Assembly: GCA_022606425.2 (NCBI GenBank)
Contig: JAHDVF020000754.1
Location: forward strand, 372,001-436,000
DNA from: Lepidostoma basale
Taxonomy: Eukaryota; Arthropoda; Insecta; Trichoptera; Lepidostomatidae
DNA: 64,000 nt
Reading direction: 5' to 3'
The position numbers were made by a program, and so were the translations under genes. Below the pieces are notes generated by a model. It did not search any database. It saw nothing but the letters and a program-made list of their open reading frames with translations, and had not been told where the DNA came from. Below, one piece after another: positions 1 through 64,000 of the stretch; position 1 is the first letter of the stretch, and every line of letters starts with the position of its first letter.

Positions 1-600
1 GTGGAGCAGTTGTCAAGAAAAAAAATCCAGACTAGAAAACCTTCGAGAATGGTTTAGTTGCAGCACAAAATCCCCGTTTATAGCTGCTGTATCAAAATTA
101 AAAATAGTCATGATGTTGTCCAAACTCTGATAGGAGAGGAACAAAAACTAGAAAAAGAATTGTTGATAATTTTTACAAAAAAAAAACATCCTAAAGATTA
201 TTTTTGAATCTACAATCTAAAAATAAGATTGAAAAGATTGCTTGTAATACAAAGGATTCCAGGTGATGGTCAAGATAGAACTCATATCATCTGGACTAGA
301 ACAATCTTTCTGTCCCTTCACCCAGATAATGATGATTTGTTTCCAAAGAAATATTTATTATATAAAAATTGTTGTGGGTAGTCAAATATGACTTATGATA
401 TTGGTGGGTATCGTGGTGGAAAGGGTTTGCTGAACTATTGTATGACTAATAACAAGAGGTTGAAGCGTTTAAATATTAAAATACTGGATTAATGCTGTCC
501 AAATGAAACTTTTTAATGGTAAGAAAGAGTCAGTCATTATTGTTATTTTCTTAACTGCAGCTGGTGGTACAAGAGATAGATAGATAATAAAAATTAATAC
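1..600. other. intronic sequence at the left edge
   Basis: This stretch lies 3' (on the minus strand) of the last visible importin-11 exon. It is AT-rich with A-runs near 171-187. I find no further importin-11 exon here, so the next exon should lie outside the window. Confidence 0.6.
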
Positions 601-3600
601 CTTAACCAACTGCACAAGGGTGGAGACTATGGCACAGCGCAGCATGTTGTGTTGATCAGCATGTTCCCACAATAACGGCAAATAACGGAGCAAATCCTCC
701 GCATGCTGCGAAACCGCTTCCCCATTTCTCTCAGCAATGAAGGACAGTATGGTCAGAACATGCATCTGTAAACAAGACCTCCATTGTACCAAATAGAAGA
801 TGCATGGGACACAGAAGAATATCATGACTGGGAATCATCATACAACGGAGTGGGTTGCTGACTATGGGCAGCCACAACAACTCATACTTCAAGGAACAGG
901 AGTAGAATGTATAATAGCAAGTGGGAGAAAACATCCAGTTATGGATGTGCACCAAAAGAAGAAGAAACTAATTATTATATTATTATGAATTCATATACAA
1001 TTAATTTAAAAAATTACTTTGCTGTCACATTCATCCGCCTCCTTGAGGAGATCAAACAACAATGAAAAGGCGGGCTGCAGAAATGGGGTGAACTGCTCAG
1101 CACTGAAGTTGAAGTCGTCTATGGTCAGATTGAGGGCATCACACGCAGCAAGCCGCACGGCCGTGTCCTCATTCGGAGCCAGCAGTTCCAGCAGTGCCTG
1201 GTACAAGGTCGGCCGGAGGACACTTGATACCTTCACACCGGACCATTTGCCTGTATACATGACATATCATAGATTATTTCTTATAAATCATAACACTTTT
1301 AACGCTTAAGAATGTGTTACACGTGTAAGCTTAACTTAGAATGCTACTAGTCGAGACAACCAAGCATAACTCGGGTCATTGGAAATCGGAACGCATTTAT
1401 ATTCTTATATATTTAGTTTTATGTCAGTTGATATGTAATATTTGTGTGCATGACACTATGTATGAACGTTGAGGAGCGATTTAAGAAGTATTTTTATATT
1501 TGCGAAGTATGTCAGGAAAGAAAAGTGTGGCAGTCCATTCATTCTCCCTACCCCTTCGGGGAAACGGTGGATGGTTAGATATTTAGTTTGGTAACATGTA
1601 ATTGACCTTATTTTATTGTTTCCACGTGTTTTATTTAAGTACTTTAATCACTGTTTGTTACCCCCAAATAAATAAATAATAATAATTAGGCAAATTTGGT
1701 AGGCCATTTTCGTGAATAACTCATCTAAAGGCTGCTTTGTGTCAATGTTTTTAGCCATGAGAGCAGCTCTCAGATGGTTGTCACCACCAGCAATCAGATA
1801 ATAGTTGTTTATATTTTTTGTGATTAAAGGGCATGAAAAGATTAAATAATAGTTTATTTCTCATAATCATACTGATTTCTGACAAAATTATAATTAATCA
1901 AAGAATCGCATTAATAATAATATGGGTAAATAAAAAATGTTTATACACACCTATTAACCATGCCACTCTCCTTCTAATGACTCTAAAATTATTATCCTTT
2001 ATTTTTAATTCCTGGACTAAGCTAGTCGTAAACCATTCATCAAAATCAATCTGAAAAAAAAATGTACAACTGAAATAACAATTTTTGAATTTCAAATCAT
2101 TTATTTAGCAAAATACAACTGACATTTTTTTATACACGACAATATAAAAATGGAATAAATACAAGACACCTACCTCGTCATAAAGGTCAAACGCGGCCAA
2201 ACCCACGGCATTGTAGACAGCATCTTTGCGCAGGATAGAGGTGAGGTCCTGCGGGTCGAGAGGCTGGCGTCGCACCAGCTGCAGCAGCCGCACCAGCTCA
2301 GGCGCTAGCACCGTGCGGAACTCGTGGAACAGCGTGAGGAATACTGACTCTGTACAGGGCTGAAACACCACATTCCAATAAATGTACATCTATTTCTGAG
2401 GCGGTACAACGGTACAATTATTTACTAGTTGCAAAACAAACATAAATCCCATTGTCTTACACCATACCATCGGTTGATTAATTTGAAAAACAAAAAAAGG
2501 ACAAGATTCAAACCCAAAACCGTGTACAGTAAAAGTCCGTTAATTCGAACAACGATAATTCGTAATTCGAAATTTTCATAATTTGCTCGGTCCAAAAATT
2601 GACTTTTCATAATAAATTCTACCGTTAATTCGAAATATCGCGTATTTCGTAATTCGTATTTTTTTTCGTCAAAATGTACGTACAATTCTAATAATTCAAA
2701 TGAGACATCACGTGAGAAAGAATCCGTTTCGAGCGCATAAATACATTAGTGCAAGTGAGATATCTATATATTACGTATTTCTCTTGAAAATATCACGTGG
2801 TAAAAAAGTGCAAAGCGATAAAATGAGAACACTATTTAAAAAGGATATCTTCATTACATATATTAGGTCCTTACATATGAAATTGGCGTTTTGTATGGGA
2901 GGAACATAAAGTTGATTTTTTTTAAATATAATATAATATATTTATTTAATCAAAGTATGTACCATTCTATCTATGCACTTTTGCCATCTCATAGGTAGTT
3001 CATCGATCCCTTTACTAAAAAAACCATTCGGACGGGAATCAATAAAATCTTTGACGTCGGTTTGGACTGCCCCATCGGAGTTGAATTTTTTCCCTTGCAA
3101 GAAGTTATCCAAATTTCGAAAAAAATAGTCATCTGTTGGGGCAAGGTCCGGAGAGTACGGTGGATGTCTTAGACATTCCAATTGAAGCTCTTCTAATTTG
3201 GTAGCCGTCTGTTGTGCAGTGTGGTCTAGCGTTATCATGAAGCAGCAGTGGCCTAGAGCGATTAACCAGCCTCGGTTGTTTAGCAGCTAGCTTTTCCATC
3301 ATGGTTTGCAGTTGCTGACAATAGACATCTGCCGTAATCGTCTGGCCAGATTTAAGAAAGCTGTAGTGAACGACACCAGCACTAGTCCACCAAACGCTCA
3401 CAAGTAACTTTTTTGGAGTCAATTTTCGCTTGGGGCATGGTTTGGCTGGTTCGGCAGGGTTCAGCCATTGCGATGAGCGCTTCCGATTATCATACAGGAT
3501 CCACTTTTCATCACAGGTAATGATTCGATTCAAAATCCCTTCATTATTGTGCCGGTTGAGTAATGCAACGCAGCAGTCAACGCGCGTTTGTTGATTTGCT

Positions 3601-6600
3601 TCACTCAATTCGTGAGGTACCCACCTTTCAAGCTTTTTCACCTTCCCAATTTGCTTCAAGTGGATTAAAACAGTTTTATCACTAACACCGCAGCCTGCAG
3701 CTAACTCGGACGTGGTTTGCGATGGATCCGCTTCCACAATAGCCTTCAATTCTTCATTATCAATTTTGGTCTCCGGCCGTCCACGGGGCTTGTTCTGCAG
3801 GTCGAAATTTCCAGAACGAAAACGTTGGAACCAAAAACGCACTGTGTTTTCTTTTGCGGCACCGTCCCCATACACATCATTAATGTGGTCTGGTGCAACG
3901 GTGGAACTCGTACTCGTAAATAATGCGATATTTCAAGTTTTCCATTTTGTAAACTGAGTGACGCAAAGAAAAAAAACAATTGAGGAAAAAACAAATGAAT
4001 TATAATTTTGGAAACACAAATACTTGAGTAAATAGCTGTATAAATTTGAATTTGGAATTCCTAGCCAAAGAGAAGATATTTGAGATCAAAGTTGCCAGTA
4101 CGGCAAAACGCCAATTTCATATGTAAGGACCTAATATATTCAGCATCTTTCGTGTATCCATAATTTCTTTTCTGTAAATTAGCAATATTTCTTTGACAAA
4201 GCTTTCGGAGAAATTCCAAACCTGGACAAAGTTTTTTTTGTTGATACATTACTTTAGAATGAGTACATAAAAGGAAGAAAATTAATAAACTTAAAGAATA
4301 AAATAAAACAAAAAACATAAAAACTATATAAATACGATCGCGAATGTCAAAAGCGTAATAAATCGAGTTGAAAACCGAATGTTAACGATAGGACAAAAAC
4401 GGCTAAAATTGAAAGATGTCGGCAAATCACCACGTTGGGGGCTGTCCGTTGACCAATCGCAACGTCGCTCGCTGACTAATCACGACGGAAATAATGTGTC
4501 AAGCGTGCGTATTTTGAATATTTGCGACATACATTGCGGAAAAAAAAAGTACTCAAATATATCGGGACTGAAATAATTACACGAAAATGGCGGGAAAACG
4601 TAAAATCCGGGTTTCACTGTATTAATTTTTATATAGTTTTTTTTTATTCGTATGAGATGCCTGTCTTAAGAGGATTCTTTTAACTAATAAAAAAAGTTGA
4701 TTTTAATTTCGAAGCGCCATTAGACCCACAAAAACGACATTATGCTATCCAAACACTATTGTTATTATTATTATGAACACTTGACATTCTTATTATTATT
4801 TTGACAGATCGAAGAAATGGCCGCGATGTTCCAAGTCGCAGCAGTTGGCGCAATTTTTTTTTTTTTTTGTGAACGTAATTCGTGATTTGAATTTTTTTGG
4901 GAAATCCAGTCCCTTAAATTTCGAATTATCGGACTTTTATTGTAGTCAATAGGATGGGGATGCTCACTATTACCTACGCCGTTTGACTGGTGAAGATTCC
5001 TAATGTATAAACTACGGTGAAATTTTTTTTCTCAAAATTAGCTGGCCAATTGCGCTTTCTTACTTTGACTTTCAATGACACTTAAGGAGTACTACAATCA
5101 TGCAAAATCCCATTCCGAAGTAAATTTGCCAAGTCGAGCCCTATCCGTGTTAGTGACCCTTTCTTAATTTTACTTAAGACGTATGCATCTGCTTTACATT
5201 CCTTTCTTATTCCTACGTTTGGCATTCTGTCATGCATAATATTTTTCTTAGTGATGTCATTTCTACGGCATATATTCTACTTTCACCCTTCTTTAGCCAC
5301 CTACAAGCTTCACTTATATAAAAAAAGGTTGGCACTAGAACTCCATGAATGAACAAATAATGAGCATTGACTCACTCGGAGGCTACACTTCCAGGTCCCG
5401 CAGGTCTCATCAGTGGCGAAGCTCTCGGGGTCGGCGTCCCACAGTGCCAAGTCATCGCTCGTCAGAAGGAAGAAGTGTGTGACCAGATGGCAACACATGT
5501 GTGTCACAGTTGGCCCAGTTAGGATACTCATTTTTGTTTCGTAAGCGCGCAAAGTTGCTAAAATAATATAATTATTTATTGTTTTTTTTTTAAATTATGT
5601 AAAATTTATTCTGTATTCGCCATCAATTTATGTTGTGGATTCAAATTTAAATAATGTTTTTAATCAATTTATCTTCTATATCTGAATTGTTTTTTTTTAT
5701 TTCAGAATACTGTTAAAATTCCTACACAGAGGAAGGGCTTCTGTGTCCCAAAACATGTTTGTGAAAAGTGAAAAAAAGTTTTGTGAAAATACAAAGTTTA
5801 AAAAAGTTATTCAAAGAATGTAAAACTTCATGTTAAATAATTAATACAAATGAAAACATCTGTTTTCTAAAAGTTGTATTATATTGTATGGGAATAACAT
5901 GTTTCGCCTTGCTAATTTATATGTGAGTATCAAGTGCGTTGTTCTTTATACGAGTATACCCAAATTAAAGGAACAGTATTAAATTGAAAATAATAATACA
6001 TCATAAAAAAGAATATAAATAAAATTATCTTGTATATAATCCATAAAACATGGTGTGAATTCTACGCGATATGTACAGAACTTACCCGGATCTTTTGTCT
6101 GTTGAACCATTTTGGCAGGCTTGTACTCAGCACACAGCAGAACGGTTTTCAGGAGGTTGAGACATTGAATGGTAAATCTCTCGTAGGCAAGATGAGCCCC
6201 CTGTTCGGTGAAGCAATAGAAGGCGGCAAACTCCAATGTGGGGCCCACCAGCGGGACATAGGACACGGGGTGCGTTAGCAGGGCGCCCAGAGCTACCTTG
6301 GTCAGGTGGATGATGAACTTCTCGCACAACTCCAGCAAATAGATGCCACGACCTTTCAATAATTTCCCTACACAAACAATCAATATTTGAGCAGTAATAT
6401 CGAGGCCAAAAACATATTTTCTCAAACAATATAGTCAGAAAATGCATTTTCTCAAATTATTTTATAACTAATGTAAGTATTGATTGATAATATAATGGCC
6501 TTGTTTAAATGACATCAGAATATATAGACAGTCTGTAGGTAAATAAATGGATGCATAAAACCATTGCCACATGAGGTGATTCATTATTTAGTATAAATCA

Positions 6601-9600
6601 TACAAACTAACAAATATTTTAAACACAAATAATGCATTTCATTAATATTTTAGTCATCTAATGATAATCATTACAAACCTCTTCTGGCCTGAATTAAGGT
6701 TATCAAATACATAAAAATATTTACTAAAATACTGCTTTTTGTTTATCATTTTTTTTTATGGGCTGCCTTTATTTTACGATTTCCAACAAGTGCTACATAT
6801 ACTTTCAACACATTTTTAAATATTACTTGGGGTTAAACCCCCGTCTTTATGGTGTATTAATGAAAAAAATGTATGAAAAAAAACACTTACTGCATTCTAA
6901 ACTAGTTTTGGCTCGATCAAAAACCACATTCAGAAATGCTATGGCATCCTGACTTTCATGAGGTTTTTTAAGACCAAAGACAGTCAATTTCCTCAATATT
7001 CTAAGAGAGTATAAAGCTTTTTCCAAATTTTCAGTAATCAATTCTGTGGTGGCTCCTTCTTGTATCTGCCTAAGGAAAGTCTGCGTGTGCTCATCCCAGA
7101 TACCCAAAATGTAGGAAAATACATTTGTTGTCAATTCCTGAAAACATTATTTATTATATCAGATAACAAATGTGAAATATGTTGTTTATAATCATATAAA
7201 TTGTACCATAATGTATAAATGTAAGACAGATGACTGCATCATGAATAAAATTAAAAAAGGATCCCTGAGATGGTTCGGACATATGGAACGAATGGATGAG
7301 AGTAGAATGGTTAAAAAGTTGTACACAAGCAGCATGAGTGGGAAAAGAAGCCGAGGACGACCGAGGAAAACATGGCATGACCAAATTAACCAATTACTAA
7401 AAGGCGGCCACATTCGAAGTCGGAATAATCGACGTGCGTGCATGGTGCGATGTATGAATGTGGAGGAAGCTCGAGAGGTGTGCCAGGACAGGCCAGTGTG
7501 GCGATCCATCCTCTCTGCCTACCCCTCCGGAGAAATGGTGTGATGGTTAGTTAGTTAGTTAGTTAGTTAAATTGTACCCTTTACAAAGGTGAACTAAAAC
7601 TAAACAAATAGTAAATTGTTACAAATAGTTATTTAAAAACAAGAATATAAAGAATTTAATATTACAAAATTGGTTTCATTCTATCCATGTGTCCAAACGA
7701 ATGAATGAAAAAAGAATGGTAAAAAAAATATTTTTTAACGATGTAAATGGAACCAGAAATAGAGGAAAACCGAGGAAGAGAGAGAGAAATCGACACGCAC
7801 GCATGACACGATGTATGAATGTTGAGGAAGCGAGAGAAATATGCCAGGAAAGAAAAGTGTGGCAGTCCATTCTTTCTGCCTACCCCTTTGGGAGACGGCC
7901 TGATGATTAGTTAGTTAGTTAGTTGAATTGGTTTCATAATAAAATGTATAAATAAATTTCAAGATGAATCTTGAATATCCTGCTTTTTTTAATTTGGCAA
8001 AATAATAAATAAATATTTCCAAACCTGAAACATGCGTTTATCTGTAGCCAGGCGCTTTGCCGCAAGAGTTTTAACAATATCGTGGAATATAAGAAGGGAA
8101 CGGTGCTGTTCCAATCTTACAGAACTTTTCATTTTTTCTAGAAGCGTAGGAACCAACTGAGGCCATTGACCGGGGCAGTCAAACCTGTAAAACACCGGCC
8201 ATAAAGCAGCCATCACAGAACCTTTGTCATTATAGAAAAGAGCTAGCAACATTACAATTTAGAGTTCAAAAAATAAACATTACACTTATTACACTCTGAA
8301 TTAAATAAAATAAAATCTTACAAATAAGTTTTACATAATTTTTCCATAATGCAAATTATCATTAATTTTATGTATTTTTCTCAAGACTTAAATGAACATT
8401 TATATGAGATAATCTAGTTTCTGTTTTGAATATTTGAAATAGAATATATTTCCTGGAAACTTGGAAATATTCATCTATATATGTATCCTCTAATACTGAC
8501 ATTTATTAAATCAGGGTAAGATACTCAACCGCCCTTAGCTGTGTGAAATCCTGCCGCCGGCACTACCTAGAAAATGGGGAGTACAACCATCTCCGAATCG
8601 TCAGTCAAAGAGGATATCAAGAGACATGGATATACCCAAGATACCAGGAAATATATTTTTCCAACCGTCATAATCTACGCACATATTTTAAAAAAAACAT
8701 TTACTTAAGTCAGAGATTTTAAAAAAGAGTATTGTACATATTTTAATCAGATCAAAATGTATATATATATATACAATCATTAGAACATTTAAAATTATTT
8801 TTATTACCTGGCAATTTTGGCAATTAGTACAGCTAACTGGGTCGCCACCTGGTTAGCGGGCTCATTAATCATGGAGGGAGTGAGCAGGCTGTCTCGCAAT
8901 CGCTGCTTCTCCTCTTCCGGGATCCCGTTGGGCGCATTCTTCCTCCAGTATCGGTCTACCCCGTTTTTGAAGCACATCACCGCCAGCCATCTTACATTGA
9001 TGTCCACAGAATAGTTAGAAAATATAGTCTAGAAAATATGTCAAAATCACAAATATTTATTGTGTTATACAAATCATACAAAAAAAAAACTAATTATAAT
9101 TAAATACCTAATAAACCTCCATAATATGACATTTGCCCGAATACCTAAAGAAATTTGTATCTTTAACCCTTTGGTTGCCGAAATCTGATATATTGGCTTT
9201 CGCTACACCAGCGAGAAGTGCTGAATAACGATTTATAAAAGAATCATATGGGTTTTAGACAGAGTATTAGGGAGTGACTCAGTGTTACATTTGTGTATAT
9301 TTTCAATTTTTAAAAAATGCATGTTTAGAATTAAAAGATTTCATTAAATGCAAAAGAAAAGTGTTGTTTTTTGTAGTTAATGGGCACAGCGTAAAAAAGA
9401 ACAGTGTTGTTTCAATCCACCTCGCAGGAGAAGCAACCATCTGGAGAACAGGTCTACAGCAAGGAAGACGAAGACACAACGACACATCCTTACTGGGACT
9501 GAATACAAATTTTAAAATTTCATTAATTGACAGAATAAGTATAAAAAAATTAAAAACACAACTAGAAATTATAGGAAAAGATAAAATTGTATGTGTAGCA

Positions 9601-9777
9601 TAAAAAAATTACTATAATATAAACAAAAAATAAACTCACCAAAAGTAAAGAATAAAATCCCGGTTCTGTTTCCCATTCTTGCAACTTTTTCTCGGCTGGT
9701 TTTAAGATTTCGACATCTTGATTGCATGCTCTGTGTAAAGTGTCGAGAACAAGGGCATATGCCGTATTCGGGTCCAT
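601..9777 (-). CDS. IPO11: importin-11, N-terminal two thirds (partial, 10 exons)
   Basis: Importin-11 is a karyopherin-beta that carries cargo such as ubiquitin-conjugating enzymes into the nucleus in a Ran-dependent way. Coding exons on the minus strand are 9777-9640, 9028-8808, 8184-8025, 7137-6891, 6367-6086, 5557-5376, 2359-2174, 2050-1951, 1250-1018 and 765-601. All have GT donors and AG acceptors, and phases are continuous over 638 codons. The start is the ATG at 9777, giving MDPNTAYALVLDTLHRA. Exon 1 holds the importin-beta N-terminal motif (PAEKKLQEWETEPGFYSLLL, residues 27-46). Exons 2-10 align in order with the vertebrate protein as I remember it, for example DINVRWLAV, KDAVYNAVGLAA and YLPLLWEHADQHNMLRCAI. 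The human protein is about 975 residues, so about a third lies beyond the left edge. The intron at 2360-5375 holds nested transposons, and others hold LINE fragments. Identity is very secure. Individual splice sites are read by eye. Confidence 0.95.
1480..1600 (+). mobile_element. LINE 3'-end fragment (TTAG-tail family)
   Basis: A short truncated copy in an importin-11 intron. It matches the 3' end of the copies at 7208-7569 and 7689-7917, with the recurring block from ATGAACGTTGAGGAG to CCCTTCGGGGAAACGG followed by GGTTAG. No coding capacity remains. Confidence 0.7.
2863..4134 (-). mobile_element. mariner transposon, near full length
   Basis: The terminal inverted repeats are near-identical: TTAGGTCCTTACATATGAAA at 2863 and its complement ending at 4134, extending to about 28 bp. 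TA duplications sit at 2861-2862 and 4135-4136. The 1,272 bp length is typical of mariner. It contains one broken transposase gene on the minus strand and is inserted inside another DNA transposon, within an importin-11 intron. Confidence 0.92.
2942..3945 (-). pseudogene. mariner transposase (SETMAR-like), frameshifted
   Basis: A DDD-type mariner transposase that would cut and paste its element at TA sites. The reading begins at an ATG at 3945 (MENLKYRIIYEYEFHR). It shifts frame near 3890, continues as a 248-residue stretch from INDVYGDGAAKENTVRFWFQ, and shifts again just after the HDNARPH box near 3230. All three catalytic boxes are visible: ITCDEKW, LLHDNARPH and PYSPDLAPTDDYFF, giving a D,D34D arrangement. 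The N-terminal HTH and the WVPHEL linker motif are also present. At least two frameshifts make it non-functional, but the few disruptions suggest a fairly recent insertion. Confidence 0.9.
7200..7569 (+). mobile_element. LINE 3' fragment with TTAG tail
   Basis: A 5'-truncated non-LTR retrotransposon in the importin-11 intron between exons 3 and 4. An open frame ending at 7543 encodes the typical C-terminal end of an insect LINE polyprotein: LRWFGHMERMDESRMVKKLY, then KRSRGRPRKTW and VWRSILSAYPSGE. The copy ends in about seven GTTA units at 7541-7569. It is one of the best preserved members of this family in the window. The clade is not assigned. Confidence 0.88.
7680..7920 (+). mobile_element. 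LINE 3' fragment with TTAG tail, second copy
   Basis: It is the same family as the copy just upstream, more diverged and with an internal deletion. The frame 7689-7910 reads NEKRMVKKIF, RNRGKPRKRE, CMNVEEAREICQERKVWQSI and SAYPFG, and the copy ends in TTAGTTAGTTAGTTAG. It lies in the same importin-11 intron. Confidence 0.85.
8520..8660 (+). repeat. diverged short repeat, hammerhead-family relative
   Basis: The stretch from about 8585 (ACAACCATCTCCGAATCGTC) to 8650 resembles 26385-26455, which carries a clearer CTGAAGA..GAAA core. The core is badly eroded here. It lies in an importin-11 intron. Confidence 0.4.
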
Positions 9778-10589
9778 GATTTAAATATATTTTAACCTGA
9801 AAACACGTCAACTCCGATAAACATACAGGAGCGACTTTTACATAATTTTTCATCCATAATTTTCCACCTGTCAATACAGCTATAAGTATGTGTATATATA
9901 CATAAATGCGTATTACGTAGCTGGGAAAATCTTTTAGTTATACATGAAAGTATGAGTGTCTAAAAGTGCTGTATAATACAATTTTTATATACGATTTGGC
10001 CAGTTTTGACAGTAAATAATTTATGTATGCCTCCATCATGTAAAGGTGAAATGTCAAATCAGTAAAATAACGATAAAATAATAACACGGCGTGTAGAAAA
10101 GCCGAAATATCAGATTTCTTCACACTATTTATCTTGTGTACATATGATTGATAAAATAAAGAAGTCAACATACGTAAATGCAGATAAAATTTAAATATAA
10201 ACACATGTGAAATCACTTTCAGAAATGGCCGAAAAATAAAAAATACATGTTTAATTTGAAAATGTAATTTGTATCGAAAAAGGCTAATTAGTGGGAAGAA
10301 ATTTTGTGTATTTTAACACTTACCGATAAAGGTTGTTCAAAAAACCGGGAAAAAACAACATTTTTAACACATTTTCACTCCTCAGTGCGGAATACCGAGA
10401 CAATAAAATTTCTGCTATACCGACGGACCAACGAATTCTTTTTTAGATGGCAGGCCCAACAATAAAAAAAAGTTATACTTCAAAGGGTACTTGCGTACAT
10501 TCTCTGACCAGTTTTCTAAAAATATCTGCCTAATTGTATTTTTGTTATAATATCTTAATTTTATTCTAGATCATGCTCTTGGTAAGTGG
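9778..10589. other. importin-11 upstream region
   Basis: This is AT-rich sequence directly 5' of the importin-11 start codon and should contain its promoter and 5' leader. I see no convincing TATA box or initiator and no coding signal. The facing gene (HACD3) starts 2.7 kb away. Confidence 0.4.
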
Positions 10590-10790
10590 AATACCATCTA
10601 ACTTTTCATCTTCTTGGCGGTCTTACTGGAATGCAATATCTCACGGGTATATTGTTAGGAACCACATGGAGAATTATGTCCCTAAGAGTCCTCTCTGCAT
10701 AGTTTGCAGTATCTACTCTTATCTCAAATATTCGACAAAGGCCTTTGGTCCTGACTGTGTCAGCTCTAGTTTTAATATTATATATCATTA
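10590..10790 (-). mobile_element. LINE RT C-terminal fragment
   Basis: Minus-strand reading gives RADTVRTKGLCRIFEIRV, closely similar to RADNVRTKGLLRTSEMKV in the larger LINE at 55222-56290. A short degraded fragment in the importin-11/HACD3 intergenic space. Confidence 0.7.
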
Positions 10791-12513
10791 CGGATCTGAC
10801 GCAAGTTTTGTAAATTTTGCTGTCTATGAATAAGTACTCGTATTATCGCCCATAATAAGTTATCCACTATAAAATAGATTTTTCTGAAGAACGAATTTTA
10901 CTTCTACTCACGATCTAGTAGATTTGCCGCCTACTTGATATTATGAGTGTGAAATTAACTAACAGGATCAAAAATTATTATGAATCGCCAATATTTAATA
11001 TTGTATAACGGTGAGCTACCACCTCCTACTCTATGAATTAAAATATGTACAATTAGTCAACGAACATCTTTCGAACTAAGAACACGTTTATTTAGTTATA
11101 TTCGGAAATATCTACCTTAAGTCTAGCTGTTGTGTCAAGGTACGGCTATACTGGAGTGCCAGAGTAGCAGTCAAGACACAAGTCGCTTTTGTTTACGCAC
11201 TGTGGCGCGAAGCGTATAGTGTGGCCGGTCCCATAGTATTCAAATAGAGGGGCCCAGCGCGGCACCGAGGGGCAGGCAGGGACCTCCCGCCCCTACTCCA
11301 GCTGGTAAATATCCGCAATTACTTATACTTACTTACTTATCAGCTGTCTCTTGTCCATTGATGAACATAGGCCACTCTCCCAAAGCACGCCACTGGACCC
11401 TATCCATCGTCACCCTCACCAACACGTTCATTTACGCCATACGTTGGTTCGCCAGGTGTTCATCTTGACTCCTACTCTGGCACTTCGATGTGATCATACC
11501 CTCGGCGGTTTATCTAATTATGTCTTGTATATTGTCTTTTCGGGAGTACCAACCAGAAGGCTATTGCTCCCTCAACCGGTACATTTTTCAAAAAAATTTC
11601 TGGTAAATAAATCTCTGCTGGTAAATTTAAATTAAATCACATTAAAATATATACATATTTTTATCACTATGATGGAGGAATTCTCTTAAATAAAAAAAAT
11701 ATTTAAATAGTAAAAATACCTTAGTATATAGGTAATACACGTAGGTTCGTAAAAAGGGTTGATAGTGGGCAATTAGGATTAGTAGGTACTATGCATCCGA
11801 TCTTAAAAAAATAAGTTCACTACATTTTTCTGCTTTATTTAATTTTAAAATGTAAATTTCCAGGGGGGGCTTGTGTAATTTTGTGTCTGAAAGGGGGGCC
11901 ATGGGTCAATTAAGTTTGGGCTACACTGGGTTATAGCATATTTTTATTCTAGTTGAATATTTCTTTCTATAGGCAGACGATGAGGAGGATGTAGATTGCA
12001 TTGTATTGTAGCGTTAAATAAAATGTAAGGGTAAGTATTGAATTATGATTTTTTTAAAAGCATACTTCATTTTTAAAATTTACATCAAATAGCGTCCAAC
12101 ATCCGGTTATCGTTATAAATACATAATAACATATTCATTCATTTCTCTAACTAGAATCACGCAACATCAAACTGATGATGGTATCTACTTATATTTGGAA
12201 AAAAATATTTTGAGACGATTTTTTTAGTTACCACCACACTCAATACTGCATTTCGCTGGAAATTTTGCAGATACCTAAATGATTTGAGTTCGTTATTAAT
12301 GATTACAAAAATAATCAGCAATATTATTATATTTATCCGATAAGGGACATTACGTAATATTCTCGGTGTACGTATATATTTTTATACCGATACTTAATAT
12401 TGCGACCGGCATAATATTTCGTAAATATTGACAGATTTTTATATTAAACTTGATTTTCTTCATAGATTCCTTTGCTTCTAATGTGCCAGTATTTTTATTG
12501 ATTTTGTGTAATC
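10791..12513. other. intergenic region upstream of HACD3
   Basis: Mostly AT-rich. A GC-richer patch at about 11130-11300 and a LINE-like piece at about 11325-11490 stand out. The two carry an inverted 24-nt match (GAGTGCCAGAGTAG.. at 11154 and its complement near 11462). The HACD3 promoter should lie at its right end, but no core element is convincing. Confidence 0.4.
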
Positions 12514-15326
12514 ATGTCTCTAACACCTATTATTTATTGGGCACAAACTGCTGATTTTGTCTTTCTAAAACTTGATTTGAAAGACGTAAATGATTTTCGT
12601 TCAGAAACATCGGAAAATGAATTTTCTTTTGAGGCCAAAGGTGTAGGGGCTCATGGATTACGAGAATATGGCTTTACCCTGCGAATGTATTCCAAACTAT
12701 GTTCGGTATGTTAATTTACGTTTCTTTATATGACTTGTTTTTATTGAACTTTATACCTTGCGTGGATTATTCTTATAGCTATTTTCCTTATTTTTTATAT
12801 ATATTTTACAGGATTACGAAGCACCGCCTTGCAAATTATTCGATTCAAAAGTGGAAGTTTGTTTGAAGAAAGCCAAGCCAGGTTGGTGGCCACGGCTAAT
12901 TTCTCAACCGCAGAAACCAGGCTGGTTGAAGGTATTATCAATGTGTGTACTGTTGTTTATATGATTTTCTTTTTTAATCCTACAGGACACCAAGTTATAT
13001 TACGACATTTAAAATATATAATTGTTATATGCCCTTAGTTTTTATGCCATTACTACTTAGTATATATTGGTCTGTTTAAAGGCACAGGAATTAATAAAAA
13101 ACTTATTTTATATAATATAACATTGCAAGAAAAAAATAATTGTATCCGACCTTCAAACCACACCTTTTTCTTTGTAATTTGAATACTCAATTGAATGTTC
13201 TTTATTTAAGTAAAGATGTATTAATCAATGCTCATTTATACATTTATTGAAAAAAATTATTTAATTAAAGAAACATGAATTTTGATTAAATTTGGTTTGA
13301 TGTTTTTTCGCAGCTTGCAGTCCCATATATTCACAATGTGATAAACAATTAAACACTTTTTTTTTTTTTAATGTTTGGGTGTAGTTTTTATAAATATCTT
13401 ATTCCTCTAACATTGCTCATTGGTATGAAACTTATGTATGTATTTATGTACAATATGTATATATATATATTTATATTAGAATATGTTTTTTTTAATTTTA
13501 TTTCAACCAGCTTCAGTTTATGAAACAGTTAAATATCTTTGTTGTTATTTATTCACGAAAAATATTCTTTTAGGTTGATTTCGATAGGTGGGTGTCTGAA
13601 GAAGGAGAGAGCGAGGAAGAAAGGCGTGACGTGATGAATGATTATCCAGGAATGTATGATAAACTACAAAAAGAGGAAATGGGGTATAGAAAAGGTAAGT
13701 TATTTCTTTAATTTTGTGTAATATAATTAAATCCATCATTTAGGTGAAATTGTGAGATGATTTAATTATTATTATTGACATTTTCAGAAGACCTCAAGAA
13801 GGTATACCTCATCTTCTATAACATGTTCCAATTTGTTGGCTTCACTTATATCCTCAGTGTGATGGCAGTTCAATATTCCAAATTCGGATCGGATTCTATT
13901 GACACAACATATGAACATGTTGGAAATGCTATGAAATTTCTACAAATATTACAATTTCTAGAAGTCATGCACCCTATATTTGGTTACACAAAGGTCTGTG
14001 TATTATGTCGCTCTTCATATGTATATTATTATTCTTTATGGCAAACTAGAATGAAGTTTGCATCGTGTAGTGTGATTTTTTAATTCACGCGATCGATCCA
14101 AAAAAACATAGTTATACACTACTACAATTGACACGATGAAGAAGAAGAAGAAGATAGTGACAAAGTAACTTTTGCCCTCTATAGAAGATATACTGAGTTA
14201 TAACTCAACTACAAATTCTACAGACCAGTTTGTCATGTATTTACATAAGTACAATTATTAGTTTATTGATTTAGAATATATCTAATATAGTTTCAGTTCA
14301 ATTAAATCTTGATTTCAGTTATTAAATAACTGAATTTAATAAATGTAAACTTTTTTTTCAGGGTGGTGCTATTCAGCCGTTTATACAAGTTACTGGCCGT
14401 GGAATTATCTTGTTTGCGATGATAGAAGCTGAAGAGAGAATGCAAAGTAAACCAGTTGTATTTTATCTTTTCATTCTCTGGAGTACGGTAGAAATAGTGA
14501 GGTAATTTTGAAATGTCTTAACATTAAATGTTGATAAAAAGGTGCCTTTTCTTAGTTGTAGTGATTTTAATTTGCATGAAATATTTCGAATTAAAACATG
14601 TGTCGAAAATAAAACTGATTTCTTGACAACGTGATATATTTCCTTACTAAAATACTTTAAGAAAAATATATTAATTCAATCCAATGTCTTCAAAGTGGAT
14701 TTAAAAAAAAATATGTTCTCACTTCATTCTCGCCACATTTGATAATGCCCTAGCAGGTGGAACATGCCACTCCCTTTAAATATATAAAAAAATACATAAG
14801 AAAATGAACATTTTCATCAATATTAAATACTTCATATGGATCATTATATAAATTTTAAGAAACAGTAAAAAATGTGCATCTTATTTATGTTTATACCTAA
14901 ATGCTATCGTTTATAATTTATTGCTTTATTTATTTACTATAGATAATGAAATCAAGGATACGGGAGATTAGAATTGTAAATATCTCTCTTGATTTCAGAT
15001 ATCCTTATTATATAAGTCAGCTGTATAAAAAAGATATTTACCTCTTGACTTGGTTGAGATACACAATTTGGATCCCTTTATATCCATTGGGGGTGCTGTG
15101 TGAAGGGGTGGTGGTGCTAAGGAATATCCCATATTTTGAAGAGACAAAGAAATTCACAGTATCCTTACCTAACAGTTGGAACTTCGCATTCCATATGCCG
15201 ACTGCGATGAGAATATATCTACTTTTGTTACTACTCCCCGGGCTGTATGCCATGATGCGACATATGTACAAGGTTCGGGTTGTCAAGATGGCTTCGTACA
15301 AAAAGCAAACGCGAAAATGTGACTGA
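12514..15326 (+). CDS. HACD3: very-long-chain (3R)-3-hydroxyacyl-CoA dehydratase, HACD3 type
   Basis: An ER membrane enzyme that dehydrates 3-hydroxyacyl-CoA to trans-2-enoyl-CoA, the third step of very-long-chain fatty acid elongation. Exons are 12514-12705, 12812-12931, 13574-13694, 13788-13993, 14362-14501 and 14999-15326, with continuous phases and GT/AG borders, giving 368 residues (human HACD3: 362). Residues 1-100 form a p23/CS-like domain starting MSLTPIIYWAQTADFVFLKL. A charged linker follows (FDRWVSEEGESEEE), then a multi-pass membrane region. The PTPLA catalytic motif WIPLYPLGVLCEG supplies Tyr288 and Glu295, spaced seven apart as in the known family pair. The C-terminus is basic (YKKQTRKCD), as in ER proteins. 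AATAAA signals occur at 15347 and 15524. The start is supported by homology at the very N-terminus. Confidence 0.95.
14125..14160. repeat. GAA microsatellite
   Basis: A short GAAGAAGAAGAAGA run in HACD3 intron 4. It could be the tail of a fully truncated AAG-tailed LINE, but nothing upstream proves it. Confidence 0.5.
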
Positions 15327-15799
15327 CCAAACGTTGCCTTCTTTAAAATAAAATGGGACCGTTATCTATTCTGTTCCGTATGTATAATCTTTGGAATGCC
15401 CATTTTATGCTCGCGTGTTTTTGGCAACTATTGATTTGTTTAACCACATTAACATTATAATTGATTACATGTTATTATTCGTGTTTTGTGATTTCATATA
15501 CTTGTCAACTTGATAAACTATTCAATAAATGTCTATATTATAAGTAAAATGAGAATACCAATAATAAGTGTATGTATAGATTGAGTATAAATAGTGCCTA
15601 GCAACACAAAATGTCTTCATTTAACATATTATATTTACTTACATATTATGCCAGGCGAAAGAAATTATATAAATTTACATTAGTTGTTTATATAAATTTA
15701 CTTAATATAATTATATAAATTTACATGCATTGTCAGTTGAGGCCAGTATTAAAATCTGAGGTTTAGATTTAAGAATATAAACACCTATTTTATTTATCA

Positions 15800-17440
15800 A
15801 TCCTAGTCTAATAAAAATAGAGCTCCTGGAATAGACATGATATCTGCTGAACTAATTAAGTGTGGTGCACCAAGATCGCCTACACAAACTTATCCTCGAC
15901 ATTTGGAACCAGGAAACACTTCCCAAGGAATGAAGGGTGGGTTTAATGGTACCCTTCAATAAGAAGGGCAATAAAACAAAATGTGAAAACTACAGAGGAA
16001 TCACAATAGTAAATACTGCATACAAAGTATTTTCCTGTATACTATGTAGGAGACTTCTAAGGTATGGGGAAGACATACGAGGAGAGTACCAGTGTGGGTT
16101 CCCAGATCCACTATAGATCATATATTTTTCATGGGATAAACCATGGAGAAGAGTATGAAAACAACATTCCACTATGTCGCCTGTTTATTGACTTTAAACA
16201 AGCTTTTGATAGTATTAACAGTATATTATATAAACTATTTCTAAAAATCATCCATGCACGAATAAGGAACAAATGCGAACAAGATCTTGATAAAACACAG
16301 TCTGGTTTCAGGAAATCCTTCAGAACAAGAGAGGCATTACAAAGATTTTCACAGTTGGTAGCAATATGTTTTTTGGGATCTTGGGAAAATCTCTGGACCG
16401 ATGTTTCGGTCGTCGGTCCAGAAAGAAGAGTTACATGGATTTTCTCAGGACCCAAAAAAAGAGAAGCATTGCTTGCAGTCAAAAATGTTGAGATCAATGA
16501 AAATAAGTGTTTGCATGTTTCATAGACTACGAGAAGGCATTTGATAAGAGTAAAACACACTGAACTGCTTGCTGCAAATGCTAGAGGAACGTAACATAGA
16601 TGACTACGTGTACTGGTTTCAGACTGCCGGAATGAAAATTGGTAATGCCTACTTGGATCAAATCAATATCAAAAGAGATGTACAGCAAGGTTGCATATTA
16701 TCGCCACTTTGTTCAATATGTACTTCGATTATGTCTTTAAAAAAGCTCTAGTAAACCGTTCAAAAGGCGTGAAGGTGAACGACATACATTAATAACACTA
16801 AGGAATGAACTACTGGAGATTCTAATACCTGGGCAGTACAATTACTAAGTCGGTAGACCCAGATGTGGAGGTGAAATGCAGGATCGAAACGGCCCGTGGT
16901 ACATTCAACAAAATGAGGACAATATTCTGCAATATTAAACTAAATTTGAAGTTTAGGCAGAGAATATTGAAGTGTTATGTTTGGTCTGTTCTGTTGTATG
17001 GTTTGAAAATCTGTACTCTGAAGATGCATACTATGAACCGGTTAGAAGCATTCGAAAAGTGGGTACACACAGAAGAATGTTCTGTGTACATAGCATGGAC
17101 AGATTTGATCAGCAATTCAGAAGTCCTGAGGAGAACTCATTGGAACCGAGAATTATTGAAATGTATTGAGGTTCGTAAGATTTTCTATCTGGGTCATCTT
17201 TTGCGTGGAGACAAATACGAGATCCTCCAATTTATGTTAATGGGCAAACTTGAGGGACCGCAAGGTCCCGGCCAAAGGCAAAAACGTCTTGGCTACGCAA
17301 CATTGAAGATTGGACTGGAATAGGAAGCGTGCAGTTAGAAGTTCTGTTTGTTCTGGGCGGCGCAAGACAGAGAACCCTTTACAGAAGTGATTGTCAACGT
17401 CGGAGAGACCTGATATGGCACACGAAGAAGAAGAATAGTA
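15800..17440 (+). mobile_element. degraded LINE (reverse transcriptase), AAG-tailed family
   Basis: Broken reading frames spell a LINE reverse transcriptase in order: ISAELIKCGAP, then CENYRGITIVNTAYKVFSC near 15980, DYEKAFDKS near 16530, NIKRDVQQGCILSPL near 16670 and VWSVLLYGLKICTL near 16980. The C-terminus reads RKIFYLGHLLRGDKYEILQ (17170). The copy ends near 17435 in CACGAAGAAGAAG. The N-terminal RT half at 15811-16260 and the repeated RT segment from 16230 suggest a mosaic of two related copies. There are many stops and no intact protein. Confidence 0.85.
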
Positions 17441-17923
17441 TTAAGTAATCCTGAATATTTGGATGGTAGATATAAAGTTATTTGTAAAACAATTCATGTA
17501 ATTAAAGCTACCACAAGTGCTGTTAAGCAATTTTTACTGCAATGTAATCGATTGTTACATGTATTAAAAAATACAGAAACCAAATCTTTTTTGTATTACT
17601 ATTTTTTTGAAATGTAAGGCCATTGATAAGGTCACATCAGGTGTAAGAGACCCTTCACATTCTCTGTGGAGTTACATTGGTATTTTATCATTTTGGACAT
17701 GGAGATAACTTTTGAATAAAACTAGAGAAGATCTATCAACAAAATTTATTTAAATATATTTTTTGTACGCCCAATTCGTATGCAGCAAACAAATTTCTAT
17801 GCATTTTTTTATTACATTTAATCAAGGTTCACATTTATGCAATAAATACACAATATAAATAAAATTAAAAAATATGTATTATTTTATGCAATGCAGACCA
17901 AATCCTTGAAAACAAAAATGCAT
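17441..17923. other. 3' flank of NDUFA13
   Basis: AT-rich sequence downstream (minus strand) of the NDUFA13 stop. A minus-strand AATAAA at 17813-17808, about 110 nt after the stop, is a plausible poly(A) signal. Nothing else is recognised. Confidence 0.45.
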
Positions 17924-18971
17924 TTAAGACCAAAGTTTGACATCCGTGCGGTGGTGGAAGGTTTTCTTATCAGCATGAGCGTAGAATTCAAAGAAGTTGG
18001 GATTGAAAAAAGTGTCTGGGGGTAGAGTCCTGTAGATGGGTTCTCCGTAAAGGGTACCAACCTGCAAAAATCATTACTAATTTATAAAAACCTATCTGAT
18101 AACAAAGTGTTCTTGTGATAAAGTCAGCACTTATTTGGCAAAAGGCCCCAAATGCATATATGCATTTGGGACCTTTTGCCAATCAAGTACCGAACCATGA
18201 GTTAATATTAATTTTAAATTAAGACTGACACATTCAACATTTAGAGATAAAATAAGAATTATAGGCAATTTGCAAAGAATATATAAGAGATAACCCCAAC
18301 GTAATTAACTTGAATTGTTCACCATAATCAAATCAAATACTGCATGTTAAGTTTGGTGCAGAGACTCCCAATTGATCATGGCCAATTTCATAAACAAAAT
18401 TCTCATACGATACTTGCAAAATTAATTTTAAATTTGTACAATTCAAGATATTTTAAATGACTACTGATTTGGTACAAGTAAAATAACTTACGACCCATCC
18501 ATCGACATCCTTCATCAGTTCTGCCTCCGCGTTGCGATTTCGGTTTAGCTGCTTCAAGAATGCTCTGTCTCGCTCAGCAAGTAGCAATGGGGTTATTGCC
18601 ATTTTAGATGATCTCATTTCGATTCTACTGCGTTCTACATCGTGATAATTCAGAGCGTAGAGATAGAGTGCTCCGATTGACACCCCAAAGAATCCAGCAA
18701 TCATGGCATACCCTAGAGAATATTACACAAGTTTAACATCATGCAAAATCAATATAATATAAAATGTAAGCTAACTTAATATGGGTGGAAAACAATGCTT
18801 CAAATTATTTGTGTTGATACTATACAGATTATATAATCAATGCAAGAATATAAATTTTGAGTTTAAAAAATAATTACCGCCAGCATATGTTTTAGCGGGT
18901 ATCCTTGCGAATGGAATAGGTTTGTATCCACCCGGAGGTGGCAGGTCCTGTTTCCTAACAAGTTGAGACAT
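17924..18971 (-). CDS. NDUFA13: NADH dehydrogenase 1 alpha subcomplex subunit 13 (GRIM-19)
   Basis: An accessory subunit of mitochondrial complex I, anchored in the inner membrane by one helix, also known as GRIM-19. Minus-strand exons are 18971-18878, 18712-18492 and 18061-17924, encoding 150 residues (human: 144). The N-terminus has the family signature QDLPPPGGYKPIPFARIP. Exon 2 begins the single transmembrane helix (GYAMIAGFFGVSIGALYLYA, about residues 32-51). The conserved LLLAERDRAFLKQLNRNRNA stretch and MKDVDGWVVG follow, and exon 3 encodes the C-terminus ending VKLWS. The phases agree (94 + 221 + 138 nt). Intron 2 holds a 48-bp palindrome. There is no sign of damage. Confidence 0.95.
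18135..18182. repeat. 48-bp palindrome in NDUFA13 intron 2
   Basis: TTGGCAAAAGGCCCCAAATG runs into its own complement with no spacer around CATATATG. There is only one mismatch in 24-nt arms. A cruciform or hairpin is possible. Confidence 0.85.
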
Positions 18972-19659
18972 CTTGAGAATATCTCCTGCAACCCCTTCTA
19001 ACTCCGACCATTTGATTTTGACAGCCAGAAACTCATAGAAGAGTTTGTTAATTTTCTATGGATATCTATTCGCTCCATGCAATGCCGTCTTAAAAATATT
19101 TACAGGCCGTAGGTACCATAGACAAAAATTGCAACATGGAGCTTTTCTAGGCCGTTAGTATGTGTCTCGTGCCGTGATCTCGTATTTTATTTCTATTATA
19201 AATGTAAAATACGACTACGATTGTATTACAACTCCTTATATACGTGGTATACACATTTTAATATAATACATTTGTGTTTCCGCAGTGTTGGTAGGTCAAT
19301 TTTACTCTGTCTAACCCCTCTTCTCGCGCCAGACCATTTTTAAATTTTGTATATGCATTTACTTCAGTGTGTTGACTTCATAAAAGTTAAAGGTTAATAT
19401 TGAAGGTTTATAAATCAACATTACCGTATGGTAAACATAGAATTCGAGCCATCATTGTGATATAGCCATGTTTTATGGCATACTCGGTATTGATAGATTG
19501 CACTAAACAATTTTTACATGACAGAAAATACGTTTTCTCTCTGGAGGCTTGTTTAATCTTAGTTAAGTTTAATTTTAATTAGTGATAAGACAATGAAAAA
19601 TAATAATTGTGTATAGAAAAGCAATCATAGTGTAAGTGACAATTTTGTGAGTGGCAACA
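18972..19659. other. NDUFA13 upstream region
   Basis: The promoter side of NDUFA13. No TATA box is obvious and no coding signal is seen. Confidence 0.4.
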
Positions 19660-20060
19660 CTTTGGGGGGGCGTGATTTCAACCCCTACCCTGCGATTTTT
19701 TTCAACTCGGGGCTCGTACAGCGACGAAGCTGACTTACACACCGGACTCCGGTGAGGCAACATCTCTTCCCGGCACTCGGCGGGCGGCCGAACGCCAGGG
19801 AGATAATCTGAACGAGGAGAAGATCGCGATATACGCGCCGCATGGCGCCAGCTTATCACCATTGGGGCCTGATGCCGACCACCGCTGTCGCTGCGAAGGA
19901 GACCCGTGCCCTCCGCGGTCCATCATCCGCGTGAGCTTTCTGTGCCGTGCAGCCTCTGGTATTTCTCGTGCTGGCCACGCCGCGCCGCCACGACGGCTTC
20001 ACCGCCTTCGTTAGTTCTAATTCGTTGACTTCGTTAGTTTTAATTCGTTGGCCAATGAAT
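19660..20060. other. GC- and CpG-rich island of unknown origin
   Basis: A sharply GC-rich block in an otherwise AT-rich region, running from CAACCCCTACCCTGCGA near 19680 to ACGGCTTCACCGCC near 20000. Several overlapping frames are open for 60-95 codons on the minus strand, but none resembles a protein I know and none has codon signals I trust. It could be a retroelement 5' region or a promoter. It abuts a piggyBac end at 20128. Confidence 0.4.
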
Positions 20061-20127
20061 AGCATGTAAGTCCTCTATAGTTCTTAAGTAATCTCTCTTT
20101 TTCTTTTGTATGTATTTTGTTAATTAA

Positions 20128-20930
20128 CCCTTTACCGCATGGAATTTTTAAATCCATCGAAAAAAATATTTGTCATTTTAAACAACAAATCTAACCAAGG
20201 AAAAATACAAAAAAACCCCAGTAGTTATTAGAAAACATATACGGAAAAAACCGTTTGTTCCAAATTTGGGACAACATGCAGTTAGGGTTATGATTATCTA
20301 GTGGCCAAATTTGGAACAGTATGCAGTGGGGTCTCAAAAATCTATTCTTCTTCTTTTTTTTAATTTGTAATTTATTAAAATAAAGCAGAGTTGTTATCAC
20401 GATGTATTTGTTTATTATTTGCATGAAATATTATATTTTTAACAACATTTAGGTATGAAAGTTTTTAAAACAATTACGATCCTTATTAAGGCATAAATAA
20501 CATTTGCACTTCTGACACATTATTTGCGATTTTTGTGCGCATTCCAGCATTTTGCATCTTTGTCGGTCTGACTGCCACACTGGCCAGTGATCAAAATCTT
20601 CTTCAGCTACTTCAATTGGAGGCAGCTGAATGCGTCTTCTTTTGCCTTTATTGATATTTGACGGGAAAATAAAATTGGAAAAATTAATTGGTGTATCGAG
20701 CTTCATTATTTCTTCTGGAAGAGCTTCTCTTCCAAGAAAGGTAATTGATGACTCATCATATTTTTATTTGTTTTTCTTATTCCTGAGGAAGGTATATTTA
20801 ATGTAGAAGGCTAGTTATTGATCTCAACTTCATGCTCCATTTGACCTTCAAGCTCCACTTTTTCTTCGTAATCGCTAACTTCGCTGTCAGAATCGATACT
20901 ACTCTCTCTCTCTCTAATGAGTTCCTGGTA
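20128..20930 (-). mobile_element. piggyBac element remnant
   Basis: One terminus is visible: TTAA at 20124-20127 followed by CCCTTTACCGCATGG, the piggyBac target site and end type. The minus strand carries the transposase C-terminal Cys-rich domain (20706-20449), with C..C..CQKCKCYLCLNKDRNCF spacing as in piggyBac transposases. Further 5' an acidic stretch (SIDSDSEVSDYEEK, about 20895-20855) looks like the transposase N-terminus. The catalytic core between them is missing, so this is an internally deleted copy. The other terminus was not found. Confidence 0.82.
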
Positions 20931-21045
20931 TCATGTTATATTTTTATAATATTTTACCTGTACTCAATAGATGCTTTAAACATTTTGCTGTTTGTAATGT
21001 CTTTTGAGTTAATAAACTGACTTGATTTGATTTGAAATTGTAAAA
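20905..21045 (+). mobile_element. LINE 3' tail (AATAAACTGATTTGAT type)
   Basis: The stretch TTACCTGTACTCAATAGATG through AATAAACTGACTTGATTTGA matches the 3' ends at 50785-50858 and 60995-61040. Only the 3' untranslated end is present here. Confidence 0.75.
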
Positions 21046-21692
21046 AAAAATCGCGACTTTTTCGAAACAATTAATTAACAATTTTCTTTTACCAAAATTA
21101 GTTGACTAATATTGTTGGTACTTTACAAATGAGGAAGATTCTACATCACATTCTTTGAAAATGTTATGTAGGATCTTCAGTGTAAGGAAATTAGGCAGTC
21201 AAATTGATATACCAGCACTGCGGACACACAAATAAATTATAATAAAATGTTTGTATTTCATATGTTTGGAGTAATAATAATTATAATCTTATTAATATTT
21301 TACATGATTTTCATATTTGTAATCGAAATAAAATGAGATCACGGCACGAGACACATAGTAACATCATGGATTTCAATACTACATACGGCCCCATAAATCT
21401 CCTTGTTGCAAATTTTGTTTATGGTGCAGTGGCATTGTTGTAGCTTTACATGTCCACCAAATAACTTGTTTTATATTGTGATTTAAAAAAGACTTTGACG
21501 TTTGAAATATATTATGGTTTTATTTGGAAAAATCTATTTATCTCTTCTGTTTTAAAAAAAAAATCATTTATGAATAATTAAGTCATTTTGCAACAAGAAA
21601 CACGTTTAAATGTAGCATAAATGTAATGTTAACGTAACATTATAAATAATTGTCCCCAGATTTACAAACATTCCATTCGTGAATTTGCGATA
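21046..21692. other. SNAPC3 upstream region
   Basis: AT-rich with no coding signal. CCCCAG at about 21655-21660 could be an acceptor for the exon that carries the SNAPC3 start codon, implying an upstream non-coding exon. This is an inference only. Confidence 0.35.
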
Positions 21693-24600
21693 ATGGAATC
21701 TATGTATGAGACCGGTCGGATGGTCTGTTCGGAGTATATTAATCCGGTAGAATTTTTAAAAACCGCCTCGGATAATTTTATTTTTCCAAATGAACCATTT
21801 GATGGTTCCACTGTCGAAAAAAATATTAAAGATTTGATGGGTATCGACATATCTGATGAACAATTTAATCAACTTACTAAAAGTTGTTGGTTCGTATTAA
21901 TGAATAAACTTTATTTTCCATAAATATTGCACGCCTTAATTTGTTTCACATAAAATAATAGAGTATTTATTAATGTTTGAGTTACGTATTTAACCTAAAA
22001 AAATATAGTGTTCAATTTCATATGAACCGCTTAATTTGTGGTGTGACATTTTTACAAATAAATTAAACTCTTAAATACTTACTTTAAACATCAATATTTT
22101 TATTAAAGTACCGACCAGTTTCTAAGGAGTTATTTAAAATAAAGTTCAATAATGTGTAATAAATATTTAATTGTTTAATTTATTTATATGTATTGTTTCA
22201 TAATGTTTTTAGTCCACTCCAGTTGAACGGTGCTATAGATAATTGGAATCATCCTAAACATCAAATATCATCTGTATCACTGTTCAAACCCATAGAAATA
22301 ACACCTGAATCATTAATATTTAAATGTGTCCAAAAAGGAAAGGAGATGCGAGAGAGCAAAGGATATTCTTATAAAACATGGCTGAAATATAGAAGTGAAA
22401 AATTTCCAAATAATGTTGTAAGTTTCCTTCATTTCAATTAATTTTGCCCAATGTTTAAGTCAAGTAATATTACCTTTTTTTATTTGATGATATCAATGTC
22501 TCACGAGAACTGGTTAACCCACTTGGAAGGTATGAAAACCAGGTACTTTTAATGTGATCAATATTGAATCAAATGAAATCATATTGGGTGTTTTAGAAAG
22601 TTCGGTCTGTTTTTTTTGTATGAAAATCGCATTTATTTGAAAGTTAATTGAAAAAAACACATCAATCAAAATATTGTCCATCGTAAGCCACTACTTTTCC
22701 CATCTTTCTGGCAATAGAAGAATCCATCGTCGAAAAAAAACCTTGCCTTTTGAGGTAATCCAGACATTGACCAAATTCTTGACATCTGCATATAAATGGG
22801 AGTGCTACTCTTCTAAGGCTTGTGTCATGGATCTGAACAAGTGGTAGTCCGATGGTGCCACGTCTAGTGAATAAGGCGGGTGCGGTATAATCTCCCAACC
22901 TACATTTTGTATGTACTTTTTGACCGTGATTGCGATGTGAAGTCAAGCGTTGTTTTGTTAAAGAATCAGCTTGCTGTGCCCGATGCTGCATTCCAGTCAT
23001 TTTTCAGCCAGTGCCTGCTATAATGGCATTAGTTGTTGTCGGTAGACTTCCCCCGAGACCCTTTCACCCTGTTTTATGGAGTTCATTTTCGGTCAAACTA
23101 TTTTGGTCTTCCAGAGCGATCTTTGCCGTCAACGCTAAAATAATCAGCTTTGAAGCGTCTATACCATTCTCTGCATGATTTATCTGATAGGGCATGATCG
23201 CCATAAACTTTCGCATTTTATGCACCTCAGCTGCACTCTTCTTCCAATTAAAACAGAACAGCAGATCTTCCCGCAAATACTTTTTATTTACCACGAAAGT
23301 TGACATTTAAAGAAGCAATAAAACTGAACTTGATTGACAGATGCTCTGGCTTATTATAAAAAAAATGGCCGCCAGATTTGAAGGCTTGAAGCAGCCAGAG
23401 CCCTCTGTTGTAAAACCGACCGAACTTTCCGAAACACCTAAGTAATATAATTTATAATAGTAAACACGATTGTTTAGTGGTTTTACTTGGATTTAATGCA
23501 TACAAATTGTGACAAATTTGTTTCGCCTTGTGAGGGCATTCTCAAACGGATGTCTTGCAATTCAGGTTTGAGAATGCCCTCACAAGGCGAAACAAATTTG
23601 TCACAATTTATATAATTTACATACATTAAATCCAAGTAAAACCACTTAAAAATTGTGTTTACTATTATAAATTAATAATGGAGTTTTACAAAACTAATAC
23701 CTCAACCATCAATTACCTAATATAATAATCACCAAAAACAAAAACACTTTTCAAAACTAATACAAGGAATCTCTTAACCCATCGGCTTACGAGACCTGCT
23801 TCAGTACAAAACATGAACAATTATGTTTTTCTGGTAAGTTGATGGGTTAACTTAACACAAATTCTAAATATGTTGATGAACCATAAATGTGTGACAATGC
23901 AATCTTGTAATTATTTTAAGCACACATTTATCTAAGAATATATATATATATATATATATTTTTATCTACTTTAAATTCTTTTCTGATTTATATAATGTCA
24001 AATAATTTTCATTATCCTAAAATGTATTTGTATTCATTATCCTTATTGATTATCTTCCTGCTGATATTGAATGCAGACTGGAGTTTATTAGTTTGATGTA
24101 TTGGAATGTTGGCGATATATGTAGTTTTACGATATTTGATTTAACTTAATTTTATCCAACCAATTATGATTATTAACCCCTTATTGGATAATTTAAACTT
24201 GTATATATTGCTATGAAACTGTCATAACAGAAATGTTTTGTTGTATTGAAATATGAAATCGAAATTTTCAACTTCCATCCATTAACTCAGGTACTCTGAT
24301 AAATTTCAGTTTCTTATATCTGAGTTGTTACATATTTCAGTGCGTTAGTACTATTTCTTGAGTGATGTCTTGCACTCTTCCATACAAGCGATTAATGGTG
24401 AAGTTTATTAGTAAATTTTTAAGTTGGTTTCAGGCCGTTTCTGATGAACCCCCAAATTTAGTGCCAGGAAAAGAGATTCTGATTCGAATACGGGTCTACC
24501 ATCCATTTAACTATGTTGTAAGTATCCTATTTCATCATACAAAGATTACCCAGCAACTAGCTCATACTTACAAAAGACATAAACAGTTTCATGTATCTCG

Positions 24601-26826
24601 TTATTTTTTTTCAAAGTAATGCCAATGTGAGATATAATGAAATCATTTGTTTTATCGCTCCTTAAAATGTCGACTTTCACGGTAAATAAGAAGAATTTGT
24701 GGGAAGTTCTGCTGTTCTGTTTTAATTAGAAGAAGAATGCAACTGAGATGCATAAAATGCTTGTGAAAGTTTATGGTAATCATGCCCTATCGGATAAATC
24801 ATGCAGAGAATGGTATAGACGCTTCAAAGCTGGTGATTTTAGTGTTAACGGCAAAAATCGCCCTGGAAGACTGAAAAATGATTGACAGGCACTGTCTGAA
24901 AAATGACCGGAATGGGGCAACAGGCACAGCAAGCTGATTCTTCAACACAACAATGTCGATCTCACATTGCGATCGCGGTAAAAAACTACATAAAAAATAT
25001 TGGGTTGGGAGATTATACCGCACCCGTCTTATTCACTAAATGTGGCACCATCAGACTACCATTTGTTCAGATCCATGACGCATGCCTTAGAAGAGCAGCA
25101 CTTCCATTCATATGCAGATGTCGAGAATTGGGTCGATGGACCTCAAAAGACCAGGCGTTTTTTCGATGATGGATGGGCTATATTTTGATTGATGTGTTTT
25201 TTTATTTTACCTTTCAAATAAAAGCGATTTTCATACAAAAAACCAACCGAACTTTCCAAAACCTCCAATATGTATTTTACGATTTTTTTTTTAGAATGCA
25301 ATGAAAGCCTCGAGCAACCCAAAATTTTATCATGAATTGATTGTTCTGGGAAATGATACACTTGATGTTTTGAGAGACAAAATTTTGTGCTCCAATGATC
25401 TCATGTCTAATGTTGACATCAGCGAGAATCCAGAGTCTGAGAGAAGAGTCGTAGTTAAGGTACTGTTTTGTGATATTCACAATTCTTATTGTATTGTTTG
25501 CATAATTAAAAAATTTTCATTAAAATTTTCAATTCAACAAAAAATCCATTTGCTAATATATTAATTATATAAAATTTGACCATGTGATAATTATGAATTG
25601 AAATTAATTTGTAAATCCTGATTTCAACTGGGTTGTTTATGAATATTCCTTCATGATAACATTCAATTGATCATTATTAATCAATTTATTGGTGTTTCAT
25701 CATCATCAAGGTTAGAATCTATCAAAATTATTATCACTTTCATAAGCACGATATGTGTATTCTCAAGTTAATATTTTATTTTGCAGGATAATTTCAAATC
25801 TGGCTTTTTATTTATTGATGGCACATTCTATAATGACTTCCGCGATCCCAGCTCTAAAGACTATAGTGAGTGCATTTTAGAGTGGGCCAAAACCAAACCC
25901 GGAATTGGCCCCTTTAATACAGCCAGAATGGAGGATACAAAATTTAACCAATTAAGAATTCAATTAGGTTGTCCACAGGTACCATTATTACCATTATTCA
26001 TATGACCTTTGTTGAAATACAAAATGATTTATTTTTTCATTTTATTTGTCGAAATATAAGTGAAAAATATAATTACAAATGTAGATTTACTAAATGAAAT
26101 AAATGAAAACATAAAACTCTTTTAGTTGTAAAGTTTTCTGTTCTTAGACCCAAAACATAATTTCATTTGTATCTAGGTTTTATTGTTATACCCAAAACAT
26201 TCAATTTGTACGTAGGTTTTATTGTTCAGGATACTTTTTACACCGTTCAATAGAGCAAGCATGAGATAAATATGTGCACATGTTAATTCTCTAGCAAGAG
26301 GAAACATGTCATTACCTTAAATATAATAAAACTTAAGCTAAAGTGGTTAAACATACATTACCCACCACACATATATAACTACCCTGAAGATGGAGACTGC
26401 AATGATCTTCGAAATGTCAGTTGAGAGAGACAAGTTACACGGATATATCGAAGATCTCAAATAACATGAACAATTATGCAATTATTTAAAGGATAAAAGT
26501 ATTAATTATTTTGGTTTCAGGTGTACCAACATATAGGTAACTGTGAACACCTGTTTATATTCTCGGACATGGAGGTGCTTCAGCCGTCTGACGACTGCCA
26601 CAGCTCCAGCTACCCCATATACAAGGCGGTGTCGATGCGTCACGCGCGCTACTGCACCATGTGTGGCAACTTTGTGGCCAAATGGAAGGTGGAGGAGAAT
26701 GAGCGCGTCCCATTTGATCCCGCTTACTTCTGCGATGGTTGCTTTTTTAGCTACAACTATGTGAATGGGAAAAAAGTAGGACATTTTAAAGCTTTTCCGT
26801 ATTACGATTCTGTTGTCGCAATGTGA
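21693..26826 (+). CDS. SNAPC3: snRNA-activating protein complex subunit 3 (SNAP50)
   Basis: A subunit of SNAPc/PBP, which binds the proximal sequence element of snRNA gene promoters for Pol II and Pol III. Exons are 21693-21889, 22213-22417, 24434-24517, 25295-25459, 25787-25978 and 26521-26826, giving about 382 residues (human: 411). Conserved blocks include GFLFIDGTFYNDFRDPSSKD, PFNTARMEDTKFNQLRIQLG and GNCEHLFIFSDMEVL. The C-terminal zinc-binding region has Cys326-x2-Cys329 and Cys352-x2-Cys355, with His285, Cys289 and His291 upstream. It ends GHFKAFPYYDSVVAM. Exons 2-6 have good splice sites. The exon 1 donor (GTTCGT at 21890) is weak. A phase-compatible alternative is a donor after 21893 joined to an acceptor before 22223. 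Introns 2 and 3 each contain a mariner relic. AATAAA occurs at 26843. Confidence 0.92.
22584..23441 (-). mobile_element. mariner relic in SNAPC3 intron 2
   Basis: Inverted ends TTGGGTGTTTTAGAAAGTTC (22584) and, from 23441 on the other strand, TTAGGTGTTTCGGAAAGTTC, with a TA at 22582. Minus-strand frames give the transposase N-terminus (MSTFVVNKKYLREDLLFCFN from 23306) and the C-terminus (KMGKVVAYDGQYFD near 22700). Much of the catalytic middle is deleted or scrambled. It is a non-autonomous copy of about 858 bp, in the opposite orientation to the related copy in the next intron. Confidence 0.85.
23462..23660. repeat. long inverted repeat with hammerhead-like arms
   Basis: Two arms of roughly 85-95 nt mirror each other around a loop near 23548-23565. 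Each arm contains GCC-CTCACAA-GGC followed by GAAACAAATTTG in its own orientation. The CTGANGA box is eroded to TTGAGAA. A diverged relative is at 51705-51895. It lies in SNAPC3 intron 2. Confidence 0.8.
23937..23962. repeat. TA microsatellite
   Basis: About twelve TA units in SNAPC3 intron 2. Confidence 0.85.
24640..25268 (+). mobile_element. mariner relic in SNAPC3 intron 3
   Basis: Plus-strand copy of the same family as 22584-23441. The transposase start (ATGTCGACTTTCACGG at about 24668) and the segment HALSDKSCREWYRRFKAGDF are readable. The C-terminal PSDYHLFRSMTHALEEQHF is near 25060. The middle with two catalytic boxes is deleted. The right end, complement TTGGAGGTTTTGGAAAGTTC, ends at 25268 with a TA at 25269-25270. 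The left inverted end is missing. Confidence 0.85.
26284..26326 (+). repeat. eroded hammerhead-family repeat piece
   Basis: GAGGAAACATGTCATTACC followed by a TATAATAAAAC stretch matches the flank of the copy at 29096-29160. The ribozyme core is not preserved. Confidence 0.4.
26380..26420 (+). ncRNA. hammerhead-ribozyme-like motif (degenerate)
   Basis: CTGAAGA at 26384-26390, a stem II of GGAGA/TCTTC, and GAAA at 26411-26414. The box after GAAA reads TGTC rather than CATGTC, and stem I is weak, so it is probably inactive. It lies in SNAPC3 intron 5. Confidence 0.45.
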
Positions 26827-27044
26827 GATCTTTACCATTCCAAATAAATCATATCACAATAGTTCAGTTATTGTTTCTAATGATTCAAATAATATTGTAG
26901 GGATAATCATGAATTCAGTATACTTTAACTCAATTTATTATGTGACATTTTTAGAAATAAATTTAATACTTTTTTTTTATTTACTATTTTGGGTGGAGAA
27001 TTTGTCACACTGTTAACACCACTTTATTATTATTGTTTTTTTAA

Positions 27045-27088
27045 ATTAACAATTGGTTTCGCTTCAAGTGGAGCTTCATCAGGGTAAT
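27045..27088 (-). ncRNA. hammerhead-ribozyme-like motif
   Basis: On the minus strand: stem I strand ATTACC, CTGATGA (27082-27076), stem II GCTCC/GAAGC with one mismatch, GAAA (27060-27057), then CCAATT. GTTAAT can pair back to ATTACC with one mismatch. The self-complementary box is CCAA instead of CCGG, so stem III is damaged. Same family as 54794-54924. Confidence 0.55.
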
Positions 27089-27099
27089 AAAACAAACTG

Positions 27100-27850
27100 A
27101 CTCTGTTTTGAATATTTGAAGGTTACATTTATTTCATATATTCAGTTTCCCGGGACAAAGGTGTTACTATTCGATCCTTACAAAATATGTTTATATTATG
27201 TTTATGGTAAGCTAAGTTTACAGGTGTGCCCATAAAAAAGGTATTATCTCTTGCCACTGTGGTGCAAGGTTTGGCCAACTTTGTGTTGTTTCCAGGGGCA
27301 CCGGTGTTATAGTAATACCACACTTGAAGATATCTTCCTTGCCCCCACAAAGGTACACGAATGACATAATATGAGTCTTTATTTTTGTTTCTTTAATGAT
27401 TATATTATTTAAAGGTAAATTTTCAAATTATTATAAAGGTGTATGACATGTGATGTTTTATAGTGCTTTAATAAAAGGAATGCCACAAAGTGTGTTTGTA
27501 GTATTTATTGTTTCTTGAATAATGATGTAAAACTCCATAGTAAATAATTAATATGAATGAAAACATCTCTTTTATAGAAGTTTTGATATGTTTGTATTTG
27601 CATACCTTAGTAAAACTAGTAGAAAAGAGACATTTTCATTTATATTATGTGTTTATAGTGTTTGTCATAAAATAAAAATCAAATAGTTTTTTCCCAAATC
27701 AGGTCAGGTTTTTCAGGTCCCACTTATTAATATTTCGTTTTATTAATTAAAAAAAGTTAAAATATAAAAAAGGAAGTCATTATTTAAAAAAAAAAAAATT
27801 ATAATGTAATATTTAGTCAAATATATAATATAACATAAATATTTTATATT
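27100..27850. other. AT-rich repeat-bearing spacer downstream of SNAPC3
   Basis: 27505-27640 shares AATGATGTAAAACTCCATAG-type sequence with 5815-5870, 29160-29215 and 57390-57420, so it belongs to the dispersed short-repeat class. No coding signal is seen. Confidence 0.45.
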
Positions 27851-27930
27851 ATAACCACGGTATGGTAGTTATATTTGAAGTCAACTAGTTTCGTTTGTAC
27901 CTGAGCTTCATTAGGATAATTTAAAATCTT
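27851..27930 (-). ncRNA. hammerhead-like motif, degenerate
   Basis: Minus strand: CTAATGA (27914-27908), AGCTC..AAAC, GAAA (27892-27889), CTAGTT. The flank at 27852-27875 (ATAACCACGGTATGG) is the complement of the flank at 63658-63680, making the two loci one family. The core change CTGATGA to CTAATGA should abolish activity. Confidence 0.5.
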
Positions 27931-28019
27931 TTTCATATTGCCGTTTGTCATGATAATTTACAATAAATTCGTTTGGTTATTGAAGATCTTGCGATCTGTT
28001 TATATATGATATCAAATTT

Positions 28020-28190
28020 CTTCCTGTGATGAAGACGTTCAGCTTTCTCTGCATCTCTTCGGTGTTCGTCCTGGTGGTCGATGGCCCACCGGAGTCTCGT
28101 GCATCATGCTCTTAGGAATCCTCGCTGGATCCATCCTCTTGATTTGGTCTCCAGAATCATCTTCTATGCCTACTCCATCTCACTATGTCA
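28020..28190 (-). mobile_element. LINE C-terminal fragment
   Basis: Minus-strand frames give GRRPPG-like and DQIKRMDP segments. The DNA resembles 38640-38850 (CCTGGTGGTCGA, GGTCTC..AATC). It is short and broken. Confidence 0.6.
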
Positions 28191-28245
28191 TTAATTAAAT
28201 TAAATTTATTTATAAATTTAAAATGTCTAACCATGGAGTGAGTGC

Positions 28246-28515
28246 TTCATATCGCACCGTGAGTGTAAAACCGACGTAAGTCCAAATATACACTTTGGGG
28301 ATATGGGAGTTTAAAGATTTCATATTGCTTGGAAAAACTGTTATTTTTAAATAAACCAATAATTTTCAGTTTATAGGTATATACCTATAAACCGAAAATC
28401 ATTGGTTTATTTAAAAAAAATAGTTTATCCAAGCAATATGAAACCTTTAAACTCCCATATCTCCAAAATGTATATTTGCACTTACGTCGGTTTTACACTC
28501 ACGGTGCGATATGAA
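28246..28515. repeat. 270-bp palindrome without a spacer
   Basis: The sequence from TTCATATCGCACCGTGAGTG at 28246 mirrors itself around TATAGGTAT/ATACCTATA at 28380-28381, ending at 28515. Arms are about 135 nt with few mismatches and no loop. No coding potential. Confidence 0.9.
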
Positions 28516-29089
28516 TACTTAGTTTTTAGCAACATTCAATTCTATTATAGTTCTAATATATTACACAGAGAAAGCTTTTAGCATTCCATCTTTGTTAAAA
28601 AGCAGAGGACGAGATGATGGAAAATGGCTAAGTAGAAGAAGAGAGTATTAACCGCACTACCTTTGGGTTATTTTCCGAGAAACGTGCAAAAAACAAGCAG
28701 GTTTTTTATTAATGAAATTGAATTATATACTAATTTCATTTTTTTATATTACGAAATGTTAAATACTCGGCCGCACACTACGCCTGCCCTTTGTAAAACA
28801 ATCATATTTATGAAGACTTGTGTTCAAGTTTTGATGGCACATGCGCATATCCCTAAAACTTTGTACATTTTAGGTATATTACTTTTTCTCAAGCCCGTAC
28901 GTGATACCGGATATCGTAGAATGGTACAGTCAAAGTGAACGTATCACGTACGTTCAAATAGGTAGGGTGGTTAATAAACTTTATAGAATAAAATGATGTA
29001 AAGATGAAAGTATCGATCAAAAAACTTTGAATTCTGTGTCAACAAAATTACCACAATAATAAATTTCAAAACAAGAATAATAAATTCTA

Positions 29090-29126
29090 AGATATTTGAT
29101 AATGCCTTATAAAGGCGAAACATGTC
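29090..29126 (+). ncRNA. hammerhead-like motif with intact stem II
   Basis: TTGATAA in place of CTGATGA at 29096-29102, a perfect stem II GCCTT-ATA-AAGGC (29104-29116), GAAA (29117-29120), then self-complementary CATG and TC. Stem I is weak. It probably derives from an active motif. Confidence 0.5.
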
Positions 29127-29215
29127 ATTCCCATAAATTATAATAAAACTTGTAGAACTGATGTTTGCATTCATATTTAATATGGAGTTTTACATCATTG
29201 TTCAAGAAACAATAA

Positions 29216-29834
29216 CCTTTCATTGGTTTCATTTTAGAATGAGTACTTGAGAGCACTTACATATGGCCTCACCATCTCCCAAGTATTGGGTAGGTGGCGT
29301 TTCACTTGTAGTGTCAGAGTGCCGTCCATTAGGGTTCAACGCAATTATTAGACGTTTCAATTATTAAGCATATAGAGGCGATTAGGTTTTATAGCTTTTT
29401 GAATGGGATATGCATGATTGTAGTTTCTCACAGTCAAATGGTTATTAAGATATGAAGCCGTTGATTAAATAAACATCCTGGAAATAATTTTTTTTAGTGC
29501 CAAGAAGTACGTTTCTACGACAAGAAGTTCACATTTTTATGAAACATGTGGATTGCTGGATCTTATAAAACACATTAAAAACAAATATTTTATTTATTTT
29601 AGTTTAATAAATGGTATTTTTGTGGTGCTTCTTCATAGTACAGTGTTTATAGTACAGATATTTTATGTTTATTTATAAAACTTAAAAAAAAAACTTTTTT
29701 TAAAAAAAATTTAGCTCTTTAATTAGAATGATAATTTGTAATCGAGAATATTGATTTAAAATAGATAGCATAATGTTAAATTATTATTTTTTGTGTGAAA
29801 GAAATAGAATTATTTTTTATGGATTTTTTATTAT
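29216..29834. other. AT-rich intergenic spacer
   Basis: No coding or structural signal beyond A/T runs near 29680-29710. Confidence 0.4.
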
Positions 29835-29958
29835 TAGAAAATCCATTGTTTTGGCGGAATCACTATGGTATTTCAGAATTATTAATGATTTAATTTGTAA
29901 ATTAATAAATTGTCGCCACAGCTGTTTCGCCAAATAATGTTGGCATCATCAGGTGTTA
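29835..29958 (-). ncRNA. short repeat with hammerhead-like motif
   Basis: Minus strand: CTGATGA (29952-29946), perfect stem II GCCAA-CATTAT-TTGGC, GAAA (29928-29925), self-complementary CAGCTG (29924-29919), then TG where a TH is required. The core boxes are intact but the cleavage position is G. The flank AATCCATTGTTTTGGCGGAA at 29843 recurs at 43433 and 55190, defining a family. Confidence 0.6.
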
Positions 29959-29959
29959 C

Positions 29960-30624
29960 AATAAAAATTAATAAAAATTAAATAAATAAATTGTGATATT
30001 ATAGTGTTCCAAATTAACAAGTAAATATTTTAATAGGTATAATTTATTGTTTTAAATATATATATTTTTGTTGGACCCCGATAAGTCTTAGAATAACTTT
30101 TATTTTTGTACCCATGACTCGAATGCATCAAGCCCAATTATATTTTTACGTAAGGTAGGTTTTGTAGGTTTGTAGGTACCTACACGGAGATAATAAGTAA
30201 TGACTAAAGTGCAGTATCTATTGAATCGATCACAATGAGTTGCTCACAACTCCGCTGTTTGCTGATCTGAATGGGAACCTAAACTGGGTCGGAGCGTCCT
30301 GTCCTGTGTTCTCCAGCGAAACAGTCAGGCGGCTATTCTAAAACCTACCGGGAAAGTAGGTAACCACTATTTAAATAAATGGGATTAACTAAAACGTAAA
30401 TATATTTCTCTCAGTTATGGTTGTTGAATGACGCGTGTAAAGGCGAAAGGGTTTCATTCCTGATTTCTTCATTATAAAATTATCCCAGAATTTCTGTCAC
30501 GGAACGTGAGATGGTTTAAAAAAGTTTCATATACATGTATGTGTATCACTGCGTGGTTTATTGTTTTTATGGTACTTCAAAATGGATGACATATCACACG
30601 GTGTACGTTGTGCTTTGCTTTGCA
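29960..30624. other. intergenic spacer
   Basis: Mixed composition. A patch at 30280-30340 is GC-richer. No gene or mobile element recognised. Confidence 0.35.
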
Positions 30625-31310
30625 CGTCTTCCCGTCAGCCAGCCAGCAATAATGCCAACCTTTGCTGAATAGGCTCCTCGCCTCCCGTGCCGCTGCCATA
30701 TTTACTGCCCCATTCTGCCGTGCCACCATCCTTCAGACCCACCGCCATGTCGCCGCTCCTCCGTCCTCCGCCTCTATCTCTTGCTCCTCTTATATATCGG
30801 TCCACACCCATGGCCACTCTTCCTCCACCCAGGACTAACCGCCCCATACCCAAGACCACTTTTTTAACCGTCTTCCCGTCAGCCAGCCAGCAATAATGCC
30901 AACCTTTGCTGAATAGGCTCCTCGCCTCCCGTGCCGCTGCCATATTTACTGCCCCATTCTGCCGTGCCACCATCCTTCAGACCCACCGCCATGTCGCCGC
31001 TCCTCCGTCCTCCGCCTCTATCTCTTGCTCCTCTTACCCGCTATCGCCGCCGACCCGCTACTCCAACGCCACATGCCCTACTCTGTGCCTTTCCACCATG
31101 CCTACCTCGTTCTGCATCTCAATCCCATTGATATATCGGTCCACACCCATGGCCACTCTTCCTCCACTCAGGACTAACCGCCCCATACCCAAGACCACTT
31201 TTTTTAACCGTCCCTCGATCCCCACCCAAGACCTCGGCTCCTGCCCATGGCCATCCCCGACCCCTCCGCACTCCTCCCTAACCGGGTAGTCAGGTCCAAA
31301 TGTCGGACCC
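30625..31310. repeat. GC-rich segmental tandem repeat
   Basis: A block of about 170 bp (CGTCTTCCCGTCAGCCAGCC..) occurs at 30625 and again at 30869. A second block (TATCGGTCCACACCCATGGC..) occurs near 30796 and again near 31135. The order is A-B-A-C-B. Open frames here are products of the composition. It may be a retroelement leader. Confidence 0.8.
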
Positions 31311-32990
31311 AACCCACTACATCTTCCAATAACCCCTCACGATCCAAAAATATCAAACCATAACACCATAGAAATAAATTTTAAGCATGTGACGGAGCAA
31401 TAGTCTCCGAGCTGGTATTCCCGAGAAGACAAGATCCAAGTAAAAGTGTTCATTTCTCCACTCTTAAATAAACGCGAGTCTAAGACTAACCCCGATTTTC
31501 GCATTGCTATTGGGCAAATGATTCGCTGTATGGTATATAGGTCATTCTTATTAGTAGCGACGGAAAAGCTTATTTTCACGGTACCGTGTATATTACAGTA
31601 ATTAAAAACGCGAAGGTTTTTTCAACTATTTGTCCTACAAATATATAATATATTTAAGGATATACTCTTCATGGTCGTCAAAATAATTAATAAAATACTA
31701 ACATTTACGAATAAAACGCAAGTAAGTTATTTCACAGCCAAAACGTTGACGAAGTATTAATTTGAATTGGCGGCATTATTAAGTCAAATTTATCCTCTGC
31801 ATCTCTAGTTAAATTCTAAGTAATCAACCGGGCACTCTGTAGAATTTAATAAAAAATGTCCAATAAATCATCATCTAGTCTTGTAGATGAAGTCATTAGG
31901 CGCTGTTCCTGTAAGCCGACTCTTAATTCTGTCCTTGGCTAGTCGGATGGACTGTGTGCAATGAAGGGTGATTCGCTCTTACTATTAAAATGCCCATTGC
32001 AGCCGATCCATTTGGCAAAGTGTTCTAATTTAAGATAATGGGACATTACAGAATAATTGCTCGGGTACCTTTATCTAGGAAAGGCATGGCCGACAGCGCG
32101 TGAAAATATTCCAACTATTGAATGTAGGAGCGGTGATGCACCCGATCTGTCGAAGCCTGCAGTCAAGAACATGGATGTGCCAATATCGGATACCTCGTGT
32201 TTAATAGCCCTTCTTTCTTCTCATGTGTAATTGTATCGTCCATCTGGTCGTAAATATGAGTAGGTACTGTGATATTATTTAATTCGTTTCTGTTTACTTT
32301 TAGTAGATATTAATGTTGTTAACCCCCAAATTCCATGAATCCAGATTACACGCCTTGTCACAGGGGTAGATATTTACGCAAGTTTACATGAACTATTAAA
32401 CCTTTACGCTTTCCAGTTGAAGCTAGGTCTGTTCAGAAGTTTTAAAAATGTTTTACTCTATACAAAAGAAGAACCAAATTTTTTGATTTGTATTGTATTG
32501 TATATCAGTTATAGTTCAAATGGCTTTGAGCAAACTGATAAAATCACGATTAAATTAAATATGAGAAACTTCCGCAAGGAAAATTATGTTGCTATTATTC
32601 GAGGATTCTAAGAATATTTGATGATTTAGTTTTACTCAAAATAAATAAATACCAATTCGATTAAAAATAGAATCTGATGAGATTCTTAATCGAAAGCTTT
32701 TAACTTTAACTTGACACCAATTTTAGAGGAAAAATAGTATCCACAATGTTTATTCAATAACCATACGGTATTTGTAAGGCACACGGTTTATTGAGCAAAA
32801 TCAGTATACATGAGCATTGGAGCTTTACGGTTCTTTTTTTTCACTATTTAATAGGTGGTAATAAATGTTGTCATCTTAAATTATTCAACATATCTCATTA
32901 CTATAATAATATAAAATTTGTTATTTAAAAAAATAACCTGTTCATCGAAATCACTATTGTTGGAGTCACTGTTCTTAAAACTACCAAACT
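31311..32990. other. intergenic region
   Basis: AT-rich with a GC-richer patch at about 31880-32210. I recognise no protein, RNA or repeat family in it. Confidence 0.35.
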
Positions 32991-33085
32991 AACTAACTAA
33001 CCATCACGCCGTCTCCCCAACGGAGTCGACAGAAAGAATGGGCCGCCACATTGTTATTTTCTGAAATACTCATACATCGTGTCAT
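32985..33085 (-). mobile_element. LINE 3' tip, TTAG-tail family
   Basis: On the plus strand it begins with CTAACTAACTAACCATCACG and runs into the complement of the family's 3' end (CCGTCTCCCCAACGGAGTCG). Minus-strand, 5'-truncated to about 80 bp. Confidence 0.8.
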
Positions 33086-33535
33086 GCATGTACCTAATCT
33101 TATTTTTATACCAACCATTTGTTTATAAATGTGTATAAACATACGAGTATTTATATCAGAAATGTATGTATATACATAATGAATGTTGGCGTTTTATACA
33201 GATACGTAATTATACACAATTTAGTTTTTAGAAAATGTCAAGCGATGTTGTTGAATCTATTCACGTTGCCGTGTCAATGATGATGTGACATCATGATGCA
33301 TTCTTCTCCATTAAAGTTATTTGATAGCAGTAAACAAGTGCAGCTAGTCGTATGGGAATCACGTCCGCGAAGTATTATTCCCAATTAACCAATTGAAGCG
33401 TCGTTTACCTAAAAATGCGGAATCTTATTTTTTGCAGGCAGTGGGTCGCTCGAGGACGGAGCACCGTCGCATCCGATTGTGAGGCATGCAGCAAGTATGT
33501 AATCATGTTAAGTGATCATAAATACGGAACGCTGC

Positions 33536-33541
33536 TATAAA
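33536..33541 (+). promoter_or_regulatory. candidate TATA box
   Basis: TATAAA in a GC-rich setting, about 25-30 nt before the start of a GC-rich, non-repetitive block that ends in a good donor site (GTGAGTAAAC at 33921). Confidence 0.4.
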
Positions 33542-33566
33542 ATATGAACATCGGGGCAAACCGTGG

Positions 33567-33920
33567 AGCAGAGTTACCTAACACTGGACACAGTGGATAG
33601 AGAGTTATCCCAGTTAGCAGCCCGACTGCTGTTTAGTTCGCTTCAGATTCCCGCGGCGGGCGCTTGTCTCCGGGCGCGTACCAACTACGAGTATTGTACA
33701 AATCTAACGCGGAACTTGCTCCGGCCGTTCGCAGATAAGTTTATTATCGCGCTACATCTGCACACGCCGCTTTATTCCAATTTAAAAGTTCGTTGGTTAG
33801 TTTCAGTAACGCGGTCATGAGCGGACGTTTCGGGATCTTTTTCGCCTTTTTCAAATAAGTACTGGCGGGACCTCGCGCCTTTTCCGGAGGATTTTCAGCG
33901 GAACATCTTCAGTGCAGCGC
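33567..33920 (+). other. candidate 5' leader exon
   Basis: A CpG-containing block unlike its AT-rich surroundings, preceded by a TATA box and followed by a consensus donor. The open frame 33563-33820 resembles nothing I know and is more likely untranslated. It could be the first exon of the gene whose signal-peptide exon is at 46416. The link is inference. Confidence 0.35.
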
Positions 33921-34778
33921 GTGAGTAAACTTCATACGTCTTTTCCTTCCAAATTAAAAAAATGAGCCACCGAACACAAAAGATCAGCTACAAATGATCG
34001 TATATGATCAGCTTATTACATATAAGCGTAAAACTTACACCCCATACCTTGCATAATATTACCGTTTAATCTTCGAATAATTTTTAATAACATGTATAAA
34101 ACATTAGAATTAATTATAATATTTGTGTAAACTATTTTTTCATCTAACAAGATTGCTATTCAAACCATGTGTTTAGTGGCCATTATAGTAATGAAATACT
34201 CCACATTATTTTACTGTTTTATCAGTGGTAAATAAGTCTCAAGTCTACCAACGACATATGTATCGATAGATAAAGAATGTATTTTGCTTAGAAGTTAAAT
34301 CTATTTCTTCGAATTATCATTTGACCTAGACAAAAGTTTAATGATAGACAACGACTGTTCTAATGCTTCTCGAATTTAATATACATTTGTGATGTAATCC
34401 ATTATTAAATACATTTATTATACCAATACAACAGATCAATTGAACAAATTCACTTTGTGATTAAGTCTAGAGGACGTAAGGTTTGGCTCCTGTTCGAAGA
34501 TACTTGGTATACCTAATCCTGGACCTGATCCGGTGCTTTCTTCATAATATTCTATGATTTCTGCTCACCAATATAACATATTTAAAAAATACCAAATGAA
34601 AACACAAATTAAAATTTGTTCAATACTTGAATTACAGGGAAAGAGCTTACCGCCATATTTCCTGAATTTTTTTTTTATTCTATTCAGATTGCATTTATAT
34701 ATAAATTTCTACAGTTTGTTATTGGGGCAATAAGGTATTTTACAAAATATTAGTCATTTTTATTATTATAGAGGAAAA
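33921..34778. other. AT-rich spacer, possibly a long intron
   Basis: No coding signal or recognisable repeat. Confidence 0.3.
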
Positions 34779-35580
34779 GGTGTAAATATGAGCACCCTAT
34801 TTTGTTTTTGACTTAAATCTTCTTTTGAAAAAAATATAGATTTTTTACCTCCATTAACAACTATAACAAGTTTACTAAATGGAAGAAGGCAAAACGATGA
34901 TTCATATTAATTATTTATTATGAAAACGAAGATTCACAAAAGCTTGTAAAATAGCACCTTAAAAAATGGGGTGCAAATATGGCCCCTCAGATAAAAGTTA
35001 CAAAAAATATTTTAAAACCAAATAAATTGGACCACTCTATAAGAGAGCAAATAATCGCAAATATAAAAGGTCCTTTCAGCTTCGGCGCAATCTAGTGTGC
35101 TCATATTTGGCACATAATACATTAATCTAATCCACACTTCTCGCGAGGGTCTTTAGAAAACTTTTCATCGTAAAAAAGCAAGTTGGGCCGCTCGAGTATT
35201 GATATCCAGGTCATTATCACTGTCCACAAGGGGAGGGTTGCAGGATTTTAACTGCTTTTTTAGTTCTGCATTTAAAAATGTTTCCTTCCAAGCTTTGCCT
35301 CTTGACCAACTTGCTTAGGGGTTTTAACAAGTTTTAGAAATCTTTGGAGAGTACTACGAGGTACCTACACCGAACGTTCTTACAGCACCATTCACGGATT
35401 CCTCCTTTGCTTTCAGAGTTTTCACTGATATTGAATTCACATCGTTTCTTCGTCCTCTGCATTCTACAACAGACAGAAAATACATTATTCTATCTATTAT
35501 ACAAAAATCTAAATAAAATATACTTTTCAGTTCCGCAAAAATTCTAATTTACACGAAGAACAGGTGCCCATATTTACACC
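34779..35580. mobile_element. non-autonomous DNA transposon
   Basis: Terminal inverted repeats GGTGTAAATATGAGCACC (34779-34796) and the complement of GGTGTAAATATGGGCACC (35563-35580), one mismatch in 18. Broken minus-strand frames near 35340-35150 suggest the end of a DDE transposase, but the family cannot be named with confidence. Confidence 0.75.
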
Positions 35581-35807
35581 AATCGCACTTAAGTAAGATT
35601 GCTTTTTTAACATGTGACCTGCAGGCGTGCGTGACTAAAATCATGCTTCTAAATGTTATTTAGGATTCTATTAAAAAAAAACGATTTTACGTATTTGTCA
35701 AAGGTTTGAGGTCCAGAACAAACACAAATTTGCACAATAACTGACACTGCGTCCACATTAGGTACTTGCAAGCACGATCCTGATTGCCCGTTTTTATACC
35801 TTTTCCT

Positions 35808-36115
35808 CTATTCTTCTTCTTCTTCTTCGTCAGCCTTTATCGGTCCACTGCTGGACATAGGCCTCTTCCCTTCTCTTCCACTCGTCTCTATCTCCTGCCA
35901 GCCGTAGCCACATTTCCCCCCCCACGGCAGCAATGTCGTCCGCCCACCGTTTTTGCGGCCTGCCGACGTTTCTCCTATTCTCCCATGGTCTCCACCTTAT
36001 TATTTTCTGGGTCCATCTATCCCCACTCTTTCTCGCCACATGACCCGCCCATTGCCATTTCAGTCTCGCTAGTCGTTCCATGATGTCCGTTATTTTTGTT
36101 CGGCGTCTTTCCTCT
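35808..36115 (-). mobile_element. LINE C-terminal fragment, AAG-tailed
   Basis: Minus strand encodes MERLARLKWQWAGHVARKSG, then GRPQKRWADDIAAVGG, WKRREEAYVQQWTDKG, and ends in (GAA)n at the 35808 side. A typical insect LINE polyprotein C-terminus. The plus-strand open frame here is its shadow. Confidence 0.85.
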
Positions 36116-36494
36116 ATACTTGCACGTATATTGTCATATGCAGATATTTACAATTAAAATTACAGGAATACTCGTATATGTCATTTTATAAGTAGGTATG
36201 TTTCAGTAGGTATAAACACAATTATTTATAATTTGGTTCCTAGATCTAACAATAATGTGATGTCGGAGCCACCCGTACATAATTCTTGATTAAAACAATG
36301 CCTAAACAAATTAATGATTCATTTTAATTAAAGAAGCGCTCGCAGCTTAATTAATCGGCACTCGGATGGCAGTGCACATGTACCAAGTAGGTACCCACTC
36401 ACACGTTTTAGTGATGGTCGCCGATAGCCACGAGACTCGCATCAAATTTTCTTGTTTCACACAAATATAATATAACAGTCCGCACTCGCAAGTA

Positions 36495-36660
36495 AATTAA
36501 CTAACTAACTAACCATCACGCCGTCTTCCCGAAGGGGAAAGGCAGAATGAATGGACTGCCACACTTTAACCGATGCGGCACTTCATCATTCTCTTTTCGC
36601 CCCCGCGGGAGACGCGGTGTGATGGGTTGCGAACCTCATCGCCACCAATTGGCATCTCCC
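36495..36660 (-). mobile_element. LINE 3' tip (TTAG family) with adjoining GC-rich piece
   Basis: TAACTAACTAACTAACCATC at 36498 marks the reversed TTAG tail. About 70 bp of the family's 3' end follows. The GC-rich piece at 36590-36660 is unexplained. Confidence 0.7.
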
Positions 36661-37719
36661 GCGCACTTCCGCATTGTGTTATATTATTTTTATTTTGTTA
36701 TTTTATTTTATATCATTGTAATCATTTTATACAAAATCCTTTTAATTCAGAAGAATTCTCTTTCTGCAATGAGTGTACGATTGCTAAAAATATTTTTATG
36801 TCATGCTTTTATCGACATCCATACCACATAGTTAAATACATATTTTTTTCATTTATTCGTTATAATAATATTTGCCAAATTCTCTCATAGATCATTTCAC
36901 ACAATACTTTTATTTATTTCACATTAGTCTGCTCGGCAATCTTTTCTTATAATAGGTTTTGACATTTGCCAAACATTCACGTGATAAATCTTATTTCTAC
37001 CGCTTTAAGTTTATTTTTTTATGATTTGTCTCTGCTTTAAAGGGAGTTTGACGGGGTTAACATGTATTTTGTAAAATTAAAAGTATTTTTCAATCTTATT
37101 TCGTTATGTATACGTAACTGTAAACTATATATTATGTAAACTATGGGCGGTCGTTAGCACAATTATTTTTCATCCAGGTTTTCGGTTTACAAATCTAGCG
37201 ATAAGACTTTTACGTAACGTAGTCGGTAAACAGTGCCAAGTTGGTAGTTTAGTAAACTTGGGAGGAATTTTTTTTTATCTCAGGGGCTCACAAATTAAAT
37301 TCTGTCTGTTAAAAGAAACATTCGATTTGTTATATTATAATATATTTTAGCAATTATAGATACTAAATCAACAAAAATAGAGACAGTGCGAAATGATGGT
37401 CGAAAGTTTAGGAAAAATATCAAATTTATTTTAATGGAGGAAGCCTCAGAGTCAAGAAATTAAGAAAATATATTAAAAATATACGTTTCTTAAACAATGT
37501 TGGATAAATTATATTCAACTCCATAAACTAGTTATAATAGACAAAACAATTTCTTTAAAATATTCGTAACTTATTTTCACTTTTTTATTACTTTGTTGAA
37601 ATCGCGTAAATAGTTTCAATGTAGGTATTGCCAACCTGTTTTGATATTAATCCAACTTCATTTGGGCCATTATCATATCGTTGCTGATATTATTATATTG
37701 TTTCCATACGCTTTTGTCA
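36661..37719. other. AT-rich intergenic spacer
   Basis: No gene, repeat family or structure recognised. Confidence 0.35.
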
Positions 37720-38005
37720 ATAACAATTATACATGATTGTTCTTCTTTAAGTTCCATGTCATGACCATGGATTAGGCTTTTCTGTCCAATGGTAGCCAGG
37801 ACAACTCCTCCACCCTCTGAAATTCCGTCCTTTTGTTGATATTTCTCAATTTCTCAGCCAGGACATCTGGGGTCACCCCCACTATTCTCAATCTTTTCCT
37901 ACGTGATGAGGTGCATCAAATAGTATTTTTCGTTGCGGAGAATGTGTCCCAAATATGCAATTTTTCTAATCTTAGTATTGGACATCATTGTTGACTTCTG
38001 AAAGA
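37720..38005 (-). mobile_element. LINE RT C-terminal fragment
   Basis: Minus-strand frames give a CIFGTHSPQRKILF-like segment and PQMSWLRN, matching the RKIFYLGHLLRGDKY end of the LINE at 15800-17440. Many stops. Confidence 0.65.
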
Positions 38006-38084
38006 AATAAAATATTTATAATATAAATAGTTCATATGAATCAAGCCGAAATTTTACCACATATCTAAAAAAAATGGTGCATGC

Positions 38085-38215
38085 CACTATGTGTGAATGT
38101 TGAGGAAACGAGAGAAGTATGTCAGGAAAGAAAAGTGTGGTAATCAATTCTTTTAGCTTATCCCTTCGAATAGACGACTATAGTTAGTTAGACTTCGAAT
38201 AGTTAGTTAGTTAGT
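38085..38215 (+). mobile_element. LINE 3' tip, TTAG family
   Basis: ATGAATGTTGAGG..AGAAAAGTGTGG..TATCCCTTCG then TTAGTTAG units. Plus-strand, strongly truncated. Confidence 0.78.
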
Positions 38216-38629
38216 TATACAGAACAAAAATCCGATTTTTTAAATGTTTATCTATTTAGAAACGAAATGAGAAAAAAATGCGAACCCTCGATTTGACTAG
38301 CTGAACTGTCTTACTTTTAATGGCTCCTATTACACGCACTATTTTAGATGACACCACAAAGCCAAGAACAAAAGGAAAACATTGTTTACATAGCGTTATC
38401 AAATATATATACACACGTATAATGTAACATGTATAGTTTTAGTATGATATTTGAATACTTTTTCTATTTTTATCCTGAAGATATAGGTAGACATTCTGGT
38501 AGATATTCCGAAAAGGCCCGTAGCTAGGAGAGAGATCGTGTTTCATCTACCATTTTCTTAGGACTCAGAACTAAACTCCGCATTAAAATATTTAAAAAGA
38601 AACACTCAATTACGCAGCTTTAAAAAAAA

Positions 38630-38850
38630 TCTTCCTCTTTCTGCAGATCCCGAGATCTGTTCACACTGGATATCAGTTTTGGTCCTGTGATGAAGGTTCT
38701 CTCCATCTCTTTGGTGGCCGTCCTGGTGGTCGAAGGTCCTTTGGAGTCTTGTTCATCATAATCTTGGCAATCCTCACTGGGTCCATCCTCTCAATTTGGT
38801 CTCTCTTGAATCGTCTTCTGTGCCTACTCCATCATATAAAATACATTTAT
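38630..38850 (-). mobile_element. LINE C-terminal fragment
   Basis: Resembles 28020-28190 and 39110-39260 (GGTGGCCGTCCTGGTGGTCG, GGTCCATCCTCTCAATTTGG). Degraded, minus strand. Confidence 0.6.
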
Positions 38851-39089
38851 AAAAAAAAATCTGGTAACAAATAGAATACAGGTATATCGCACTAGTACGT
38901 GGTGTCTCAAATGAAAGTTTTTATTTAGTGGATCGATTAAAAAAAGTAAGACATTTATCGAAAAAATGTTTATTAATTATTAAAATACACAATTTGGGAA
39001 TTTATTTCTTAAAAATAATATCGCCCAAATGTAAACCCTCGCGTTCGCGGCACTTATTCAGTTTCTCTTCTTTTTTTCTTCTAAGTGTA

Positions 39090-39480
39090 GGCCTGTTTCT
39101 TAAGATGAATTGGCCTATAAGGTCGACTCCCAGCTGTTGATCCATCTCTTTGGTGGTCTGCCCGGGGGTCGTCTACTATGGGGTTGGCCGTGCAACACAA
39201 TGTGGGGGAGTCTGGATGGATCCATTCTCTTCGCGTGTGCATACCAGAATCTTATCCTTTACCTTCTCCACCTCGCAATATCATCGACCTCGCATAACTC
39301 CACTATCCCTGAGTTCCTTATTCTATCTCATAGTGTCTTGCCAGATATGTTTCTGAGCGTCTTAATTTCTACAATTTGAGCGCGTTTTTGTGATTGTGGT
39401 GTCCGCCCTGTATTCGATCCCATATGTCATGATGGGTCGCACACAAGTCCTATAAATTCTCAGTATGCTGTTGATCATTT
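39090..39480 (-). mobile_element. LINE C-terminal fragment, second
   Basis: Related to the preceding copy and to 55222-56290. The plus-strand frames here are shadows. Minus-strand frames contain the HPIMTYGIEYRADT-like segment near 39430-39390. Confidence 0.65.
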
Positions 39481-39800
39481 AGTCGATCAGTAAATTTTTT
39501 TATGACGGCTCGGCAGGTAGACTCCGTGAGGGATGCCATTTAGTGACGAATATTTTCTTTTAAATCCCCCAGGGAAGTGGGTTTATTGGCGTAAACTTTA
39601 GATTTGAGATAACCCCACAGGAAATTGTCCATAGAGATTGCGTGGAGGCTATTTTATGTCACCTCTCCTGGAGATCAATTTGCTAGGGAAAATTTCACGA
39701 ACTCGTGGTAGAGACGTATTGGACGTTTGTGACGTTGTCTTGCTGGAACCATAGCCATAAAGGTTTGCAATTCAGGTATCTCCACATAACGCTCTGAATT
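39480..39800 (-). mobile_element. IS630/mariner-type transposase fragment
   Basis: Minus-strand frames read LWLWFQQDNVTN near 39750, then a broken SLWTISCGVISNLKF and PINPLPWGI. This is the second-Asp box and the DYFLWGYLKSKVYxNKP region of insect IS630-like transposases, with frameshifts. A relic only. Confidence 0.6.
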
Positions 39801-41807
39801 CAAACATAAATTTTATTTTGAGAATCTTATATTTATAAAATAACACAAATTAAAAACGTGTTTCTACTCATATCGGAGATTTGAAAAAAAATCTAATGCC
39901 ATTGATTTATATCCTTGGTAATATTATAGTTTTTTTTTAAATATATTTTTTGTCGCTTTATTGACCTGTCACGAAGACGTCAGAGGGCGCCCCATACGAC
40001 AAATAGATATTCACGTCAGCATGCTCTATGACACGACACACTATGCTACATGGTGTATTTATGTCGTTATTCAGAGGGGGGTATTTTATAAAGAAATAAG
40101 TTTAATTGTATGTCTTTCAATTCATATAAGGTAATTCGTATAATCTCAGTATTTTATTTTTATTGAAGGCTCATAAAAATCAGATATCATGATTTCCTTG
40201 CATTATTATTATTTCGGTATTTTGAACCCTGTCAATTGGAGATGGTCAACAATGCGTTGATTAGTTTCGGTCAGTCGCCGCTAGGGTCGCGGGGTGAGCA
40301 TTCTTATTTCAAAACAACGGGACTGCTGTCTGAGGTACGCCCCTGGCGGCAAGACGTCACGCGGTAACATCACAATAACATTATTGTATTCATCGGCCGC
40401 GCCGCTCAGGTGTATCAGGGAGACAGTGGCGGACGGTGAAGATAGCAAACCGAAAAACGGTTAAAACACATGTAGACACGAAAATAATTTGACATTATAT
40501 AAATGTTATTTTTAATCCCAAGTTGACTTATTCTATTATGAGTTAAATTTCGGGAATGTCACTTTTTTCGTATTTGTGAGAGTAAATAAATGTAACTAGA
40601 ACGTATATAATGTATTAACTTCTTCATTTTCTTCTTCTTATTCGTGTCAATTGCATGCTAGCTCGTAGTAATGGCCCTAAATAATATATCGTCTCTTCTG
40701 ATTTCCTTGCCATTGTGGTGCAAGGTTAAGCCGACTTTATTCCAGGAGCGCCGGGTGTTATAGTTTTAGTAACATCACACGTGAAAAGATCTACCTTTCT
40801 TGTATCGATTTATATGCTGAGCATAGTTGACCTCTTAATTTTAAAAATATAATAAAAAATTAATATTTTTTTAAACAGAAAATTTGTTATATGTATAATA
40901 ATATCGATATTTTTAAAATTTCTAATATTTCAATCCTAGGGATTGGTTTGCAAAAAAGTCTTATAAATCTTTACTCGTTTTTGGGATGCCACCTCGACCT
41001 TTTTAACATGGTAGTTTCCCGTTGCTTTCCACATTTAAGTATACAACAGATTAGGTTGTATATAATATATTTTTATACAAAGGTTATTTGAACCAAATTT
41101 CTGCATAGACTTTTTAGCTATTGATTCTCATGATATGTTATAGGTAGCTAGTGTGTGAAGGTAGCTAGTGTGTAATCTAAAGCGTGTGATTATTTTTCAC
41201 ACTGTCATCGCCGGGAGCTTCGGTGCGGCAGTCATAACTGTTGCCACTTGCCACAAAGGCAGTCGAATATTATAATGTTAGGATTCTAAGAAATATGTTA
41301 TTTTAAATAAAACATATTTTATTTACATATAAAACTTTTGGCCTTTTTTGTTTTAGCTGACATTACCCCGCTAGACATCATTGTACAGGTGCAAAGAGGT
41401 TGAGTCTCAAAAAGATAGCCACAGCTAAGGAATTCTCTAAGTACATAAGTACTGGCCTATTTTCATACAGATTTTCATATCAGTGAGCTTAAATCAACAG
41501 AGTGCGTACGGAGAACATTTTTACATCCACACAAAGATGGCTATCGGTTACGTAACTTTTAAATCTTTTCTATTACAGATAACGTTTCAGAAGAGTAAGT
41601 TTTTAATGAATAATTAGTAAGAACCTAAAAAATGCAAATAATTTCTCTCGTCTCTAAAACTTAAAGCATATATAAATTTTATTTGTGTATTTTAATGAAT
41701 AAGTTATACAAATAGTTCTAGTAAGAAATAGTGTATCAATTGTAATACCCGATCATATACGATTAGCGAAACACGTATTTTTAATAGCATTTTTCTGATT
41801 TCTTTGA
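39801..41807. other. intergenic region with a GC-rich patch
   Basis: AT-rich apart from 40210-40450, which is CpG-rich (CGGCCGCGCCGCTC, TGGCGGACGGTGAAGA) and unexplained. No protein recognised. Part of the 40690-40780 block resembles 27245-27330 (CCATTGTGGTGCAAGGTT), marking another dispersed repeat. Confidence 0.4.
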
Positions 41808-42245
41808 ACAACAACCAACCATCACGCAGTTTCCCCAAAAGAGTAGGCAGAGATAATGGACTGCCGAACTAATCTATCCTGACGCATCTCTCTATTTTCC
41901 TCTACATCCATACAGCGAGTCATAAACGTACGTCGATTTTTCCGATTTCTAATATGGCAGAACTTTAAAAATTATTTAATTTGGTCTTCCTCGACTCCGT
42001 ACTCCATGAAAATCGTTAACGTATATTAAAACATATCATTTTTTCTTCATCCATGTGTTCCATGTGTCCAAACCGACGCAGGGATTCTTTTATAATTTTG
42101 TTAATAAAACTTTCTTTCACTATCATTCCTTTCTGATATCAGCATTTAAAATTCTGTCGTACATCGTTTTATCACACATATGGTACGTTAAAGGAATCTT
42201 ATTTTTTCTGTTCTCTTTCTTCTTCTGGCATTTTCATGATTCACG
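41808..42245 (-). mobile_element. LINE 3' fragment, TTAG family
   Basis: Reverse copy starting at CCAACCATCACGCAG, with CATCCATACAGCGAGTCATA and, further on, the HVERM-coding region near 42050-42080. Heavily mutated. Confidence 0.7.
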
Positions 42246-42589
42246 TCCATGCATAAGGGATAGAACTCCATTGTGATAATATTTACTATGTTTAGTGAAC
42301 AGAAATAATGGGTTACCATTTTATCCTCGAGAAGGACTGAATGGAGTGCCTCTTCCCAAAACGGCAGTGCATAAAGGTGTTCTTGTATCGAACTTAACTA
42401 AGAATGTGAAACATAAAACTGAAATAATAAAAATTAACCAAATGCGGTGGAAAGCTGAAATCCTTAGACTAAATGTACTGGCGTGTTCATCAATAATACT
42501 GTGAGTAATGTGGGGGTCTATTTTCTCTGCCTACTCTTCCGGGGAAACGAGTTGTCTTCAGAGAGCGCTGAGTTATCATTAGTTAGCTG

Positions 42590-43145
42590 AGCTATGCAAT
42601 GGTTGAAATATTTTGGAGTTCTAGTGCCACTCTTATGTATGGACATTAAGCCAAAAAAGGATGGAAGTAGAATAAATGCCATAAAATACCGTATATGATA
42701 GAATACCGAACGCCGAAATAAGGAAGAAATGTAAGGTAGATGATTGCATCAAAAGTAAAATTAAAAAAGGATCTCTGAGATGGTTTGGATATATGGAACG
42801 AATGGACGAGAGAAGAATGGTTAAAATGTTGTATGCAAGCAGTTTGAGTGAAAAGAGAAGCCGCGGAAAACCAAAGAAAGTATGGCATGACTAAATTAAT
42901 CAAATACTGAAAGGCGGCCACATTCGAAGTCGGAAAAATCGACCATCTTGCATATTACGACGTATGAATGTAGAGGAAACTAGAAAGGTATAATATAATA
43001 ATAATAAATTGGATAATTTATAGAGCGCCATTTTTATGAATTACTCATCAAGGGTGACGGGTATGACAGGACAGAGCAGTATGGCGGTCCATTCTCTCTG
43101 CCTACCCCTCCGGGGAAGCGGCGTGATGGTTAGTTAGTTAGTTAA
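42590..43145 (+). mobile_element. LINE 3' fragment, TTAG family
   Basis: Starts with the LMYG.. segment near 42630 and includes KKGSLRWFGYMERMDERRMV near 42765-42830, KRSRGKPKKVWHD, then SAYPSGEAA near 43100 and TTAGTTAGTTAG. A stretch at about 42990-43070 interrupts it. No intact frame. Confidence 0.82.
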
Positions 43146-43430
43146 TTGAAATATTAAAATGAGGTTCAGATGAGATCATTATTATTATTTTGTTATCAGT
43201 TCGGAGCGTGGCGGGGGCGACAGGATTTCCGTATTTTGTCAGCACGTTCATGTCACTAGCGTCTCGTACAAGAGTGTGGATGTTTGGCGTGCGAGTGTGA
43301 TTTACGAATCAAAGGAATGTTTATAATTATATTGAAGACTGGTTTTACAGTCCTTCAAAGTGCACATTATGTATGCGTTCTACCCGATTCAACAAACACG
43401 CGAAAATATATTTAACTATTTAAATTTAGT
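43146..43430. other. short intergenic spacer
   Basis: 43200-43300 is GC-richer. Nothing recognised. Confidence 0.3.
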
Positions 43431-43687
43431 AGTCCATTGTTTTGGCCGAAACACTATGATATTTTAACATTTCATAACTGTTAATTCAAAAACTTTGTTT
43501 TATATTTACTTTATTTTCTCCTATAAACAGTAACTAACCGTTCTTTAAATAAAAATATTTAGGTACCTAACTCAATTTCGGCAAGAACTTCAAAATTATA
43601 TCAAAGAAATTATTCAAATTGACCCAGGAACAAATACACAAAGATTCCAAAAATTACGAAATTTTGACATTTGATATATATTTTTAT

Positions 43688-43730
43688 AACACCTGATGAT
43701 GTAAGCATTGGTTGGTGAAACAGCTGTCGT
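43688..43730 (+). ncRNA. hammerhead-like motif
   Basis: CTGATGA (43693-43699), a weak stem II, GAAA (43717-43720), self-complementary CAGCTG, then TC, the correct cleavage pair. Stem I has only GT/AC. Core intact but stems eroded. Confidence 0.5.
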
Positions 43731-43839
43731 AAAGTAAAATAAATACAATTTGTGATATAAAACAAAGTTTTTGAATTAACAGTTATAATATATTTCAATT
43801 TAAAAAACTCTGTTCTAAATATCATAATTGATTATATTT

Positions 43840-43885
43840 TGTCATGACAGCAGTTTCGCTAACCGATCTTAGCATCGCCAGTTCT
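43840..43885 (-). ncRNA. hammerhead-like motif, degenerate core
   Basis: CTGGCGA (43881-43875), stem II GCTAA/GTTAGC, GAAA (43857-43854), CTGCTGTC. The CTGATGA box carries a substitution expected to inactivate it. Confidence 0.45.
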
Positions 43886-44079
43886 TACAATCAACTATAT
43901 TTAATAAGAAAACGTTGTAATTTTCAATTAATTTTGAATGCGATGATTATATATTTTTAAACATATTTTGCATTTACATAAAAAAGCAAATTAATGATTT
44001 TTGCAAACTTCTATTTTTATTTTCAGTGTTGTAATCAACAATTCTTTAAAGATATTTTATTACACTCGTGTACTCTGTG

Positions 44080-44402
44080 TTTACACCACTTTATTTGATT
44101 TGATCGAACCAACCGGTTTCGCTCCCGCCGGAGTTTCGTTGGGGGTACAAAAACAAATAGTTGAAGCTCCGACAAGAGCAAAACGGTTAGTTCCATAAAA
44201 CAGAATAAAGCGATTTTTAGATTTTAGTTAAACTTAAGACGTTAACACTATGGAATTCCATAATGATGAATTTTTTACACAGGTTTTTTCCACTTTTGAG
44301 TTTTTTTTTCTCGACGTGTTTCGAAGGCTTTAAACCTTCATTATCTTTACTTTTATACATTATTGTTAATAATGCCGTACCACAAATGAAGTGCTTCATA
44401 CG
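44080..44402. repeat. hammerhead-family element split by a second short repeat
   Basis: 44105-44135 and 44160-44197 are the two arms of a diverged copy of the 54794-54924 palindrome. The conserved box AAGTGCTTCATACGA is at 44389. Between them, 44217-44350 belongs to another family (TTAACACTATGGAATTCCAT, shared with 53590-53610). It carries a minus-strand core: TCATTAT, stem II GAAGG/CCTTC, GAAA at 44322-44319. Confidence 0.65.
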
Positions 44403-44870
44403 AATGGACAATATTCTTTATTAAAATTGTACGGATTAACACTCGAGCTTTTGTTTCACTCGATATTTAGTAAGTAAAGGAGTTGTCCCAATTCCTAGGT
44501 GGGTGAGTGCCCATGGAAAAGAATGCAATGTTTGTTATAGGTGAACCTTCACGCTCTAATTCACATAAATTCAATGAATCTTAAGAGGTTCAATAATGGG
44601 CTTCTCCTTTACTGTATTATGCAATTATGCTAAGTGGTCGTGGTTGATATGAAGAGAGACTTCCATGTTTTCGTTTTGCTTGTTTGCAAGAATAATTTAT
44701 CCCAAAAACAGCAGTTTTCGCAAAATAACACTAACAGTATTGTATTATTTTAAATAAAATTCTCAAGCACTCGGCTACGAGCACATGGATTATGTACAAT
44801 GTTTTGGTTGAGTATAAAATCAATATCACTCTGTCCCTGAAATAAGCCTTCTTAATTTTTTTGGTGTTTT
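44403..44870. other. AT-rich spacer
   Basis: No coding signal or recognised repeat. Confidence 0.35.
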
Positions 44871-44873
44871 TAC

Positions 44874-45563
44874 TAAAGGGGTTACCCCACCCTGCAATTT
44901 AAAAAAAAACAGAGGAAATCAAAAGGAATCAGAGGACATCACAGCAACAATAGAATACTTCATGTACGGTTCAGGAATCGCAGACTAAATGTAATTTAAA
45001 AAAAATATTTAAGTTGAAGACCCTGACGTCATACTTTTTTTCTATTGCGTTTTTCTCGAAACTACTTTTTTCAAAACAGTGTACACGATATCTCCCAATC
45101 TAATCACTCGATTTGGTTGAAATTTACAACAGAGTTATTTTCCATAATATTATCTATAAGGTGACATAGGCTTTTTTTGATTGGGTGTCATGTTCAAAAG
45201 TTATACATTTTTTAAACTCATTTTTTTTTTCAAACAGCTGCCATTTCTAAAAAAAAAATCTATATCCCTACGTCACTCGATAGGCTATTACAAGTCTTAA
45301 CAATAAACAATATTTTTTTTGATTTCGGATAATGCATTATAAAGAAATCATGTACACAATCAGCAAAGATTTTCAAAACGGGTCTCTAAATATCGGCATA
45401 TATGTCCGCCATTTTTTTTCCAATATTTAATATTGTAAATTGTCTATAAAAATACTACGTATATGTATAAAACAAAGATTATTTTATTATATAAAATGGC
45501 TGTGTTAAAAAAGTTTATTTTTATACCTATTTTTCCGAGCGCCAAGGTGGTGTAACCCCTTAA
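44874..45563. mobile_element. MITE-like DNA element
   Basis: Inverted ends AAAGGGGTTACCCCACC at the left and the complement of TTAAGGGGTTACACCACC at the right (45546-45563). The interior is AT-rich with no protein remnant. The family is not named. Confidence 0.7.
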
Positions 45564-46415
45564 GGTAAAAAATACCATATTTTTAATTATAAACTTTCGA
45601 TCCTTGTAATACTAAAATATAATATTTTTACCATTTACATGTTTTCTTCATATTAAAAAATGTTAGTCGTTTAGAATATTATTATATGGTAAATTTAACG
45701 CATTATGACAAGATATTTCAACAACCATCATTAAACTTTTTATTCGAGTGTTTTGTTATTAGAGTTTTCGAAGAGCTTTCTTTTAGGTTTTTATGTAAAA
45801 ATTATTCCATAAAAGCGAAACTGGCAAATCGTAAAACTCTTAACAAAAGTAATTGAAAGTACACATTTGATTAAACACCAAGTTCGTTCCACCAAGGTTC
45901 ACGTCGTTGCCCTAGAAATAAAATAAAACAAATAAAATAAAATAAATAAAATAAAATAAATTAAAAAATAAAATAAAAACCTAGAACGATAAATTTTTTT
46001 TATAATGTAATTTTTAAGAAAAAATCGACACACCTAACAAGCACCGTCACATTATTATATTTGGACATATATCTCTAGACTCATCAACAAAAATACATAA
46101 TGACGACCTTCGTGGCAGAGTGGCAAAAGCTATGACTGCCATTCCGAAGGTCTTGTCTTTGGTCTGGTGGAGAATTTACGTGACAATAATAATGTCAATA
46201 TTAGCTACCAATGAGCTATAGCTTTCATGAGAATCAATATAATAGTTAAAAAAATGTTAACAGTGATTGGATTCAAACTACCTGATGTATAAAAAATATG
46301 TACATAAATAATCAAATGACAATGCTTAAATTTCCTAACATTAATGTGTATATTTTTATTACTTTGATTTTATCATTTTGCATATTTAATGAATGTACTC
46401 GTATTATGTTTTCAG
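45564..46415. other. AT-rich spacer with AATAA simple repeat
   Basis: 45918-45980 is an imperfect (AATAA)n array. Otherwise nothing recognised before the acceptor at 46414-46415. Confidence 0.5.
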
Positions 46416-46453
46416 GTTGGACCAAACCACTGTAGTGTGTGTCAGGGGGTGAA

Positions 46454-46910
46454 ATGAGGGGTTGGGGATGGAGCCTGGCGGCCCTAGGGGTGGTGCTAGG
46501 GGTGGTGTGTGTAGTCTCAGCTGACCCTGCACCCCCGCCCTGGCCAAGGAGAGGGAGCCAAGAAGCAGATAACGAAGTTTCCAATAACAATGTCCACATA
46601 GGGTGAGTCCAGTAAACTATATGTTAAAACATTTTTTTATGTATCCACAATGATTTTTTGTGTGAGCCTTTATCGGACGATATTGAAATACTCGTACGTT
46701 ACTCTAAAGAACCAGATTTTTTTTTCGTTAAACCATGTATTATAGTATATTTTTTCAAATATATTTTTTCATGTTTTAATTTTCGATCAAATTTTCAAAG
46801 GTATAATGACTTCATCAATCATCATGAAAACGGCACAAACTTATTTAAAATCGGTATATCTCCTTCCCAGTGTACCGTGTCAGGTCCCCCCGAGGTTTGC
46901 GATCAATGTG
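46454..46910 (+). CDS. secreted protein, N-terminal exons (partial)
   Basis: Two consecutive coding exons. The first is 46416-46602, with the start codon at 46454. It is preceded by TTTTCAG and ends before GTGAGT. The second is 46801-46910, AG before and GTGAGT after. Phases fit (2 + 1). The start encodes a clear signal peptide: MRGWGWSLAALGVVLGVVCV followed by VSADPAPPPW, with cleavage likely after the Ala of VSA. A polar stretch follows, then a Cys-bearing segment (QCTVSGPPEVCDQC) with a C-x2-C pair and an NGT glycosylation site. The GC-rich codon use differs from the surroundings. I do not recognise the family, and later exons were not found before the right edge. The minus-strand frame over the same DNA is a shadow. 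Confidence 0.6.
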
Positions 46911-47400
46911 GTGAGTGCTTTCTCGCCACATTGATATACTGGAGAATGTTACTGGGATAGCTTACCCTTGTCTTTTGCAGAAAAGTTTACTACTAGTGAT
47001 TAAATGATTAAAAGAGGTACTTATTTATCAGTTAATTTATTATTATATAATAGAATTATCAATATAACTATCAATATACATATTGATTAGTATATAATAT
47101 AAGTAGAAAACAAAAATGAAACCGGTATGTGATATAAGAATAACTTTTTGAAAACATTATATTTTCACAACACTTTTTTTGCACTTTTCACAAACATGTT
47201 TTGGAACACAGAAGCGCTTCTTCAGTGCAGAAATTTTGACTTATTAAATATTATACTTTTAGATTGATCGAAATAATTTTATATACTTCTACCGATGAAT
47301 TTAAAATAAATAAACTCATGTTAGTTTAAAAAAATCTAAGTTTTATTAAATTCTATATTTACAGGAATAATTAGGTTTATAAAAAGTATAATGTTGGTTT
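46911..47400. other. spacer/intron with eroded short repeat
   Basis: 47165-47230 carries AAACATGTTTTGGAACACAG and CTTCTTCAGTGCAG, an eroded hammerhead-family copy (minus strand) related to 5725-5770 and 57950-58060. No coding signal. Confidence 0.45.
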
Positions 47401-47401
47401 T

Positions 47402-47700
47402 GTACAACAAACAAACCATCACGCCGCTTCACCAAAGGGGTAAAGAGAGAGAATAGAACGCCATACTATTCGATCCTGACACACCCCTCTAGTTTGTTCC
47501 ACATTCATGTCATACACGCATGTCGATTCTTCCGACTTCTAACATGCCCGTCCTTTAAAAATTAATTCTGTCATGCCATATTTTCCTCGGTCTTCCTCTA
47601 TTTCTAGTTCCATTTACATCTTTATCATTGTTTTGTATTCATTAAAATTTATCTTAGATACTTCCTGTCTTTTAATTTTAACTTTATTAGTCAAACACGG
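47402..47700 (-). mobile_element. LINE 3' fragment, TTAG family
   Basis: Starts ACAAACAAACCATCACGCCG and reads the complement of the RRACM/CMNV block (CATTCATGTCATACACGCAT). Minus strand, degraded. Confidence 0.72.
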
Positions 47701-48370
47701 GCTAAGTATTATCACAAAAGTGATCATTAATTTCGATAGGTTAGCCTTGGAAATTAATTCAGTTATATACTATGTTGAACAGATTTTTTGTGGCAAATTA
47801 AGATAGATCTAAGACCAAATGTATGCGCTTAGTAAAATTAGGATCTATTTCAGAATAACGTGCTTGCTAGTGAGTATGTGGTCATGGCCTAAATTTAAAA
47901 TCCCATTCAAATATTAACAAGATTTACGAAAAAATGTTAATACCGTTTGCGAAAACATAAGATAAGACATTTTATACTAATTGAATCATAAAGTTTAAAA
48001 GCGATACGCAGAGCAATAAACACAATAAAGACAAAGTCTTAATTTCTAGAAAACGGGTCAAGCCGCGATTTTTTAGCAAAACTCACGTATATTCGAATAT
48101 GTTTAATATATAAATTATGGATATCAGAAAATTTAGAATTCTGATACGGCAAAACCTGTCAAGCAGTATTAAAAAAATGGAGCTTTTAATTTTTTTTGTT
48201 ATTAAATCTGGAATAATCTAAGCTTCTCGCCATCCGCTAACAGATATTTCTATCTCTAGTTCATTATTTTATTTGTGTGTATGGATTGCGGTAGGATCGT
48301 TTAAAAGGTAGGTATATACTTGTTTGAAGATTTTATATTTTACATTGGTTTTTCGTGCGAATTTGAACGA
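47701..48370. other. AT-rich spacer
   Basis: Nothing recognised. Confidence 0.3.
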
Positions 48371-49570
48371 ATGATAATGGAAAGAGATTGTTTGATGTGT
48401 GCCTGGAGTGGAGCGTCTTTGACTCAAACATGATGTTTGATCATAAGAGGATTCATCAGTATACAAGGGAGAGAGGGAATGAAAGGACGACTATCGATTA
48501 CGTCATCGTTGACTCTAGATTACGGGCGGACACTGTAGATACCAGAGTGTTCAGAGGGGCCGAACTCGGAACAGACCACTTTTTGGTGGTGACAAAGGTT
48601 AATCTGTTCCGAGGCTGGCGCACCAAGAAGAACAAAACAGTGACCGCCCGCCGGGCAATAAGTCTGTTTATTATTAATTATGCGGTCGAATTTTAAAATA
48701 AAGAGTAAAAAAGACGACGATTATAGGAGTGTGAAATTTACAAGGATCATTTACGACCGGAAGAGGATGCATGGATCAGATTTTTGCACTTCGAACGCTT
48801 GCGGAGAAGTTTATGGCTAAAAGGCGTTAGCTATAGGTTTGATATCATAAAGGGTGTTAAGTAGGGCTGCGTGATGTCTTCATAGTTGTTCAATCTGTAC
48901 ATGGACAAGTGTATAAAAGAACCGAAAGGAATAAATGCTGGTGCTAAGATGAGTGATTTGTCTGTAAATTGTCAGCTTTACGCGGAAGATGCCGTTCTCG
49001 CTGCGGATAGTGCGGACGAATTACGAGTCTTGGTATTGGTATCGAGAACGTACATATGATGTATGCAAGTCAAATGACTTATTAATGAATATCGGAATGT
49101 CAACGATGATAGTTTTTGAAAGCCATGAGCAAATAACAGTTTGTTACATAAGTGTGAATAAAGAGAACTTGGAGCAGGTGAGTGAATTTTTGTATTTTAG
49201 GAGCATGTTCACAGTGGATGGCTGAACGGATAGTGACGTCGAAAGAAAGGTTGGTGCGGTAACGAATTCAACGGAACTTTAAAAATAGTTATTGGAAACA
49301 AGAATTTATCAATGAAAGCGAAAATAGCCGTTCACATTGGAGTTCTGGTCCCAACCCTTATGTATGGAAGCGAAGCATGGAATTGGCAGAAGAAGGATGA
49401 GAGCAGAATAAATGCGGAAGAGTTGAGGTCCCTAAGACTAATAGTGGTAAAACGATGTAGGACAGTATTTCAAATGCTGATATGAGAAAGGATCCTTGCG
49501 TTGGTTCGGATATATTGAGCTCATAGATGGAGAAAGAATAGTTAAGAAAGAATTTAGTATTCTGTACTCT
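48370..49570 (+). mobile_element. LINE internal fragment: endonuclease end, RT and C-terminus
   Basis: The same family as the TTAG-tailed 3' fragments, but a longer internal piece. 48460-48620 encodes the endonuclease C-terminus (TTIDYVIVDSRLRADTVDTR, GTDHFLVVTKV). 48860-49010 encodes RT parts (LFNLYMDKCIKEP, YAEDAVLAAD, where YADD has become YAED). 49180-49440 gives VLVPTLMYGSEAWNWQKKDE. Part of the RT between 48700 and 48850 is deleted. Multiple stops. Truncated before the TTAG tail. Confidence 0.85.
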
Positions 49571-50389
49571 GTAGTTTTTACCTCGTTACCTTATTGACAA
49601 ATTATTCTATTATCCCCAATTAAAACCCAAAAATGGGCTCATGTATGAAAATGAATATGTAATGATTATTTTGTTCATTGTGAATCAAAATTTCATTGAC
49701 ATTTTGATTGATAATTCGATTTATAGGTATTTACAAAATTAGTTTTTGCTTATTTTCACTTTAGAGACATTGTATTTTTGAAGTTTTGTTGGGTAAAATA
49801 TATATAATATTAAACATATATTTTTACGGGCGTATAACTCATTTAGAACATCTACTATATTTGTCAATGGTATTCTGTTTTTTTTTTTTACATTTTCACA
49901 TGTTACATGTTCTTGTGTTTGAAATCATTTTGATATCTATTTTTTATGATCTAAATCTTTGAATTTTCCAATTTTGAGTTTATTTATCCTGATTTATTTC
50001 CAAGATATTATAGCTATCATTGGAAGAACGATATTAAACCAACCAAACTTATTATAATCATAATAAAAGTATCAAAGGTTTAACATGTGAATATTAATAT
50101 TGAAATTAATATGAGTAAAACGGTTTATATCACTCAGGATTTAATATTACACATATATAATAACATTACACATACACATTGTTTCAAATGGTTTATATCG
50201 TTCTACTAATAATGAATGTAAAACATCTTCGAAAGATATATTAACCATATCTGTACTTGAGAACCATAAAGTCTTAAGTATTTTTTGTATGAAATGAGTT
50301 ATAATATTCAAGTCAGACATTCATAATGTTTTAAGTCCGTCCAGGGTAATTATCTGCCTCAATGATAACTTCTTACCACTCTTGTACGT
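49571..50389. other. AT-rich spacer
   Basis: No recognisable feature. Confidence 0.3.
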
Positions 50390-50858
50390 TCAGGATGTTG
50401 TGTCGCTTACAATAGATGGGCGCTTATTCGAAGAGATGGGCATCTCATAACCCATTTCTTTAGATTACTCAGGGGATATTTAGAGAACTCGGCCGTGCTG
50501 GAGGGTGTTCGGCTTTTTGTCCCTGATAGATATCTCCGACAGCGACAGCATAGATTGTTTTACATATCGGCCGCCAGAACCAACCTGCCTCTGGTGACAC
50601 CGGTGGGAAGAGCAATTAATCTGCTGAACGCGGTCTCCTCGGAGATCGACGTCTTTCATATTAGTGAAAGTACGTCCAGAAGGCAAATACTCTTAATTCT
50701 GGAGAGTATCCTGTCTTCCTAATGTCGAACCATCTCTCATGCGTTTCTGGTAGTATACTATATATAATACAATATATTATTTTACCTGTTCTCAATAGAT
50801 GCCTTAAAAATTAATTTTGTAATGTCTGTTGATGAAATAAACTGATTTGATTTGATAA
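50390..50858 (+). mobile_element. LINE 3' end (AATAAACTGATTTGAT family)
   Basis: The frame 50495-50722 encodes a LINE polyprotein C-terminus: YLRQRQHRLFYISAARTNLP, then GRAINLLNAVSSEIDVFHIS. Downstream TTACCTGTTCTCAATAGATG and ATAAACTGATTTGATTTGAT form the 3' end shared with 20905-21045 and 60995-61040. A different family from the TTAG- and AAG-tailed LINEs. Confidence 0.78.
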
Positions 50859-51704
50859 AATGTGATATGTATAAGTCATTTGGACCAAAAACTCAATTAG
50901 GCCATTATGGGTTCTTAGATACAGATGTTTTTATATATATATTTTTATGTATATTAAACATAATGACAAAATGCATATTTTGTGAATGCAGCGATAATAT
51001 GCATGTATACTCGTACGGTGTCTGCTTATCCCACTTATAAGCGCAATCAATATGAAATATTATGCATGCATATATTATACTGAATGTACTTAATGCGTCT
51101 GATGCAACAGTCATTGTTGAAGCATTCCGACGGGGGAGTACCTACCGCATAAGGAAAGCTGTTCATTCGATTGTCAAACTGTTGTTTAGCATATTGCAAG
51201 GGAGATTATTGATTAATCTAACACGGATCACAGTGGGAAATATTATTTTTAGCTCGGACACTCATTCATATTATACAGCATTATAACAAATCCGTTCTGG
51301 TAGAGCCAACAATGACATCAGCGTTTTTTATCTGTAGAGAACAAATATACGGCCGAAGAAATTCAAGACAAGTAAAGAAATACATATTTTTTATTGATCA
51401 TTTTCCAAGTACCTAGTTTTCATATCTCTCAACGAGGATAATACTTTCTTTCTAGTGAGACATTTTTTACATTATAAGATTATTAAAATATGTCACGTTG
51501 TCTTTGGTCTGGAAAAATTCATGTAACAGTAAAAATCGCGATACTAGCTACCTATCACATGGCATGAGAATCAAAAGCTTAAAAAAATGTGTACAGAAAT
51601 TTGGTTCAATTAACCTGTTGTATATAATAATATTTAAAGCAACGGGAAACTGTCTCATTAAAGTAGCATCCCAAGGACCAGAAAAGATGTTAGATTAATT
51701 TATA
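50859..51704. other. AT-rich spacer
   Basis: No protein or repeat family recognised. Open frames here are short and compositional. Confidence 0.3.
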
Positions 51705-51895
51705 ATAGTAAATACGATTGTTTAGTGGTTTTACTGGGATTTAATTTATATAAATGATATAAATAGTGACAAATTTGTTTCGCATTGCGAGGGAAATCTC
51801 AAACTGACATGCCAAGGCGAAACAAATTTGACACTATTAATATAATTTATATTATTAAATCCAAGTTAAAGCCTTAAACAATCTTGTTTTATATT
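51705..51895. repeat. inverted-repeat element related to 23462-23660
   Basis: Shares TTTAGTGGTTTTAC, GACAAATTTGTTTCGC and AAGGCGAAACAAATTTG with the SNAPC3-intron palindrome, with the arms again in opposite orientation. The arms have diverged from each other more than in the other copy. Confidence 0.75.
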
Positions 51896-52189
51896 ATAAA
51901 TTAATAATGGAGTTAGACTTTGCTGCACATAATTCCCAAAGATTGAACTTGAATTAATTTTTTTATATTCTTTATCACACTTTTATATCGACACATGAAT
52001 TCTGTTTTAATCACAATTTAAACATTTTTTAAATTATTATGCAGTTATGACATTTTTTTTTACCTCGAAATTAATTTTGCTTTTTGTATTTGTCTATTGT
52101 TAATTTATATGTCGTGTATTATTATTAGGATAACGATTGTGAATAAGTCTAAAGTAAAGATTTTCGAAAAATAATAAATTGTGACAGTC

Positions 52190-52745
52190 TGCAACAGCGT
52201 GAGTGGTGAAAATCTGGAATAAGTGAATGAGTTTTTATATATAGGTAGTATTTTTACAAAGGATGGGCGAGTTGAGGGGGATATTGAATGAAGGGTTGGG
52301 GCAGGCAACAATGAGTGGTGCATTTAAAGTAGTCATCGCAAACAAAAAATCTAAAATGAAAGTGCACAATAATGTTCTTGCACCGACCCTTATGTATGGA
52401 AGTGAAGCATGGAACTGGCAAAAGAAGGATAAAAGTAGAATAAATGCAGTAAAAATGAGATATCTTTGACGAATGAAGAAAGAATGGTAAAAAAATATAT
52501 GTTAGCGATATAAATGGAACAATAAATGAAGGAAGGCTGATGAAAACGTGGCACTATCAAATCAGTCAAATTTTGAATGTTGGCTACGGGAAGAGTCGTA
52601 AAAATCGACGTGCGTACATGAAACAATGTATGAATGTTGAGAAAGCGATGTCAGCAAAGAAAATTGTAGCAGTCCATTTTTTCTGTCTACTCCTTCGGAG
52701 AAACGACGTGTTGGCTAGTAAGTTAGTTAAGTTTAGCTATCCTTA
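52190..52745 (+). mobile_element. LINE 3' fragment, TTAG family
   Basis: Broken frames give VSEFLYIGSIFTKDG near 52220, LAPTLMYGSEAWNWQKKDKS near 52375-52440, NRRAYMKQCMNVEKAM near 52600 and FFCLLLRRND near 52680. It ends near TTAGTTAAG at 52720-52730. Confidence 0.83.
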
Positions 52746-53580
52746 TGAGTGATCTAATTGAAAAATAAATTCGATAACAATTCGGAGAAATGAAATGATG
52801 AAATGAAAGCTACAGGTATATGTTTGGATATTGGATAGCCCTATCTTTTTTTACCTCTGTAATCGAATAACAACCAAAACTTCTAGCTGTTAATAGTACT
52901 CATGAAGCATCTGCCTACTCACACGTATATAACGCGTCTTGACTTAAATGCACTTTACCGACCTGTCGTTAAAGAAATTTAAATCATTGTACAGATATGA
53001 TTAATGTTTAATAGGATAAATATCCGATAAAAGGATCGAACTTTCGATAAAAGGATCATTTCACGAGTATATCTCTCTGCCAGTATTCTTGTCACGTGTC
53101 AAGAGGAATAATGTGAATTAAATCTTCAATCACGTCTCTGGTTTTGTTGATTTTGTTGATCATGGGTTCCAAAACTTATTGTGTCTACTGTATCAGTTTC
53201 GGGATAGTTGTGCGTCATCGTTAAACGAAAAAGCAAAAAAATAAATGTCTCCATTTCAATATTTAAAATTGTAAAATAATTGGTACACATGTTCACATGT
53301 AAAATAATTGGTACACATGGTACACTGGTTCAATTTAGCCAATGCACCCGAAAATAAAAAACTTTCTCGTTATCGATAGACTTGGTCGGTTACAACCTGC
53401 AATTAGTTGTGTTGTTTTTATAATGTAACACCCTTCAATCAGTTTATTTAACATTCAGCATTATTTTTGTACTAGTAGGTTTTGAATTGTTTTGTACTAA
53501 TAGGTTTTTAATTTTTGATTTATTTTACTTTTTTCCAAAAAAGGCCTCCAATGATGATACTTTTACCAACTTATTGAAAG
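52746..53580. other. AT-rich spacer
   Basis: A direct 30-nt duplication (TAAAATAATTGGTACACATG) occurs at 53272 and 53300. Otherwise nothing. Confidence 0.4.
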
Positions 53581-53584
53581 TTAA

Positions 53585-53760
53585 GACATTAACACTGTGG
53601 AGTTCCATAGTAATATACTTTGGGAATTAAAAAAACTTGGTTTTAATAAATTTTTAACAAAAAAATATTAAAATACACGACATGTTTCGGAGGATACCTC
53701 CATCTTCAGGTGTAAAAATATAACAAAAACTAAACAAAGAAAGACTAATAAAAACGCATT
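53585..53760 (-). repeat. short repeat carrying a complete hammerhead
   Basis: The flank TTAACACTGTGGAGTTCCAT at 53588 recurs near 44240. The ribozyme motif is listed separately. The unit has no coding capacity. Confidence 0.6.
53674..53714 (-). ncRNA. hammerhead ribozyme motif, complete
   Basis: Minus strand, 5' to 3': TACAC (stem I), CTGAAGA (53709-53703), T, GGAGG-TAT-CCTCC (stem II), GAAA (53688-53685), self-complementary CATG (stem III), T, C (predicted cleavage after 53679), GTGTA (stem I partner, five perfect pairs). All invariant core residues of the hammerhead are present. Stem III has no loop and could only form between two copies or as a minimal stem, as described for Penelope-like elements and retrozymes. 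Whether it cleaves is not shown. Confidence 0.8.
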
Positions 53761-54790
53761 TAAAATTCGATACAATAAATCAAATTTAAAAATTAACCTG
53801 GGCTATTTGTTATAAGTAGGTACTAACAATTATTTTTTAACAGTAAGAAATAATAAATAATATTAAATAATAATAATACATGATGATAATATAATTTAGA
53901 AAAATTTGTAATTTAGAAAAACATATATTTGAAAAGACATAATTTATATAGAAATTAATAAATGATTAATTTGCATTTGATTGGGAATGGGAGCTTGGGA
54001 GATTAAATGTAGACAAAGTATTTAAGGAGAAAGGAGTAAAAGGAGGATGTTAATATTTTATTTATTTAAAAGTGGTTTAAACAAAGTTTTTTTAATTTCC
54101 AAAGTATAATACTTTTACCCACTAAAACATTCAGACGCCCACACGCGGGAACTACGTACTTTTGGTATTTGGATATTAAATGATAAAAAAAAACTATAAC
54201 ACTGTTTTTTATACTTTTGAGTTATGTCACTCCCGAAAAATATATCAAAACTTCTAGAAAATGGACGAAGTTCGACTTCATTGTTCTAGAAATAATAAGT
54301 AAACACTGTTGAGGCGTTAAATTAAACATATGTGAAATTTGTAAAGTTCGAAAATTATTATGATTGTAGCGCACGTATTAAAGCTACTATCAATTGATCA
54401 ACCCTGATTCTGTATTATCATATTATAAATCTTGTTGAGCTAATTCGAGAACAATATCTTGTTGTGGGTATTACATAGTTGAGGTAGCTTGGAGCGACCA
54501 CCCGGAGAGGAGTATTCTACCACAAACCTGATGTGTTTGCGCGGGTGTGGTTAGATATTATACCACTAAACATATTTTTTATTCTTAATTAATTGCTGTC
54601 TAGTTCGTTAAGCGATTAAAAACTATATTCAGTAGCCAATAATACGAAATAAAAGAGTTCAGATTTTTTTTATATACTAACATAAAATTTCCTTCGATTT
54701 GAATATTTAAATTTGTATGTATCCGTATATAATTATAAATGATTAAATATTAAATAAAATAATAATACATTTTTAGTAAATTGTATTAAC
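53715..54790. other. AT-rich spacer
   Basis: 54470-54560 is less AT-rich. No feature recognised. Confidence 0.3.
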
Positions 54791-54807
54791 AATACTTTAT
54801 TTGGTAA

Positions 54808-54847
54808 CACCAACCGGTTTCGCTCCCGCCGGAGCTTCGTCAGGGTG
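54808..54847 (-). ncRNA. hammerhead ribozyme motif (left arm)
   Basis: Minus strand: CACC, CTGACGA (54843-54837), A, GCTCC-GGCG-GGAGC, GAAA (54821-54818), CCGG, TT, GGTG. Stem I of four pairs, stem II of five, self-complementary stem III box. Confidence 0.75.
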
Positions 54848-54870
54848 AGAGAATAAACTGTTTAGTCTCT

Positions 54871-54910
54871 CACCCTGACGAAGCTCCGGCGGGAGCGAAA
54901 CCGGTTGGTG
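54871..54910 (+). ncRNA. hammerhead ribozyme motif (right arm)
   Basis: Plus strand mirror of the left arm: CACC, CTGACGA (54875-54881), A, GCTCC-GGCG-GGAGC, GAAA (54897-54900), CCGG, T, T (predicted cleavage after 54906), GGTG. In a single transcript the long hairpin of the inverted dimer would compete with this fold. Confidence 0.75.
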
Positions 54911-55221
54911 TTACCGAATAAAGTGGTGTTAATACAATTGTTTAAAAGTGTATTATTATTTTATTTAATAATGTCACCATAAATTAGGTGCTTCATACGA
55001 AAGATTAAATATTACAATGAAATTTACTGGTAAAATTATTTACTAGACATTCAGATTCAATGCAATGTTATTTAGTATTAGACAATAGATTAATATTTGT
55101 TTGTGAATTTTCAATTATGCATAATATGTAAAATTATTAATTTTTGGATACATGACATACATTATTACATATATTTTTATTAGATAATCCATTGTTTTGG
55201 TGGAAACACTTTGATATTTCT

Positions 55222-56290
55222 TCTTCTTCTTCTTTTAATATATCTGACGATCTGTGACACAGAAATCATATCTCGTCGGATGATGAGATCCAGCTGTCCC
55301 TCCATCTCTTAGGCGGTCTTCCAGGTGGGCGGTGTCCGGAGGGGATTTTGTAAGCGGCTGTAAATGCAAGTCTGTCACCATCCATTCGGGCTACATGGTC
55401 TCTCCAGTATCTTCTTCTGGATCTACTGAACGATATCCTCTATTTCGCAAGTTTTTCTTATGTCTACGTTGCGGACACGATCTCGTTTTTTTTCTTCAGT
55501 AATTGATCTTAGGACCTTCATCTCCGATGTTCTAAGTAGTCCCTTGGTTCGCACATTGTCAGCCCGCGTCTCTACAGCGTATGTCATGATAGGTCTCACC
55601 CATGTTTTATAAATTCTGATCTTGCTGTCGACACGCATGTGCTTGTTCTTCCAGACCAGATTCTTCAGACATCCTGACACGGCAGAGACTTTACTGACTT
55701 GTTCAGGTACTTCGGTATAATGGTCATTTTGGCTGCAGATCTCTACTCCCAAATATCTGATACTCATTACTTGCTCCACAGGTATATCATCAACAGTCAG
55801 CTTACATCTTGTAGGTTGCTTAGATATAGTGAGACTTTTTGTTTTGTTGACTGATATAGTCATATTTAACCTTTGTGATACTGTGCGGAATTTGTACAAC
55901 ATTCTTTGCAGGTCATCTTCAGACTCTGCTATTAATGCGGCATCGTCTGCATAGCAAATGACGTTCACAGTTTTACCCAGTCCCAAGCCAGCTACCTCTT
56001 CTATGATTTCGTCCATAATAAGATTGAACAGAAAGGGGCTCAAACTATCTCCCTGTCTTATACCATTGCTTGCAGGAATTTCCCTATACAGTTCATCGTC
56101 AACCTTAATTTTCGTTTAGCAATTGGTATACAGATCTTGGACAATCTTTATCAATGTATTGGATATTCCTCCTTCCTGTAATTTTCTTACAATATCCCTT
56201 AGCAACACCCTGTCAAATACCTTAGTCAGATCGACAAAACATATATAGGCTACTTTATTATATTCAATTGCCTTCTCTTTCAGTTGCCTC
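55222..56290 (-). mobile_element. LINE RT fragment, AAG-tailed
   Basis: The best preserved reverse transcriptase piece. Minus-strand frame 56043-55423 (206 residues) begins MSPFLFNLIMDEIIEEVAG, has the catalytic CYADDAALIAES box, SIRYLGVEI, KNKHMRVDSKIRIYKTWVRP and KGLLRTSEMKVLRSI. The tail continues with RDHVARMDG and PGRPPKRW-like segments to a (GAA)n run at about 55222-55236. Upstream frames to 56290 (KVFDRVLLRDIVRK-like) are broken. 5'-truncated. Confidence 0.88.
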
Positions 56291-58079
56291 AGAATGAAGA
56301 TTTCATCTGCTGTGGAGCAATTTCACGTAGACAAAGATGTAAATTGTTTTCTGGAAACAGAATATGGTGGTCGAGGCGCTTACAGGACTTATGACCTGTC
56401 ATTGGTTGGGTTAAGCGATCGCTTTATGTTAACAACATTTCCCATTCCGCCTTTCTTACGACCACCACGTATGACAAATTTTTGGAAGATGTGTATATGC
56501 TATAATGTTGAGGAACACTTCACATTTTTTATTGTAGTTCAATCTACACTAGCGCCATCCATTAAGATTAGGTGTAAGCATTAAGCAGAAAATCTTTATT
56601 AATGCAATGTGAAAGGCTATGCAGTAATTGTACAGTGCTAGATAATGCCTTATAAAAAAATAATTTACCCGCAATGGGTACAATCCAGTATTTGTCTACA
56701 AGTATTTGTATACATTCAAAATATTATCATGAAATTGTTTAGATAACGATTAGTCCCGAGTTTATAGAAATCTATTTTGTAGAATAATTATGTAAATAAT
56801 TCTCGAGGGCTTCATTACAATGTGACTAATTCAATCTTGGTCAGATATTCTGAGCGAGGTACACGTCCCAGTGACAGGTCACGCCGATTATCTTACTCTA
56901 ATCTCCTTATCGCGGTCTATCGGCCCAACACGGCCACGGAGTTAATACTGCAAGGACGGCCACGGTCATTTTGACCGCTTATTTTGTGCATTTTTAAGAA
57001 CATCAATAATGTACTAATTAATTAAATAGTATGTGTTGTGACGCTTGTAATACCTATTAATACTTCGATATTTGAGATGCCAGTGTTATAGTAAGCGTCT
57101 TGTTATTATATGGTAAGGAACTTATTCATATTATTTATGCTTCGTGTAAAGTAAGATTTGCATAGAAGATTTAGTGTTTTTTTTTGTATTTTTAGGGTCC
57201 AATTGCTTTCTAAAAGAATTAATTTATATACGAAGGTTTTGATATCATCATTTGTTTAAAGTTCCGACCTGTTCCGGTAGCAAGACATTTAATATAATTA
57301 AAAATAAATATTTCGAAGCAACTTTAGAACTTTGGTACGGTTTAGTAAAGATATTATAAAATCCTAACAGTTGTTATTTGGTGTTTCTTAAACAATGATG
57401 TAAAACTCCCCTTTGAATGATTAAGTTTTCATTCTTATTAATTATCGTAAAGTTGTTATTTGTGCAGTGTGTGACATATTGTATTTTCACGGCCGGACTC
57501 AAGCGCGTGGTTACGACAATAAAACTATTACCCGCTATTAGTTGAACGTGGACACGCGTGGGTTAACTGGCAGACGGTGTCAACTTATTAACTCCAGTGA
57601 TGGATACGTCTGAGCATGACAGTTGTCAAAATTAATTGTGTTAGTCAGCTCATAACAATACATTTTTATTTTACTAAGGCCACGAACAGACCATTACCGA
57701 TTTAGATGGGCCAGCCTATACACAAAATGACGTGGAATGATGGATTACCGTGTCTACAAGTATCTGCAGTATTAAATTATGATTTTGTTCCTTAAATATA
57801 AGTACTTAAGGGATGATTTCAAACAATAATCCAAATTAATGGTGGGATATGGTTTTTCCACGAACAACGTGTTCAGAATATTTTTTATACTTTGTTAAAT
57901 AGTATTTAGTATCAGAATATCATACCAATTATAATAGAATACCACATTGTATTTTCACAACACTTTATTTTTCAATTTGCAGACAAGTTTTGGTTGTGAA
58001 CTAACCTTCTTCGACGCACAAATATTTAGGTTAAAATTTTTGAATCGAAGAAGGTTGCGTCACAATTGAAACATGTCTT
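56291..58079. other. intergenic region
   Basis: Mostly featureless. A GC-richer patch is at 56860-56970 and another at 57485-57620. 57390-57420 and 57950-58060 belong to the dispersed short-repeat class (AATGATGTAAAACTC, AGACAAGTTTTGG..CTTCTTCG). No gene recognised. Confidence 0.4.
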
Positions 58080-58440
58080 ATTCTTCTTCTTCCTCCCTAG
58101 CCTCGTCTCATTTACTTAGGGTCGGCTCTTCTTGTGTGGCGTCTGGTGTGATCCAATCTCTTTTGAAAGTTCTTTGAAATGAGTTCCGTCCATGTCAACT
58201 TGGGTCTACTATGTCCCCTAGGTCGCTGGTTCGCTTCCATTATCCTCCATGTAACATGGTCAGTAGGGCACCGCATGACGTGGGCTTATCCTCATCTCCT
58301 CAAGTTTATCCGAGATTATCTTCACTATAAAACTGTCGCGGATGTGGATGTTCCTGATTTGGAAGAAAAACGTTACTCCGCCCCCCACCTCAGGTTTCTC
58401 ATTTCGGCGCTATGCAGTTTATCCTCCTGTTGTTTTTGAG
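58080..58440 (-). mobile_element. LINE C-terminal fragment
   Basis: The plus strand begins TTATTCTTCTTCTTCC, the reversed AAG tail. Minus-strand frames contain HAVRCPTDHVTWRI- and KRDWITPDAT-like segments. The plus-strand open frame is a shadow. Confidence 0.7.
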
Positions 58441-58564
58441 TGGTCAACAACTGAAACATGACTGCAAATCGAAAAAAATCTTTTTTTGAACAAGCAAAGT
58501 GTGTTTCTACTTATTCAAATATGAATCCATAACACAAAGTGAAGGCAAATATATATTATATAAT

Positions 58565-59060
58565 AGAAGTATTTCTTCGTCAGCTTGTCTCCATCCACTG
58601 CTGGATGTAAGCCTCTCCACCCCCACTCTATCTCTCTCGGTCTCTTGCCAGTGTTTTCCAGGCCCTTCCCGCCTGTCTCCTGACACTTCTCCGGTCTAAC
58701 CTTGGCCTCCATTCAGTAACTCTCTGGCTTCATCTTCCATCATCCCGCCGACACACATGACCAGCCCACTGCAAATTCAGCCTCGCAATGCGTATCCCTA
58801 CATAGGTGACCCTGGTGCGTCTTCTAATCTCCACGTTTGGTATATGATATGTAAGCGAGATACCCAACATGAATCATTCCATGGCTCGTTGCGCAACTTT
58901 GATTTTGTGCATTGCTACTTTTGTTAACGTCCATGTTTCGCATCCATAGGTAACACACACTGTTCCAGCACTTATGTTTTTAAATTTTGCGGCATGTCAG
59001 ACTTGAAGATGTTGCCCAGCTTTCCGAATGCAGACCAACCGAGCTCTATTCTCCTATCAA
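58565..59060 (-). mobile_element. LINE C-terminal fragment
   Basis: Contains the complement of the SSGWRQADE-type end (CTTGTCTCCATCCACTGCTG at 58583). Minus-strand WAGHVCRRDD-like near 58760-58740 and the VCYLWMRNMDVNKS-like segment near 58920-58960. Many stops. Confidence 0.65.
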
Positions 59061-59284
59061 TCTCCTTGACTTGACTCCCTCTTCCAAAAGCCAACAGATG
59101 ATCAACCTAACCAAGAAGTATTTAGTATCTTTAAATTCATAATATATTATTAATGAGAACCTGGAATCGTTCCAAAAAAAAAAAAAACAATGTATCACCT
59201 GAATAACGCAAACTTTCCAAGAAATGCACAGTCATTGTTCACATTTAACTGACACCGAGTATATAGGTCCATGGTATTAGAATT

Positions 59285-59475
59285 CCTTTTATAACCTCCA
59301 ACAAGAGTCTTGCACCTTTTAATCCACTGCGAACGGTCTTCTGCAATTTATTTTCAGCTCAACATATGAGATGCAGCTCATATCCTCAAATTCATGTATC
59401 CCCTCAACCATCTCCTCTATTATATCGTTCCCAATGGCGCATAATGTAGCCGATCTTCTGGGGTCATTAATTTAA
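59285..59475 (-). mobile_element. LINE fragment
   Basis: Minus-strand reading near 59475-59430 gives RRSATLCAIGND, a LINE RT C-terminal motif. Short and degraded. Confidence 0.55.
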
Positions 59476-60984
59476 CAACAGTGTACCTAGTTTTGAATAT
59501 CTTTTAAAAACATTTTATTTACTTAACACTCTTTAGTACATTTCGAAAAAACGTTTCGGACTGTACGCGTTCTTCTTCAGTGTGGTTTATTTTAAATGAA
59601 AAATTTCAAAAGGTATTCCACAAGTTATTTAAATGTGAATCCGTAACCTAAAGTGATGAGAAATATAGAAGATATATTATATTTATTTTAAACAAAAAAA
59701 TAAATAGGGTTCTTAAAGAAATTTGGTCCTATTTTTGTTGCAAGTACTATATGGCTCGTTTGACTAATTATTTGACGATCAATGATCAAAACCGTCCTAC
59801 ACTTTAACCTAATCAAATTGATAATTTTTTAACCTAATTTAAATATCCAAATTAAATTAAAGTTCCATTGAAATAAATAACTCTGTATTATCAAAGAGGT
59901 TTATGATTTGGTTTTTTATATTAAGACTGTTATACATTTTCGTCTTTTAAATAAAATGACAATAAATCCTTTAGTTTTATTTTTAGACAGTCCAATCAAT
60001 ATCGAAAACATTTTCCTCCTAAGGTTTAAAATGAATCTGCAATTAATAAATAATAATTTTATCTTGACTTCATAAGTTTGTCAAATACGAGTGAATACTG
60101 AGAAATTGTGTGAGCATCCATAGCTAATGTTGACCCTGTCTGATCTGAATGGTTACATACATTCAGATTCATTTCATTACAATCTCACGAGTAAAGTTAA
60201 ACATGTATTTATGATTCCCTCGGTAGTGTTTTATTACTCGTATCGCCATAACGAAATCAAAGATGCGTGCCCCCTTAATCAGCGAATCGAAACATTTTGG
60301 AAACGTGACCTACTTATTTTTAACAACAATGTTAAAGTCATCTAAAGTGTCCACTGTGTTATTAGTTGTTTTAAATCAGTTGAAAAATGAGCCGAAACGA
60401 ATGACTTCTATGTGTGTTAATTAGAACAGAAATCATTAATAATTATAATGATGCGAAATCATGTTCCACAAAATTAAGAATTTGGGTGTATTTAATGGGT
60501 CTAATAGTATTTTTTTCTATGATACAATTCCGAATTTGTGTCACGTACATACTATTGTTTTGTATTTTTAAAACGAATAATCACACTGAAATCAATAAAA
60601 GTTGTCGTAAGAAATATGAATGAATATGAAAAAGGGAATTACTATTATATGTCATATTGACCCCAAATATGTATGCCTGTAGGTTATATTTAACATTATT
60701 TTGGAATAAAAGTTAATATTGTGTGAAAAGTAATTCCTTGTCTTAGTTTCTTGAACATCGCTGTAAAAATGTGAATATTAAGCATAGCTGAAAATGACAG
60801 TTTTATAGAAATATTTTATGTATTTTTAATGTATGATATTCGATATTACCGTAGTAAGGCGAAACATGACATATTTCTGAACCCTCTCCAACATAAAGGA
60901 ATATCTCCATATCACAGAATTACTTTCGAGTCTGCTCTTAACCAATGAGTGTATAGCACATTGGGATCTCTGAAAACTCTCTTA
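59476..60984. other. AT-rich spacer with one eroded hammerhead-family copy
   Basis: 59550-59585 contains minus-strand CTGAAGA (59580-59574), a poor stem II, GAAA (59557-59554) and CGTTT, an inactive relic. 60845-60880 has AAGGCGAAACATGACAT, another piece. Nothing else. Confidence 0.45.
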
Positions 60985-61045
60985 CATTAATATTGTTCGT
61001 AATGTCTGCTGAGATAATAAACTGATTTTATTTTATTTGATTAAC
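60985..61045 (+). mobile_element. LINE 3' tail (AATAAACTGATTTGAT family)
   Basis: GTAATGTCTGCTGAGATAAT then AAACTGATTTTATTTTATTT. Only the extreme 3' end is present. Confidence 0.65.
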
Positions 61046-62415
61046 TTAAAATATGATAAAAGTTATTTAAATGGGACATTTTCTTCAATATTTATTATAA
61101 AATTGTTCAATATCACGTAATTTAAAAAATATTTAAAAATATTTTATTTTAACTTATTAGGTACCTACGTGTAATGCGCCAATGGTGATACTAATATCTA
61201 AAGAGACTGAATGCTTGATTTCTGATTTAATAGTTAATGAGTTAGATCTTGGACACCTACAAAAAAGTAAATACGTATGTTTTTAAGAAGTTTTATTATA
61301 TTTTATGTATGCCATGCTTCGTCTGCCTAAGGCATTATCCAATGTATGCACGTCTCATAAAATACTCGTATAATAAAACTTCTAGAAAACAGGCGTTTTG
61401 ATTCGTATTAAATATTTAATGTGGATATCCAAGAAACAATAAATAAATCAATAAAGTTAAATAGAAATATATTGTTAGTTTTTAACTATCTGTGTTTTCT
61501 ATCAAACCATAAGCTGCGTTTCGCAAGTGAATAAAATCAATTATTATTTTGTTTAATTTTTAAGAATAATAACGACATACTAGTTGCTCGTATAGTTATT
61601 GACAAAATACAATACAAACTAAATTCTATGTTATATGAGGTATTTTTTAGGAATTATTTTTAATAACTTTATCATAAGCTTTCTTTGACTTTGAGCAACA
61701 ATTAAAGCTTGTATGTCATGAACATCGCTGCATAAAACCTTACACCAATAACACAAAACAATGAACATATAAAAATGTATAATGTAATAAGCATAAATTT
61801 GTAAACGAGATAAGCCATTTATCTCTTATGCGTGTCACTCTTATGCTCATCAGTTCATCTCACGGTGAGTGCATCTCCTCTTGCGCAAGTACGCTGATAC
61901 GTGTAGTCAATGAATGCGCTGCGCACGGTGGCGACCGTTTACATATTAAGCTTACACACAAGTTTGAACATTCCTAGGCGCGTTCGAAATACAGACTTCC
62001 ATTGTTTTCAATGTGCATATTGTCTGTTGCATTTGAATATCGAATATTAGCATAATTACTGACGACTTTGATACTGAAAGTGTTCAAAATGTTGTTACTC
62101 GAAAGTGCAATGCTGACATTTTATCTTAATGCCTTGAATGCATACAGATACATTATTCAACTACTTGTAAATATTTGAAGCCGGTTTCACCTTTTAAATT
62201 ATTATAACTATTAATTACAACAATGAGCATCCATAATAATGTATTTTCCCTTCTTTCTGTCATAATATGGCAAACAGTTAAAGGAAACACATTCTAAAAT
62301 TAATTATTATGACATAAACTAATATCTAATGTTGTTATTTGAAATTTCATGATAGGTAGGTAATGAATATAAAAAATGTATTTAAAAAAATGTCTTTAGT
62401 TCAAATCCAATTATG
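61046..62415. other. AT-rich spacer
   Basis: 61300-61400 holds a fragment of the short-repeat class (GGCATTATCC). No coding signal. Confidence 0.35.
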
Positions 62416-62510
62416 TTTGTGGTTTCGACCGTTTTCGGTAGCTTGCTGCCAACTTCTGGTTATGGACAGCGAGCTGCTGAAACCGGTCGAAGCCATAAAC
62501 ATAAGTGGAA
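62410..62510. repeat. inverted repeat of the hammerhead-flank type
   Basis: TATGTTTGTGGTTTCGACCG (62414) is mirrored by the complement of CGGTCGAAGCCATAAACATA near 62484-62503, with arms of about 40 nt. GAAACCGGT is present but no CTGANGA box. Confidence 0.65.
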
Positions 62511-62739
62511 TTTAACTAATATAGTACATTAAACGCTTTTTTCTTCATTATTTATAAACTAATACAGTTTTTACAAATCTCATTAGCACTTCAATCTGTG
62601 TCGTGAATTTATATAAGGATAACATTAGAATTTGTACGAGTTAAATAGAGCATTATATTATTTTTTATATCAATGTTTGAGATAAATAAATAACGGGTAA
62701 CCGATTTAGATGAAATGATAATTTTAAGGTTACACCCAA

Positions 62740-63015
62740 TACCGAAAATTTCAGAATCTAGGCTCTAATGGTACGGTCACGTAATGAGAAGACCCCACGA
62801 CCATGTCGCGTAAACGTGCCTTGCCATGGCCACTAAGAAGAGGGGAGAGAGAGAGGAAGACTCTAAACCACCTAGTTTATAAACGTTCAGAAGGATATGA
62901 ATTCTCTAGACTTCAAGGAAGAAAAATTCAATCAGCCAAACATTTGGTGCCAAATTTCAATTATAAAACTACTCCGAGACACGGGAAGTGGCGACAAGAA
63001 AGAATAAGTTTAGGA
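62740..63015 (+). mobile_element. LINE C-terminal fragment
   Basis: Plus-strand frames read LRWYGHVMRRPHDHVA near 62760-62808, then KKRGERERK, the usual LINE C-terminus with a frameshift. The downstream frame to 63018 is unrelated or LINE 3' end. Confidence 0.6.
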
Positions 63016-63580
63016 TAAACAATTTCCTCAGCGTATTTTATTTATTTAAAAACTCACAAACACCAGTGCAAGAGTTTGTGATATATTTTGGATGCATTCC
63101 ACGACTTCCAAACATAGATATTCATTATCGTTAAATCCGTGAACAGTTAATTGATTTTTAACCTTTGAAATATTTAAAAATGAAAAAGCTCATTCTAACT
63201 TTACAAAGCTCTCTGCGCCAGATTAATTGTGTTGAAAACTTGATAGCCGCGGGATGCGTGTACAAAGATAATTTATTGAATAATATTTCAGTAGAAATCT
63301 AGATATAATAAACATTGTATGGGAATGTGCATTCAACACCTTGGGTCTCAGATAGGTTTATCTCTCCGCTATTAATTATCTGCTTTAGCAGCGGGATGCT
63401 GCAACTGTGATAATAGGAAGTCGTGACTTTATCTTTATATATTATTTGTGTTGCATTCTTGTTAACGGAATCTTAGAAAAAGTAATTTCTTAACGAAGTG
63501 ATCGCTCGTAAAACATGACCATTCGAATTCCGATAGGTTTTAGGTAAAAATTTCTTTAAAAAATATAAAATAATCATAAT
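63016..63580. other. AT-rich spacer
   Basis: No feature recognised. Confidence 0.3.
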
Positions 63581-63611
63581 CAGGGCAACATAATATAACT
63601 AGTTGTTATAC

Positions 63612-63651
63612 TGCCCTGATGAAGCTCGGGTCCAAGCGAAACTAGTTAGCA
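63612..63651 (+). ncRNA. hammerhead-ribozyme-like motif
   Basis: TGCC, CTGATGA (63616-63622), A, stem II GCT/AGC closing CGGGTCCA, GAAA (63638-63641), self-complementary CTAG, TT, AGCA. Stem I has GCA/TGC with a first-position mismatch. An inverted ATCAGGGCA at 63578 mirrors TGCCCTGAT. The 3' box appears as AGTTAGTGTTTAATATG at 63731. Confidence 0.65.
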
Positions 63652-64000
63652 TCAATTATAATAACCATACCGTGGTTAAATACAAAATTATTTTTTATTA
63701 TTTTATATTTTTTTAAATACCTAACCATAAAGTTAGTGTTTAATATGAAAAAAATATTACTTTTTTAAACAGTTATAAGGTCATAGAAAAATATATGAGG
63801 CTCCTGATATGCATCAAAAAGTTAGTACGAGAAACATATTTGTTTTGTTTAAATCACTGGGCGCTGTTATTATATTTTGAACGTCGCTAATGCTTTTAGA
63901 ATCTCCATTAAGATTATTAGGGGTCTTTTGTTAAATTGATATGATATATTCTAACAGTGAAAATGATTGAAGCGTGTGCTTAACTCTTTAGTAACGAAGT

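Follow-up and report, generated by a model that had tools for sequence, protein, structure and literature searches.

Head-to-head pLTR-like arms, each with a minimal hammerhead motif, in a likely non-autonomous Penelope-like insertion

The 64,000-nucleotide stretch of DNA analysed here, called the window below, carries open reading frames that we take to resemble mariner, LINE and importin proteins, and our reading of it as insect DNA rests on these. One of them, a 267-aa open frame at 3129-3932 (-), resembles a mariner transposase. At 54753-55002 lies a compact palindromic element with two unequal arms: a shorter, inverted pLTR-like arm at 54753-54858 (-), and a longer pLTR-like arm that runs up to its ATG at 54860-54970 (+). 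The arms meet at position 54859, a single nucleotide within the inner sequence TAAACTGTTTA. Only the right arm continues into an ATG-started extension of 32 nt (54971-55002, +), which ends in GTGCTTCATACGAA. The element is bracketed by two copies of GATTAAATATTA, a 12-bp target-site duplication (TSD), at 54741-54752 and 55003-55014. Relatives of the longer arm occur at 44041-44169 and 63580-63760, and the block AATAAAGTGGTGTTAA on the 3′ side of its hammerhead (54917-54932, +) recurs, by eye and with at most one difference, at the loci 44150 and 27058(-).

At its full extent, the inverted repeat covers 54748-54970, with arms of 111 nt each (54748-54858 and 54860-54970) that are 93% complementary across a 1-nt spacer. 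Between 54753-54858 and 54860-54965, 98 of 106 positions are complementary. An earlier note, made from the sequence alone, had described a near-perfect palindrome at 54794-54924 with arms of 59 nt; its position holds, and the arms prove to be 111 nt long. The junction itself reads TAAAC-T-GTTTA. All eight arm-to-arm differences fall outside the hammerhead, and a difference-free stretch of its 40 nt has p = 0.019 under random placing; the value for a 50-nt difference-free block is p = 0.005, with the block picked post hoc once the alignment was known. In sequence terms, this clustering hints at constraint or at arm-to-arm conversion, neither of them proven.

Hammerhead motifs were sought with a strict descriptor that follows the hammerhead consensus (stem I, CTGANGA, stem II, GAA, A..T stem III, H17). 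It finds exactly three sites in the window, at 53674-53714 (-), 54808-54847 (-) and 54871-54910 (+), and none in eight Markov-shuffled windows. The site at 54808-54847 (-) reads as a minimal type I hammerhead, cacc CTGACGA agctccggcgggagc GAA accggt T ggtg, and its counterpart at 54871-54910 (+) is identical to it letter for letter. The motif is of the minimal kind because stem III is the self-complementary hexamer ACCGGT, that is, a single A-U pair around the palindromic tetraloop CCGG. Both hammerheads face away from the junction, so the arms stand head to head. The claim of one hammerhead on each strand is borne out by the descriptor at both places, with cleavage as a prediction. If the canonical H17 position applies, as we assume, the left hammerhead (-) would be cut between 54812 and 54811 and the right one (+) between 54906 and 54907. 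Two strict-descriptor hammerheads within one element are found in the window only here.

No hammerhead family is reported by Rfam for the window or for the single arms at E values up to 10. The assignment therefore depends on the descriptor together with the pairing seen in several copies. The same run gave 11 matches, none of which reaches its gathering score, and these look mostly like by-products of the long hairpin. Pairing was scored over nine hammerhead copies with stem letters entered by hand; the set excluded the left hammerhead, which has the same letters, and the copies at 27915, 44342, 44165, 23448 and 51694. Standard pairs occupy 41 of 45 cells in stem II (27.3 with partners dealt randomly; 0 of 5000 deals reach 41) and 24 of 36 cells in stem I (16.3 with random partners; 5 of 5000 reach 24), support that is partly circular because stem II is a criterion of the hammerhead-like scan and stem I influenced the stem III length chosen there.

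Predicted folding sets the ribozymes against the palindrome that contains them. The whole element folds as one hairpin of -168.6 kcal/mol (z -25.7), compared with -51.0 kcal/mol for its two halves taken separately, and on this ground RNA that runs through both arms should lock into the hairpin or into double-stranded RNA, lose both ribozymes and escape self-cleavage. These predicted folds support the competition between hairpin and ribozyme that the earlier note had proposed. A transcript that starts inside one arm could, on the same modelling, keep its own ribozyme and cleave itself. The single-arm fold of -15.5 kcal/mol does contain stems I and II, but its minimum pairs the core CUG with the CGG of stem III. 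Its stability is no better than that of shuffles (z -0.01 and -0.63), and the hammerhead fold without stem III reaches -13.0, compared with -15.8 for the minimum. Separate from the question of origin, such folds lend some colour to the view, which we consider rather unlikely, that the hammerhead-like sequence has no catalytic role and that the palindrome is kept for its hairpin or by arm-to-arm gene conversion. This view is helped by the preference for the hairpin in a spanning transcript (more than 100 kcal/mol), by the pairing of core letters in the single-arm minimum and by the Rfam result, and has to contend with core positions that are all intact at three sites in 64 kb, when eight shuffles give none, and with stem I pairing that exceeds shuffles across a partly circular set of copies.

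The limits of the insertion are marked by the 12-bp direct repeat, identical at 12 of 12 positions and directly abutting the left arm on one side and the end of the right-arm extension on the other. Its score is equalled by 0.6% of 1000 random placements and by 0.2% of 2000 placements with narrow zones; a check for target-site duplications at the ends, which the earlier note had recommended, accordingly turned up a perfect one. Position 54753 pairs with 54965 and the right arm reaches 55002, which makes the right arm 37 nt longer than the left; the ATG-started extension accounts for the last 32 of these 37 nt. Its ATG, a candidate PLE (Penelope-like element) ORF start, lies 64 nt after the predicted cleavage site and opens a frame that reads ATG TCA CCA TAA. 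The window holds the terminal GTGCTTCATACGAA at two places, 54988 and 44391-44404, and it is here that the two copies cease to be closely similar. Beyond the 12-bp duplication there is a weak inverted similarity (extension score 12, matched by 1.3% of 150 AT-rich controls), which counts against an insertion model because such a model does not predict it.

A second insertion of the same plan lies at 53557-54123 (-). Its TSD (53557-53571 and 54109-54123) matches at 14 of 15 bp, 11 of them in a perfect run, and is reached by 0.9% of 1000 random placements. Like the first, it has an ATG-started extension on one side only, here 37 nt at 53572-53608 (-), which resembles the extension at 44261(-). 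Its arms, at 53609-53674 and 54047-54113, are identical at 56 of 67 positions. One hammerhead is intact at 53674-53714 (-), and that of the partner arm has, by eye, been deleted.

Further hammerhead-like loci were collected by looser scans of the window. A core-pattern scan gave 24 matches compared with 3.62 expected, of which those that looked hammerhead-like by eye were retained. A mismatch scan gave nine rows with at most one mismatch, 32674(+) being left out, and 26 rows with at most two; of the latter, 23522, 23568, 29096 and 44118 were used additionally and 58045(+) was left out. A two-mismatch row is no evidence by itself, since the eight shuffled windows yielded between 7 and 16 such rows apiece. 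The motifs at 27915(-) and 44342(-) were added by eye.

For 14 hammerhead or hammerhead-like sites, an inverted upstream partner was scored against 100 shuffles each. Eight sites, which belong to six loci, beat all of their shuffles (54875, 54843, 53709, 44142, 43693, 63616, 23568 and 23545). At the other six the partner is not significant, with the score reached by 1 of 100 shuffles at 29952, 14 at 29096, 48 at 27082, 73 at 27915, 78 at 44342 and 90 at 43881. Together with the palindrome at 51694-51905, the six significant loci bring the head-to-head arrangement to 7 of 13 loci, in a hand-picked set from this window; 23448-23674 and 51694-51905 had been noticed because they are palindromes. 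At three of the seven (53709, 43693 and 63616) the significant match sits in the arm, outside the hammerhead. The earlier note had named one outcome as fatal to its reading, that other copies are all direct tandem units; within the window this is not what is seen.

The five remaining head-to-head loci differ in their state of preservation. A decayed insertion at 43405-43795, centred near 43630, has a hammerhead-like motif (+) at 43693; its best flanking repeat is 9 bp (43405-43413 and 43787-43795) and comes from a second choice of zones, the first having scored 8, and 4.9% of random placements score at least 9. A decayed pair of the same subfamily as the 54860 element occupies approximately 44041-44222, with relics at 44118-44142 (-) and, by eye, at about 44165-44200 (+). 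A related palindrome at about 23448-23674 has a hammerhead-like motif with the core TTGAGAA in both arms, and a more decayed palindrome of its subfamily (79% over 213 columns) lies at about 51694-51905. At 63555-63760 (+), a hammerhead-like motif (+) at 63616 follows a short, internally deleted inverted partner (19/20 in an AT-rich stretch). The best flanking repeats of these five loci measure 9, 9, 9, 8 and 7 bp. The TSDs and extensions of 23448-23674 and 51694-51905 (9- and 8-bp repeats) were rejected as proven features, as the two extensions share only the 8 nt ATGGAGTT.

Several other features of the window deserve a record of their own. A TTGAGAA or TTGATAA core takes the place of CTGANGA at 23522-23545 (-), 23568-23591 (+) and 29096-29119 (+), which amounts to two loci only because the first two are the arms of one palindrome. 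These motifs, all of them rows at the two-mismatch level, keep stem II, GAAAC and C17 and have a weak stem I (2 of 4 pairs). Their cores presumably represent C3 to U plus G8 to A, a double change by which the C3-G8 Watson-Crick pair would be retained as U-A. The segments 29182-29215 (+) and 27538-27505 (-) have in common a 34-nt ATG-started stretch, ATGGAGTTTTACATCATTRTTCAAGAAACAATAA, with one difference, and diverge immediately after it; on sequence grounds this abrupt divergence is as expected for insertions with fixed 3′ ends. The 22-nt motif CCATTGTTTTGGYSGAAACACT stands at 55189-55210, 43434-43455 and 29843-29864 (+), with none expected from 100 shuffles. Read on the minus strand, the motif runs into the ATG of another extension subfamily, and the copy at 55189 apparently adjoins, by eye, the 3′ end of a LINE. 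Beside the 43405-43795 insertion, the segment 43796-43924 holds a minus-strand hammerhead relic (43881), which forms with it a tail-to-tail palindrome centred at 43787. The palindromes at 28246-28515 and 62291-62620 are 93% and 64% identical to their reverse complements and have no hammerhead-like row in the mismatch scan; they are probably other element families. Another palindrome, at 57981-58078 (73%), contains the two-mismatch row 58045(+) and stands outside all counts. Finally, 5712-5812 (+) and 47138-47240 (-) form an 87% repeat, in which 47186-47225 (-) reads CTGAAGAAGCGCTTCTGTGTTCCAAAACATGTTTGTG and resembles a hammerhead with a broken GAA.

Taken together, the anatomy of the locus makes it likely that 54753-55002 is a 250-bp non-autonomous PLE insertion, in which two unequal pLTRs lie head to head between 12-bp TSDs and each bears a minimal type I hammerhead. 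The apparent oddity would then probably be a known PLE arrangement in which each strand comes to carry a hammerhead. Published PLEs have an inverted pLTR that stands beside a direct one and is 37 bp shorter, pLTRs that take in the first 12 ORF codons, optionally with a 31-bp tail beyond, and TSDs of 9 and 10 bp at preferentially simple, AT-rich targets; palindromes at their head-to-head junctions have been read as signs of self-priming (PMC3846280). PLE pLTRs are also described as carrying minimal type I hammerheads (PMC7761336). The present element has head-to-head inverted arms with a palindromic junction, a short TSD flush with its ends, and a minimal type I hammerhead that is found by the descriptor, is negative in Rfam and has predicted activity. 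Its longer arm reaches a candidate ORF start, with a 37-nt difference that includes the ATG and an end common to 44391-44404. The 32-nt extension may correspond either to the published tail or to the part missing from the published inverted pLTR. The 250-bp copy contains no PLE gene for a telomerase-like reverse transcriptase or GIY-YIG, and a crude motif scan of all six frames of the window gave no credible PLE protein, its one match being SLFTN at 5771(-) in a stop-interrupted stretch. The open frame at 55423-56115 was not accepted as a PLE partner, as it looks by eye like a LINE reverse transcriptase.

A plausible route to such an insertion can be sketched. The element's protein would cut an AT-rich target, and reverse transcription would begin near the end of the ATG extension and proceed leftwards through the pLTR, past the hammerhead. 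At TAAAC-T-GTTTA the growing cDNA end may fold back on itself or switch to an opposite-sense template, whereupon the pLTR would be copied again in inverse, giving the inverted arm. The free end would then join the other side of the staggered cut and leave the target-site duplication. Arkhipova et al. favour an antisense template for the inverted pLTR (PMC3846280); cDNA fold-back on a sense template would yield the same head-to-head product. Since the predicted cleavage site is 47 nt downstream of the junction, the RNA copied into the insertion would not have been cut at this hammerhead. In related work, the tail ends of genomic insertions are reported to coincide with internal sites at which reverse transcription starts, and mutating the hammerhead had no effect on insertion in vitro (PMC11167929).

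The earlier note had regarded an inverted dimer as unusual because known retrozymes are mostly direct repeats, and the same element can be read as a metazoan retrozyme, that is, a non-autonomous unit of 170-400 nt with type I hammerheads and circular-RNA mobility, in which the inverted dimer arose by rearrangement. Size and hammerhead type fit, and retrozyme-like repeats with type I hammerheads are on record in insects (PMC7229834). Amphibian retrozyme hammerheads even have the same stem III, with its A-U pair and palindromic tetraloop CCGG (PMC7229834), so this stem cannot separate the two readings. We nevertheless hold a retrozyme unlikely. Retrozymes are described as tandem repeats, the word 'inverted' being absent from the main text (PMC7229834), whereas no hammerhead-bearing direct repeat is found within 53500-56500, and the 7 of 13 hand-picked loci that are head to head do not follow a same-direction tandem plan. 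The unequal arms, one-arm ATG extension, short TSD and palindromic junction are those of published PLEs, and for this reason we prefer the PLE-type reading and find the retrozyme frame of the earlier note unsupported.

A palindrome flanked by a direct repeat could also come from a MITE or foldback DNA transposon that has a hammerhead in its long terminal inverted repeats by chance, and the window does hold palindromes in which the mismatch scan lists no row (28246-28515 and 62291-62620). Used as controls, however, those two lack a direct repeat of comparable quality, with scores of 5 and 7, and the ends of the element are not mirror images, with an extension on one arm only both here and at 53557-54123. 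The TSD also varies in length (12 bp in this copy and 15 bp at 53557-54123, the two that are best defined), and we judge this origin very improbable. Long palindromes are prone to misassembly, but an assembly or library artefact at the hairpin is very unlikely, since 8 of 106 sites differ between the arms, the ends are flush with a 12-bp duplication and related loci of different age have the same plan.

If the PLE reading is right, the arrangement becomes a readable record of how PLEs may insert, with arm ends, junction and duplication defined at base level and related copies of differing age within 64 kb. A copied RNA that escaped cutting at the hammerhead would be relevant to the unsettled role of PLE hammerheads, and the element offers a clean test case for when a palindrome silences its own ribozymes. 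A more speculative idea, to which we give little credence, is that an ORF-less lineage has made the head-to-head hammerhead dimer its unit of spread, a 'foldback retrozyme' with sense RNA from either strand. Its ends would be capable of cleaving themselves if transcription began within an arm, and would be locked as a hairpin by read-through, and self-priming would be part of its life cycle and no accident.

Among the matches listed from the open-licence PubMed Central literature, no description of two back-to-back hammerheads in inverted pLTRs was found; we do not claim that the arrangement is unpublished. Two pattern scans of viral contigs matched nine contigs, seven of them (L001-L007) through two short strings of the first pattern and two (L008 and L009) through a CTGANGA..GAAAC string, and none showed back-to-back hammerheads by eye in the matching string and the 70 bases flanking it on each side. 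A phage collection gave no match to the element. Viroid-like RNAs likewise have a hammerhead in each polarity (PMC9608096). There, as the published account has it, both strands of one RNA are processed, whereas here two copies of one motif lie in inverted DNA, and no sign of RNA replication was seen for the 54753-55002 element. The metazoan (non-LTR) retrozymes of Cervera and de la Pena (2020, PMC7229834) are similarly small, AT-rich and non-autonomous, with a type I hammerhead, but are presented there as tandem repeats, in contrast to the inverted, unequal arms and ATG extension seen here.

Closer parallels come from PLEs. The minimal PLE hammerheads described in PMC7761336 share the type I order, a stem III of few self-complementary bases and the pLTR location; the text places them in tandem, whereas two intact copies stand back to back on opposite strands here. 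Poseidon of Anolis, as portrayed in PMC11167929, likewise has its hammerhead in the pLTR, close to where the ORF starts, and genomic ends at internal reverse-transcription start sites. Its ORF begins at stem II and is cut 26 bp after the start codon, and its copies are described in tandem; here the ATG comes 64 nt after the cut and the copies are inverted. For Pen2a_Av of Adineta vaga and its relatives (Arkhipova et al. 2013, PMC3846280), the main text contains no mention of hammerheads and otherwise describes much of the same architecture. In these PLEs the TSD is 9 or 10 bp (12 bp here), an ORF lies between the pLTRs (here the inverted pair alone is left) and a 31-bp tail is added onto the full pLTR (here there is one extension, be it the tail or the 37-bp difference). 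In both, pLTRs stand head to head around a palindromic junction between short TSDs in an AT-rich target, the inverted copy is shorter by 37 bp, and the ORF start, or here an ATG, lies near the end of the pLTR.
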